From: Arenicola marina
Taxonomy: Eukaryota > Annelida > Polychaeta > Arenicolidae
Length of the DNA stretch: 64,000 bases
Direction: 5' to 3'
Assembly: GCA_964019135.1 (NCBI GenBank)
Contig: OZ025257.1
Span: 25,404,352-25,468,351, forward strand
Made by a program: the position numbers and the translations under genes. The notes beneath the pieces are model-generated. The model worked only from the letters and a program-made list of their open reading frames with translations. It had not been told where the DNA came from and did not search any database. The stretch's first letter is position 1, and every line of letters starts with the position of its first letter. Below, one piece after another: positions 1 to 64,000 of this stretch.

Positions 1-818
1 TCAGTTATCAGGATGGGAGTTGCTCGACATTCACCACAATGAATGCACGCGATAGTGTTTTCTGACGTTTGCCTCCGACGGATGAGAAGGTATAAATCAT
101 GTATCGGGAAATGGCGGTTTCTTCATCATTGGGTTACGTGGTTAACATGGGGCATGGAGAGAGGAGAACGCGGTGAGAGGGGGGGGGGGGAGGGGGGGGG
201 GTAGGAGTGGCTGCCCGTGAGACCGAGTCTCCGGAGAGACAGAGGGATGGGTCGACGTGTCATTTATGATTGTGGAATGCAGGCACCCAGTCCGTAATGG
301 GTATTGTGTGTCCGATGCAGGCACGATCCGATTCAGATCATGCGATGACATGGTTGTCGCGCTGGACACGTCATCTCTCTTATGAGAGCCACGCTGACAA
401 ACCCAGGAAGACTGGGCTGCTGTTGCCTTGTAATAGAAGACCATGATAGCGCATTGCGTACCGAATTTTAGATCATAAAAGCGATGCATTCAGTCGTTAT
501 CTTAGCGTGCGTTCGGAGTTAACAAAAAGATATATATGTACCACAGTACGTGTATTATGGTAACTATAAACTTTACTATTTACTAGGGGGCACACGTGAA
601 CGGTAAGATCAAGGCAGCTCCAAACGTAACTGGTATTGTAGAATATTATAGCCGCACAAGTGGTCCTCGACTGGTGGGATACAATTAAATAGGCTACTGC
701 TGCATTGTTATAATAAACTAAAAGATCCAGATAATGTATAAGATGCGGAATTTCAGGTCACAAAACGCGTCATCCCCTCATTACCTTAGGGTGGTGTCAG
801 AGCGTTAACAAAGATATA
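1..818. repeat. Copy A of a duplicated segment, left part
   Basis: This stretch aligns by eye, in the same orientation, with 32129 to about 32925. Shared landmarks include the 'ggaaatggcggtttcttcatcat' region (copy B near 32221), the passage about tcagatcatgcgatgacatg, and the run leading to 'gttaacaaagatatac'. The similarity starts at base 1, so copy A probably extends left of the window. No coding sequence is supported; the minus-strand open frame at 142-489 is a low-complexity chance frame crossing a poly-G tract near 179-202. Confidence 0.7.
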
Positions 819-822
819 CTTG
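819..822. repeat. Target site duplication, left (CTTG)
   Basis: CTTG here and CTTG at 10873-10876 flank the LTR element. The flanks join to match copy B near 32920, supporting a real insertion site. The 4-bp length is usual for Ty3/Gypsy integrases. Confidence 0.8.
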
Positions 823-2172
823 TGTGAAGACCCTCCTCGTCAGACCGTGATGATCTGAGGTGGAATCTTGACATATGTGTAACCTGATATCGGGGTCCGG
901 CCAGGGCGTGTAACAGACACCTGGACTTATTCGTGAGCCACACAACGAACAAAGTCAACAACAACGGACCAGTATAATGAATATCAATATTTAATAATCG
1001 TATTTACAGAGTTCTTCAGTTCTTCAATCTTCTTTGTTCATCGTACTTCTCGTTGTATCGTTATATGTAAATAATCACATCATCTAAATAATAGACTCGG
1101 GTACCAGCCGACTCAGGAGGTGGCAGCGGAACGAACCAGATCTTGAGACTTGTCTTGGGGGTGTTCTCCATGGCCGATGTCGAACTGCTGCGTCTTGATT
1201 CTTTACTGCGCTGCTTGGGACATCTCCGGTCTTGAGTTCTGGTCTGGATCCTTGGTTCGCTCCTTGCTCCTGGTCCTGGTGAGTTCCGAGTTGTGAGTCT
1301 CGAGTCCCGAGTTACTCTTCTACCTCTGAACCTCTGGTATTTATACCCATTGGTCCTCACATGCTACTGGTTGAATGTGGAAGCTCCTGATTGGTTTACA
1401 GAGCTATTTTCAATAGACTTGACATGCTGTCACATAAATCACTTCCACCTTTGACATTGGTCTTCCCTTTGAAGAACCGCGTTTGGCTACACATATAGGA
1501 CTCGACGTCGGGTAAACCGATACTGTAGGTTGGGATTTCGCAACCCCTGCTTTCTCTCTTTACTAAGCCATTGGGGTAGGCATGACCCCTATCATTAGTG
1601 TATCACGATGACAATGATTCACACAGGGCGTCGCTCACAGGCGTTGCCTGACCTTGAAACGTGGGATTTGTTGACCCAAGCGTTCTCTCTTTATCAAGTC
1701 ATACGGGTAGGCGTGACCTTATGATCCCTTCACTTATCTCCGTGTGACCGCGGCGATTTAGTCAATACATGGTGTCACCGGACCTTAACAATTAATGATT
1801 GTGTTTACCATCTGGTTTTAATTAAAATCTGGTTTTAATTAAACTGCTTGCCTACGCGTATTTGTTAGTCGATGTCACAACAACAGTGACGCATGGTGAC
1901 ATGACGCATGTCTACTGCCTTGTACCACCCGGTACCATATGGCGTGTTTCATGAGACCAATTACTGTCTATACAATTGCGACCACCCAAGCGAATCCCTG
2001 AGAAAGTATTTACATCCATTCACATGGCGACCTTGGGATCTGTTTACTCTTACCGCAGGGAGGTGACGCACATTCCCTTTAAATATAATAAAATAAAATA
2101 GGCAAATACCGCTAATGTTAATTCCGTTAATATAAAGTGAGCTGGGCGGCACGCCACAGCGTAACCTTTACA
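823..2172 (-). repeat. 3' LTR
   Basis: On the minus strand this is the downstream LTR. Its boundaries come from comparison with 9523-10872: identity begins at TGTGAAGA and ends at CCTTTACA. On the minus strand a CCAAT box and TATAAATA (1353-1338) mark the promoter, giving U3 from 2172 to about 1310 and R-U5 from there to 823. A variant ATTAAA lies near 990. The open frames at 1061-1360 and 1961-2152 repeat in the other LTR and are not thought to be genes. Confidence 0.93.
1338..1353 (-). promoter_or_regulatory. LTR promoter: CCAAT box and TATA box
   Basis: Read on the minus strand, CCAAT (1353-1349) is followed at once by GGGTATAAATACC, with TATAAATA at 1345-1338. This is a classic Pol II core promoter inside U3. 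Transcription should start about 30 bases downstream, near 1310. In this LTR it would drive flanking DNA rather than the element. Confidence 0.65.
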
Positions 2173-2186
2173 CACCTCCCTTCCGC
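2173..2186 (-). other. Polypurine tract
   Basis: On the minus strand GCGGAAGGGAGGTG directly precedes the LTR start TGTAAAGG. Position and composition fit the plus-strand primer site of an LTR element. The 162 bases between it and the env stop show nothing else. Confidence 0.75.
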
Positions 2187-2348
2187 AGATTAAAAATCAC
2201 ATTTGTAATCAAATATATTGTATACATTAGCAAACGATATATCGGCATTTACATCCTGCCTTAACACCAGCAAATAATAATAATAGTTAATAAACAGCTT
2301 ACATGTTGCTGTTGAAACCGAACCCGTGAGTCTGCGTATTTCGCAATT

Positions 2349-4229
2349 TTACTCACATTCCATGTCTACCTCTTCACGCAAGTCAATACATGCCCGCTTT
2401 TCAGGCGGGGCATCTGATACAACAGGACTCAGGCGCTTATTTTTACCTGAGATACCTAGGGCGGGTAGGATATCAATGGGGATGCTGAGAGGTTGCAGCT
2501 CATGGGGATGGTAGATAACTGCTTCGTCAGCGAGAGGGCGCTTACGCTTAGGTAGTTTGAGACACTTGGTACGATATCTTCGGTACAAGCAGCAAGCGAG
2601 TACCAGAATCGTTATCATTACAGTGACTATAGTGCAGATGGTGTACACACTCTGATTACGACTAAAGGCGTAATATGGGATAATAGGTACCTTATTCAAT
2701 GGTATAGGGACGGAATCTGGAAGGAGGCCATCTTCAATATCGTCTAGGATTTGAATTGCTATGGCCTTGGGGATGGTGATTGTTAGATTCAGATGAATCG
2801 GGCGTTTGGGGTACTGATAGGACGTGTTAGAGGTCGTGTAGAATATTGAATGGATGAACCAGTCATGAGTGCGTAGGACGCACGGGGCGCTTATTGTGAC
2901 GATGTGGGTTCCTCGGGGGAGACTTACCCTACGTTCTTCCTCTCCAGGACAGTTGTAACGGGCGGTCTCTCCGTGGGTCACCACAGCGTAACGGTTAGGC
3001 CCTATTTCTTGGATGAGTGACTGAGCAGGTTTGGGGCTGATTTGGAAAGGACAGTGACCAAACTCAGCTGCATTGTGGGTGATCAATCCACGGAGGCACG
3101 AGGTCATGGGTGTCCTGAATACCGGGGAGTTATGACAAACCATGGGATGATTCCCCATACACAGAGTAGGCAGGATAACATCTCCTGTCTCGGTATTTAT
3201 CACAAAGGAAGGTGGCACCTTCAACTCTATCGTTACATTGGTCTGTTCCTCATACGGAACAGGCCACGTGAAAATATGATATTGGCGATAACGTTCCGTG
3301 CTTATCAATGGCAACGAAGCGCGAAACAATACTCGTTCCGCACTGACATATACAGGATACACAATAACATGCGCGTAATACCATAACGTGGATAACATTT
3401 CTAAATCATATTTTTGCACCGCCTGAGCGATTAACTGCAGTTCTGCAGGCGGCAGGTTTTCATTCGTCAAACGACCCATTTCGACTGTTGTTCGCAGTCT
3501 ACTAAAATCATGCTGTCGTTTTTCGTTAACCATAGCAATATCTTCAATAACACCAAAGATTATCTCGATTTGCATGTCGAGCTCCAACTTGCCTACACGT
3601 TGATCCAGGTCTTGGATGTTTCGTCCAAGCCGATTGTTCATAAAGTCCGTAACTTTGCTTACGTAACTCGTTAGACGTTCAATCTGTCGTCGATGGTTGA
3701 GTAGATCAGCTCGCGTTCGGTTCACGACTGTCACGAGGTTGTCAACGACGTGGATGACAGCGGCCTGCTGTTCGGCAGTGTGCTGCATCATAGCGTTCAT
3801 CTGCTCGACCTGCGCCTCGGTAGCAGTACCGAAGAGAAAGTTGAGCACATCTCCACCGAAGTTAAGAAGTCCACGTTTGGAGCGGTGCAATACATAAGGC
3901 CGATTGAGTGTCGTCAGATCGTCCAGACGACGTAACCACATCGTGAGACTGGTATTGTCTCCGATGTCGTGAAGACTCCGATAGGCGTATAGTTGGCTGC
4001 GTAGATCGAGGAGTAGAGTGTTGATCTCCTCGGTACCGGACGGAGCGTCAAATCCCATCAGCACTGTCCACTCGCCAGCTTGATGGCGAACAGGCGATGC
4101 GTCAGAGACCAACACACCGTCAGTCAGAGTTTCGATGCCCGGTTGCGCAATTACCACAGTGGTGAAGCACAGGATGAGCAATAGGCATCGACCTGCATGC
4201 CGTCGGGTGACCCTGGTCGTTTGATCCAT
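2349..4229 (-). CDS. env: Envelope fusion glycoprotein (F/errantivirus-type)
   Basis: A 626-residue membrane protein. A hydrophobic signal sequence covers about residues 14-29. RSKR at 116-119 is a furin-type cleavage site, and the next 16 residues are a Gly/Phe/Leu-rich fusion peptide, as in baculovirus F and insect errantivirus envelopes. Residues 136-215 have heptad-like hydrophobics suggesting a coiled coil. The ectodomain carries six cysteines between 357 and 450 and N-glycosylation sites (for example 92, 170, 331, 468, 481). A transmembrane helix lies at about 528-549, followed by an 80-residue basic-then-acidic cytoplasmic tail. The start ATG lies within the end of the pol frame (79-bp overlap, different frame), so a spliced mRNA is likely. 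The frame is intact. Family-level assignment is firm; fusion activity is inferred. Confidence 0.88.
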   Translation of the reverse strand: MDQTTRVTRRHAGRCLLLILCFTTVVIAQPGIETLTDGVLVSDASPVRHQAGEWTVLMGFDAPSGTEEINTLLLDLRSQLYAYRSLHDIGDNTSLTMWLRRLDDLTTLNRPYVLHRSKRGLLNFGGDVLNFLFGTATEAQVEQMNAMMQHTAEQQAAVIHVVDNLVTVVNRTRADLLNHRRQIERLTSYVSKVTDFMNNRLGRNIQDLDQRVGKLELDMQIEIIFGVIEDIAMVNEKRQHDFSRLRTTVEMGRLTNENLPPAELQLIAQAVQKYDLEMLSTLWYYAHVIVYPVYVSAERVLFRASLPLISTERYRQYHIFTWPVPYEEQTNVTIELKVPPSFVINTETGDVILPTLCMGNHPMVCHNSPVFRTPMTSCLRGLITHNAAEFGHCPFQISPKPAQSLIQEIGPNRYAVVTHGETARYNCPGEEERRVSLPRGTHIVTISAPCVLRTHDWFIHSIFYTTSNTSYQYPKRPIHLNLTITIPKAIAIQILDDIEDGLLPDSVPIPLNKVPIIPYYAFSRNQSVYTICTIVTVMITILVLACCLYRRYRTKCLKLPKRKRPLADEAVIYHPHELQPLSIPIDILPALGISGKNKRLSPVVSDAPPEKRACIDLREEVDMECE

Positions 4230-7200
4230 TTTGATTTCTTGGGGTCTTCACACGGTGTGTCTTCTTTTAGTTCAAGTAGTTTTCTCTTGTCAGCCTGTCG
4301 TGTTGCTCGTCCTCTGATGAAGCGAACTCTCAATGAGTTGGGTTGGAGTTCCGCAGTTGTGAACTGTTCTGGTCCTGGATGCACAAGTGAAGGTTGGTAA
4401 GACCGTTCGGTCTCTTTATATGCTTGGTCAGGGTAGGCGGAGTCGTCACTCCTCCTACGCTTCTTCGCTGCAGGGGCATCGTCGCCTGTGATTGGCCATC
4501 CCCATCCTCTCTTCTCATTGGTCGGTCGTCCTGGCTCCTCATTGGCCGACGCCGGCATCTCGTCTGCTGAGTCATCTTCTCCTGACTCCGGATGACTGCC
4601 AACAGGTCCTCCTGTGGTGGGAACGCCTTTTCGCTGGCCACGTGCCAAGGCCGTTCTCTCGTCATCGATCAATTCCTCCTCTCCTGCTGCTGGACGATTC
4701 CCTCTACGAGGCCTCTCGGGAATATGGTCCCAGCAGATATCAGGATCCACTAGCTTAAGGCGTCCGCGATGGATTACCTTAGTCTTGCCAGTTCGTTGAT
4801 TCCGTAACCAATGGGTTGTACCCGTGATCCTCGTGATCACGAATTTCGGGTCCCATCTTGTTGTCAGGGGCTGCCTGGCGCCGTTCAGCACTATGACAGT
4901 GTCACCCACCTGAAAGTCCTTAGCATTGGCCTTTTGGGCCAACCTCTCCCGATTATACTTGCGGCTCTCACGCGTGTGCTCTCGAGTTAGTTTTAACGCG
5001 ACAGCCAGATTATCTAAGCGGTTTCGGAACGCGTTGTGGCCACTGGTGAGACAGCGCGAGAGGGGGATACGCGGCTGTCTACCGTACATCAGAAAGTAAG
5101 GACTATACCCAGTCACGGAACTGGTTGCGATTCGATAGCTGAGCAAAGCATCTGCCAATTTCTCTTCCCAATTAGTTAATCTATTATTAACCAATTTGGC
5201 GATGAGACGTTTGAGCGTTTGGTTGAAACGTTCAATTTTTCCATTACTTTGAGGATGGTAGGGGGTCGTCCTTACGTGTTTAATGCCTAATTGACCCAGA
5301 TAATTCGTGAACTCGCCAGCGCAGAACTCGGTACCATTATCGGTAATTAAAACTTCTGGTACCCCATGTCGCGGCAAGTACCACTGGGCAAACGCATTCC
5401 ACACTTCATAGTTAGATTTATTCCGCAAAGGCAAGGACTCCACCCAACCAGAGCAATGGTCTATAATGTTCAGGCAGTACTTACTGCCTTCTTTGCTCTC
5501 AGTCATGGGACCGATAAGGTCCATCGCAATGATTTGCGTCGGATAACTAGCAATGGGCATCTCACCCATCGCAACTCTATCTCTCCGACTACTGTGCACA
5601 CGGCACGTCGCACATAGTGATAACCTCACTGTTACACTTTTCTTCATTCCAGGCCATACGTAAGCATCGCGCACTCGATCAAGCGTTTTGGCGGTTGACA
5701 TATGGCCAATTTCTTGGTGAGCCCTATCAATAACTTTGTCCCTGAAGGCGGAGGGTAAGACTAGTCGAGGGTATACTTCTGCAGTTGGGGTAGGGCGATA
5801 AATACTATATAGGAGGTCACCCAGCTTCATGTACTGACTATCATCTTCATCGACTTTTTCCAATAAGTCACTAAACTCGGTTAACTGCGCTTTCTGTATT
5901 TCTATCCTGTCTAGACCGTCTAGCTCTAGAGGGAGCCTCTCATCACTTTCTTCATCATTGAAAGCTTGGGGATCTAACCATTCCTCCGTATCCATTATTG
6001 CTATGTGAGATTCATGGCTGCATTCGGGCGTTATCCTTGATAACATGTCAGCACGAATGTTGTTTTTGCCTTTTCTGTATTGAATTTTGGCGCCATATTC
6101 GGCAAGAAGCACTGCCCATCGTTGGATTTTAGTGTTATCCATATTCTTAGTAAAGAGTGACAACAATGGTTTATGGTCTGTGTAGACCGTGAAATCAGCA
6201 CCATAAAGGTAGGGACGTAGTTTCGTTAGTGCATAAACTACTGCATATGCTTCTTTTTCGATTGTAGCCCAGCGTAGCTGTGGCCCAGATAGTTGATGGC
6301 TGATATATTGGATCACTTTCTCGTGACCATCGTGTTCTTGAACCAAAATGGCCCCTACTGCGTATCCACTCGCGTCAGTAAAGAGTTTGTAAGGTTGATT
6401 TATCACAGGGAAAGTTAATACATGTCGGGAGCAAAGTAGGGTTTTCAGGGTTTCAAAGGCTTTATCTTGTTCTTCCTCCCATAACCACGTTTGGTTCTTT
6501 CTAGTCAACTTCACTAATGGTTCTGCATGGAGGGCATAATCAGGGACACATTGTCGGTAGTAGCCTGACATTCCAAGGAACGATCTTACCTGTTTTACTG
6601 TACGAGGGGGTTTCATGTGTTGGATTGCTGCGACTTTGTCAGGGTCACTGGTGAACCCATTTTCATTAATGATGTAGCCTAATAGTTTAATTTCTTTTAA
6701 ACCGAATGCACATTTTGAGGGTTTTAGTGTTAAACCTGCTTCTCGTAAACGGTCAAATATCATTTGAAGATGTTTGGGGTGATCTGCTGGATTTTTGGAG
6801 AACACTACGATATCGTCGAGATATACAAAGGCGCACATTCCAATCAATCCATGTAACACATGATCCATGATTCTTTGAAAAGCCGAGGGGGCGTTTACTA
6901 GCCCGAATGGCATCTTAGTAAATTCAAAGAGGCCTTTGTGGCATCGAAAAGCTGTCTTTGGGATGTCTCTTGGCGCTACAGGGATTTGCCAATAACCTGT
7001 CTTTAGGTCAAGGGTGGAGAATATGGTACTGCCACCCATCTGGTCAAATATATCCTGTATTTGGGGAAGGGGATATTGATCTTTAATCGTGATATTGTTT
7101 AGCTTCCTATAATCGACACAAAATCGTGTAGTGCCATCTTTCTTAGGAACTAACGTAATGGGGGAGCTCCATGGTGAGGACGAGGGTCGAATGACTCCGT

Positions 7201-7285
7201 CAGTTAGCATTTTATCAATTTCCTCCTCTATGATTTGTCTTTTTGTAAGGGGCATTCTATAGGCTTTTTGGCTAATTGGGGGACC
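4151..7285 (-). CDS. pol: Pol polyprotein: reverse transcriptase, RNase H, integrase
   Basis: Numbering is from the Met at 7255, although the frame is open from 7285 and is continuous with protease except for a TAG. The RT keeps the DLKTGYWQ region and YLDD (145-148). RNase H has TDAS (D293), E333 and D360. Integrase has the H513-H518-C548-C551 zinc site and catalytic D579, D639 and E675 with D-35-E spacing, then a GPY/F-type domain around 785-860. There is no chromodomain; instead a 170-residue charged tail with a KKRRR patch (possible nuclear signal) runs to the stop. The order RT-RNase H-integrase defines Ty3/Gypsy. All catalytic residues look intact. The 3' end overlaps env. Confidence 0.93.
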   Translation of the reverse strand, partial: GPPISQKAYRMPLTKRQIIEEEIDKMLTDGVIRPSSSPWSSPITLVPKKDGTTRFCVDYRKLNNITIKDQYPLPQIQDIFDQMGGSTIFSTLDLKTGYWQIPVAPRDIPKTAFRCHKGLFEFTKMPFGLVNAPSAFQRIMDHVLHGLIGMCAFVYLDDIVVFSKNPADHPKHLQMIFDRLREAGLTLKPSKCAFGLKEIKLLGYIINENGFTSDPDKVAAIQHMKPPRTVKQVRSFLGMSGYYRQCVPDYALHAEPLVKLTRKNQTWLWEEEQDKAFETLKTLLCSRHVLTFPVINQPYKLFTDASGYAVGAILVQEHDGHEKVIQYISHQLSGPQLRWATIEKEAYAVVYALTKLRPYLYGADFTVYTDHKPLLSLFTKNMDNTKIQRWAVLLAEYGAKIQYRKGKNNIRADMLSRITPECSHESHIAIMDTEEWLDPQAFNDEESDERLPLELDGLDRIEIQKAQLTEFSDLLEKVDEDDSQYMKLGDLLYSIYRPTPTAEVYPRLVLPSAFRDKVIDRAHQEIGHMSTAKTLDRVRDAYVWPGMKKSVTVRLSLCATCRVHSSRRDRVAMGEMPIASYPTQIIAMDLIGPMTESKEGSKYCLNIIDHCSGWVESLPLRNKSNYEVWNAFAQWYLPRHGVPEVLITDNGTEFCAGEFTNYLGQLGIKHVRTTPYHPQSNGKIERFNQTLKRLIAKLVNNRLTNWEEKLADALLSYRIATSSVTGYSPYFLMYGRQPRIPLSRCLTSGHNAFRNRLDNLAVALKLTREHTRESRKYNRERLAQKANAKDFQVGDTVIVLNGARQPLTTRWDPKFVITRITGTTHWLRNQRTGKTKVIHRGRLKLVDPDICWDHIPERPRRGNRPAAGEEELIDDERTALARGQRKGVPTTGGPVGSHPESGEDDSADEMPASANEEPGRPTNEKRGWGWPITGDDAPAAKKRRRSDDSAYPDQAYKETERSYQPSLVHPGPEQFTTAELQPNSLRVRFIRGRATRQADKRKLLELKEDTPCEDPKKSKWIKRPGSPDGMQVDAYCSSCASPLW

Positions 7286-7288
7286 CTA
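7286..7288 (-). other. In-frame TAG between protease and RT
   Basis: The minus strand reads ACT TAG GGT CCC CCA with homology to the usual protease-RT linker on both sides. Either one nonsense mutation disables this copy, or the stop is read through to set the level of RT. The following G is favourable for suppression, but no structure was verified. Confidence 0.85.
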
Positions 7289-7825
7289 AGTATGGATTTC
7301 CATCGGTATAAGGTTACATATTCCTGCTTGTTCTGTTTTAGAGGAGAATATATCTTCATTTTCCTGCACTACGTTTTCTATGTCGCTATCACCGATCTGT
7401 GGCATTGCCTCATCAAATCCATATATCGTGGAGAGGTCCAGATCAGTTCTCAACGCATACATTTTTCCAAACCACTCTAACTGTTTCTGTCTAATATCAA
7501 TTTTGGCATCACCTGCCTCCAACATATCCTGTCCTAGGATCATTTCCTTGTTGATATGATCATCATTAACAACAATCACTTCCTGCGGGATTAAGACTTT
7601 GTCTATCTTAATGCTGGCCTTCCCAACGGGTCTAATTACTTCGCCTGACACAGTCTTGATCGAGTTAGCGCGCTTAAACACCGTAGGGCGCCTTCTGGCC
7701 TGGAGATACTGGCGGAATTTTCCATGTCGTAATACGCTACAACTCGCTCCTGTGTCTAACAAGGCATTAACCCGAACACCGCCAATGGTAAGGGCAACGG
7801 ATAGACGGCCCGTCGTAGCGTACAC
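7286..7825 (-). CDS. Retroviral-type aspartic protease with linker to RT
   Basis: This frame carries LLDTGASCSVL, the catalytic aspartate motif of retropepsins, near its start, and ILGQDML about 85 residues later, matching the second conserved protease stretch. The first codon is GTG, not ATG, and the frame continues upstream through CTA into the gag slip site, so it is expected to be made as a Gag-Pro fusion by -1 frameshifting. The frame ends at TAG (7286-7288), but the RT frame resumes in the same phase at the next codon. The residues on both sides of the TAG read like an uninterrupted gypsy linker. Confidence 0.85.
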   Translation of the reverse strand: MYATTGRLSVALTIGGVRVNALLDTGASCSVLRHGKFRQYLQARRRPTVFKRANSIKTVSGEVIRPVGKASIKIDKVLIPQEVIVVNDDHINKEMILGQDMLEAGDAKIDIRQKQLEWFGKMYALRTDLDLSTIYGFDEAMPQIGDSDIENVVQENEDIFSSKTEQAGICNLIPMEIHT

Positions 7826-9009
7826 TAGTTTTTTGGCTTTGCACCGTACTGTGCGCGGTTTGGTTGAGAAGAACCCTGTCTTTCTCTTTCATCTATTTTG
7901 CCCTTTCTCTCAGTGGCATATTGTTTCCGCGGCATATAGTTTCGAGGGCCTGACCCATCTCGGTCCCGAGCGTATGACGCATCTTTCGGACGCCTACACT
8001 CCCGCCTAACATGGCCCAACTGTCCGCAATTAAAACATTTTGGTCGAGAGCACTCGCGGATCAGGTGACCTGACTGTCCGCAATTGTAACACCGGGGTGG
8101 AGGTCGGTCATTACGGGCACTAGCAAAGGCACTTACCGGTGGGTGGGTCACGATGTCCAGTGCTCTTGTGTTCGCCTGTGTCTTCTTTTCAACCTGGTTC
8201 AGCTGGTGCTTGATGTCTCCCAGCCTGGCGTCGAGTCTCTCCATGACTCCTGCAATGGTGCCTACCGCGTCCACTTCCATGGGTGCTTCCATTCGGGACG
8301 TCTCGGCGCGACCCAATCGTTGAAAACGGTCGGTGGCGTTGATGAAGGTCCTCACCCATTGTATGGCCTGATCGATCGTGGTGACGTCCGGGCGGCTAAC
8401 CACACGACGGCACAGGTCAGCGTTCTTAAGCCCTCGTAAGAAGGCTTGCAGCAGGATTCTCTGCTGATCCGGATTGTTCGCATATGAGGGGTATGCATCG
8501 GATGCCAGACTTCTAAACCGCACAATATAGTGCTCTTCAGGTTCATACGCCTCCTGCTTTACCACATCGATCTCGGCGCGTTTGCGCGCGGCTTCTTCTC
8601 CTCCGAGAAAGATGGCAAGTACCTCTTTCTTTATGTCGACCCAAGGCACTTGATCTTTCGCCACGACGTGCTGTTGAGCGGTGTTCGTGATGTATGTGTC
8701 CAGCTCTCGTCGAAGAGGACCCATCGTGGTCCTTTTCAGGATGGGGTGAACGTTCACGGCATTGTCATTGTTCACCACATCCATGTCCGCAATCCATTTG
8801 CGCACCAGGTCACGGGTGCTACCATCACACGGGGTCATAGAGTGGAGGATGCCCTGTCTTTCTTCGGAACCCAGTTGGACCGCGGTCCATCGGGCCAAGA
8901 GTTCTTGTAACTGTTTTTGATTGGCCTTATACGCCAGGGCTAACATTTGATCGGCGGTTACATTCGGAACTGCAGGCCCCGCCATATTAACATCATCGTC
9001 CCCCGCCAT
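7825..9009 (-). CDS. gag: Gag nucleocapsid/capsid polyprotein
   Basis: The frame opens at a GTG (9036), but the first ATG is at 9009 with an excellent context (ACCATGG), giving 394 residues. The middle contains a retrotransposon gag capsid-like helical region (W-rich, with the EEHYIVRFRSLA block). Two CCHC zinc knuckles of the form C-x2-C-x4-H-x4-C follow at about 307-320 and 325-338, ahead of a basic tail. Zinc knuckles bind genomic RNA during particle assembly. The stop lies immediately after a frameshift slip site leading to protease. The frame is intact. Confidence 0.92.
   Translation of the reverse strand: MAGDDDVNMAGPAVPNVTADQMLALAYKANQKQLQELLARWTAVQLGSEERQGILHSMTPCDGSTRDLVRKWIADMDVVNNDNAVNVHPILKRTTMGPLRRELDTYITNTAQQHVVAKDQVPWVDIKKEVLAIFLGGEEAARKRAEIDVVKQEAYEPEEHYIVRFRSLASDAYPSYANNPDQQRILLQAFLRGLKNADLCRRVVSRPDVTTIDQAIQWVRTFINATDRFQRLGRAETSRMEAPMEVDAVGTIAGVMERLDARLGDIKHQLNQVEKKTQANTRALDIVTHPPVSAFASARNDRPPPRCYNCGQSGHLIRECSRPKCFNCGQLGHVRRECRRPKDASYARDRDGSGPRNYMPRKQYATERKGKIDERERQGSSQPNRAQYGAKPKN
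7828..7834 (-). promoter_or_regulatory. -1 ribosomal frameshift slippery heptamer A AAA AAC
   Basis: The gag frame reads CCA AAA AAC TAG. The heptamer A AAA AAC is in the correct phase, directly before the gag stop (7825-7827). A -1 slip places ribosomes on CTA GTG TAC, the protease frame. This is one of the strongest known slip sequences, used by several retroviruses for gag-pro. A downstream pseudoknot was not tested. Confidence 0.8.
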
Positions 9010-9047
9010 GGTAATGACGTTGGGAACCGTATACACGAGTTAAAGTG

Positions 9048-9458
9048 TTACCTCCGTGCCCACGGGAAACCTGCCGGTTCGTGGTATTGCGTATGCTGGC
9101 CCTGCACCACCGTTAATACGTTCGACCGGAATCCCAGGCACTCCTGGCAGTACCAATCGGGGCGCTGACTCAGCGACGGGGGGCTGGCGGCACGTGGATT
9201 AGACCACGGGGGAAAAAGGCTCCACACGTTGGTCGGTTCCTCGATCGTGTCCCAATTTTCAGTAGTAGGGACGACCTCGTCCCAGTTTTCCGTCGAGGGG
9301 ATGATTAGCTCCCAGCTTTCCTTAACAGGGACGTCCTCGTCCCAGTTTTCCGTACAGGGGATGACTGTGACTTCTTCTTCAGCACACAACCACGACTTTG
9401 GTGTCTGTGTCTCCCGAGAACACACTCTTACAGCACCACCGGCTCGATCAATATTCAT
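9048..9458 (-). CDS. Leader ORF upstream of gag, with 10-residue repeats
   Basis: A 136-codon frame lies between the primer-binding site and gag, in a different frame from gag, with its stop about 38 bases before the gag ATG. The middle holds four imperfect 10-residue repeats built on T-E-N-W-D plus acidic and proline residues (one variant is K-E-S-W-E), from a 30-bp DNA repeat. The C-terminal third has a CxxC-like pair and a basic end. I recognise no family. It may encode an accessory protein, or be a by-product of an in-phase tandem repeat in the 5' leader; the 30-bp period keeps the frame open either way. Confidence 0.4.
   Translation of the reverse strand: MNIDRAGGAVRVCSRETQTPKSWLCAEEEVTVIPCTENWDEDVPVKESWELIIPSTENWDEVVPTTENWDTIEEPTNVWSLFPPWSNPRAASPPSLSQRPDWYCQECLGFRSNVLTVVQGQHTQYHEPAGFPWARR
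9250..9369. repeat. Four 30-bp tandem repeats in the retroelement leader
   Basis: Units start at 9250, 9280, 9310 and 9340, each beginning with TCCCA and sharing most of the next ten bases. The period is a multiple of three and encodes the acidic W-D repeats of the leader ORF on the minus strand. Confidence 0.85.
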
Positions 9459-9500
9459 TATGTCCGGTTCGACCCGTTCATTGTTAATGGCTTTCCGAGA

Positions 9501-9518
9501 ATCCTGGTCACGGCACCA
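9501..9518 (-). other. Primer binding site, probably tRNA-His
   Basis: On the minus strand TGGTGCCGTGACCAGGAT begins four bases after the 5' LTR ends. It is complementary to a tRNA 3' end finishing ...GTCACGGCACCA. That acceptor stem (5' GCCGTGA) is typical of animal tRNA-His. Assignment is from memory of tRNA-His stems, not from a search. Confidence 0.7.
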
Positions 9519-9522
9519 ATTA

Positions 9523-10872
9523 TGTGAAGACCCTCCTCGTCAGACCGTGATGATCTGAGGTGGAATCTTGACATATGTGTAACCTGATATCGGGGTCCGG
9601 CCAGGGCGTGTAACAGACACCTGGACTTATTCGTGAGCCACACAACGAACAAAGTCAACAACAACGGACATGTATAATGAATATCAATATTTAATAATCG
9701 TATTTACAGAGTTCTTCAGTTCTTCAATCTTCTTTGTTCATCGTACTTCTCGTTGTATCGTTATATGTAAATAATCACATCATCTAAATAATAGACTCGG
9801 GTACCAGCCGACTCAGGAGGTGGCAGCGGAACGAACCAGATCTTGAGACTTGTCTTGGGGGTGTTCTCCATGGCCGATGTCGAACTGCTGCGTCTTGATT
9901 CTTTACTGCGCTGCTTGGGACATCTCCGGTCTTGAGTTCTGGTCTGGATCCTTGGTTCGCTCCTTGCTCCTGGTCCTGGTGAGTTCCGAGTTGTGAGTCT
10001 CGAGTCCCGAGTTACTCTTCTACCTCTGAACCTCTGGTATTTATACCCATTGGTCCTCACATGCTACTGGTTGAATGTGTAAGCTCCTGATTGGTTTACA
10101 GAGCTATTTTCAATAGACTTGACATGCTGTCACATAAATCACTTCCACCTTTGACATTGGTCTTCCCTTTGAAGAACCGCGTTTGGCTACACATATAGGA
10201 CTCGACGTCGGGTAAACCGATACTGTAGGTTGGGATTTCGCAACCCCTGCTTTCTCTCTTTACTAAGCCATTGGGGTAGGCATGACCCCTATCATTAGTG
10301 TATCACGATGACAATGATTCACACAGGGCGTCGCTCACAGGCGTTGCCTGACCTTGAAACGTGGGATTTGTTGACCCAAGCGTTCTCTCTTTATCAAGTC
10401 ATACGGGTAGGCGTGACCTTATGATCCCTTCACTTATCTCCGTGTGACCGCGGCGATTTAGTCAATACAGGGTGTCACCGGACCTTAACAATTAATGATT
10501 GTGTTTACCATCTGGTTTTAATTAAAATCTGGTTTTAATTAAACTGCTTGCCTACGCGTATTTGTTAGTCGATGTCACAACAACAGTGACGCATGGTGAC
10601 ATGACACATGTCTACTGCCTTGTACCACCCGGTACCATATGGCGTGTTTCATGAGACCAATTACTGTCTATACAATTGCGACCACCCAAGCGAATCCCTG
10701 AGAAAGTATTTACATCCATTCACATGGCGACCTTGGGATCTGTTTACTCTTACCGCAGGGAGGTGACGCACATTCCCTTTAAATATAATAAAATAAAATA
10801 GGCAAATACCGCTAATGTTAATTCCGTTAATATAAGGTGAGCTGGGCGGCACGCCACAGCGTAACCTTTACA
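9523..10872 (-). repeat. 5' LTR
   Basis: The upstream LTR for minus-strand transcription, with the same 1,350-bp length as 823-2172. The CCAAT and TATA boxes at 10053-10038 would drive the genomic RNA, with a start near 10010. It ends in ...CTTCACA next to the primer site. Confidence 0.93.
10038..10053 (-). promoter_or_regulatory. Promoter of the LTR element (CCAAT, TATAAATA)
   Basis: Same motif pair as in the other LTR: CCAAT at 10053-10049 and TATAAATA at 10045-10038 on the minus strand. This copy is placed to transcribe gag-pol and env. Confidence 0.7.
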
Positions 10873-10876
10873 CTTG
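10873..10876. repeat. Target site duplication, right (CTTG)
   Basis: Matches 819-822 and restores continuity with copy B of the host segment. Confidence 0.8.
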
Positions 10877-12296
10877 TACTACGTTACGTTAATGATGGCA
10901 GTGATAAGTTTTATTATTTACTAGGGGGCCCAAGCGTTGTGAATAATTATTAGGGCGGGAAGGACTCCGGAAAGGAAGGAAAGGACAAAGGGATACACCA
11001 ACCAATTGCACGTGTCCCTCTCAGCCAAGCACATGACTGCACCCTTCCCCGCTGATGGCAAGCTGAGGGCACGGACGTGGCAACATTCTTGGCTCGAACC
11101 ACCGATCCACGTGCCATTAGGCTCCCAGGTGGCCGGAGCACCCAATGCGAGCGCTCTAGCCCACTAAGCCACCAGGCCGGCCCTCAATGACACAGGTTGT
11201 GGACTGCTGAGTAACACGGCTGTGTCCGGGAGACAAACCCTTTGCTGTTTTAATAGTAATATTACACGAATTTAGTAGCTTTCAGATGAAACACATAGTT
11301 AACCCGATCATCATTAGCCATGCTGAAGTACAGTAGATAATTATTTCCATTATGTCCCATGATCGACATGCGAGATTAAATGCTGTATATAGCCGTATGT
11401 TGTCCACCGGGGTGCATTGTATCCCCGATTCAGTGTTACTACTGAAACGGCAGCGACGATTCCCGCACATTGGTCAATACCTAGGTGCTAACAAAGAAAT
11501 ATATATACTACGCTAATTGTACGATTGCCACTATTGGCCTATTTACTGGGGGAGGGGTGGTACACGCGTTGTGACCAATTATTAGGGCGGAAGGGTGGGG
11601 GGTGGGGGGGGGGGGAGGCAAAGAAATACATCTACCCAGTGCACGTGTGCCCCTCCGCCAAGCACAGGAGCGGGATGAATTATATTCACGATTCAGTGTT
11701 CCTGCTGAAACGACAGGAATTATTTCCAGCGCCAACATATGCACTGACAGCGTTTCCGGTGACCTTGTCCCGAAGCAAGGTCTCTTTCGACGAGAAACTC
11801 TTAATAAGGTCTCTTCCGGCTGTACGAGCTGACGATACATGGCCAATCGATATCGATCTTATTCCTACCTAAGTGACGCTAAGACGCATCATCCCATTCG
11901 ATTGTATTTAGGCTAATTTGTGATGGAGGAATCATATCTTACGTCTTTCCTCTCTCCTTCCTCCCAAATGTCCCTACTCCGGACCTAATGCCGCACACTG
12001 CCAATTAACCTAGCTATATGGTGTCTTTGAACGTTTCTTTGGTAGCCGAGTACGGTATGCCCACAGGCACCCCAACCATGAATACTCACATTAAGAACCA
12101 ATGTACCGCCCAACAGTTTCTTTTCTCGCCCGCAGCGTGGTATATAACGGAAGGTGACAATTCCAAGCACGAGATGATTTGTCATAGTGGTATAGTATTG
12201 CGTGAGCTTGCGTGATGGCCGTGGAGTTTGGTGGTTGGCTGAGATTGGCCGGTCACGGTCAACCCCCCTCACCCCCATCCCCGCCGCGTTACGCAT
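10877..12296. repeat. Copy A of the duplicated segment, middle part
   Basis: Continues the alignment with copy B: 10877-10970 matches 32925-33015, 11190-11240 matches 33523-33560, 11690-11870 matches 33630-33810, and 11940-12240 matches 33850-34190. Part of the segment is itself repeated inside copy A, since blocks near 11400-11470 and 11660-11720 both match one block of copy B. A SINE fragment lies at 11091-11182. The open frames here are short and do not resemble proteins. Confidence 0.7.
11091..11182 (-). mobile_element. tRNA-headed SINE, 5' fragment
   Basis: On the minus strand it reads as a tRNA-like head: an A-box-like TGGCTTAGTGGGCTAGAGC, then a B box GGTGGTTCGAGCC. The sequence after the B box is missing. 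It occupies the same place, beside CAATGACA, as the full copy at 33265-33522, so both derive from one insertion before the duplication. Confidence 0.75.
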
Positions 12297-13626
12297 CAAT
12301 AACACGGCAGACTATTCCTTCGGCACTCTGCTCTACAGAGATGATTAATTCCTCACGTACGAGTAACACTGCAGACTATTCCTACGGCACTCTGCTCTAC
12401 AGAGATAATTAATTCCTCACGTACGAGTAATACGGCAGACTATTCCTACGGCACTCGGCTCTATAGAGACGATTAATTCCTCACGAGTAATACGGCAGAC
12501 TATTCCTACGGCACTCTGCTCTACAGAGATGATTAATTCCTCACGTACGAGTAATACGGCAGACTAGTCCTACAGCACTCGGCTCTATAGAGACGATTAA
12601 TTCCTCACGTACGAGTAATACGGCAGACTATTCCTACGGCACTCGGCTCTATAGAGACGATTAATTCCTCACGTACGAGTAATACGGCAGACTATTCCTA
12701 CGGCACTCTGCTCTACAGAGATGATTAATTCCTCACGTACGAGTAATACGGCAGACTAGTCCTACAGCACTCTGCTCTACAGATATGATTAATTCCTCAC
12801 GTACGAGTAACACTGCAGACTATTCCTACGGCACTCTGCTCTACAGAGATGATTAATTCCTCACGTACGAGTAATACGGCAGACTAGTCCTACAGCACTC
12901 TGCTCTACAGAGATGATTAATTCCTCACGTACGAGTAACACTGCAGACTATTCCTACGGCACTCTGCTCTATAGAGACGATTAATTCATCACGAGTAATA
13001 CTGCAGACTATTCCTACGGCACTCTGCTCTACAGAGATGATTAATTCCTCACGTACGAGTAATACGGCAGACTATTCCTACGGCACTCGGCTCTATAGAG
13101 ACGATTAATTCCTCACGTACGAGTAATACGGCAGACTATTTCTACGGCACTCGGCTCTATAGAGACGATTAATTCCTCACGTACGAGTAATACGGCAGAC
13201 TATTCCTACGGCACTCGGCTCTATAGAGACGATTCATTCCTCACGTACGAGTAATACGGCAGACTATTCCTACGGCACTCTGCTCTACAGAGATGATTCA
13301 TTCCTCACGTACGAGTAATACGGCAGACTATTCCTACATCACTCGGCTCTATAGAGACGATTAATTCCTCACGTACGAGTAATACGGCAGACTATTTCTA
13401 CGGCACTCGGCTCTATAGAGACGATTAATTCCTCACGTACGAGTAATACGGCAGACTATTCCTACGGCACTCGGCTCTACAGAGATGATTAATTCCTCAC
13501 GTACGAGTAACACTGCAGACTATTCCTACGGCACTCTGCTCTACAGAGATGATTAATTCCTCACGTACGAGTAATACGGCTGACTATTGCTACGGCACTC
13601 TGCTCTACAGAGATGATTAATTCCTA
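12297..13626. repeat. 64-bp satellite array, about 21 units
   Basis: The unit runs from GAGTAATACGGCAGACTA through GATTAATTCCTCACGTAC. Two variants alternate irregularly, CTCTGCTCTACAGAGATG and CTCGGCTCTATAGAGACG. A few units lack the GTAC-containing 8 bases (for example near 12483 and 12990). High identity between units suggests recent expansion. It has no equivalent in copy B. No coding potential is seen. Confidence 0.93.
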
Positions 13627-13637
13627 GTCACATGGTT

Positions 13638-13661
13638 TATTCATACGGACCCGTATGAATA
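13638..13661. repeat. Perfect palindrome at the satellite edge
   Basis: TATTCATACGG (13638-13648), a 2-base spacer, then CCGTATGAATA (13651-13661): 11-bp perfect arms. It lies 12 bases after the last satellite unit and could form a hairpin. Confidence 0.7.
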
Positions 13662-14690
13662 GCCGACTATTGCAGGCATAATGGGCTTCCACTGAAATGT
13701 ACTTTTCTTACGTAAGTTAGGTGTAGTTTATGACTCAGGCCCCAGGACACGCTATTTGGTGTGCCTTTAGTTATTGTATATTCCACCGCAATTAACGTAC
13801 GGCCCCAGGACACGCTATTAACGGTGTCTTCAGCCCTTGCATATTCCACCGCAATTAACGTACGGCCACTATCAGATCAATACAATCGTATAAAAGTTGC
13901 GTCTGCGTTATGGGCACGTTACAGAACATTGCATGCTGGTAGAGGGAAGCCTTCTCATGGCAGTCCCCTATGGAATATCTCACCAGGTACCTTTATTTGG
14001 TGGGCACTGAGCACAAAGAGAGCAACGAGCGATTCGAATCCGATTGTGGCGGTGTCGTAAATTTGACTGAAGACCTGACAAATGTCTGGGAGCCGGGAGA
14101 CCCGTGAATGCGATTGTCCATGACTGGACTCACTTACGTTGTCCCTGTTTGACGAGAGCAAAGCGTCACCCCTTGATCATATTACACGAAAATGCAATTC
14201 TCGTTTCAGCCATTGAAAGCTAATTCTGCAGAAATGCGATTGGGCACAAAAATCTTGCAAGTGAAAGTCATGGGCCAGCGGTGTTTGATTTAATAATATT
14301 CCAACACCTGCTTTTACTTGTGACATACAACTGACGTTTCCACGAAGCTTCTTCATAAAGTATCATTTCACTCCAATCCCCGGGATTGTCATTATTAAAA
14401 TATAATAATTGTGCGTATTGAGACTCAGCGTGTAAAGAAGGTTTTAACATAAAGGTTTGGGCGGGCATGTATTTAAGTAATGTCATGTTTCTCCTGGCTT
14501 CCGACGTTTTATAATACGCCGTTATAATTAAAGATTGGATCCACCGTAGGTGTGTTGAACTTTGAAATTATGAAATTGATCATTGGCATTTCATTGTCAC
14601 AAGAGCATCATAAGTTGGGGGAGGGTGCATGTGGATGGGTTATAAGCCTATGTGGTGCGATGCTTATCCCATTCCATACCCTTTTTCTCT
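13662..14690. repeat. Copy A of the duplicated segment, distal part
   Basis: Aligns with 34815 to about 35690 in copy B, with landmarks 'attgcaggcataatgggctt', 'gggcacgttacagaa' and 'tcttcataaagtatcatttc'. A block of about 60 bp around 13740-13800 (ccccaggacacgctatt...) is tandemly doubled here but single in copy B. No genes are supported. Confidence 0.65.
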
Positions 14691-15640
14691 TCTTTCCCGG
14701 CAATGATTGACTTCTCGTCGTATCGTCAGTGAAGGACCGCGAAATTATCCAATTATCGTTCAGACGGCCCCCAATACCTCAACTCGCAAAGGATAAGTTC
14801 CTCCTTTGTTGCTGTGTTAGGGAACCAACAGAATGATAACCCCAAATGCTACGTCTTCTGACGAATGCTTTGAAGCCCACAAGCAAGTTTGTCAATACCG
14901 ACGGCCGCCTTTTTAAAATCTGTTGCAAAGCCAATGAAAGTTTGCTAGAAAAATGACGGCATCGATCACTGTAGGATAGGCATCTCCTTCATATACGTTA
15001 ACTATTGTATGTGATTGTCCATGATGGCACTGGTTAAAATAACGATCAAGGTTTTGTTTAAATAATGTGAATTCATGGAAATGATCATATGTTGTTTCAC
15101 ACGTTTATTGTAGCTTGATTTCTGACTTTTAAAGTGGCAAAATTGCAAAGAAAATGTAGGCGTTGTTACGATGACGGTAACAGATAATTATGAAGGTGAT
15201 CTTTGCGGATGCACATAACTTTTATATCGGCCGCATGTAGTGACGCAAAGTTCTTATTTATACACATATGTAATATGTTAAATCATTAATTACGTTTTCT
15301 ATTGTAGTAGTTGCGCGGCTCAAGCGAAGAGAACTACAAAAAATCAGGTATTACTGGCCACACGTGTCTTTATTTTCCGTCCGTCAGCCTTGACTCTCAC
15401 CTTCAGACACCTTCCTGACACACGCCGACACCTTCCTGACACACGCCGACGCCAGCCCTTAAGCCCAGTACACACCTAAAATGTGTCCGAAACTTTGGGT
15501 CCGAAACTTTGTGTCCGAAACCGACCCGGACACACCTAAAGTTTCTGCGACACAAAGTTTCCGAAACTTTTGTTTGAGTTGTATTTGTCTCTACCTTTCG
15601 CCCTCTCTCTAGAGGGAAGTCCACTTACGGGGGGGGGCAA
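14691..15640. other. Non-coding stretch absent from copy B
   Basis: Copy B lacks this roughly 950 bp, so it is an insertion in A or a deletion in B. It holds a 20-bp doublet near 15409-15448 (ccttcctgacacacgccgac) and a cluster of gtgtccgaaacttt-like words in both orientations at 15480-15575. I see no gene. Confidence 0.5.
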
Positions 15641-16900
15641 GGGGTATTTGCTTTCCTCGGGATTGGGCTTTTATTTCGTAATAATTGAAAACGTAACATG
15701 CAACCGTGAGCACAAGTTCTTCCCTGCTCACTGATGCCATTTCTACTTGCCATTCGTCTCATATGATATGCATTTCACATGCCGGTAACTGGGTTTTAGT
15801 GAATGCCTCTTGCTGTCTGGGCCGTCCTCTTCCTCTATCCTTCTCTCACCCCCCACCCCCGCCTACGATTCCACCGCACCTCCACATCCGCCTACCCCTC
15901 CACCGCGCCCCCACCCCCGCCCCCCGGCCACCTTACGATCCTAGACGACGGTCAATGAATGTGCCATAGATATCCTGACTAACATTGGCTCTCTTGGGAG
16001 AGGTTACCATGGCCCCCATCTAGTAGGAAGCCGCCTCGGGAGCCTCAAGGACATAAACACCCATTTGGTGGAGCTGGTTCCACCAGAGTGAAGTCACACT
16101 TAGCCTTCGCCTCACGTTACGCCTTGTCACCTGGGATCGTGGGGGGGGGGGCTAAGATAGGGAGGGGCAGAAGAAGGGACATCGATGTGGGAATCCCACA
16201 GGTCAGTCGACCTATGACGGCCAGTAATCAGCTCGACGGGGTGGTAACTCAGTCGTCTCGTACCCAGGTCTCCGGGGACGATCAGTGGGCAAACAATATT
16301 CCAGTCAGCCGCAGCCGTCATGGGGTACGGCCTTCAAGACCCGTCGCATTGTGAGCAGACGTTGGTAGTTTAATCGTTTACAACCACCGTGCTCGGACCG
16401 GGTAACAGGTGACTCTATGAAGAGGTGTATGTGCGTGCGGAGGGATTTTCCAAGCAAGGACATAAACAACAAATATTCAGGGTTTACATAGTTTTTTTAG
16501 GCTTTGTCAATAACCCGCCGAGCACTCATGGTGATGTCATGGTGTGAATGATAATGACATCCCCCCCCCCCCTTATATGCATTACCATATGGTAAATTCG
16601 TCTTTGCTGCACTATTTGTACCGATGCCACCTCTCACCTTCTTTTTCCTTTTCTCTCCTTCTCCCTCGATATCCAGATCCTTAAGCTCGTCAAACAGGCA
16701 AACTAAATACGAAAGTCATCAATAACTGCTTCATACTGATGCATTGATATGTGATTAACGCCAGATAGCATCCCCATCATCGCCTGGCTGTCGCCAGGCT
16801 AGTTTGCTATATCTAATAGAAAGCTATATACCAGCTGTATGGCGGATCACTATAAGAAGCGATTGGTTTAAGAGCCAGGATTTATCACTGCCAAGAATGC
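15641..16900. other. End of copy A, then unassigned DNA with C-rich and G-rich tracts
   Basis: About 15640-15690 still matches copy B near 35805-35850. After that, C-rich sequence (15840-15935) and poly-G/poly-C runs (16140, 16560) occur. The block 16170-16290, including 'acccaggtctccggggac', recurs near 21775-21895. No coding region is supported. Confidence 0.45.
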
Positions 16901-16904
16901 GTGT

Positions 16905-17270
16905 AGACCAAGTCACCACTAATCCACTTTCACTTCTGTCCGACTAGCACCAGGCTATTAAATAAGATCTACGAGCCATGAAAGACTTTGGCTGGCTATA
17001 ACGTCTACAAGTCTTCCACTGTATGAAAGTAGACCCCGGGGATAATCACAACCCATGGAGCTCGACCCGCGATGGGCGCAGTAATACATCACTGCCACCT
17101 AAACCATAATAAAGTAATCCCCTTTCAAGATTGCGACTGCACAAAATACTCCTGTCTTCGTCCTTTTTTCTTTTGTTATTCCGAACATTATGGCCTTATA
17201 GAACTTCTGTCTCTGGCATAACCTCCGCGATTAGATTAGAGTGAAGTATCCAGCGATATTAAATCAATAC
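16905..17270. repeat. Diverged duplicate of 23510-23900
   Basis: Shared landmarks in the same order and orientation are 'gactttggctggct', 'acgtctacaagtcttccactgtat', 'gatgggcgcagtaat', 'catcactgccacctaa' and 'gcgactgcacaaaatactc'. Indels are frequent, so the duplication is older than the copy A/B pair appears. No gene. Confidence 0.7.
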
Positions 17271-17329
17271 TGTGTCATAGGATGAGAGAGTTTTGCTTTG
17301 TCGCCACACCAGGTATGCAAGGGTTCCCA

Positions 17330-18200
17330 CCACGAATGCAGCCTATCAGTAACAGTCATTACCTCGGTCTCGATCACATTGAATGGCTGTTCAAGGTCAA
17401 ACCTCTTATCCCGCCGAATAATGTCAGGAAGTCGTAGGGGCGGGGGGGGGGGTGAAAGGATACGTTTATGGGGACTTAAATAGGGGAGGACGCGTGGAAC
17501 AGCGGGGTGATGCTTAGTGCTCATCAGAATGAATTTTCCCAAGTGTCCAACTAGGTTGTGCTGGTACTTGATTAGGGAGCTAACGACAACGATACCTGGT
17601 GTGGCGACAAGACAGCGACAATTACTAGGAGCTACGGTGGGCTGCGTCCTTGGCTCAAAGCTCCTCCTTTGCCTGGTATGACTATGCGATCCGCTATGTC
17701 CGTATGACTGTTCCCGGCGCTCTCTGAGTGGTTAGTCCGCTTGGTCTATCTGTTAAGTCCGTTCAGTTCCCCCTTTGTTCAGTTAATTTGAAGCATGATT
17801 TGTTGTGGCTTGTCTTTCGTTGGTATCGTTCTGTGATTCTCGTATTTAAGACTGGTGGCCGCTGATAAGAAACATTAAAAAATATATATATATCCTGTTG
17901 TTGTGTAGTTGAGCTTTCAAGATAAAGGTAGAATTATGCGTGTTATATGGTTTACGCTGTCTGTCAGGCAAAAATCCGGTATCGTTCGTTTAACACTAGC
18001 ATATTACAGGACACGACCGGAATAGGTGTACACATTATTTCGAACAATCATAATAAAGACGTATCGAAGTCGTTCCAGTTACGAAGACAATTTCGTGGGA
18101 AAAAAACTACCTGACAACTATACTGGACCCAGTAATGATGATACGTATAGGCCAAACGTCGTGGTGTCGGTTATGGGCGATAAAAGGGCGACTTCCCGGA
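17330..18200. repeat. Diverged block partly repeated at 19500-20330
   Basis: 17340-17440 resembles 19505-19610 (cagtaacagtcattacct... against cggtaacggccattacct...). 17585-17680 resembles 19740-19825 (acgacaa-gata-ctggtg and agctc-tt-gctt), and 17750-17820 resembles 20235-20300. Several blocks keep their order, as expected from an old tandem duplication. No coding sequence seen. Confidence 0.5.
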
Positions 18201-18204
18201 AACA

Positions 18205-19140
18205 AGCGGTCTAGGGTTAATTGATCGGAAGTTGAACAATCCACTTTTGGTTCTTCCGCAGTAGGCGTTGATTCCTTTGATTCTGTCTTTGTTCAAACGA
18301 AGGGATTTTCACTAATGAGACAGACAGCCCCGAGCCAAAGACGGCTAGACTGGGGGATAGTTGGGGGGTGGGCAGGGGGCCATAGACTTTACTTACCAGT
18401 CTAAGATAATATGACGGTCGTCCCGTGATGCGGGCCGGTCACCGCCAATCAAGGCCAATCAGACGGCGACACATGTCGCTAAGACGCCACGATGGAATGT
18501 TATGCAAATATAAAACGAGGCCAGACATACATTTCGTCTGCTTTTACAAACATGTAGGAGGAAGGTGATCTAAATGTCAGTTTGCCTACACAATTTAAAG
18601 GCGCGGCAGTAGGAGAACTGACGCTATTGGACACTCAACGATAGCCAGTGAACCCCATGAGTCTGCCATGTACAAGGATGGCTGTTTTCTGAACAAGAGG
18701 ACCGCCGGAGATCTTTGAACTGTAACCAGTTCCTGTGTAAATTTTTTATATATCTTTATTCGTACACGGAGTACAGATGGCAGTCACAGAGAACGAAAAA
18801 AAAAGGAGCAAAACATAGAAATTCAGAGAACAAAAAAAAACAACAACAACAAAAACAGAACAGAAAGAAATTCAGAGGAACGTTTAGGTCTGTGCTACTC
18901 AGTGCATAAATACTCGATGATGTCAGTTATGCTTTCATTGTCGTCAAATCCACCAATAGCCCGGATCCGAGACATCTGCCCGATATGCTCTGAAGGATTG
19001 AGGCCCTGGCGGTATCGTGGTGCGGCAGGATGTCCGGTAAGCTTTGAGGTCTAGGTGGTAGGTGGTTATGCCAGTCAGCCACGGATGCCGGTGGGGGGGG
19101 GGGGGGGTGGTAAGGCAGTCGGCAAGGCTCCATCATCTGT
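18205..19140. repeat. Diverged duplicate of 21120-21990
   Basis: Landmarks shared in order include 'caatccacttttggttctt', 'agacagacagcccc', 'gacgacacatgtcgc' with its variant, 'ggcgcgg', 'gccctggcgg' and 'ggtaaggcagtcggcaagg'. The copy is interrupted at about 18715-18900 by A-rich sequence not seen in the other. No genes. Confidence 0.7.
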
Positions 19141-19309
19141 GGCGCTGCGAGCAAACAGATTAGATTTGAAGCATATTTGAGGCGCCTGGCAGCAATATAA
19201 TGTAGCATCAATGAAGATAATCTGCTGTGGTACCAAAGCAGCTATAGAGCCCCTCTGACACATCGAGTGTCCCACTGTGGACCAACAGGTGACGGGGCCA
19301 ACCCCCACC

Positions 19310-20950
19310 TGCATACGACCCTTAGATCCCTAATCTCATTACCCAAGGAATTACTGGAACGCAACCCTAGGGTGACCTTAGGGTTCGCATTAGTAGCTTA
19401 AACCATCCCGCACTACCACAGGAAAAAGCCTCGAAAAAGGAATTTCAATTAGCCTTGGAAAAATAATTGCAATTAGCGATTGCAGAGTTCGCATCAGGAA
19501 TTCTGTCCATCGGTAACGGCCATTACCTCTGTCATGATTACATTGGATGGCGATTGTCAAAGCCCATTTCCCACCGACTGACCTAGGTTAGGGTGGACGG
19601 CAGGGGATGCATGTTGGGCGGACGTTAACTATATTGCAAAGTCAGAAAAAAGGCAACCCCCAATGGAAACAGTAGTAATGTGGGAGGAAACTTGCAACAG
19701 CCTGGTGATGTTAAGCCTCAGGTCGAACGTAAGGTTCTTACGACGACAATACATGGTGCGGCTACAGGACAGAGGCAACTACTAGAAGCTATAGTGGGCT
19801 GTATCCTCGATCCAAAGCTCCTTCGCTTCTTTCGACCGCCGCCTTGTATGGCTGTTTATTTGATTTCATATGTAGTTATTGCACATAAAATAAAGTTGTA
19901 GCAGTAGAAGATGAGTATCATTTCCATATCATTACAAAAATTAGGCCCAATCTGTTTGAAATGTTTGCCACCAATATATCAATCCCAGGATCGTACAATG
20001 TTCACATTATTAATGAATTCTCAACATACAGAATTATTCAAAGATCTCGGTGCCTTTGTACATAATGCATCACTCACAGTTGCATAAATCTACTTATCGT
20101 GTGCATTTCTGTTGTGTTGTATATACCAAGGGTTCATAGTCCAGTACAATAAAGCTTACTACTATATATATTTGATCTGTTATGTCCGTTTGGTTGTAAC
20201 CAGTTATCTGTGTGTGTGGTTAATCCACTTGAATGTTCTTCCTGTTGGGTCCGCTCAGTTCGCAGCTTTTCTGCTTACTTCGAGCATAATTTGCTGTGAC
20301 TCGAGAATTTCACCATGAAACATCAGACTCGGATGCTTGTTTTCGGTTTTTATTGCTGCGCGATGCACGTTATAGGGCTTCCGAGCCCTTATCATCGCAA
20401 GACACCGACCGCTTGACTTTATTCACATAACCGATTACCAGGAGGAATACATCGTTGTTATGTTGTCCGATCTTGTCAATTTGGTAAATTTTTGTTTGGG
20501 GTATAATACGCAAGTGTCTCCAAATTACAGAATTTTCCGTCCTGTCTGTAGCTCATAATAAAATTCAGAAGTAACCGCCAGTCACGATTTCGCCGCATAA
20601 CCAGGCGGCAGACCTTTGTGGGGGTGTGTCCGCGATTAACCAATTAGCAGGCGATTCTCCAATTATATTAAAACCAGAAATGACGCTTACTGTGTGAGCG
20701 AAACAAGAGCGCGTGATCATCGCAAATATAAATAGCTGCGATTCTAACTCCAATCATGGCTTTTTTCCGGAGACAATCGTTGCAAGAGATTTACCAAGGC
20801 CCTTACCTCTTGTTCCACGCGTTTTCTCTGAAGGGTACCTCCACTGTGAAGAGTTCCCTCCGCGAGATAACATTCAGTTATAACGTAAGGCGGCGACACA
20901 TGAAGGATCGCAATATGCGTTATTTGCTCCTGCAAACTGGCGCGCTGCTC
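19310..20950. other. Non-coding DNA with weak duplicates
   Basis: 19310-19450 resembles 24575-24720 (shared 'atctcattacccaag' and 'agtagctt' regions). The remainder, including 20330-20950, shows no protein similarity or clear RNA gene. Confidence 0.4.
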
Positions 20951-21119
20951 GACATTGACGGGGGCGGCCGTTAATACTCGCCAAATTTATTGTAAGATGT
21001 AAACATTCGGTGCAGATCGCGATTCAATTAGGCTAGACATCCGCTCTAAGCTAAACAGGAAGAACTCGGTTATAGACGATGTTAAATAGATTTCCGATGA
21101 CAAGAGGCCGGTAACATAT

Positions 21120-21990
21120 CGACCGGAAATGGAACAATCCACTTTTGGTTCTTCGGCAGTTAGCGTTGATTCTTCAAACGAACCGCTGGCCACCAATCAG
21201 GTGGATGAGGTCAGACAGACAGCCCCGAACCAGTCCCCAGGAGATGAAGGGGAGGGCGAGGGTGGGGGGGGGTGGTTATTGCCTTCACTTGGCAGTCTGG
21301 GAGAACATAGCGGCCGACCTGTGATGCTGGCAAATCACCGCCAACGAGGCCAGTGAGGTGACGACAGATGTCGCGGAGACACCATGATGGAAATTTACGT
21401 AAATGAAAAAGCAGACTAGACATATATCATCCGCCTGCCTTTTAACACATTCAAGTAGGAAGGATGATGGTGATCTATGTGGCAGTACGGGTTTAAGGCG
21501 CGGTAATAGGACAACGGACCATAATGGACACGTCATTGAGCGCCAGTAAACCCCGCGAGCAACTGATCTGTCCAAGCGTGGCTCGTGTCTGTATCGCATG
21601 ACGAACTGTGCACTGCTACCAGCTCCGGTGCGAGTCTATTATTCGCCTAGATGTGCACTGAAGGATGAAGGCCCTGGCGGTCCCATGGTACGGCAGGATG
21701 CCGGGTAGACCTTGAGGTCCGGGTGGTAGGTCCTTATCTGCAGGATCCCGTCAGGGAGGGAGAAATGAGATACATCGTTGTGGGAATCCCTCCAGTTCGG
21801 CGACTTACCATGGTCCACCTCACAGTTGGATGGCCACCGGTCTACTGGACGGTGACGTAACTCAGTCATCCCGTACCCAGGTCTCCGGGGACACTCAGTC
21901 GGCTGGCATTATGCCAGGCAGCCAAGGAAACAGTGGGGTAAGGCAGTCGGCAAGGTTTCATCACCTGTAGCGCTGCGGGGAGACACTGGG
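21120..21990. repeat. Duplicate of 18205-19140
   Basis: See the partner block for landmarks. A poly-G tract interrupts it near 21263. The short open frames on either strand are not conserved between the two copies, which argues against coding. Confidence 0.7.
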
Positions 21991-22419
21991 ATTTAATCGC
22001 TTAGAATTATGATGCAGGGTGTAGTGGTCTCGTTGGAATTGAGTGGGGAGGAGCGAGTGGGGTGGAGGGGAGGCGAGGGGGGAGGATGATTGTGATGCGA
22101 CGGGAGAGCAACCTATTCAATTCAAATTGCCAAGCCAGGCAATAAAGATGCAGGGCCATAACCACCTTCCTTAATGCGGCGCTGACTTTCCGTTTGCTGG
22201 GGCTCCTAGTTTGTATTATAGAAGAGGTGAAACTTCCAACGTTTGACATGGGGCCGTATAAACCTGGGGATCCCACCCTTGTAGCTGTCGCTAATGTATC
22301 CCTTGATCTGCGCCTGCTGTTATCGTGTTAATGATAAGCCCCCCATCTCCAGATACATTGCAAAGCATAAACCGATGGATTTGTGTTTAAGGTGCCATTC
22401 ATACCATTTTTCTTCACAT

Positions 22420-23370
22420 TTCTCCATCTCTCTCCATCTCTCTCCATCTCTCTCCATCTCTCTCCATCTCAATCCATCGCTCGCCATGTCTCTCCATCTC
22501 CCCCATCACTCTCCAGTTCGCTCCATCTCTTTCCATCTCCCTCTCTCTCTCCCGCAATCTCGTTCCATCTCCCTCTATCCAGATCCCACCATCACCCACC
22601 ATCTCCTTCCATAAATTGTCATCCAACTCCCTCCATCTCCCCGCATCTCCTTTCATCTCCGCCATCTCGCTGCATTTCCCTGCTTCTCCCTCCATCTCCC
22701 TGCATCTCCTTGCATCTTTCCGCATCTCCCCGCATCTCCCTGCATCTCCTTGCATCTCCCTGCATCTTCCCGCATCTGCATCTCCCTGCTTCTCTCTCCA
22801 TCTCCCTCCATCTCTCTCCAGCTCGCTCCATCTCTTTCGACCTCTCTATCTCTCTTCATTTCTCCCTCTCTCTTTCTCATGCAATCTCGTTCCAACGCCA
22901 TCCACCCCCCTCCAGATCCCAACCATCGCCCAACATTTCCCTCCATCTCCGTAAATTGTCGTCCATCTCCCTCCATCTCCCTGCTTCTCCCTGCATCTCC
23001 TTGCATCTCCCTGCATCTCCATGCATCTGCCTCCATCTCCCACCATCTCCCTCCATCTCCCTCCATCTCCTTGCTTCTCCTTGCATCTCCCTGCATGCAT
23101 CTTCCTGCATCTCTCTGCATCTCCAAGCATCTCCCCCTATCGCCATCCATCGCCATCTATCTCCCTGCATCTGTCCATCTCCCTGCATCACCGTCCATCT
23201 CCATCCAGCGCCATGCATCTCCTCCATCTCCCTGCATCTCCTCCATCTCCCTTCATCTTCCTCAATCTGCTCCATCTCTCTGCATCACCATCCGCATCCA
23301 TCCATCTCCATCCATCTCCCCCAATCTCCATTCGTAACCCGCAATCTTCCTCCATTTCCCTCATATTGCA
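22420..23370. repeat. Degenerate CATCTCC-type simple array
   Basis: About 950 bp of interspersed six- and twelve-base words such as CTCCATCTCT, CTGCATCTCC and CCTGCATCTCCTTG. The absence of stop codons in the words leaves long frames open on both strands (Ser/His/Leu/Pro-rich forward, Met/Glu/Gly/Asp/Arg-rich reverse). These are artefacts of the repeat. The composition changes gradually from TCTCCATC to TGCATCTCC along the array. Confidence 0.92.
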
Positions 23371-23509
23371 GATCCTAAAATACCCAAGTGTTCGTTTTGC
23401 ATCATCAGAAACAATTAAGAACAAACTAAATCTTGGTATACTAATGCATTAGCTTATTATTAGCGACCGATCAGATATTTCTCACCACTTTTCTGTCATC
23501 AGGTTTGCT

Positions 23510-23900
23510 GTGCTCTATATTATAAAGGTGACAAATAGGCCACTTTCACTTTTGCCCGACTTGCACTGGGCCATTGGACAGGATAGACTAGACATGGACG
23601 ACTTTGGCTGGCTCTAACGTCTACAAGTCTTCCACTGTATCCAAGTAGACATCGGCGATAACCACATCCCGTGGAGCTCGACCCAAGATGGGCGCAGTAA
23701 TGCATCACTGCCACCTAACTCATCAAAAGTTATCCGTGCTCAAAGAGCGACTGCACAAAATACTCAATTTGTGTTCCTTCTCCAATAGGTATTACGGATA
23801 CCGTCACGCATTATGCAATTCCCTTCGCTGGCACATAACTAGCGAACCTCCGCGTATGGATTAGAGTGCAGTACCCAACGGTACCCTATAAAATATGTGT
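23510..23900. repeat. Duplicate of 16905-17270
   Basis: Carries the same ordered landmarks as its partner, continuing through 'aacctccgcg-atggattagagtg-agta-cca-cg'. No gene. Confidence 0.7.
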
Positions 23901-24070
23901 AATAGCCTTGGTTAAGACAGCTTTGCTTTGCTTTGCTGAGATAAAATACCTACTCGAAGTAGATTCCCTTGGGGTACATGTCATCTTGTGCTTCCGGTTT
24001 GTCGCCTACTAACCATTGTTTGCTCGTTGGGAGCCCATTGGTAATACAAGGAACGGTCTCAAGGAAGGCC

Positions 24071-24142
24071 GCGAAGATTTAAACCCGAATTAACACAAAT
24101 TCACCCGCGAAGAATTAAACCCGAATTAACGCAAATTCACCC
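24071..24142. repeat. Two 36-bp direct repeats
   Basis: Units begin GCGAAGA at 24071 and 24107 and differ at two sites. The region 24150-25020 around it is otherwise featureless apart from the block resembling 19310-19450. Confidence 0.75.
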
Positions 24143-25024
24143 TCTTACAATGCCCACGACCGTTGTTTTTTTATTCTAGGACAGTATGACACACTTTATA
24201 CCTTATATAACACGTAGACGATTTCGTGGTGGCCATATATACAACCTTTTTAGGCGTGAATAGGCAGCCAGGCTGTCATACCACCATACCGGTTGCGGGC
24301 GGTGGTGGCTGGGGACAGTGTGACCGGAACATTCGGCATAACGGCCATGCCGACGTGGACACATTACCGAAACGGATGCATTTATAGATGGACAATGTGA
24401 TTTTTAATATTGCTGTCGACCAGCAATTATACGTATATTGGAAATGGTATTGGTGATGCTGATTTTGGAAATATATGTTAACGATCTCTCATGTCAGCTT
24501 TGTCGCGTAAATGCTCAGTTATTAAAGCATAATCAGATGTGAAGTGTAGTTTATTCGACTGCAGACCAACAAATGACGAGTTCCAACCCCCAAGCGCGTA
24601 GGGTGCTTCAGCTTTAATCTCATTACCCAAGTACTTTCTAGCACGCTAGGTCATATGACCTGTGGGTGTGCATAAGTAGTTTGAAACAACCACCCACCCC
24701 GTACTGCTGCAGGAAGAATGCATTGGAAAACTACTGGCACTCATTTTGCAATATCTGGTTAGCCCTTGGTCACCAGATACTCCAAATGTACCATGAGACG
24801 AAGCGGACATTCAACCAGAAAAGTTACAGGCGACAAAACATGGACACATCCTGTAAGCCATCAGCCAAGCCTGCTGTGTCGGGATGAACCTGGAGAGACG
24901 GGTGAATCAGCTCCTTGGTCCAGTTGCAAAACTTGGCCGACCAAGTCACCTCAGATGTGGGCTCACCCTCATCTGATCCGACCCTTCACTGGAAAAGTTT
25001 GTTTCTGATGAAGCTAACTTAAAG

Positions 25025-26097
25025 GCGTTTTTGTAATTCACACCCGGTTGGCGCTTCCGGTTCCTCAATTTTGCATATTTTAATTAATCATGAACACTGA
25101 TGAATATTCAGTACGTCGCCGCAGGCAGGAAAGTTAGGCCAACTTCCCTCCACCGAAAACTGTCAGTGACAGTGTGTAAACTGGCCACTTCGACGGAATC
25201 TTCACCCTGTCTGGAATTATCTGACAAGCAAGAGGAAAACCGAAAAGGAAAGTGATACAGACAGTAAAACTGAAACTGTCAAGAAGATTGATGTGCTTTT
25301 AGAGACCATTAGAGGGAGACTGACAAAGCGAGACAGCCATGCAGGCGGGCAGCAGCGCAGTTGGCTGTGCATCACAGTAAGGAAATAGGCCTAGCCAGAG
25401 CTGGGCCTGGGCTCGAGCCAGGACTGCATGGCCTGCAAGCGACACTTTATTGCCTTGTTAGTGTTATGCATTGGCTTAGTCAACAACATGCACAATGTGA
25501 CATCGCTCTACACGCAGGCATATTAAATCAGTGGAGGGGGTGTGGTGATGTGCCGTCATACATTTGTTTATCAGCGCATATCGCAACCGATATGTGCATT
25601 AATTAGGCCGGCCGGTCGTATTTAGGAAAGACGTTAGTGCCAGCTTTTTAACACATTATAACAAAGAAACCAATGTATATTTAGCAACTTTATTTAGCAA
25701 CTAAAATTTTATCTTATCTTATCTTGTTTCCTGGCCCCACTTAGGATCCACCAAGTTTTTGACGACCGATGGGGGGGGGGTCCACTGAAAACTTGCAACC
25801 GTGGAGGGGGGGTGGGGGATCCATGCCGCCTCAGATAGGGTTCTTGTAAATGCTGCCCGACTCACGATTCACTGACAGCCCAGTCTGCGTGGACAGACGA
25901 CACTCTGGCAGTCTCTGCAATCAGACTTCACAGTCATTGACCACACACTCTCTGTCAGTGGCGTTTTGACACATACTATGACTGAAAAACAGTTTGCGCT
26001 TACCGTCTCCGCCCGCATGCAGATATTTGTTTGAATATTCATAACCTGCATAATCACGGAACCGGAAGCACCAACCGGGTGTGAATTACAAAAACGC
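25025..26097. mobile_element. Non-autonomous element with inverted termini (MITE-like)
   Basis: The first 40 bases (25025-25064) are the reverse complement of the last 40 (26058-26097) with about one mismatch, and a weaker match extends inward to a shared GAATATTC. AAAG flanks both sides (25021-25024 and 26098-26101), a plausible 4-bp target duplication. The 1,073-bp body has no transposase. A short coding-like stretch lies at 25173-25388. The superfamily is not assigned. Confidence 0.6.
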
Positions 26098-26099
26098 AA

Positions 26100-26650
26100 A
26101 GTCCGTAGCCGTAGTCTGAATTTTATATGCGATAAGTTGATGACTGATTGTTATACAGTAATTATAAGCGCGCTGTCATATTAACGCAAAATTAATTATG
26201 AGTCAAAAAAATTCTAACTAGAGGATTGGCAGATATTGATTACAATTTTCTTTTTTCAGTCTGGCCCTTGAACAGGGCCTCGTTTCCAATTTCCTGTCGA
26301 CGTGTCCCACATTGTGACATGTTGCATCATAACGGACTGACGACATAAACACCGAAATACGACTGACTGGTAAAACACGGCGACCATGTCATACACAGCC
26401 TCAAGCGTTACAACGGAATAGATCGGAGGGTCCCCTTGAGTCCGTATCAGAGGCTCGATATGACGTATGACCACGTGATGTAGACTAATGTGACAGGACG
26501 AAGGCTCTGATTAAGGTCGGGGTCCTAACAGTAGCGGATGTTGACCTGACACACCCGTGAACCATTGACGCCGGACTTGCAGACAATAGGGCCGTACGGG
26601 TGGGGGGTGCTCCCTGGTGGGGTGATTATTGACGTCCGGAGTATGTAGAA
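26100..26650. repeat. Inverted diverged duplicate of 36130-36560
   Basis: The reverse complement of 26220-26300 shares 'attggaaacgagg' and 'gggccagactgaa-aaagaaaa' with 36315-36405. Further matches extend on both sides, including a 'gtctgca' block. The two loci are 10 kb apart in opposite orientation. No gene is supported. Confidence 0.5.
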
Positions 26651-26659
26651 ACCCACGAA

Positions 26660-29200
26660 GTCACATACAGCACCACGCCCTGCATGAGAAGGGAAGGCAC
26701 GCATTAGAATGACCGGCATGCTCCTGGATTATTTGCAAGTTACATTTTATGCAAGTAACATTGCGTAGAACACTGGAACAAGACGTGACGCACAGACAAG
26801 TGTGGTTATATATTTAAACAGCCCACCTAGCTGCGCGTGTCACGTTTCTTGGTCATGAAATATAGGAAGGCTTGTAAGCGCTAAACATTTCACTTCGAAA
26901 GTTATTTGCAAAATTTAAACCAAAGGAGCAAGGAGACATGGTAACGCCCAGCACATATATGTGAGGTAAACATTTAATTTCAACTAGCAATAGTGAAATT
27001 TACACCTTTTTGATACTAAGATGACAAGAAAGGAAAAAATGCAGCAAATTACTCACGCAGACGTCTGTCACTGCAGTTGCCCAACAAAGCCTGAATACAT
27101 GGGTTTGCTGGGAGGAATATAACACGTTGACGGATTGATACTGACCATTATGTATCGACTTTTGGTCCTGGGTGATAGATGGCGATGGATGGCGATAGGG
27201 GGAGATGCTTGGAGATGCAGAAAGGTCGAATAGGTCGTTATGGAACTATCTCTCATGGAAACAGTCAAGTTGACAACACATCAAGCGCATTTGCGTTTTG
27301 TTAAGAGATTGTTTATTGCATACAGAAGGGCTAATGTAGCTCGCGCTTGGTAGCAGGTCAAATGGTCAGGTCAAACGGTTAAAGAGTACGCACGACATGG
27401 TATTTGGTATGTTGGGCAGTACCTTCTGACATTTTGGGTGGGGATAGATTATACATAGGCGATAATGTGAGAGTTTCTTGTCCATTGCCATGACGTGCTC
27501 ATCAAGATACCTATGATTGACGGCTGCCCAGATTGCAATATCGTGCCTCTAGCCGAATCTTTTAGCAGGTGATAATTTACTTCACTTGCGCCAGAAAAGA
27601 CATCTGTGCCATTAGCATAGGGCCATAGGCTCCATGTGGTCGTTTATGAGGTGCTGATCGAGACACATATGTCACCCCCAAGGCCAAATGCTATCGTAAG
27701 TATGTCGAAAATGAAATGTTGGTGCTTTAGACTGTGTCAAATAAAGCTGAACTGGGCACAACAAATATCCATTGCACTGGAAGTCTGTGAAATGTTTTGG
27801 CGCTGTTAGCGATTAGCATCGAAAGTAAATCATTTTTTTCGATGGGAAAGCCCCAGACCTGGTCACATATCATGTCAACCCAATTAATGACGGTAATGCT
27901 TCCTGGAACAGTGGCACCAGATTGCATATGCGAATCCATCGTTAGTATTATTGCCATTCATGGTTGATAGATTTGTATGTATCATAATATATCAAGTAGA
28001 ATTAATCTATCATGAGCTTTCTCTTCTTCTGCGTCTGAAATAAGGTAATGCATCGCTTGGGCTGATAGTGGAATATTTGTCTCACGCCACTTGGGGAACA
28101 CACTAATTGGTCCCTACCTGTGTCTGTTTTGAATGTTGCATCTTCAAAATGTTAGCTGTGCAGTCGCATGATGTTTGTCCACGTACTATCCAGCGTTGTG
28201 AACGAATCTCTATGTTTCTATTCGTGGACATATTTTCCAAGATGCCTTCTATTCAGGCGTATCATTTCATCCACTCCGTCCTTTATCAGCTATATCTCAC
28301 GTCGCGTTTATCAAGAATCAACAAATTTTGCCATTGCGTCTTCAGTTTTGTTAGGCACGAATAAGGCTCTGGAAAGCGAGGAATAATTGACTTACTAAAA
28401 TTGCTACAATGCGCCTGATACATCAACCCTAAAACGACCTGTTACGTACACCAACCATGAACATATTCATTAATATAAAATACATTGAACAAGACATGTC
28501 TATTGAACTCGATGAACTTCTAAAAATTAGCGCAATCGTGTACCACAAGACAGGCGCAAATAATGCCTTGAAGAGCGTATGCCGCAGGACATGCGATGAT
28601 AGCAGCAAATATCAAACGGGAACGTTTACCCGTCGCAAGTAAGAGCCAGAGTAACAAGCTAACTTCAAGAGGACGGCCGCCTCTCCTCCCCCGCTAAAGT
28701 GCTTGTTTCGAGTCTGTAGCTTCAGCCAAGGGTTCGAAAACTCCGTGTAATTGATAATTAGAGCGACAGGACAGACGACCAAGTAGGTTGCCTGGGGTGA
28801 GTGGTCCTTGGGGCCCGGTGAAGCGGTCAGTGGCCAACGGAGACGGCGTGGGCGGGAAGAAAAAACCATAGAGGGAGGGGACTCGGGCATCACTTCGCAT
28901 CGGCAGCGTACAGCTGATGACAGGTTAGTATGAGCCATGCTAAAGTGGGTCATAGAAACACTATTGGCTCTGGGGTTAATTGACTGAGTGACGCCACTGT
29001 TCTTGACGCCTCCACCCTCACCCTCTTCTGCAAAATGTGTTTTAACCACGATCTTTAAAAACTCCCATTGCAGGTGCATGTCTGTATTGCGGTCCTGTGT
29101 AACCCACACCCACATACAACCACATATATATAGAGTTATATTGCGATGCCGATTATGTGCTTGCTTTTTTGTTCTTCGCAACCAGAATGCCGTTCACAGT
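26660..29200. other. Non-coding stretch, no gene seen
   Basis: Short frames only, none with a recognisable domain. The one notable item is a 48-bp perfect reverse-complement match to the simple array (27174-27221). The region 28690-28930 is GC-richer but has no identifiable protein. Confidence 0.4.
27174..27221. repeat. 48-bp perfect inverted copy of part of the 22.4-23.4 kb array
   Basis: The reverse complement equals 23114-23161 at every base. It spans the distinctive 'cgccatccatcgccatc' words, so it is not explained by simple composition. Confidence 0.85.
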
Positions 29201-29657
29201 GTCATTGTACGGAATCCCAGGAGGCTCACACATTTTTAAGATTAAATTTGAAAAAAAAAATTATTTATTAAGTGAAATTGAAAATATATATTATTTTTGC
29301 AGTCATTTCAATGGAAATCAAAATAAAAATGAAAGAAGAAATCTACGGGTAAAAATCACAATGTAAAAATCAAAATGGATTTGAAAATAAAAGTGAAACT
29401 GAAATTGATTCTTCTGAAATCAATTCTCGCGAAAATGAAAATGAAATTTAAAATTACCTTTTTCTGGATAAAGTCTCGCGAGATCTCGCGATACTCTCGT
29501 GTTGCCAATGTCAAGGTCGAAGCATCAAGGCTGGGTGTAGTTTGGTTGTTGGCAATGGGTACCTTTACGGAGTCTGAGGTGATTTTTATGACATTTGCCT
29601 ATAACAGTATAAGCCACCAGCAATCTCAGTCCCCCATCACCGGCGCGACAATGCGCG

Positions 29658-29885
29658 ACAGCATTGAGTGCTCTGTTCACCTGAGAGCCTAACGGCGCGT
29701 GGATCGATGGTTCGAGCCCCGCTGTGGCCATGTCTGTGTGGTCGCAGGATAAAGATCCCATGTCTTTTTTCGTAAAGAGTAGGGGGTTACCCCCGAGGAC
29801 AGGGCTCCACTCTCCCTTCCGTCTCCCATTGACGCGATATGACCAAAAGTGGTTAAAGCTACCTGAACAACCAACCAACCAACCG
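29658..29885 (+). mobile_element. tRNA-headed SINE, 5'-truncated
   Basis: Aligns with the minus strand of 33265-33522, from just before the B box (GGTTCGAGCC near 29709) through the body ('aggataaagatcccatgtct', 'gacgcgatatgaccaaaagtgg') to a 3' tail of repeated AACC. The A-box part is absent. It lies in the loop of the inverted-repeat element. Confidence 0.8.
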
Positions 29886-29986
29886 TCAAGGTACGCCGCC
29901 TCGGCTTAGTGAATAACACCCAGCTGTCGTTTATCGTGATCCCCCTGCAACCTGGGCATGCCTCCACCCCTTTAAACACCCCACCC

Positions 29987-30094
29987 CTACCCCCGGTATC
30001 AACGCAGACCCCTCCCCCTCCCCTACCCCCGGTATCAACGCAGAACCCTCCCCCTCCCCTACCCCCGGTATCAACGCAGACCCCTCCCCCTCCC
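29987..30094. repeat. 36-bp C-rich minisatellite, three units
   Basis: Each unit contains CCCCCGGTATCAACGCAGA followed by C/T-rich sequence. The period is a multiple of three, which keeps short proline-rich and glycine-rich frames open. C-rich tail continues to about 30135. Confidence 0.85.
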
Positions 30095-31224
30095 CTACCC
30101 CCCACCCCTCCCCCCCTACCCCCACCCCTCCCTGGTGGTCAAATTGTCCCGCGGTCAACACGTCCAGCGGCCAAAGTGGGTGTAAACCGGCTGTAACAAC
30201 CACGCAAAACAGCTGTCATGATCAAATTATAGGGATAAGATCTGCTTTTTTGTGGGCACAAATAGGGATGTAGTCGAAAACTACACAACTACGGCTATTG
30301 TACGGGTAAGACATACTGTTATAGGCAAATGTTATAAAAAGCACCTCAGACTCCGTAGAAGTATAGGCCTACCCATTGTCAACAACCAAACTACACCCAG
30401 CCTTGATGCTTCGACCTTGACATTGGCAACAGGAGAGTATCGCGAGATCTCGCGAGACTTTATCCAGGAAAAAGTACTTTTAAATTTCATTTTTATTTTC
30501 ACTTCGCGGGATGTCGCGAAAATTGATTTCAGAAGAATTTTCAATTTCAATTTGACTTTTATTTTCAAATCCATTTTGATTTTCACAAAAATATATATAT
30601 TCAATTTTACTTTTAAAAAAATCTTTTTTTTCAAATTTAATCTGAAAAATAATTTTTATTTTCAATTTCAATTAAAAAGTCTTTTTTTCACATTTAATCG
30701 AAAAAATGTGTGAGCCTCCTGGGATTCCGTAGTCATTGACCCCGTACCTAGGACGGTCCGCTGGAAGCCACACACACTGTGGCATGCAGCTCGATCACCT
30801 TGGCGACCGAAACGGCATTCGTGCGTTAGGGGAACTGAGGGAGAACACGTCTGTTTCTTCTTCTTCCGGTCCCCGCCTCCCTCTCCGCCATCCGCTGCTC
30901 ACCCCCCGCCCCCCCCCCCCCCCTTCTCCCCCACCCATGCCCCCTAACAGCCTGAACCTGCAGCCGGTAAGATATCACATGGAATGTGTTGACAATGAAC
31001 CCTGCGCGGCAGTCGAGTATCATTAGAACCCCTGGGAATAATTTGTCAGCCCACGACGACGTGAGGGTGGGTGAGAGGTACCGGGAGGGGGGGGGGTGGC
31101 GCATTGAACAGTCGATGACCCGGCAAGTGGCGCTAGGCGGCCTCGTCCCTCTACGCATCACAGTGTTTTAAATCAAGCCAGTAAAAGCCGAGAAATGGCG
31201 ACAAGCGCCTGGGAGCCAAGCCCA

Positions 31225-31230
31225 TATAAA
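31225..31230 (+). promoter_or_regulatory. Candidate TATA box
   Basis: CATATAAAGGGCC is a strong TATA context. It lies 76 bases before the ATG of a 36-codon frame, with an AATAAA just after that frame. Confidence 0.35.
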
Positions 31231-31305
31231 GGGCCAGTTCAGTTTACACATGCCGAACACGCACTTAAGTTAAAGACAATATAGGACGTCGAAAATTATA
31301 AATAC

Positions 31306-31416
31306 AATGCCACCGTATAAACGACGATGTCAAAAATCGAGCACTGTGTCAAAAGCCATTGCACAGCATGTTGGATTCAGTGGTGTGCACATGAAGCTTC
31401 TGAAACGCGCCATTTA
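31306..31416 (+). CDS. Candidate 36-residue basic peptide in a compact transcription unit
   Basis: The frame begins in a good context (ACAATGCC) and encodes a basic N-terminus (M-P-P-Y-K-R-R-C) followed by a stretch resembling a helix-turn-helix (K-A-I-A-Q-H-V-G-F-S...). A TATA box lies upstream and AATAAA about 20 bases downstream (31438-31443). It may be the start of a decayed transposase or a chance frame. I do not recognise a family. Confidence 0.25.
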
Positions 31417-31444
31417 GGGCAGTGGACTGGACAATTTCAATAAA

Positions 31445-32128
31445 GGAAAAGACAAATCATGTGAAAAAAAACATGACAACTAATAATGCTGTTAATAATT
31501 GGATACATTCATTTTTCCAATTGACGACTAGGCAACAATCGGAAATCCCCAGCATGAAGTTGGTGAACTTTGGACTAAGTGGTGACACATCCATCAAATA
31601 CTGAACATAAACCTCTTGTTTACGTGTTCCTGTTAGGCCAACCTTTGATATCATGTATGCATTAATCTTAAATTGAAATCAAAGAAAAGCCTGTAACAAT
31701 TATCAGAGGTCTGTGATATATATGAACGGTATATTAAAAACACGTTACTGAGCTAAGTGTCGCCGTTAGATAGCGCTACTGTCTCAGCCGCCAGTCCGAG
31801 ACCCTTGCTTCACCTTCATACATGAATGTGTGACAGACAAGGCACTGAGATTTTGTAACGATGGGGAGTTTTCCAACCCTAGTGGTGTTCCGGGTGGAAA
31901 ACGGAAGAGGTGATGTTTCTTTTGTCGGCTACTATTTCTTCAGTACATTCGCGATACATTCGCGATATTTTTGCTGTATGCTAGTTGATCAATACTTTCA
32001 GAATCGTGCTCGCCTGGGCGGTGCTGCGCAAATTATTATGGCAAATGCTTCTTACAAATCCGTGCAAGGCACCCAGCTGATGCCTAATAACACACGGTAT
32101 TCAGCGGACAAAAGAAAAAATATCACTC
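31445..32128. other. Non-coding DNA before copy B
   Basis: Only short AT-rich frames. No repeats or RNA genes recognised. Confidence 0.4.
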
Positions 32129-35100
32129 TCAGTTACCAGAATGGGAGTTGCTCGGCGTTCACCGCGAAAGTGTTTTCTGACGGTTGTCTCCGACGGATGA
32201 GAAGGTATAAATCGTATATTAGGAAATGGCGGTTTCTTCATCATCAGTTGCGGGGTTATAACTTGGGGCACGGCGAGCGGTGCACGCGGTGGCAGGGAGT
32301 GGGGGTGGCAGCCCGTGAGACAGAGGCCCCGCAGAGACAGAGCGATGGGTCCATGTTTCATTCATGGCTGTGGAATACAGGAACCCAGTCCGTAATGGGT
32401 ATTGTGTGTCCGTTGTAGGCATGATCCGGTTCAGATCATGCGATGACATGGTTGTCGCGCGGAGGCACCTCATCTCTATTATGAGAGCCACGCTGACGAA
32501 CCCACAAAGACTGGGCCGCTGTTGCCTTGTTAATTCTAAAATAGAAGACCATGATAGCGCATTGCACACGGAATTTTACATTATAAAAGCGCCGTATTCA
32601 GCCTTTATCTTAGAGGGCGTTTAGGGAATTAACAAATATATATATATACCACAGCACGTGTATCATGGCAAATAAAAACCTAACTATTTAATAGGGGGCA
32701 CACGCGAACTGTAAGAGCAAGGCAGCTTCAAACATAACTGAATATTATAGCGGCATAAGTGGTCATCAGCTGGTAGGATACCATTAAATGGACTACTGTT
32801 GCTCTAATTGTTATAATAAAATAGAAGAACCAGATAATGTAGAACATGGGGAATTTCAGGTCATAAAACGCTTCATCCAGTCATTACCTCAAGGTGGTTT
32901 CAGAACGTTAACAAAGATATACATGTACTTCGTTACGTTTATGATGGCAGTGATAGGTTTTGTTATTTACGAGGGGGCCCAAGTGTTGTGAATAATTATT
33001 AGGGCGGGAAGGGGTGTCCCTCTCCGTCAAGCACAGAGCCGCACCCTTCCCTGCTGATGGTAAGGTGAGGACGCGCGCGACGCGCATGACGTCACCAGCG
33101 CAGTTTACTGGACGGACCTTAGCATGACGTCACAAGTGTACTCGCCTCGTCGTCACATCAGCCAGGTCAAGCAAAACTGCGGGGATGACACACGGGAGCG
33201 AAAACCATGTGATTACATTGAACCTTAATCTTGGTCTGCTGGCTGCAGGACGGACACAATGACACAAGTTGGTTGGTGATTCAGGACGCTTTAACCACTT
33301 TTGGTCATATCGCGTCAATGGGAGAAGGATGGCAGAGTGGAGCCATGTCCCCGGGGGTAACCACTACTCCTTACGAAGAAAGAAATCGAATCTTTATCCT
33401 GCGACCACATAGATATTGCCACAGCAGGGCTCGAACCACTGATCCACGTGCCAGTAGGTTCTCAGGTGGCTAGAAGACTCATTGTGAGCGTTCTAGCCGA
33501 CTGAGCTACCTGGCCGACCCCCCAATGACATAGGATGCAGACTGCTGAGTAACACGACTGAGTAAATCGACCTGCGCGATTACATGCTGTAAGTAGGCGT
33601 ATGTTGTCGAGCGGGGTGCATTATATTCATGATTAAGTGATACTACTGAAACGGCAGCAACTATTCCAGCACATTGGTCGAGCATATGCACTGACAGTGT
33701 TTCCGGTGACCTTGTCCGAAAGCAATGTCTCTTTCGAAGAAAAGCTCTTAATAAGGTATTTTTAGGCTGTACTAACTGATGATGCATCTCCAATCAATAT
33801 CGATCTCTTCATCTCTCTCGACTGTATTTCAGCCAATTTGGGTTTGAAGAATAATACCTTCGGTCCTCCCTCCCTATTTCTTCCCAACGACTCCTTACTC
33901 CGATCACCATGTTGCACACTCCCAATTGACCTATATATGTGATGGCCTCCGGCGTTTCTTTGGTAACCGAGTGCGGTATGCCCACAGGCACCCCAACCAT
34001 GAATGTTCATATTTACTACTGGTGTACCGGCCAACAGTATTTTTTACTACGCCCGGGGCATGGTATATCTCGGTCAAAAAAGCACAATTCAACGCACGAG
34101 ATGATTTATCCTAGTAATATAGTATTGCGTGAGTAATGCACGAGCTTGCGTGATGGCCGTGGGGTTTGGTGGCTGGGTGAGATGCTTCAATCGACAGAGC
34201 TCTCGGAATATAACTAATACACAGACTATATGGTACACTGTCCACACCGCCTGACCCCGCTAACTGCTTTCCTCCATGCGGCGTCGACTGGGCGCCCACT
34301 GGGGCTCCTGGTTCGTATTTTAGGAGAGGCGACCCGTCCATCGCTTGGCATACCCTAGCGTCGCATAAGCCCACTAATTCCCATCCCCCTTAAGCCGCTT
34401 GGTGAGTTGAATGGGAAACATAGAAACCAGCTATGAGAGTATTCCCTTTTAGGTTGGATCCACCCATTTGTAACCCTAACAGTAACCATAACAGTAACCA
34501 TAATTTAGTTTCGGACGCATCTCCTCCCCCACCTCCCCCACCTGCCGCCATCTTATGGGTACGACGATTCTGGACCCTAAGGTGAATCGACCCAGAAACA
34601 ACATCCCAGGGAACTTGTCAATATTCTGACTCTGACATTGCAATCTGTGTTCATGGAGCGTATTCATAAACCACACATAGGCTACGTTAATCTAGTGAGC
34701 GCTAGATGAAACATTTGTCGAGCGATCATCGGGTTCAAAATAGAAAGTATTAACCAAGAATTTTCATGTGGACTTTTTGCACAAAGAATTGGTTAACATT
34801 TATTATGAATTTGACCATTGCAGGCATAATGGGCTTCGATGGAAAGCATTTGTAGTACGTAAGTTAGCGTTGTTAATTAATACGACCCCAGGACATGCTG
34901 TTAATGGTGTCTTTAGTTATTGTATATTCTACCGCAAATAACGATACGGCCACCTGCATTTCATTATCAGATCCATGCAATCGTATAAAAATTGCTTCTG
35001 TGTTACGGGCACGTTACAGAAAATTGGCTGCTGGTAGAGAAGAGCCTCCTCGTATCAGTCCTCCATTGGGTATTTCCCCAGGTGCCTTTATTTGCTGGGT

Positions 35101-35850
35101 ACTGAGCACAGAGAGAGCGATGTGCGGCTCTAATCCGATAGTAGCGGTGTCGTAAATTTGATTGAAGACCTGACCAATGGGAGACGAACGTGCGACATTA
35201 CCAGCTTTTTTCTCTCTGCCTGTCTGGGGGCACGGAGACCCGTAAATGAGATTGCCCATGACTGGACTCACCTGTGATGTCCTGTTTTACGACAGCAAAG
35301 CTTCATCACTTGATCTTCCTACATCAAAATGCACTTCCCATCTCTGTCGTTGAAAACACACTCTACTGTAATGTGATCGGTCACACAAGTCTTGCAAGTG
35401 AGAGACAATAGACAACGGTGTTTACCAAACTCATATTCTGACACCGGTTTTTCCTTGTGAGACACAACTGAAGAGACGTGTCCGCAAAGCTTCTTCATAA
35501 AGTATCATTTCACTCAAATCCCAGGACTTTTGGGCGGACGCCTATTTAAATAATGTCGTGTTTGTGATCTACTGTAGGTCTGTTCAGCTATGAAATTGAT
35601 CATTCGTATTTCACTGTCAGAAGAGCATCATGAGTTGGCGGTAGGTTGTTGGGGGGCTATATGGCTGTGTGGTGCCACGCTGAGCCCCTCCCTACCTTAT
35701 TATCTTTCCGAACAATCTGCATCAGTCGGCGTCCATTCCGCTGTCACACGATCCAGACTTCCACATTCACACACAAGCAGGCACGATTGTCTTACTATAT
35801 TGGCAAGGGGTATTTCAGTTCCTCGGTAATGGGCTTTTCATTTCACTGTA
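32129..35850. repeat. Copy B of the duplicated segment
   Basis: Matches 1-818, 10877-12296, 13662-14690 and 15640-15690 in order and in the same orientation, without the LTR element or the 64-bp satellite. Local differences: 34190-34800 has about 600 bp (including 'aaccctaacagtaaccataac') where copy A carries the satellite. Divergence is visible at many sites per 100 bp, so the duplication is much older than the LTR insertion. Open frames inside are not conserved with copy A and are not called as genes. Confidence 0.75.
33265..33522 (-). mobile_element. Full-length tRNA-headed SINE
   Basis: On the minus strand: tRNA-like head with A box (GTAGCTCAGTCGGCTAGAAC) and B box (GGTTCGAGCC), a body of about 150 bp shared with the copies near 29.7 and 47.6 kb, and an ACCAACC tail. 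It is flanked by CAATGACA on both sides (33257-33264 and 33523-33530). Pol III transcription from the internal boxes is the expected mode. Confidence 0.88.
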
Positions 35851-36129
35851 AACTGGGAATGAGGGAAATAATTCTTCGTGAACTGGGAGTGGGATATTAG
35901 CCCACTATCCGCCTCTTCCATTGTATACGGAGACTTCTCCTTTTAACTCATCGTGACCTGGGATTAAAAGAATGTATTTTTCGTGACTTGGCAACACGAC
36001 CCCCCCTATATTGTCCAATAATGCGTTGCCCCATTAAGCGTTGACGAGTATGAGTGCTTACCGACATCGGGTGAGTGGTCCCCCTGTACCATGCCGTGAT
36101 ATCTCCGCAGGCAGCGATGGATTTATCCA

Positions 36130-36560
36130 CGTGAGTGTACACACCCCCTTTAGTGTGCATCCGAAAGACCAATGAGATGATGATGGCTTGTGGGTATCCT
36201 CAATTACTACCCCCACGGGGAGGGGGGAGGGGTCTATGGTCTGCATCACTGAGCGTCACAACATGGAAGCGAATGCGTACCGGACATGTAGACAGGTAAT
36301 AGCGGATTGGAAACGAGGCTAAAGATAAAAAAAGCGTGCATTTTAATCAAAACAATATTGAAAACGAGGCTAGAGCAAAGGGCCAGACTGAAGAAAGAAA
36401 AATGTTAATCATCACGATTTGCGATGATCCGATTAGAATAATTTTGACTGACAATAAATTTTTGGCATGCCTATAATCTTTTTTATAGCATTGTGGTATC
36501 CAGTGTTACACAGTCAATAAGCAAATGATCACGTATCAAATGCTGCTATGGACTCATGGT
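36130..36560. repeat. Inverted partner of 26100-26650
   Basis: See that entry. It starts about 280 bp beyond the end of copy B, and the match fades past 36560. Confidence 0.5.
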
Positions 36561-36569
36561 AACTGGCGG

Positions 36570-39500
36570 TGAAATGTTTCCCACAACTCGACGTAAGCTG
36601 CATCAGAAGCAAATCTTTCCAGTCAAGGGTCGGAATAGTCATCCGATGGGAGGTCACTCCACTCAGGGGATGTCTAGGCTTAAATATCACTAATAGTGGC
36701 CCCAGTTTAGAAACCGGACCAAAGAGCTCGTTTGGCCGGATTCACCCGTCCCTCCCTGTTTCCTCCCGACACAGGAGGCTATGTCGTAGTTACTACTATA
36801 ACGGGTCCTTGGTTGTCACCAGGGACGTTGCAGCCTGCTATCGCGGATTGTCCTTCTGGCTCCGGCAGGTCGTACTGACCGCCAGCACAGGAGATGAATG
36901 GGGTTCATCCGGCTCATGGGAGGGGGGGGGGGGTCGGGGCGGACGTCACTCTGCATCACTTGAGCTTCAGCGGAAACCCTTGGCAGCCCATTATCGCTTA
37001 CATCTTCCTGATCCGCGGCTTTCCTGGTGGCTTACAGGATGTGTCCCTGTTTCTCGCCTACAAGAGATCTCTGGGTGAATGCACGCTTCGTCTCAAGGTG
37101 CATTTGAACTGGAGTATAGTGTGGCCATGAACTAAATCACTGAAAATTAATTTTTAATATATATCACTGCAACATCCCGGTTTTCATCGACTGTCAGTTG
37201 TTGCAATAATAAAACCGATAATAATACATTTCGATGAGAGTAAACATAAAGTAATCAACAGCTGCTAAGTGCTTTGAAACACAGTCCGGCATATGGTGTG
37301 CACACTCATGTTGTGCTATGGACCCCCTCCCGCGTCTAATATGTCTCCCCGCGCGAAGTGGACGCCCTGCCTCGCCACGCCACGCCACCCCTCCCACCAA
37401 TCTATTTCCACCCAAGCTACCCTCCCTCCCTTCTTCCCCACCCTGCTCCCTGTAATGGACCCCCCTTGAGAAATCAGAGAAAACGTGTTGGCCAGTTTGT
37501 CACGTGAACCTCACGTTTCCCCGGCCATGGCCTCGGGGTCATTGCCACGCTGAAAGTGTATCCGTTTGCGTTGACACACGACGGTGAGTAAGTCGTGGTC
37601 ATTACCCAGCCCCGCTCGGTCACTGGTGAGGATAGACCTTCCAGGTTCCCGGCTCGGAAATGAAGGCCCTCGCCGAGGCACCAGGACCTTGGCCTTGAGA
37701 CGGAAAATAGTCGTGACCTCATGCGATCCATGCCGGCCATACCCAGTGACGTGACATGTCTCCGCTGTGCCTTGAGATCACGTATGAAAATTCGCTGATC
37801 GCGTTCACCACGTGTTTCCGGCCGAAGGGAAACAGGAATTTACTTCACTTTCAGTCTTTAGATGCAGGAGGATGAAGCTATCTTTGGGCGTCTAGGTGTG
37901 TGTTGGGGGGCGTTGGAGTGGTAGATTGCCTTATTTCCGGCGAGAAGGGGATGTCATGGATAATATGACAGTGGCATCTCCGGAAATAACTAATTCATGG
38001 TACGCCGAGCCTCTTCGTGATGATAACAGCAGTGATAATCAGTTGTTGACTAGATTATCTTCAGTTGTCTGTGATTGGGATAATAATTTTATTTCATTTA
38101 CAAAGTTTTGTGTCTGGCTTTCATTACAGAGTTACAGTATGAATAACAAAGGTTATGCTCTCAACTATATATCTAGCAATAAATATATAAACGATACATA
38201 TTAGCGTGTCCCTATATCGGACTTATTTATAATCGAATATAATCATGTTGTGAAGACAACCGAGGGACTTTAGGATTGTGGTCTATACAATACTTCTGCA
38301 GAACAGATGCAGTGAATTGCGAATTATGAGTAACTGATTTGAAAAACTATAGATCGAAAATTGCACGAATTTAATGTAATGATATATGGGATGAATCTAT
38401 TAATGTTACTTGTTAGACACAAATCAATGACCGGCTTTACCTTTAATCAATTCGTGATGCATATATGGGTATATGCCCACCTTTGCCTTCGTATTGTTGT
38501 CTGCCACCGTCCCCTCCATCCCCACCTCCACCCCCATCTCGCCCAGCCATTCGGTCATGTCTACATCGCCCTTGGGTGTGTATTAAGCCCACGACGATCA
38601 TTCACGTGGCCCTCTCGCAGACAGGAAGGACATTAAAGCTGACGCCTGCGGTTTCCGTCTCCGGGGGGCGCTCTTCTACTTTACGACGGCTTACGAAGAT
38701 CGATATGTCTCCTTGGACTCCGACTTCCAAAAGGGCAGCGTTTACTCTAATGGAAAATAGTGCAAAAATACGCGCCACATCCGCACGCTTTATATCACTG
38801 TTGGTCTGAACAATTAATCATCGTATTCCATAGCAGTTTAGCGTCTGTTTCATGTTCCATAGCATTCAGCTTCACAGTCTAGTACATAACAATACATTCA
38901 TTCTGCAAGGACGAGCCATTGACGTTCCATTATCATTCCCTCTGGCATATGGAGAACGGCAGCCAGACGGCGAAAGGCTCCGATAACCTTGTGCCAACAT
39001 GATAGATGTTTGATGACAAAATGATTTAAATATATGATATGAGGCAAAGAAGTCTGGCATTGCACATATCAATTCCTTGCATATAATGGGTTTTTCTTCT
39101 TATCTTTATGCTCAATTCCACATTTCGTCTACCAGGGGTCATTTGTCAGCTTAAATGTTAACAATGCATCGGCATTGCTTTTGCACTACGTTGTTTAGCC
39201 AACCCTTATTTTCCAGCATCTGCTTGTCGTCAGTGACTGACGTACCGAGGTATCTTCACCTTCGTGTTCTCCGTATCGCGCCGACTTTCGTTTCCTTCCA
39301 ATCATCATAGGTAGAGGAATCAGACCATTCTAGTTATGGCGGTTCGTTCCTCCTGGCAATCTCTGGGCGCAATTTAGTTTAAATGTTTTCCTATTCTGGG
39401 CAAGATTTTCTTTATCTCTTTAGCAGGTGTCTCAGTGCAATTTTCCTAGCTGCTCGCTGTTGGAGTTCATAGGCCAAAGACCCTGGCTGCATCTATGTAA

Positions 39501-41150
39501 TATGATGTCGATTGAGAATCTGCGGATCACTAGCGTACCTGGTTCATGCTGGCCCCCTGTAGACGCTTCTTCTGTGCTCATTCCCTGTCATTATCTCTCT
39601 TCATACTAACTGCAGTCCAACACTTCTCGTCTTCTTTATTGTCCGGTTTGACATTGGGGCAATATGTCTCTCATCTGGAGTTTACTTGTTTAACAAGTTA
39701 CGGTATCAGTGGACGCAGACCAAGTGAAAGACTCCTGCATGATGACTGGCGAGTTAATGTCCAAAAAACATTACATTACACACTATATAATGTTGAGTGG
39801 TGACAGATGGATTAGATTGTTATAGGTCTGTGTGTTATTGGCGCGCTGCAGAAACTATAATTGAAACTGAAACTATAGTCTTTGGGCGGCCATCGATTCA
39901 TTGTTGCAAATAGGCGACCATCTCGGCGAGGGTTCAAGTCCAAAGCATCACCCCTATGCGCCCTTGACCTCAATTATATGATCCCTTGATAAGCCTGATG
40001 GTCGCTATGGTGTGTCCGTTGCTACGGTATCAATAACCTTGAGCACGTGTCTTGGCTGCGTTGAATACTCCCCAAGGATGACATCCTAGGGATTACCTTT
40101 TCCGAGGATTGACAGTTAATTAGATAAGCTTGAATCATAGATGCGTTTTTCGTGTCGTGTCCTTACCGACCTTGAGCTCCATGCCTCCGGCGTCAATCTC
40201 CTGGGATGTCCGCGTTCGTACTGTACACAGAGGCGTGGGAGTCGGACTCGTTTTATCCCTTCTGACGACGTGATTCTAAGCCTCCAGCTGATGGTAATCT
40301 CATAATGAAGAGTTCTTGCAAAGAGTAGCTAAAAGAAGCTTATTAGCCATCTTGTGATACGACAATTAAGTGAGCAACCATATAACCAATGGTTTTGACA
40401 TGGTGTAGGATAACGAGATCAATCCGCTGATAATACATGACGTAACTGGATTATTCACAAACAAATGCGAAGACGTCAGCCAGGCAGACTTAATAAGCCA
40501 GATTGGTCAAATCCACCAAAGCATTCAACGGGCCCAAGAACTGCTTGTGACTCCCTGATGCTGGAATGCAAGAACATCGTTTTGAAAGTTGATTATGTAG
40601 TTGGTTTATAATGAATGATCGACGCATGTGCGGCATTTTATTACGCATGAAAACTAAATAAAACGAATAAAGGTAACAATAATATGAATCGAGAAATCGG
40701 AACGGTATAATTCCACACATAGGACGCAGGCGAGTGTCGCGATGCCCCCGCAGACCTGCCACCGTTTGGCTAGGTGCTAAGGTCGTTGCAAGCAGCACCG
40801 GGCAGTCATCTTATTTCTGCCCCCTTTATCAGGTCTCCGACAATTTCACGCTCGTCGCCCTTATCTTTCCACACCGAAGCACGGACACCTCGTCACTGTC
40901 AGCCTACCTGCCGAGACTGGTTACGATGACGTACGACCGGTATCCAGTGTCGACAGGTGCTGCGTCACAGCTGTGTCTGTATTGCTATGGCTTGGGATGT
41001 TTTCTGAAGTTAATGTCACTGACTATGTATCCGCAGCAACAGTAATCTGACCGGCTTTCACACTGACATAGCTATGGATGAGATCAGAGTTAACCTCCGT
41101 ATGAAATCAATAACCTGAGTATCTGCCGATCAACCAGATGACCGGTGAAA
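36570..41150. other. Long stretch without supported genes
   Basis: Frames up to 169 codons (36569-37078) exist, but their sequence is unlike known domains and they cross poly-G tracts. G- or C-rich pieces occur near 36925 and 37380-37460. No tRNA, rRNA or clear transposon was recognised. Host introns or regulatory DNA are possible but nothing shows it. Confidence 0.4.
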
Positions 41151-41540
41151 CTGGTGTAACGGCTAGGCCCCTTCCCGCGCCGACTTACAAGTTTAGTGGC
41201 GCCATTTAGCGAATATCGGCAGCGTAAGTCAGGATATGTAGAAGAGCACTCGATAGGGGGAGTTAGGGTAGCAGGACAGGAAGTAGGACCGTAGCTCGGT
41301 AGGGGGGGTTGGGTGAGATTGGGTTTGTAAACTTCCGCCAGAAAAGGAAACCGAGAAAGAGAAAGTTTAGATAAAGAAGAATAGAGGATTGAAGGTTTTT
41401 GACGTGAGTATCTTTATGAATAGTTTAGCTATCTTTTCATGTAGGTTATCTAGCAGGTTTCTCAGGTACTTTAAAGTGTAGCCAGGCGTAGTTTAGTTAT
41501 ATTTTCAAGCGTAGGTGTACAGTTACTTTGATTATCGCCC

Positions 41541-41590
41541 ATTGGCTGAGAGAGCCTGGGGGACGCTTGGGGCTCAGGCTGGTATAAATA
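41541..41590 (+). promoter_or_regulatory. Core promoter: CCAAT (inverted) and TATAAATA
   Basis: ATTGG at 41541-41545 and TATAAATA at 41583-41590 are spaced about 40 bp apart, as in strong Pol II promoters. The expected start is near 41613. Downstream sequence does not encode a protein. Confidence 0.5.
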
Positions 41591-41774
41591 GAGGTGCTTT
41601 GAGAGGCCTCGAGACAGACAGAGAGAGCCACGGACAGAGAGAGCCACAGACACAGAAACAAAAGTTGCTGCAGACCCCAGGGGTCATACTTGCTATAAGC
41701 TTGCCGCAGTAGCCGCGGCTGTAGCGAGTGTGATTTCTGGGTCTGGTTCCTGGGTCATATTCTTTATATGCAAG

Positions 41775-42047
41775 GTGCTTTCCTTTCCTACTAGTTACTG
41801 TGAGGTGCTATGGGGTTCCGTATGGTGCTATTAGTTACTGCAGGGTGCTATTAGTTACTGTAGGGTGCTATTAGTTACTGCAAGGTGCTATTAGTTACTA
41901 TAGGGTGCTATTAGTTACTGTAGGGTGCTATTAGTTACTGTTAGGTTCTGTGAGGTGCTATGAGTTACAGTAGGTGCTATTAGTTACTATAGGGTGCTAT
42001 TAGTTACTGTAGGGTGCTATTAGTTATTGTAGGGTGCTATTAGTTAG
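41775..42047. repeat. 20-bp minisatellite, about 13 units
   Basis: Unit approximately GTGCTATTAGTTACTGTAGG, with small substitutions and some shortened units near 41945-41975. It lies inside the solo-LTR-like block. Confidence 0.9.
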
Positions 42048-42309
42048 CAGTGAGGAAGACTCCAGGGATCCTACTTGCTACAAGTTTGCCGCAGTGGTTT
42101 TAGTGCGTTCGATTTCAGAGTCTGGTTTCTCAGCCATATTCTTTATGGTGAGATAGCTGTGAAGTTGGTCATATCAATTGTACATTTATTAGTGGAGAGG
42201 GGTCGCAGGGGCAGGATGTAACCGGAATAGTGTATAGTTTGGGTTGGGATCAGGCGTGCAGCGTGGATTGTTTTAAATCCTGTATCAAGGGCTTTAAAGT
42301 GTATTTATA

Positions 42310-42315
42310 AATAAA
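42310..42315 (+). terminator. Poly(A) signal AATAAA
   Basis: AATAAA about 730 bp downstream of the TATA box, followed by T-rich sequence (42330-42355). Consistent with an R-U5 boundary. Confidence 0.4.
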
Positions 42316-42427
42316 TACAGGAACAATATATCTGTATTTCCTTCATTTTATGTTTACTGGGTACAATATCGAACTTGTCTGAATGCGAAAAGCCGTTAAA
42401 CTGATAACCAAGTAGTAAACATGCTGA

Positions 42428-42718
42428 ACCGAAGACTTTAAGCCACAACCCCTACCAAGACAAGTATATCTGCGCAGTCGGCACAACATGATACGCCCTC
42501 GGCACGTTACACTAGAACGTCTAGCTTTGAGTGGAAACCGTGTGTCTGCTCTGCCAAACGCTCTATGCCGCGTGCTAGCAGAACCACCACCGGAAGGCAA
42601 TCCTTTGGACTGTGACTGTCGTATCGGCTGGTTGAAGATTAATGAGGAAGGTGGCAAGGTCATCTTATCGTACACGGTAACTGGCGGGGGACCAGCCAGT
42701 CATGCGGGAACCAGTTAG
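42428..42718 (+). pseudogene. Leucine-rich-repeat / LRRCT fragment
   Basis: The frame reads through an LRR-like stretch (LERLALSGNRVSALP) into NPLDCDCRIGWLK, the hallmark start of an LRR C-terminal cap. Such modules occur in extracellular receptors and matrix proteins. The repeat spacing is compressed just before the cap (a proline-rich stretch stands where a normal LRR strand is expected) and the later cap cysteines are missing after WLK. It could be one exon (AG at 42474-42475 upstream, AAG/GT near 42659) or a decayed copy. No other exon of such a gene was found in the window. Confidence 0.5.
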
Positions 42719-42719
42719 C

Positions 42720-45700
42720 ATGACTTCACCTGGAGCGACAATAGACAGGTATAAGTGGTATGGTATGAGTTCCACATTTGGTGGGGGTAGGGGTGTCGAA
42801 TATGAATTCGTTTTTCCACACGATCTCAAGCGAACAGTGAATTTTGTTTATCGCGGGCCACATAATGGCACAAAACCATCTTTTGGACATCTTAACATGG
42901 GGCCTATTTATAAACTATTTGCTTCTTTCTTCATGTGTCCAAAGTGCAGCTGTTGAAGACAAGACATTTCTGAGTAAACGGTACTCTCTCTGCCATTATT
43001 TTTACTCAGCTGAACGTCTTTTTCAGCTTACATATTAGAGCGATGACTATTTCTTCTCAATCGTTCATGGTTTAACGCAAACTGGATGCATATTGATCTA
43101 TTGGTTGGATATTCACCAACAAAAGGTTTACTTAATCCGCCTGGTGCAAAAATTGTAGAGGTAGTATAGCATTGATGCATCACGCTTTTTGCCCGTGACT
43201 TTGCTGATGTGACCATGAGGGGAGCTAAGGTCCTGCCTGTAGATTACACGTGTGACGTCATGCGCGTCGTGTGCGTCCTCAAGGTGCCGCCAGTGGGGAA
43301 GGGTGCGGACCTGCGCTTGGCGGAGTGAGACTGTGTGATGGCTGGCTATGGAAGCACAGCTGGCGACAATCCACGGAGCTGTGCTCTCACAGCCCCAGGT
43401 GTAGCTGTAGGAGAGAGGGTTCTCTTCCACCAGTAGTATATCATTTATTCATGTTTGATGCCGAAACAGCACCACCCTCGTAAAGACATCCGATAGTACT
43501 TGATATGCCATAAAAATGTTTGACTAAATATTTATAAGTAAATTTATCCATGCCTGGCTGTGGTGTGTTGTCACTTATTGTCTTGTGAGGAGTGATCGCC
43601 CAACGCTTACTACGACATATGCAGTGGTCTAATACATTATTTGGCAAGATATTAAAACACGTGAACACCCCCTTGATTTTACTGTTATGCTATTTGCGTC
43701 AACGCCTGTGGTATTTTAATAGTCTTGAAGACATCATGCTACAATCTGTTTACTTTCACTTTTTACTAGAATAAGCGGTATCTGTAAGGCCATAATTTCA
43801 GCCTGTAAGCCGAAGTCGTGCGGTATGATATAACCATCGCTGATGAGAAAGGAAGAACACGGAATTTAACCATGGCTTTATCATTAAGGGATGAAGCAAG
43901 TACAAACCCAGGATCCATCGGCTGAGAGTATAAGTTAATAGGAAGACATGCCTTGACGTCAAAAAGAGAGAGTCTCGATACTTAATACTTGCATACATTT
44001 CCTGGATCCGCATGAATCAATGTCAAGGTCGTGCATCGCCCAAAGACTTCCATATTACAGACCCTTCTCCGTAGCCAGGTCGCGCAACCTCACGTTTTGC
44101 CATTTCACGCTTGCCTGCCTCCTCATCTCTCTGGTTTATAGCTCGTCCTTGGTCTCGCTAAGACTCCAGACTACCATGGACAGGCTGCAGAACCTGATGT
44201 CTGATCACTGTTTATCATGCCCCCAGCGAATGCATAAATTTAATGCAATTGTTTTTCATCATAATAATACTGAATTTATAGCGATCAGAATTGTAATTAA
44301 ATAGAATAAAATGTGTAACAATGACATTGATAACAATAACATTTATGAGAAATATAGACAAATTATAGACAACAAGCAGAAAGACGTCGGCGTCTTGCTA
44401 TGGCGCAAAATCAGAGGCCGTTACTAGACATAACATGGCTTAGAATTAGGAGATAGTTTCATACTGGGGATCATGGGCTGCTTATGTACACATCACAGCT
44501 TCGAAGGCGGTACATCTGCCGATAGCGTCACAACAATGGGACATAATTAAGTTCCAATATGGCCACCATCTAACTTTCCCCACCAATCGCCGTCACCCCT
44601 AGTGACCAAGATGTTGATTTCACCGCGTAGGGAAGAGAAACTTGAGGGGAGGGGACGCTTGGCAACCGAATCGGCCAATTGAGAAACCGAAAAGTGGCAT
44701 GGCCGCCCACTTCCGGTGCAGCGTGAATAGCCAAATCAGTAGTTTCATCTGAGCGGGATTGACGGGGGGGGGGGGCGCTGCGGAGATGGGGGTTCGGGGT
44801 TGTCGAGCAGTGGTGCCGGTTGAAAGTGGAAGCGGGGGTCAGGGGACCGAAAGAAGGTTGCCGTTGAAAGACATTTTCGACATCGGGGAACGGGGCTTCG
44901 GCATGAGGCAATGGGGTCACCGGCGGATACGAGGTTTTCTTTCGAAATCTGGGTGTCGGTGGTAGGTGAGCCGATACATTGGAAAGTGCACAGCTGGAAG
45001 CCCAATAGCCAGTACCTGGCACATACAAAGGTACGTCACACAACAAGCTCCTACAATCATTTGGCGTAGAGCCACTCGCCATCAGACATAAATACCACTT
45101 AAGCTTATGTGCTATATACCATGTGCAAAATGGTTACGGGTCTTACTCCGATGCAGGTATTTTTGTAGATTAGTTCCCCAGTATATTCGTTGCGTCATTC
45201 TAGCGATATAAGAATCTTACACGCGAGAAAAATATTAGCCAAATTTCTTTGTTTGGGACACATAGGGTGGTGCTATGTTTTAAACTGGCAAAAAAACTGG
45301 CAGTAAATATCGCTATTCAAAACACTATATATAAGAACTGCTTTATTTATTCTAGCACTAACTTGTAAGCATAACAATCCTAAGGTAAATTCATCACACG
45401 AGACTCAGTTTAGCCATTTGGATTTATTACCACTTCTGCCTGTAATGAATATAACGAGGGCGGTATAACCCTTTTGAATCGGGATTTCCCAAGCAATATC
45501 GAATCTCCAAGATTAGGACATTTTAAAGCTAGGCGCGAAAAAAACTGCCTTATGGTGATATCGCGAATATTGAGGAATTCACATACTGTTATAACGGATC
45601 GCAGTAAATAGGCAAAGGGTCTTCGTGGTGAACCTGTAATTGTACGGCTAGCGATCCCCCAAAATTGCTGCTAATCTACTGCCGATCGTGAATCTTCAAG

Positions 45701-47500
45701 AATTCCTAATTGCCGATCGCGGAGATCGGAAAAGGTGTTCCCTCCCCTATAACGGGAAGCCTAATGACAAGGGATACGACTAACCTCGTGCAGATCTATC
45801 GCTTTTAACGTCGTATGGCATCAATATACATTCGAAATCTATCATTGAATGGAACTGTTTTAGTAAATTCTTTCTATTGTCAGTCTCGATCTCCAACCAA
45901 AATATGTTAATAATTGTCATGGAGATTTAACTAGTCGACCGAGTTTACAGTATCTGCACTTTATTTGTTATCAATTCATTGTCACCAACTATCGTTCTCT
46001 GCTGCATGTTTATTTTGAATGTTTAATTTAGCATTCATATGTGTAATCGCTATTGCAATCCAGCAATAAATGATATTTGAACGAAGACAATTCGGTACAC
46101 TTCTGCTTTGTGACTATTTAGTTGGTATAAGACTACGACGTTGCCTAACGATCTCTCAATCGCCGTTTCTGCAGGTCAATTAGTTGAGAGGCGGCCCTCG
46201 GGGGGTCCTGCTCATGCATACCGCTTTATCACGTAATGGTTCGACGGCACCCCGGCAGCCAGCCCCAGGGATCGGCAGCTGCACACCGCATAACAACGAT
46301 ACGGGCCGGCTCATGTGCTAGAGGCTCAGCTCGTCAAATACCGCCATTGAAAGAAATATTTCGGAATAGAAAATTCGGGCATCAAGATGGTGGGGTGCAT
46401 GGGTGCGAACTCATCTCGCATTTGAAATAAGCAATTATTCTGTAAATGCTGGAGTTCTCCCACCCTCTCTTTCGAAATCAAGACGTGGGTAGGGGTGCAG
46501 ATAGCGTTCTGTCGCATTGGGACCGAGAGGAACCATACATTTACCCACCCTCATTTTCCAAAGAGTCTCCTTGATCCCTGAGATCACTTTTATATGTAGG
46601 ATGAAGACGTCAGAATTCAAGCCATCCTGACCGCACAAACGTTCCCACAATGCACAGGTCCCTCCAGTGACACCCCTATCACAACTCATGTTTATACCCC
46701 TCCGGCGACACAAACCACCACAGCTGACGTGACATCGCCTTTGTCCCACTGGACACGCGATATAATAAACTATTCATCATGTTATCGTCGGTGAAGTGAT
46801 CCTTGCAGTTAGGTTCGTTGCCTCGGGTTCCATTAGCTCCATGGTTGCCGTCATAACTCGGCCTTTCCCGTCACAGCCCCAGGTGATGCAATCACACAGG
46901 AACGTGAAAGCTTTCTGCCGCATCATCATTGGTAGCGTGGCCAAAACGGCTGCTTGGTGCCTAACATCATTTATCATGCCATGTCCTGCGCGCCCCTCTC
47001 TGCGGTAACCTTGGAATACAAGTGACTCAATACCAATTTTGGACGCCTTCCTCGGGGTATCTCCTTGCTCAGCCTGCTAATAGTTAGCGCCCTTGGGTCC
47101 CTGGGGCCAGTGAGTAACAGTGAAGCCCACTCTCCCAAATGTTATGGTAATGATTCTGTTGCAGGTTCGGCTATAAGCGGGCCAACCCCACTGAGCAAAC
47201 CGTGATACCCCATCTAGTCCCTTGTGGAATCCGTGCTCCAACACCCCAAACCCGCCTTCGTCGATAGTTCTAGCCACCCCGCCCCCCCCCCGCCCACTCA
47301 CCTCCGCCCACCCTCTCCACCCCACACACCCCGAGTAGCCAACTTGCTGGGTGCTCCCATAGTCTTCTAGAATATGGCAGATATATCTCTAACATTTCTG
47401 TATGAGATTTCGATGTGAACTGTTGAAATAAAAAGTAGATATCGAGAGGGTTATCATTCCCTTCAAACGTTAAGCATTCGCGTCGAGTTGCTGGGTTAAA
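42720..47500. other. Long stretch without supported genes
   Basis: 43255-43345 matches, in inverted orientation, a block in copies A and B (near 11040 and 33050), showing that this block is a dispersed repeat. A 170-codon proline/serine-rich minus-strand frame (44570-45082) has no recognised domain. Poly-G and poly-C tracts occur near 44763 and 47280. No RNA genes identified. Confidence 0.4.
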
Positions 47501-47507
47501 GGGGGAA

Positions 47508-47745
47508 GCCTCGATAGCTCAATTGGTTAGAGCGCTTGCCTGCGGCGACCTCATACAACTGAGAGCCTAACGGCACGGTGGCCGGTGGTTGTTCGCGCGT
47601 GCCATAGTCATGTCTGTGTTATCGAAGGATAAACATACCATGTCTTATTCGAAAAGAGTACGGGGTTACCCCAGGACATACCTCGACTCTACCATACTCT
47701 CTCCCCATTTAGTGACCAGGCAGGTTGAAGCAACGCTAACCAAAA
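47508..47745 (+). mobile_element. tRNA-headed SINE, diverged
   Basis: Head with A box TAGCTCAATTGGTTAGAGC (47515-47533), followed by a degraded B-box region (GGTGGTTGTTCGCGC) and the shared body ('catgtctgtgtt', 'aggataaacataccatgtct', 'ggttaccccaggac'). Same family as 33265-33522. The intact A box and decayed B box suggest an old copy. Confidence 0.78.
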
Positions 47746-47749
47746 CACT

Positions 47750-50690
47750 GGGTTGATGAGAACGTGAACGCTTCAGAATCGAAATTCGATACATTAAAGT
47801 CAAAGTCATAAATGCCGTAGACACACGTTTCGGCCTATATTTTCCGCGATTGTGCTGCGATCGCTCTACAAATCACTGACATGAGAAAGCAACACTAGAC
47901 CATTTTAATGATACCAAACTTACGTTTGTACTGCGATGTTATCCTTTTTTATGACACAAAAAATATTTCTCCATGCTGACACTCCATGTGTCTACGGTAT
48001 TTATGACTTTGACTTTAGTTTCGTTACAAAGATGTGGATTTTTAAATAACGGGATTTGCACCGCAGAATGAATTCACACTCGAACTTGAACACCATAAGG
48101 GAAGAGTGTGCGACGGAACTTATATGGTTTCATTTACCGACTCTTGTAGTAGCTTGTTGCAGCTGGAATATTGTCAGTGGTCGAACGACTGATCGCAATA
48201 CCAATAGATGAGTGATATGGCGCATATGAGAGACAGGAGACACATGCTTATTATGAATATCTACATGGTATCGCGAATTCATGTGTCATTAATAAAAACG
48301 AAGAGACAAAGAAAGGGAGCACGGCATAGGCCGTATTCGATTATGCGATCGGAGTACTCGGGGCTTGAGTGCAAGTAAATCGAACACCTCGTGTTGTGAT
48401 CCTATTGAGGCGATTCAACACTCGCCTCGTACGCCCCACTTTCCTGGGTGCATGCAAGAGTAAGATGGCTGACAAGTGAAACAAAGAGAAGGCAACAGCG
48501 GCCATACTGACGCTTTAACACGATCGCGCATTCAGTAACAACGCGTAACGGTTTAGTAACAACGCGATAACAACTGACGCATGCGTATTTCAAATTATCG
48601 GATCATTAGTGTTGCCATAATCGAATACGACCGTATGGTCCAGGGAAGAAGCGTTGCTTCGTTTAAAGGAGGCCTTCGGTCCAGAAAATACGAGGGCGTT
48701 TACATAGGTTATTCCATAAACAACGTTGTGACCACCCGTTTTCAATATGACTAAAGCGCACGTGAAACCTCTACCACCTACTATGCAACAGAACGCTCCC
48801 AAAATAGCAGCCTCTCTGGCTCGGCTGAGCCAACATGGTGTTGACCTAGATTCTGCGCTCTCAGCCAGTGGGAGAGCGTCACACAATGGGGGCTTAGGCC
48901 GCAGCGCGGGAGTTGTAAACACTGTATAAACATGCTGGGAAGTGATGGCGGTGTCCCGGAATATTGTATCGTATGCCTATGAATCGAGGTTATTAGACTC
49001 GGAACCAAATCAGCCTGCTTCCTAAGAAGCCTCTGATCCAGAAGATACATTGGCCGGATAAAGTGAAAGCACGACACCTGACAGTCGCCTTGGAGGGCGG
49101 GATTGGTGCTCGTGTGGTCAGTGTCTGGCTTTACCAGGCCTGCCTCTAAGCAGCATGTGTGCCGTAAAACCGGCAGTCAGGGATGTGAGACAGGTCTGGT
49201 AATGAATGTCTGGCCACGATGCAACATGCAAGCATAGAGGGGGGAGGGAGGGGGCATCTAAAAATAAGCTGCCAGTAAAATATTCTTTCCCGGTTAGATA
49301 AGTGCTCAGTATTACAGTAGATCTCGGTGCCAAACAGATGAGATCCCTGAGCCCCCATCGAAGATCCCTGAGCCCCCATCGAACACTCGCAGAGTGTCTG
49401 AGAGTGAGACCAGTGAGCGGGTGAGTGCGGCGGGTGGGGGGGGTCAGGAATAAGGGAATTCGGGCATTCATGTGACACATAAATATGTGATCCGTCTCAA
49501 ATGTTAGCCCCCCCCCCCCCCTCCTCCCTCCTCAAATTTTGGTTACCTGGCAGCCTCTGCAATCCCTCTAACCCTAGATGTTCAAGCTGTTGAGGTACAG
49601 GATAACTAGGTACCGTATCCTATTGACCGAAGGTGCCATTATGCAACCCCCCCCCCCCTCTCCTCCCCCGAAAGAGAAAGAAAGAAGGGGATTGGATCGA
49701 CCCCTAGTCTAGGATAGGTCATAAATAAGATTTCATAGCCCGGCCAATGCCCTTTAGGCATACAATTTTGAGATAGTTTCATTTAAAATGATGTCTTTTT
49801 ATATGGATGGTAACACACCTTATTTCCCGATGTGGCCCTTCATACAAAGATATTTATTCAACTCATAGGAATATCTATTCATGCGACCGGCCAGTTTGCT
49901 TTACATTTAGATTTTGTTGCAATAGTAACTGTAATTTGCAGTTAATCCTGGTTCATGCATTAAGAAATGAAACATGTAAACGTTTAATCACTTGAATAAA
50001 ATAATAAACTAACATTATCATATGTCAGGTCACATATGCTTTCAACTTATTACTTTCTCGTACGGATGTGGCGCCAGTTTATATTTAAGACAAGCTGAGA
50101 TAAAATTGTATTGAACGTCGGTACAAACGGTTGACAGGGTAAGCTTAGCACTTGCGCGCTATTAACTGACCATGTATGAAATGGTTACTATTTCGCTTCA
50201 ACCACCAAACATTGTTCCTCAAAGTAATCTGACATATACGAGCTCATGGCGCTAGTTCGTGTAGGCCTACCGACTGCACTTTTCTGCATCCAAATTTGCA
50301 AGCGATCCGGTTGGTTCCAGGGCTGCTAAAAATGTACCAGTATTTGCTTTCTCGGCTATCCTATAATTCGGTGCACAACAGGTTGACATTTTGATACCTT
50401 AGATCCCACAGCAAGACACTAACAAGCCAAAATAACGAACCGCGCAGGAGCCATTCAGCGCTAAAGCCCTGCCACCTGACTGGCAAGCTCGACTAAAGCC
50501 AGACTTGACAAGCCCCCGTGTCGTCACGGCCAGGGGTCAAGGTCGGTCAGAGCGGGATGCGGGTCCAGGAAGACGCCTGGCTCACATCGCGCGCGGCCGG
50601 ATTATTTTTAGCACATGGCGGCAACCTGTGGCCTGCGCGTCATTTTAATGGCCCAGACCCACTGCGTTGTGTTTATACTTCATGGTTATA
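47750..50690. other. Stretch without supported genes
   Basis: Contains an inverted repeat pair (48332-48345, 48616-48629), a 21-bp doublet (about 49340-49381, agatccctgagcccccatcga twice) and poly-C tracts near 49507 and 49646. A 110-codon minus-strand frame (48590-48922) falls next to the inverted repeat and matches no family I know. Confidence 0.4.
48332..48629. repeat. Short inverted-repeat pair, MITE-like
   Basis: CGTATTCGATTATG at 48332-48345 and its perfect reverse complement at 48616-48629 bound a 298-bp block. No clear target duplication was found. Confidence 0.35.
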
Positions 50691-50699
50691 CATTATTTC

Positions 50700-50821
50700 G
50701 ATGGGTGTATTCTGAACCGAAGCTCTCCTTTAAGTAGGGCGCTAAATAACCTTGCCGTATCGCCACACTGTGAAGGTTTAAGATTGAGAGGAGCCATGGC
50801 TCCGGGCATAAACCCCTACTC
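50700..50821 (-). mobile_element. Second SINE-like repeat, body part (split by the LINE)
   Basis: This is the distal half of a repeat whose tRNA-like head is at 55933-56078; removing the LINE and one copy of its target duplication joins them. It includes the palindrome GGAGCCATGGCTCC (50791-50804). The far boundary is uncertain. Confidence 0.4.
50808..50821. repeat. LINE target site duplication, left
   Basis: ATAAACCCCTACTC, identical to 55919-55932. A 14-bp perfect duplication is typical of target-primed reverse transcription. Confidence 0.88.
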
Positions 50822-51061
50822 ACGTGATTGTTAGCAGGCAGGCAACGCTCTGTTAATGCTCTCAATTTGACGAAGGTTGTCACTAGATATCTTTTGGATA
50901 ACTACACCAGTTTGGTATCATAAGAAAGCTTGCGACTTTGTGATCAAGAAGCACCGGATATTTTGGTAAACCTCATAGGGCTTTTTGTGTTATTTGGTTT
51001 TTTTTGGCACAAACTCTTGTTTCCTATGCACAGCAGTTTTTTCGCTTCACTGCACATCACC

Positions 51062-52488
51062 ATGGATTCACTGGAGTGGAACGGGGAACATAGCGTGTAC
51101 CATATTTTCTTCAAGGATATTGACTACACTTCGGCAGCCAAGCTCGACGACCAGCGAGAGCCACTGAGCACCTATTCTGTGTGTGAAAGTATCAGGAAGG
51201 CGATTGGCACTGGCAAGATCATAGGTGCCCAGACACCAGATCCATCCATGAAGGGTTGCTGGCGTCTGTACGTGAAAAACAAAGCAGCTCGTGCTGAACT
51301 GCTCGTACGGAGAGAGCTGCGGCTGGGCACCATCACCGTGCCGCTTTATGACGCTAATCCCTACGTTACAAAACAGAATACGCCTGAGGAACTCAGAGAG
51401 AAAATTACCATAAACTTCCTTCCAATGTCAGTCGAAGGTGACGAAATCAAGAAGTATCTTGAGGAAAAACAAGTGAAACTGAAAACTGACGTTAAATACA
51501 GCCAAGCAAGAGACCCAAATGGCCAATTAACTGAGTACATAACCGGCGATCGATATTGCTATGCGGAGGCACCCGTCCACCCCTTACTGCCACGGGTGGC
51601 CTGGGTGGCAGGACTGCGCTGCAAATTCTTTCATGATGGCCAGTATAACAACCGCTGCAAAGCATGTGATGGAGTGGAACATAAGGCCGGACATGCAGAT
51701 TGTCCCGCTAAGAACTCAGAAGAAAACGTCACCGCTTTCCAGGGGCATCTTATGGTGCTGTCAAACATGCACAACTGCGATCTCAGTGCGTATGGGCACA
51801 CCTTTGACAGCGTTGAAAGAGCATTTCAGTGGCGTAAGGCGGTACTCAACAACAACCCGGATATCGCGAAACTGAGCAGTGGCAGCAGCAGCGTGAAGCG
51901 GAAATGCTTCATCTCATCAGCCTTAACGTTCAGCAGAGCGAAGCCTTCAAGAAAACGCTTCTGGATACGAAGACACTCATGGCGGAGGCAACTAGAGACA
52001 ATTTCTGGGCCTCAGGCCTGAATCCGGACCATACCAAGTCTACCAAAGTGTCCTTCTGGCCTAGGCAAAATCTGCTAGGAAATATCCTTATGCAGACAAG
52101 GGATGAGTTGCGAAGTGTCATCCGCGAGCCCACTGAAGGCAGCCAGGAACAACCTCAGGATGAGACATCTTCTGATAATATCAGCGCGTCTCAGGGTGTT
52201 GCTGAAGCTGCTGAAACCCGCCAAAGTGACTCCGAAGAATGCCATGACAGAAGAGGTTGCGGCGAAAATCGTCAACCTCCAAATTGCGCTCATCGGAGGG
52301 CAGCCACAAGCTCCGGCCAGCGGGGTCAGAAGACTACGAAGTCAGGAGAAGACATCACACGTTTCCTCCGCAGCGAAAGAAACCGGTCAACCACGCCAAA
52401 ACGGAAGCCAACCAGCTCTCCAGGAACTGACACAGAACAACGTAAAAACCCGAGAAAGGATGGCGCGGACAATGGACACATCAGTTAG
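51062..52488 (+). pseudogene. LINE ORF1: RNA-binding protein with zinc knuckle and NADAR-like domain (frameshifted)
   Basis: The start chosen is the ATG at 51062 (CACCATGG); the frame is open further upstream from a TTG. Residues 60-165 look like the RRM-type region of Tx1-like ORF1 proteins. A C-x2-C-x8-H-x2-C knuckle lies at about 199-214. From residue 230 a NADAR-like domain begins (LSNMHNCDL, then SVERAFQWRKA). Near 51870 the coding frame moves from frame 2 to frame 1, with perhaps 20-25 residues lost, and the domain resumes (EAFKKTLLDT, AEATRDNFW, QNLLGNILM). The frame-1 tail to 52488 is basic and disordered and ends in a normal stop. Function in the element is unknown; ADP-ribose chemistry is inferred from the family. 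Confidence 0.75.
51749..52116 (+). other. NADAR-like domain in two frames
   Basis: NADAR (YbiA/DUF1768) proteins cleave N-glycosidic bonds of ADP-ribose-type substrates, and some remove ADP-ribose from guanine in DNA. The visible signature comprises the LSN start, the S-V-E-x-A-F-Q-x-x-K-A helix, the L-L-D-T...E-A-T-x-D-x-F-W block and the W-P-x-Q-N-L-L-G-x-x-L-M end. In this copy the Gly usually found before Q-N is Arg, and the W-G-x-G turn is W-A-S-G. A frame change near 51870 splits the domain. The signature was recognised by eye. Confidence 0.75.
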
Positions 52489-52670
52489 CACGATATAGTG
52501 GGCGACCGCTGTTACCCCAAAGCTGAAATGGAAAATTTTACCCCGGACTTTCGAAAACGGTTTGAGAAGGTAAAAATTTGAAACAGCTATCTACATGTCA
52601 AAGTTGGATACTATATATAAACAAATCGGAATATATGTGTCGATAAAGCAACATAGCTATATTACTGCTT

Positions 52671-53453
52671 ATGAAGCGAGTATTTTACTGGCTAATATAT
52701 ATTTATATGAAACTAAGCGTTCTTACCTTAAACTGCCGAGGGCTTAGAAACAGCTGTAAACGACGCACAATATTCAGTTTCTTACAAGATAAGCGCATTG
52801 ATATCGCTTTCCTGCAGGAAACCCATGTTACATGCGAGTACGAAACAATATTTAAGAGAGAATGGGAAGGCATATCTCTACATAATTTCTCATCGTCCGC
52901 ATATAGTGAAGGTGTAACCATTCTGTTTCGCAAAGACATTAAAGTAGATATTGTTAATGCACATAGAGATGATAATGGCAGAAAACTATTAATTAACGCG
53001 AGGATAGATGATGAGGAATTGTGCCTGGTTTGCGTCTATGCACCAGACAAACATAGAACGGAATTCTTAAAACGACTGTCAACCTGGGTCACGTATTATG
53101 CCTGTAATCAAAATAAGATAATTATGGGGGGCGATTTTAACAGTGTATTTGAGAAAAGGGACAGGTCATCAGGTTTGCTGGACTATACAAGTACTTTCAT
53201 GGATAAATTTGTAAAGAACATGAATATTGTAGACTCCTGGCGGTCACAAAATCCGACAGAGATCGGGCATACATTTATTAGTCCTGCGAGAGATGGGTGC
53301 ATCAGCAGAATTGACTATGTCTTTATGTCATCAACGCTGCAAGAGAAGATAAAAGAAGCAACTGTTGTTACTGCACCTGTACCAGATCACATAGGGGTTT
53401 ATGTCTCCATGAGGGTGACCTCCAAAAAACGAGGAAAGGAGTATGGCAGCTGA
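52671..53453 (+). pseudogene. LINE ORF2, APE-type endonuclease domain
   Basis: Begins with K-L-S-V-L-T-L-N-C-R-G-L (Met at 52707 is the likelier start; 52671 is an earlier in-frame one). Conserved blocks of the exonuclease-endonuclease-phosphatase fold follow: LQETH, the GGDFNSV block, RIDYVF and a P-D-H close to the end. This nuclease nicks the target to prime reverse transcription. The domain itself is intact. A frameshift near 53435 stops it prematurely; the next part of ORF2 continues in another frame to 53737. Confidence 0.85.
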
Positions 53454-53788
53454 ATAATAGGCATCTTAAGGATGAGTCGTTTGTTGCGAATATTAAATCT
53501 GTAATAACGCAGACAACAAGCGAATACGAAGAGCTGGTTTCGAAGTACCTGCTGTGGGACCTAATCAAATTAAGGCGTAAAGAATTTCCTATCGGCTATA
53601 GCATCAATACGTGTAGAACCACTGTTTCGAAAACCCAACGTCTGGAGGCTGAAATAGCAAGGCTAGACTGCCGATTGGCTATAAAATATGATGATAATAC
53701 GTCTAATTTGAGAAGGGATCTGGAAAAACGAACTTGATGAAACATATTTGCTCAGAGCTAAAGGTGCACAAGTCCGAGCACGTGCCAA
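53436..53788 (+). pseudogene. LINE ORF2, endonuclease-RT linker (frameshifted)
   Basis: The ORF2 product resumes in frame 2 from about 53438 ('V-W-Q-L-N-N'), stops at 53735-53737, and resumes once more in frame 0 ('L-D-E-T-Y-L-L-R-A-K-G-A'). At about 53790 the typical 'R-A-R-A-K-W' block runs straight into sequence that should be some 200 residues further on, so RT motifs 0-2 and the finger region are deleted. Confidence 0.65.
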
Positions 53789-54465
53789 GTGGATAGAGTC
53801 ATTGAGCATGCGGAAAGACATAATACTTCAGGTTTTTTGTTATTTTTAGACTTTAAAAAAGCTTTTGACACGGTCCGGTGGAATCCAATGTTACAAATTC
53901 TCAAAGCCGTCAACTTTGGTGATGGTTTCATACGGTGGATAGAGACACTGTATAGCAACCCGACCATTCGGGTCAAAAACAACGGTTATCTCTCAGAGCC
54001 GTTCGTAATGCAAAGGGGAATTCGTCAAGGATGCCCTGTATCAGCACTTCTTTTTATCCTTGTAGTGGAGATACTCGGCATAACAATTAGGGAAAACGAC
54101 AAGATAAAAGGATACTTTGTAAGATTTAAGAAATCTCAGATGAGGATTAAGATCTCTCAATATGCAGATGACACAACCTTATTCTTGGAAAGTATAGAAG
54201 ATATGAGTATCGCCTTGGAAGAAATAAGTAGATGGTCTGGCATTGCTGGGCAGCCGTGCTGATTCTAGATAAAACAGTTGGCATGTTTCTAGGGGCTCAA
54301 AAGGAGCTAGAAGGTACTTTTCGTGGTATCAAATTTACCAAAGAACCAATAAAATTCTTGGGTATATATGTTGGCTACGACAGCGCGAGGTGTAATAGCT
54401 ATAATTGGTACATGAAATTGGATAAGATAGAATCACAAATAACACAATGGCAAAAAGGCATATGA
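53789..54465 (+). pseudogene. LINE ORF2, reverse transcriptase remnant
   Basis: Keeps the palm motifs: FLDFKKAFDTV (first catalytic Asp), RGIRQGCPVSALLF and QYADDTTLF (the Asp pair). A frameshift near 54250 moves the product to another frame (L-D-K-T-V-G-M-F-L...), then F-L-G-I-Y-V-G. The N-terminal RT motifs are missing through deletion. The active centre could be recognised but not functional. Confidence 0.85.
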
Positions 54466-55253
54466 CAATGTTTGGAAAAGTGTCTGTAATCAATGTTGCA
54501 CAAAACTGTGTGATGTCCTCCGACTTCGCTCACAAATTAAACAAGATACTATATGGTTTCATTTGGGGTGCCAAAGATAGAATCAAACGAAATGTCCTGA
54601 TAAACAGCATAAAAGAAGGCGGGATTGGAATGGTGGACGTAGAGTCTCATTATCGTGCAATTAGATTGTCATGGGTGAAACGTCTCTTTCATCCGGGTAA
54701 TGAAACATGGAAGTTAATAGGAACACACTATTTGGAATTCTTTGGCAATAAATTTGCATGCATGTTATTCAAGGGTATCAATGCCAAAAAATTGCCACAG
54801 ATCGACGACCTACCAGCATTTTATCAAGAATTGTATGTATTTTATGGTATGGTGAACGAGTTTAAAGGTAAAGAATGTGTGCGAGATATTACAGAGGAAT
54901 GTATATGGGGTAACACAGGTGTACAAATAAATAGAGGTAAGCGTCTCAACTGCATCTTTTTCAGGTCATTCACCGAAAGTGGTATATGGTTCGTAAAAGA
55001 TTTGCTAATAGGCAATTGCCAAATAAGTGAAGATTTCATTTTACAAAAGGTCAAGCGCAAAGTGAATATTGTATCCGAGATATATATATTGAAAAATGCT
55101 CTCAAACATCATGTTATAGGTGATCTTCAAAACGTACCATGTAATGATGGTGATAATTTAAATGTGTTTACTAGTGATGAAAACACTTTCTTAACTACCA
55201 AACAACTATATGGACTATTTACACGGATGAAGGCCACTAGGTCGAAGGTTTAG
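54447..55253 (+). pseudogene. LINE ORF2, thumb and connection region
   Basis: Resumes after another frameshift near 54460 with the post-RT region, including N-K-I-L-Y-G-F-I-W-G and the G-G-I-G-M-V-D block typical of L1/Tx1-like ORF2. A short deletion is likely near 54510, where two conserved blocks lie closer than usual. It ends at a TAG (55251-55253); the same protein continues after a few codons in another frame. Confidence 0.78.
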
Positions 55254-55268
55254 AAAAAGCTTATAAAG

Positions 55269-55772
55269 GTGATTCACTGTGAAATCATTGACTTCTCTTT
55301 AGTGTATGAGAGGAAAATCGTACAATTTGTCGACAAGAAACTTGCAGAATTTAACGATAAAGTACTAAACTTGCAACTGCCGTGTAATAAGAATCTAAAG
55401 TTATGGGGTAAGCAAACTGAAGACAAGTGTACACATTGTGGTGGATTACATGATATCATGCACCTAATTTATGACTGCCCTCATGCACATGCAATGTGGG
55501 ATATAACTAGCAGATCATTAAGTCGCAGCATTAATATTCGTGATGTTATAATTGAAGTCCCAGAAAGTGATTACAACCTTTTGTTCTCGACGATCGCGTA
55601 TTTATTATATAAAGAATGGCTTCTCTCGAACACTGGTAGACTGGAACACCAAATAGATTGCCGGACTTTCTTTATCACGGAACTAGACTATAAAAGTAAA
55701 ATACTAAAACATATAAGAAAGAGCAGTTCTGCTGCATCTTTACTCACAACAGTTAAAAACGCCTTGATATAG
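55269..55772 (+). pseudogene. LINE ORF2, C-terminal zinc knuckle region
   Basis: Contains L-W-G-K-Q-T-E-D-K-C-T-H-C-G...H...C, the C-x2-C-x7-H-x4-C motif found at the end of many LINE ORF2 proteins (the zf-RVT type), followed by about 90 residues to the normal stop. The knuckle is thought to help bind template RNA. Confidence 0.82.
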
Positions 55773-55918
55773 AACGTGCTGATATATTTTTCATGTGTTG
55801 CTTTTAACTCAGTGAATATATAGATTACTTGAATGTATTGCATGAATTTTGTACTTATGTATGACCTCTTGGCAATAAAGAAATAAATAATTAAAGAATT
55901 AAGAATAAAGAAAAAAAA
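55773..55918 (+). other. LINE 3' UTR and A-rich tail
   Basis: About 145 bases with several AATAAA words, ending in AAAGAAAAAAAA just before the target duplication. An A-rich end fits target-primed integration. Confidence 0.8.
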
Positions 55919-55932
55919 ATAAACCCCTACTC
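55919..55932. repeat. LINE target site duplication, right
   Basis: ATAAACCCCTACTC, identical to 50808-50821. Confidence 0.88.
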
Positions 55933-56078
55933 TAAGGCGTGGGGCTCTTTAGTCCGGCAAAATCATTTGCACAGATGGGGTTCGAACCACTTACGCTTGG
56001 GCTAGCCTTGTAGTGGACTCTCTGTAATGCCTCTCCAATATCCGAACACGCTACCCACTAGACAACTGGGTGACCCCG
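55933..56078 (-). mobile_element. Second SINE-like repeat, tRNA head
   Basis: On the minus strand: CCCAGTTGTCTAGTGGGTAGC as the A-box region and GTGGTTCGAACCCCATC as the B box, but about 75 bases apart, wider than a true tRNA. The head differs from the other SINE family in this window. The LINE at 50822-55918 sits inside this repeat. Confidence 0.65.
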
Positions 56079-59000
56079 TATTGTACTAAGTATGTATGAC
56101 AACTACTATCCATTCACCCCCAAAATACCGTAATCCATTTACTCAAAAAAATAACGTAATCCATTCACTCACAAAAACACCGTAATCTGGCCTAGCAGAG
56201 CACCCTCGACCGTATAATCGAACGAGCTGCCAGCTAGATCACGGGACGATCAGCTGGGAAGAAGCAAGAGAGACAGATTTCCACTTGCATCTGTAATATA
56301 AACGGACCGATACGCGTTAATGCTATAGCCTATGTATATAAATCAGGTCATAATATATCGTGGCTTCATCAAACGGAGTTATGAACCAGCAACGCGCCTC
56401 ACTCGTATACAAACCTTGTCCTGAAAATTAAGATCATTTTATAATCATCAATGTCACAATGTTCGTGTTGCTGAGTGGTGTTCGATCAATATTACAAAGC
56501 GAATATTCAGCACGTAGTGCCTAGTGGGCATGTGTAACACCATAGACTACAATGGACACCTTGCTTGTATGCAGTCTCAGTCTCGTCGTTACCCCAATAT
56601 GAATGGTTCTCTTCCCATTGTTTCGTAATTGTAAACACGACTTCGACCAGAGCCTGCGTTACCATGACGACCACGTGGCCTCATAAAGACGAGTGACGCG
56701 TTTGAGTATACCGTTCAATATTTAAAAAAAAACAATTCACAATTCTACTTCTTAAGTCTCCTTTTTATCAAAACCTGGGGCAAGACTTGCCAGTGTCTTT
56801 CTCACTCGGCAAAGCAATTTGCCCTTTTCAATTCCATACATTGTGTTCTGTTTTCTTGCCAGGAAACAAGCTGCGGGCGAGCCAGCTTATTATTACAAAT
56901 TCGTAGCGAATAACATAAATATAATTCACGAACCTGGTGCTTTCCCTTCGTTTGAAACTTCAACTTGATGTCATGTTTTGTTTTGTCTCGCCTTATTCTC
57001 GGCTCCGTGAGGGGGATGCGGGAAGCCACACATGGTAACATGACATAAGAAGTTAAATTAGTAATAATATTTCTTGCCAATTAAAATAAAATCTGCGTTA
57101 TATGCTGCAATGGAAGATTAACAGTGACATGTAATAGGACTGCAACATTTAATATGGCACACACAATATTTCTGACTTGATTATAAGTTGAAAGTTTGAA
57201 ACTGAGTGTACTGCTTCACAGATTGGCGTGTAATTCACTGGTTCATTACACAGTTTCGTTCTTACACAAGTTGTTTTTTGTGTTACAATGATTCCTCTGT
57301 GTTGCAAATTCCGTGCGATCCTAGATAGCTGAAACAACATACACATAATGTGCTTTTGAAGTTAATTGCAAAGGTTTTTTTACGGTTTCCCATGTCGATT
57401 TGTCCTTTCTAAATCAGCCAACCCATGACCCATGACCGTAGCTAGTTTGATGGGGCAAAGAATTACAAGCATGAAATGTTACCGACGGTAAAAAAATTAA
57501 TTGACCCCATCAAATGTGGGCTTCAAACGGCTAGGCACGGCGTTGTGGCAAGCCTTAAAGCAACAAACAAGCTACACATCGACAAGCAGATTTCGTGAAC
57601 AAATCGTTGAATGTGACATGTGGATTACGGGCATGTTGGGTTTGAAAAATCCAAAATGGGTTGAAATAAATCAGGGAAATAAAAACGTTTTGACTGACCG
57701 AAAACGAGAAGAGCTTGTCCCCGATTGGTGGAAAAAAAATATTTAGATCGCACAAAGATAATCGATAATAGACTAGTAACCACACATAAATAGGTTTTAA
57801 CTTTGCATACACAACGCGCCCTCCGGATAGGCCAAAATGTAATTTAGATGCTAGCGATATATGTTAATCTGATTCACATGGGAATAACAGGTGATATAAT
57901 GGCGGCTCGGGCGCAATTCATTCCCCAGTGCCAGCCTTTGACTGCGCCTCGATCTATCCCAGTACGCCACAGCCAATATGAGCGAGACCCGACGAGACAG
58001 GGGTACTTATGCTCTACGTCCATGCTATGGCATCAATTGACCTGTGCTGCGTACCTTCTGGTGGTTGTTCGCCACCGCTCGTTTCACACAAAAATCGGCT
58101 AAAGCTGTCCTCGGATGCACACCTAACCATTGAAGTTTTGCTTAGGCCCACCGGTATATCAGAATGGTAAGGTGCATGTAATATATAAGGAGTGTCAGTG
58201 CATGTAATATGTAAGGAGTGTCAGTGTCAGGAGTGTCAGTGTCAGGCGAGCTGTTGTCAACCGTGAGAATAAATGGTAAAGCAGAATGTACACGCTAGGA
58301 AACGTCCATTTCTAGTGCCAGGCTGAGTTATCCCAATAATTCGTCATTAGTTCATTCACTATACTTAGTCAGCTGAAAACCTACCATCTTACCATATTAT
58401 TTCGTTATATTCGCCATCACGGATCAGTTTAGTTACGGCGGTGTCGATTTAAGACCCACTCTATTCTCGAAGTAACAGCTGCACAGCTAAATTTCTGCAA
58501 GCGGTGGCTACGCAATGACGCTCCTTGCATGGACTGATCAGGTGAGAGCAGTAGTGTTCTGTTTGTCGCAGAAGAACTGCGCATCCCAATGGTAACGATG
58601 ATATATTGTAACATTGGAATTGGGATAGACATGGTAACAACTTTATTCTAGGGTCACTCAGATTTTTCCAATTTGATTTGCACGTTTATCTATGTGCTCA
58701 CAGGTATTTACAATGTTTGAGTACTTACATTGATAGCAGTACGACATGAAACTTCAATGCTTCTTGCTTCATTGTTCATCTAGATTTAACCATTTCAAGA
58801 GGTGCAGTGATGTCTAAGAACAGAATTCGATGTAATTGTGCATTGTTATAAATTAAAATTGTAAATGCCCTGCCTAAAAAAAAATTCGATTGAAATTGTA
58901 ACTGGTATTACGTGTTCTACCTTATAAATTTGACTTTTAACTACCAATTGGAGTATGATGGGTGAATAATCGTTGGCACCAGTCCAACCTCTGGTCTCAT

Positions 59001-59440
59001 TACTATATCTACCTTATAATTAGTCTAACTAACAAAGTATGTATTCGAAACCGGAATTCGAAACCAATTCGGTTGAGATGTTTGCTTTTTGTTATTGGTT
59101 ATGAGACTGCATAATTCTTTGCTAGTGAATGGATTACGGTACTTTTGTGAGTGAATGGATTACGGTACTTGTGTCAGTGAACGGATTACGGTATTACGCT
59201 CACAATACACCACGACTTAACCCGTGTCGGTGTACAGTGGCCGACTCTTGTTTGGTCAGCAATGTAAACAGAACATTCACATATTTGTAAAGAAAGGGTA
59301 TTCATCACCATGACGACAACGCGACCCTGACTAAGTGGTTTGCCTAATGATTGCCTTCATATCAAGATCGAGTATCGATAAATACCTCATAGTTTTCTGG
59401 AAGGATAGCGACTCACTGTTGGAGACTCTGTGTCTATGCT
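56079..59440. other. Stretch without supported genes
   Basis: Bounded by 26-bp repeats in opposite orientations (56108-56192 and 59110-59195, built on GAATGGATTACGGTA). A frame at 57501-57746 gives 81 residues with no recognised domain. A short doublet, 'ggagtgtcagtg', occurs near 58190-58250. No RNA gene seen. Confidence 0.4.
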
Positions 59441-59745
59441 GTGTACATGCGTTGTGTCTTTACTCTACATACGTTGTGTCTATACTCTGCATACGTTGCG
59501 TCTATACTCTGTGTCTATACTCTATATACGGTGTGTCTATACTCTGCATAGGTTGTGTCTATACTGTGTCTATACTATGTGTGTCTATACTATGTCTATA
59601 CTATGTGTGTCTATACTCTGTATATGGTGTGTCTATACTGTCTATACTATGTGTGTCTATACGGTCTATACTATGTGTGTCTATACTGTGTCTATACTAT
59701 GTGTGTCTATACTATGTATATGGTGTGTCTATACTATGTCCCAGC
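59440..59745. repeat. TGTGTCTATACT-type minisatellite
   Basis: Units of about 16-22 bp with TGTGTCTATACTATG or TGTCTATACTCTGCATA. They give Cys/Tyr/Val-rich open frames in all forward phases, which are artefacts. Confidence 0.9.
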
Positions 59746-60010
59746 AAACACCGAACGTTTTTAACCTTCCGCGAACGTTCAATGAACGCTACGGCCTGAT
59801 TCGGTTGGAGAGATACCTTCCGGTAACGTTCCTGGAATATTTTGATTTTAACTGCCCTCTGTTGAAAGCTACAGGGAACGTTCTCTAAACTGAAACACTG
59901 AGCGTAAAATTAATCGTTGATTAATGGCATTTAAAGCTACCTTCTGGTAACGTTCTCCGAACGGTCGTGCATATAGCTACCTTCCGGGAACGTTCCTCGA
60001 ACGGCCGTGT
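59746..60010. repeat. AACGTT-rich repeat
   Basis: Begins CCCAGCAAACACCGAACG and contains GAACGTT- or AACGTTC-type words about eight times, some in ACCTTC-GGTAACGTTC blocks of about 40 bp. Such CCAGCAAAC/AACGTT sequences occur in dispersed non-autonomous elements of marine animals as I recall; no search was done. Confidence 0.45.
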
Positions 60011-60700
60011 ATCATTGCATTTTAGTTCTAATTAGATTATCATTATATGCTATAGGCCTAGCCTTTTCGATCCAAAATAATGTGGCCAACGTAAGGGAAA
60101 CGTCGAAAGCCAGGGAAATTAGGAGAAACAGAAAAAAAAATTGGACCGTCGACGCAACATGCTCAAAGCACATAATGTGGGATGTCTGCCCCACCCCTCC
60201 AACCCACCCCAACTTATTTGCGTGAAGCAAGATCGCATGATTTTCGATAAGTCCTGCGTCAACCCCTAGCCCCAGTTCTGTGACTGTAGGACGGGCAAAC
60301 ATCTGACAAGGCCCGTCTACGCGTGTCTGGATTTGTCTGTGGCCAGTGTGTCAATAATCACACGTGGACCCGGGGGTTTCATTAAAGAAATGTGTTGGCG
60401 TAAAGATGGACAAACGGTCTTAGTTTAGTCGGCCTCGTGAACGTAAATACCATGCACGTAAAATTATGTGACAATCCAGCACGAAATTCGCACCCACTTG
60501 CGTCCTACCGTCCCTCCCCCACCCCCACCCCCGCGCTCCTGCCCTAGATGGTCAGCATTGCCCCCCGCCCCCCATCCAATACATACCCATATGTCAACAT
60601 CAAGCATATTATATTGGCGTAGGGGGCGGGGGCGGGGGCAGCAGGGCCCTCAGAAACAGGGGGGAGTGGGGACATCTGCCCTCGCCCCCCACTTGTTTGG
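60011..60700. other. Non-coding DNA with C-rich and G-rich tracts
   Basis: C-rich near 60510-60580 and G-rich near 60620-60675. Nothing else supported. Confidence 0.4.
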
Positions 60701-63288
60701 CTGCCTGGCGTACCCCTCTCAAGCTGCCTGGCGTTCCCCTCTCAAGTTGCCTGGGGTGCCCCTCTCAAGCTGCCTGGCGTACCCCTCTCAAGCTGCCTGG
60801 CGTACCCCTCTCAAGTTGCCTAGCGTGCCCCTCTCAAGTTGCCTGGGGTGCCCCTCTCAAGCTGCCTGGCGTGCCTCTCTCAAGCTGCCTAGCGTGCCCC
60901 TCTCAAGCTGCCTGGCGTACCCCTCTCAAATTGCCTAGCGTGCCCCTCTCAAGTTGCCTGGGGTGCCCCTCTCCAGCTGCCTGGCGTACCCCTCTCAAGC
61001 TGCCTGGCGTACCCCTCTCAAGTTGCCTAGCGTGCCCCTCTCAAGTTGCCTGGGGTGCCCCTCTCAAGCTGCCTAGCGTGCCTCTCTCAAGCTGCCTAGC
61101 GTCCCCCTCTCAAGCTGCCTGGCGTACCCCTCTCAAGCTGCCTAGCGTGCCCCTATCAAGCTGCCTGGCGTGCCCCTCTCAAGCTGCCTGGCGTGGCCCT
61201 CTCAACCTGCCCAGCGTGCCCCTCTCAAGCTGCCTGGCGTGCCCCTCTCAAGCTGCCTGGCGTGCCCCTCTCAAGCTGCCTGGCGTGCCCCTCTCAAGCT
61301 TCCTGGCGTGCCCCTCTAAAGCTGCCTGGCGTGCCCCTCTCACGCTGCCTGGCGTGGCCCTCTCAAGCTGCCTGGCGTGTCCCTCTCAAGCTGCCTGGCG
61401 TGCCCCTCTCAAGCTGCCTGGCGTGCCCCTCTCAAGCTGCCTGGCATGTCCCTCTCAAGCTGCCTAGCGTTCCCCTCTCAAGCTGCCTGGCGTGCCCCTC
61501 TAAAGCTGCCTGGCGTGCCCCTATAAAGTTGCCTGGCGTGGCCCTATCAAGCTGCCTGGCGTGCCTCTCTCACGCTCCCTGGCGTGCCCCTCTAAAGCTG
61601 CCTGGCGTGCCTCTCTCAAGCTGCCTGGCGTGCCCCTCTAAAGCTGCCTGGCGTGCCTCTCTAAAGCTGCCTGGCGTGCCCCACTCAAGCTACCTGACGT
61701 GCCCATCTCAAGCTGCCTAGCGTGTTCCTCTCAAGCTGCCTGGCGTGCCCCTTTAAAGCTTCCTAGCGTGCCCCTCTTAAGCTGCCTGGTGTGCCCCTCT
61801 CAAGCTGCCTGGCGTGCCCCTCTCAAGCTGCCTAGCGTGCCCCTCTCAAGCTGCCTGGCGTGCTCCTCTCAAGCTGCCGGGCGTGGCCCTATCAAGCTGC
61901 CTGGCGTGCCCCTCTCAAGCTGCCTGGCGTGCTCCTTTCAAGCTGCCTGGCGTGCCCCTCTAAAGCTGCCTGGCGTGCCCCTCTCAAGCTGCCTGGCGTG
62001 CCCCTCTCAAGCTGCCTAGCGTGCTCCTCTCAAGCCGCCTGGCGTGCCCCTTTAAAGCTGCCTGGCGTCGCCCTCTCCAGCTGCCTGGCGTGCCTCTTTA
62101 AAGCTGCCTGCCGTGCCCCTCTCAAGCTGCCTGGCGTGCCCCTCTTAAGCTGCCTGGCGTGCCCCTATCAAGCTGCCTAGCGTACCCCTCTCAAGCTGCC
62201 TGGCGCGCCCCTCTCAAGCTGCCTGGCGTACCCCTCTCAAGTTGCCTAGCGTGCCCCTCTCAAGCTGCCTGGTGTGCCCCTCTCAAGCTGCCTGGCGTGC
62301 CCCTCTCAAGCGCCTGGCGTGCCCCTGTCAAGCTGCCTAGCGTGCCCCTCTCAAGCTGCCTGGCGTGCCTCTTTAAAGCTGCCTGGCGTGCCCCTATCAA
62401 GCTGCCTGGCGTGCCCCTCTCAAGCTGCTTGGCGTGGCCCTCTCAAGCTGCCCAGCGTGTCCCTTTCAAGCTCCCTGGCGTGCCCCTCTCAAGCTGCTTG
62501 GCGTGCCCCTCTCAAGCTGCCTGGCGTGCCCTTCTCAAGCTGCCCAGCGTGTCCCTCTCAAGCTCCCTGGCGTGCCCCTCTCAAGCTCCCTGGCGTGCCC
62601 CTCTCAAGCTGCTTGGCGTGCCCCTCTAAAGCTGCCTGGCGTGCCCCTCTCAAGCTGCCTGGCGTGCCCCTCTCAATCTGCTTGGCGTGCCCTTCTCAAG
62701 CTGCCTGGCGTGGCCCTCTCAAGCTGCCCAGCGTGTCCCTCTAAAGCTCCCTGGCGTGCCCCTCTCAAGCTGCTTGGCGTGCCCCTCTCAAGCTGCCTGG
62801 CGTGCCCCTCTCAAGCTGCCTGGCGTGGCCCTCTCAAGCTGCCCAGCGTGTCCCTCTCAAGCTGCCTGGCGTGCCCCTCTAAAGCTGCCTGGCGTGCCCC
62901 TCTAAAGCTGCCTGGCGTGCCCCACTCAAGCTGCCTGACGTGCCCCTTTCAAGCTGCCTAGCGTGCTCCGCTCAAGCTGCCTGGCGTGCCTCTTTAAAGC
63001 TGCCTGGCGTGCCTCTCTTAAGCTGCCTGGTGTGCCCCTCTCAAGCTGCCTGGTGTCCCCCTCTAAAGCTGCCTGGCGTGCCCCTATCAAGCTGCCTAGC
63101 GTGCCCCTCTCAAGCTGCCTGGCGTGCCCCTCTCAAGCTGACTGGCGTACCCCTCTCAAGTTGCCTAGCGTGCCCCTCTCAAGCTGCCTGGTGTGCCCCT
63201 CTCAAGCTGCCTGGCGTACCCCTCTCAAGCTGCCTGGCGTGCCCCTCTCAAGCTGCCTGGCGTGCCCCTCTCAAGCCGCCTGGCGTGC
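60701..63288. repeat. 23-bp minisatellite, about 112 units
   Basis: Unit CTGCCTGGCGTGCCCCTCTC plus AAG, with common variants TACCCC, GTTGCC, TAGCG and GGGGTG. Since 23 is not a multiple of three and the unit lacks stops in any forward phase, all three forward frames stay open for hundreds of codons (a 23-residue protein period rich in Leu, Pro, Ala, Ser and Cys). These frames end at rare indels, for example near 62313 where a unit is shortened. A larger pattern of variant units is visible at 60720-61060, in which the order TACCCC, TAGCG, GGGGTG recurs. Confidence 0.95.
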
Positions 63289-64000
63289 TCTCGCATGCCC
63301 GCGATTCTAATATGAAAACGCCATCGAGATATTTGTCTTCGAGTCCGGTACAACCATCCATCACTGTTGCTGGGGATCCGGAACCGATTTATTTACACAC
63401 CGTTAGAAGCTAAGCGGTTACCACCACCTATTAGAGGTCTGGGCGCCCGCAGCGACTTGCCAGCGGGCGCCAACATCTGTATAGGTGGCACTTATACGGT
63501 TGTGTTGAAGGAGACGACCTCACGAGCCCATCTTGGTGTGTCTCCTCGATGACATCTCTGGGTCAAAGATAAGAACAGATACAGACAAGGTGGACGGGTC
63601 GCACTCCCCATGTTAGCAAGAGATAAACAAAAAGACATAACTCCATCCAGTCTTACAATACAAGTTTTTTCACATTTACCTGCACAAAACATCTCGCGAT
63701 TTTTAGCGAACCGATACCTTGGTTTCGGTTTATTGGGGCTGTTGTGTTGCGTATGTTTCGTATTTTTGCGTGCTAGTCCTTGCATTCTCGCTCTCTCGCG
63801 TTCTCATCCCCGTGTTTTCAGCGTTCTCGCGATCTAGCGATCTCACATTCTCCAAATCTCACGATCTCGCCCAGGCGTTCTCTTGATCTCGCCCTCGCGT
63901 TTTCACTATCTCGCCCTCGCGATCTCACCCTCGGGTTCTGGCTTTCCGATGTCTCGATTTTAGGGCAGCGCAGGAAGCCGTAGTCCAGCGCAAGGAATCA
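63289..64000. other. Non-coding end of the window
   Basis: Contains a hairpin-forming pair GGGCGCCCGCAGCG / CAGCGGGCGCC near 63440-63472 and a run of CTCGCG/TCTCGCGATCTC words at 63790-63940. No gene recognised. Confidence 0.4.

What the first reader, a model, noticed from the sequence alone, without database searches (positions are those of the whole stretch)
51749..52116. NADAR-like (YbiA family) domain carried by a LINE ORF1
The translated blocks LSNMHNCDL, SVERAFQWRKA, AEATRDNFW and QNLLGNILM, in that order, match the NADAR signature. They sit between the ORF1 zinc knuckle and a basic tail in an element with endonuclease-RT ORF2. NADAR enzymes act on ADP-ribose compounds, and some remove ADP-ribose from guanine. 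A retrotransposon carrying one could protect its nucleic acid from ADP-ribosylation or interfere with host NAD signalling. The role is inference. I cannot say from memory whether this fusion has been reported.
Basis: partly seen in the sequence, partly recalled or inferred. Interest (0 to 1): 0.88.

Follow-up and report, generated by a model that had tools for sequence, protein, structure and literature searches.

The report
Jumping gene carrying an ADP-ribose enzyme domain
A dead copy of a jumping gene carries, inside its presumed RNA-binding protein, an enzyme-like domain that in other organisms strips ADP-ribose from guanine; related copies in the same genome keep this domain under strong selection, and this kind of fusion was reported in 2025.

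Summary
Window 51737-52113 encodes a NADAR domain (PF08719, E 4.8e-13 for its second half alone) between the zinc knuckle and basic tail of ORF1 of a 5.1-kb L1/Tx1-type LINE with endonuclease, reverse transcriptase and a 14-bp target duplication. This copy is dead: against its 96.8%-identical sister it lacks 61 nt inside NADAR, which splits the domain over two frames, and ORF2 is broken too.

The own genome (867 Mb) has at least 150 NADAR matches (150 of 317 candidates scored). Ten of 20 loci fetched at 9.4 kb have both ORFs open. NADAR's nonsynonymous divergence is at or below that of ORF2 in five of six family pairs, with synonymous sites saturated or nearly so: strong purifying selection. 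Catalytic residues are kept in most copies read and lost in some.

The fusion itself is in print (oyster Tx1 LINEs, Ectocarpus Gypsy). A second ORF1 type in this genome (L1-ORF1p-like plus NADAR) and the selection test appeared in no paper my few searches listed. Best reading: an RNP-bound eraser of ADP-ribose on the element's nucleic acid. That function is inferred, not shown.

The parts
50808..50821 (.). 5' copy of a 14-bp target-site duplication
   Evidence: exact 14-bp direct repeat, (family D5), rechecked
50822..55918 (+). LINE insertion (5097 bp), dead copy, A-rich 3' end
   Evidence: bounded by the duplication; ORF1, EN, RT inside
51062..51655 (+). ORF1 N-terminal part, two RRM-like domains by homology
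   Evidence: 55.9% identical to P0001 7-226; P0001 model has RRM folds at about 8-100 and 113-195
51656..51703 (+). CCHC zinc knuckle
   Evidence: pattern match CX2CX4HX6C
51737..51850 (+). NADAR, first part (frame of ORF1 start), with Glu43- and Lys50-equivalents
   Evidence: 59% identity to P0001 228-264; residues
51851..51870 (+). junction region of the 61-nt deletion that splits NADAR over two frames
   Evidence: alignment to sister copy L131 places the gap near 51865
51871..52113 (+). NADAR, second part (other frame), with Trp89-, Arg93-, Glu125- and Trp133-equivalents
   Evidence: PF08719 E 4.8e-13 on 51838-52485; residues
52114..52488 (+). C-terminal tail with a KRK motif
   Evidence: KRK at residue 188 of window:51838-52485; tail identity 0.169 among relatives
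52647..53450 (+). ORF2 AP-type endonuclease
   Evidence: PF03372 E 5.3e-15; L1 endonuclease 8sp5 1.3e-22
53762..54259 (+). ORF2 reverse transcriptase, N-terminal part missing from the match (profile 53-177 of 205)
   Evidence: PF00078 E 4e-22; L1 ORF2p 8c8j 1.8e-19
54426..55250 (+). ORF2 continuation in another frame, no Pfam match
   Evidence: matches intact ORF2s of other loci (query RT2)
55254..55769 (+). ORF2 C-terminal part with zf-RVT-like zinc site
   Evidence: PF13966 E 8.6e-06, 26.8 bits, just under the 27.5 cut-off
55919..55932 (.). 3' copy of the target-site duplication

Best explanation
The window holds a dead copy of an L1/Tx1-type LINE whose ORF1 protein is built as two RRM-like domains, a CCHC knuckle, a YbiA-type NADAR domain and a basic tail. 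Shown: the architecture, related copies with both ORFs open in the same genome, and strong purifying selection on NADAR. Inferred: the RRMs and knuckle place NADAR on the element's own RNA or cDNA, and there it hydrolyses ADP-ribose from guanine. It would thus undo a host (or competitor) ADP-ribosyltransferase acting on the retrotransposition intermediate, or remove the mark at the insertion site. In lineages that lost the catalytic glutamates the domain would be kept only as a binding or structural module.
Against: No activity or ligand binding was tested. Among P0001-P0020, 9 of 20 lack Lys50 (Met 6, Phe 3) and 1 of 19 readable has Arg93. Twelve of 14 genomic loci of the window's ORF1 type have Arg at site 50; in E. 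coli C7 NADAR that change kept hydrolysis in vitro but no longer rescued cells from DarT1. Site 43 is also uncertain: E-to-A there had only a minor effect in vitro. Family L132 has Asp, Met, Val at the three sites and Leu at Trp133, and Pfam no longer sees NADAR in it. Five of the 45 readable genomic rows have Asp43/Ala125. L133 (525-aa family) lacks Trp89. Retention without catalysis suggests that binding may be the main role in some lineages. The host's own ADP-ribosyltransferases were not examined.
Confidence: 0.48

Rival explanations
1. The domain acts on soluble ADP-ribose derivatives or NAD-linked signals (or NAD-capped RNA) of a host antiviral pathway, as proposed for phage NADARs, rather than on the element's nucleic acid.
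For: [quoted passage not shown] The fold and ribose-contacting glutamates are kept and do not discriminate.
Against: The fusion to RRM-like domains and a zinc knuckle in one polypeptide suggests placement on RNA; [quoted passage not shown]
Confidence: 0.2
2. NADAR in ORF1 is a non-catalytic binding or structural module (nucleic acid, ADP-ribose on host proteins, or ORF1 assembly), with catalytic residues kept by fold constraint.
For: Lineages with lost catalytic residues keep the domain in long open frames: L132, the Ala125 set, Met50/Phe50 relatives.
Against: E, K or R, E remain in 40 of 45 readable genomic rows, and Glu43 in 19 of 20, Glu125 in 17 of 19 and Trp133 in 19 of 19 of P0001-P0020, whose identity to P0001 is 25-59%.
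Confidence: 0.22
3. The domain is a neutral passenger or a mis-joined fragment of an unrelated host or bacterial gene in this one copy.
For: The window copy itself is split by a deletion and cannot make the protein. Against its sister, its ORF1 before the deletion has dN/dS about 0.5 (dS 0.053, dN 0.027), as expected for dead copies.
Against: Sister copy with NADAR read across the deleted stretch, many copies on many contigs, ORF1 plus ORF2 open in 10 of 20 loci, saturated pS with low pN between families, relatives from other sources with the same plan.
Confidence: 0.02

Closest known systems
NADAR in ORF1 of Crassostrea gigas Tx1 LINEs (Repbase families noted in PMC12477816, passages read)
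   Same: LINE ORF1 with a YbiA-family NADAR domain
   Different: The passages that I read hold no selection test and no catalytic-residue analysis; figures and supplements were not seen. The ORF1 sub-type of those families is not known to me. The window's host was not identified.
[quoted passage not shown]
   Same: Retroelement-encoded NADAR, conserved within a lineage
   Different: LTR element, Pol instead of ORF1; the authors found almost only bacterial hits outside Ectocarpus
YbiA-type NADAR hydrolases (E. coli YbiA 2b3w, P. nicotianae NADAR 8bau)
   Different: Here fused between a zinc knuckle and a basic tail; sequence similarity is weak (P0001 against 8bau E 0.0047, against YbiA 0.038)
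NADARs of nidoviruses, hepe-like viruses and annelid or bivalve picornaviruses (PMC9503650, passages)
   Same: NADAR within replicating RNA elements of invertebrates
   Different: Viral polyproteins with RdRp, not LINE ORF1
LINE-1 ORF1p (PDB 2yko)
   Same: The second ORF1 type (P0021-P0026, P0028; 25 of 50 own-genome loci read) resembles L1 ORF1p over the coiled coil and RRM (profile A3, E 2.3e-6)
   Different: Mammalian L1 ORF1p has no NADAR (recalled)

Membership tests
NADAR (PF08719) | profile match above the curated cut-off | tested here: met
   window second half 50.1 bits against 35.1; sister copy 78.1 bits over profile 12-157
NADAR (PF08719) | YbiA fold | tested here: met
NADAR, YbiA subfamily | Glu at the position of P. 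nicotianae E125, with Glu43 and Lys50 | tested here: met
   window pieces E43, K50, E125; sister L131 the same
NADAR, DarT1-linked (BC4488) subfamily | Asp in place of Glu125 | tested here: not met
   Glu in the window
NADAR | guanine-ADPr hydrolase activity | not testable with these tools
   needs protein
LINE of the L1/Tx1 group | APE endonuclease and RT in ORF2 | tested here: met
   best solved relatives are L1 endonuclease (8sp5), the entry named LTX (2v0r) and L1 ORF2p
LINE of the L1/Tx1 group | target-site duplication and A-rich 3' end | tested here: met
   Random 60-bp pairs of this window share a 14-mer in 27 of about 20,000 draws
Tx1 clade proper | RT phylogeny placing it in Tx1 rather than L1; clade-typical target choice | not tested
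   no reference set of LINE RTs was built

The most novel reading that the evidence does not exclude
NADAR has been joined repeatedly to unrelated LINE ORF1 bodies: RRM-RRM-CCHC and L1-ORF1p-like coiled coil plus RRM (both in this genome), and a multi-knuckle gag-like ORF1 in P0053 (type by memory), besides Gypsy Pol and RNA viruses. This recurrence would mean that the hosts attack retroelement nucleic acid by guanine ADP-ribosylation, an undescribed branch of innate immunity for which CARP-1-like enzymes are candidate effectors, and that LINEs answer with a built-in eraser.
Probability: 0.22. Interest if true: 0.88.

Novelty: new member of a known kind. Interest (0 to 1): 0.56.

Why it matters
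The physiological roles of animal NADARs are described as unclear (PMC11125620 passage); a nematode trans-splicing protein connected with a NADAR domain (PMC9303266, search listing only) is one lead. An enzyme domain kept under selection in recently moving LINEs makes a direct genetic test possible: does a retrotransposon need to remove ADP-ribose to move? A positive answer would show ADP-ribosylation of nucleic acid as a defence against transposons. The lineages with altered active sites give natural controls.

Tried and rejected
Rejected: chance match; passenger fragment; bacterial or phage contamination (duplication-bounded LINE in a 43-Mb contig, many genomic copies).

Led nowhere: IMG/VR scans with A2, A4 and P0001 found no relative; GTDB contigs with A4 none. 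With A5 the GTDB scan kept 80 of 528 bacterial NADARs, used as outgroup; one of its two search patterns contains Glu43 and Lys50, so their 80 of 80 at those sites is partly circular. A PDB search with the second half alone gave chance hits to protein A. The model of the L1-type ORF1 was weak (mean pLDDT 63.8) and was not used. NADAR tree of 74 rows (19 RRM-type, 7 L1-type, P0053, 25 others, 20 of the 80 bacteria, 2 solved): RRM-type plus P0053 97/88, L1-type with 8bau and six other proteins 98/86, RRM-type alone only 92/52, and the L1-type not one clade. The AU test does not reject one clade of all LINE NADARs (p 0.33), of both main types (0.323), or of the L1 type (0.471). Separate captures from hosts or bacteria are therefore not shown; exchange of the domain between LINEs is equally possible. 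Rfam (gathering) and ARAGORN found nothing in the window. Literature on LINE-1 and ADP-ribosylation and on shellfish pierisins could not be searched (time-outs 88, 89, 92, 93, 97, 100; paper reading 96; cap at 126). Of the 150 NADAR rows, 50 fetched loci were read, plus L131-L133. An earlier count said 22 of 27 L1-type; the right count is 23 of 27.

Full report
OBSERVATION. Pfam recognises NADAR in window:51838-52485 (E 4.8e-13, profile 81-163). The first half gives no PF08719 match alone in Pfam, but aligns 59% over 37 residues to the homologue P0001. ORF2 carries an AP endonuclease (PF03372 5.3e-15) and reverse transcriptase (PF00078 4e-22); the nearest solved relatives are L1 endonuclease, the entry named LTX, and L1 ORF2p. 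A 14-bp direct repeat (50808-50821, 55919-55932) brackets 5097 bp.

WHY THE FRAME CHANGES. The nearest genomic sister (C14, L131; 1378 of 1423 aligned nucleotides identical) reads NADAR across the break (residues 236-375, in-house E 4.4e-43). The window lacks 61 nt there. Relative to P0001 the gap is 67 nt (38 nt against 35 codons). The lost stretch corresponds to the helix written HAGEAK in P0001. The sister is itself imperfect: 4 nt are missing near the end of NADAR. ORF2 of the window is also split over frames, and its RT match lacks the N-terminal part. The copy is dead. Before the deletion, window and sister ORF1 differ by dS 0.053 and dN 0.027, in the second NADAR part by dS 0.251 and dN 0.071.

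A SECOND ORF1 TYPE. P0021 has a different N-terminus. Its NADAR found P0022-P0053. P0021-P0026 and P0028 form profile A3, which matches L1 ORF1p 2yko (E 2.3e-6, profile 64-216) and NADAR 8bau (6.3e-24). Profile-profile comparison of the two types aligns NADAR alone. P0053 carries knuckles that I recall as I/Jockey-type gag, plus NADAR; that label comes from memory. P0021's NADAR is 48% identical to a YbiA-like protein of Pseudomonas phages.

THE OWN GENOME. PF08719 gave 150 matches, all over cut-off, with 150 of 317 candidates scored. Of 50 loci read, 14 have the window's ORF1 type, 7 a distant version of it (about 24-29% identity), 25 the L1 type, and 4 gave no N-terminal match. Of 20 loci of 9.4 kb, 10 have ORF1 and ORF2 each as one open frame: 664+1287 aa (L115, L117, L118, L119), 521+1247 (L123, L124), 497+1247 (L129, L130), 591+1244 (L111, L112); in the other 10 ORF2 or ORF1 is broken or shorter (stop-to-stop frames, start codons not checked). 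The two L1-type loci among these 20 (L126, L127) have broken ORF2, so no L1-type element with both ORFs open was seen. L115, L117 and L119 are 99.6-99.9% identical to L118 over 6.3-6.4 kb, so this family moved recently. Endonuclease sequence lies within the short flank in 18 of 27 loci L081-L107, of which 23 have the L1-type N-terminus. A search with the window's ORF1 gave 131 matches (125 of 287 candidates scored).

SELECTION. Between four ORF1 families (one copy each) NADAR pS is 0.73-0.89, at or near saturation. NADAR pN is 0.189 (664/521), 0.321 (664/497), 0.338 (521/497), 0.461 (664/591), 0.495 (521/591), 0.488 (497/591); ORF2 pN in the same order is 0.251, 0.412, 0.408, 0.487, 0.485, 0.488; the N-terminal part 0.173, 0.335, 0.301, 0.506, 0.517, 0.517; the tail 0.487, 0.589, 0.495, 0.599, 0.584, 0.614. 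So NADAR is at or below ORF2 in five of six pairs and slightly above in one, and above the RRM part in two. Within: window-type loci, 91 pairs, 59 saturated, 17 with dS 0, 10 with dS up to 0.02 (median dN/dS 0.59), 5 with dS 0.02-0.1 (median 0). Distant type, 21 pairs, none saturated, 7 with dS 0, 14 others with medians 0.12 and 0. L1 type, 28 loci (three of them without an N-terminal match), 370 pairs: 207 saturated, 17 with dS 0, 6 with dS up to 0.02 (median 1.15), 32 at 0.02-0.1 (0.34), 9 at 0.1-0.3 (0.45), 99 above 1 (0.30). Copies mutate freely after insertion, which raises within-family values. The searches favour intact frames, a bias that applies equally to NADAR and tail.

CATALYSIS. 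PMC11543638 (section 12 read in full) names E43, K50 and E125 of P. nicotianae NADAR, or their E. coli C7 equivalents, as the key positions; Lys-to-Arg kept activity in vitro but did not rescue cells, and Glu43-to-Ala had a minor effect in vitro. The window has E, K, E. P0001-P0020: E43 19 of 20, K50 11 of 20 (Met 6, Phe 3), E125 17 of 19 (His 2), W89 20 of 20, W133 19 of 19. P0021-P0026 and P0028: all three in 7 of 7; P0053 also. Genomic rows: 52, of which 45 readable at all three sites; 40 of 45 have E, K/R, E (Arg in 12 of 14 window-type loci); five (L091, L093-L095, L100) have Asp43/Ala125. L133 of the 525-aa family has E, R, E but no Trp89; L132 has Asp, Met, Val and Leu at Trp133, still matches the in-house profile (E 7.3e-26) but not Pfam. 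Hydrolysis is plausible in most lineages read and lost in a few.

MECHANISM. Shown: architecture, recent copies with both ORFs open, selection, mostly kept active-site residues. Inferred: RNA-bound ORF1 carries a guanine-ADPr eraser that protects RNA or cDNA. The clam Meretrix lamarckii has a guanine-N2 ADP-ribosylating enzyme, CARP-1 (cited in PMC11543638, passages). The authors of PMC11543638 state that NADAR reversal of that mark is assumed, not tested. The window's host was not identified here.

LITERATURE. PMC12477816 (three passages read) reports NADAR in Ectocarpus Gypsy Pol and, from a Repbase query, in ORF1 of several C. gigas Tx1 LINE families, with a possible role in processing RNA intermediates. 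Searches with NADAR+retrotransposon, NADAR domain, DUF1768+retrotranspos+LINE, Tx1+Crassostrea gigas+ORF1+LINE, NADAR+ORF1+LINE, and YbiA+transposable elements listed, by title and abstract start, no other report of a LINE NADAR; most listed papers were not opened, searches showed only the best few, only PMC-licensed papers are covered, and later searches failed. PMC9503650 and PMC11125620 were read in passages, PMC11543638 in passages and one section.

VERDICT. A known kind since 2025, with real additions: a second ORF1 architecture in the same genome, direct evidence of selection, and natural active-site variants.

Noticed in passing
window 2352-9039, minus strand: LTR retroelement with gag-like ORF (CCHC, 7828-9039), a 1044-aa open Pol frame (RT, RNase H, integrase, 4154-7285) and a 632-aa frame matching Baculo_F fusion protein (2352-4247). 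Described only.
   Followed up: no
window 55933-56082, minus strand: By eye, a tRNA-derived SINE-like stretch with A- and B-box-like motifs beside the LINE's 3' end; the LINE may have inserted into it. ARAGORN and Rfam (gathering) report nothing.
   Followed up: no
L091, L093-L095, L098-L100 (5 of 7 on contig C19, 26.8-27.5 Mb): A set of NADAR copies, 6 of 7 with L1-type N-terminus, with Ala at the Glu125 site and Asp at Glu43 where readable.
   Followed up: partly
L132 (G000:C17:25154100-25155950): ORF1 family of the window's plan whose NADAR has lost all three catalytic residues, yet sits in a 497-aa open frame, with a weak endonuclease match after it (E 0.00045, under cut-off).
   Followed up: partly
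G000:C2:38385911-38386933: Two NADAR matches in tandem, each reported in an 862-aa open frame, possibly a host gene or a duplicated ORF1 domain.
   Followed up: no
L118 ORF1 tail: The 664-aa ORF1 tail holds a tandem repeat with a 45-bp period (self-offset matches).
   Followed up: no
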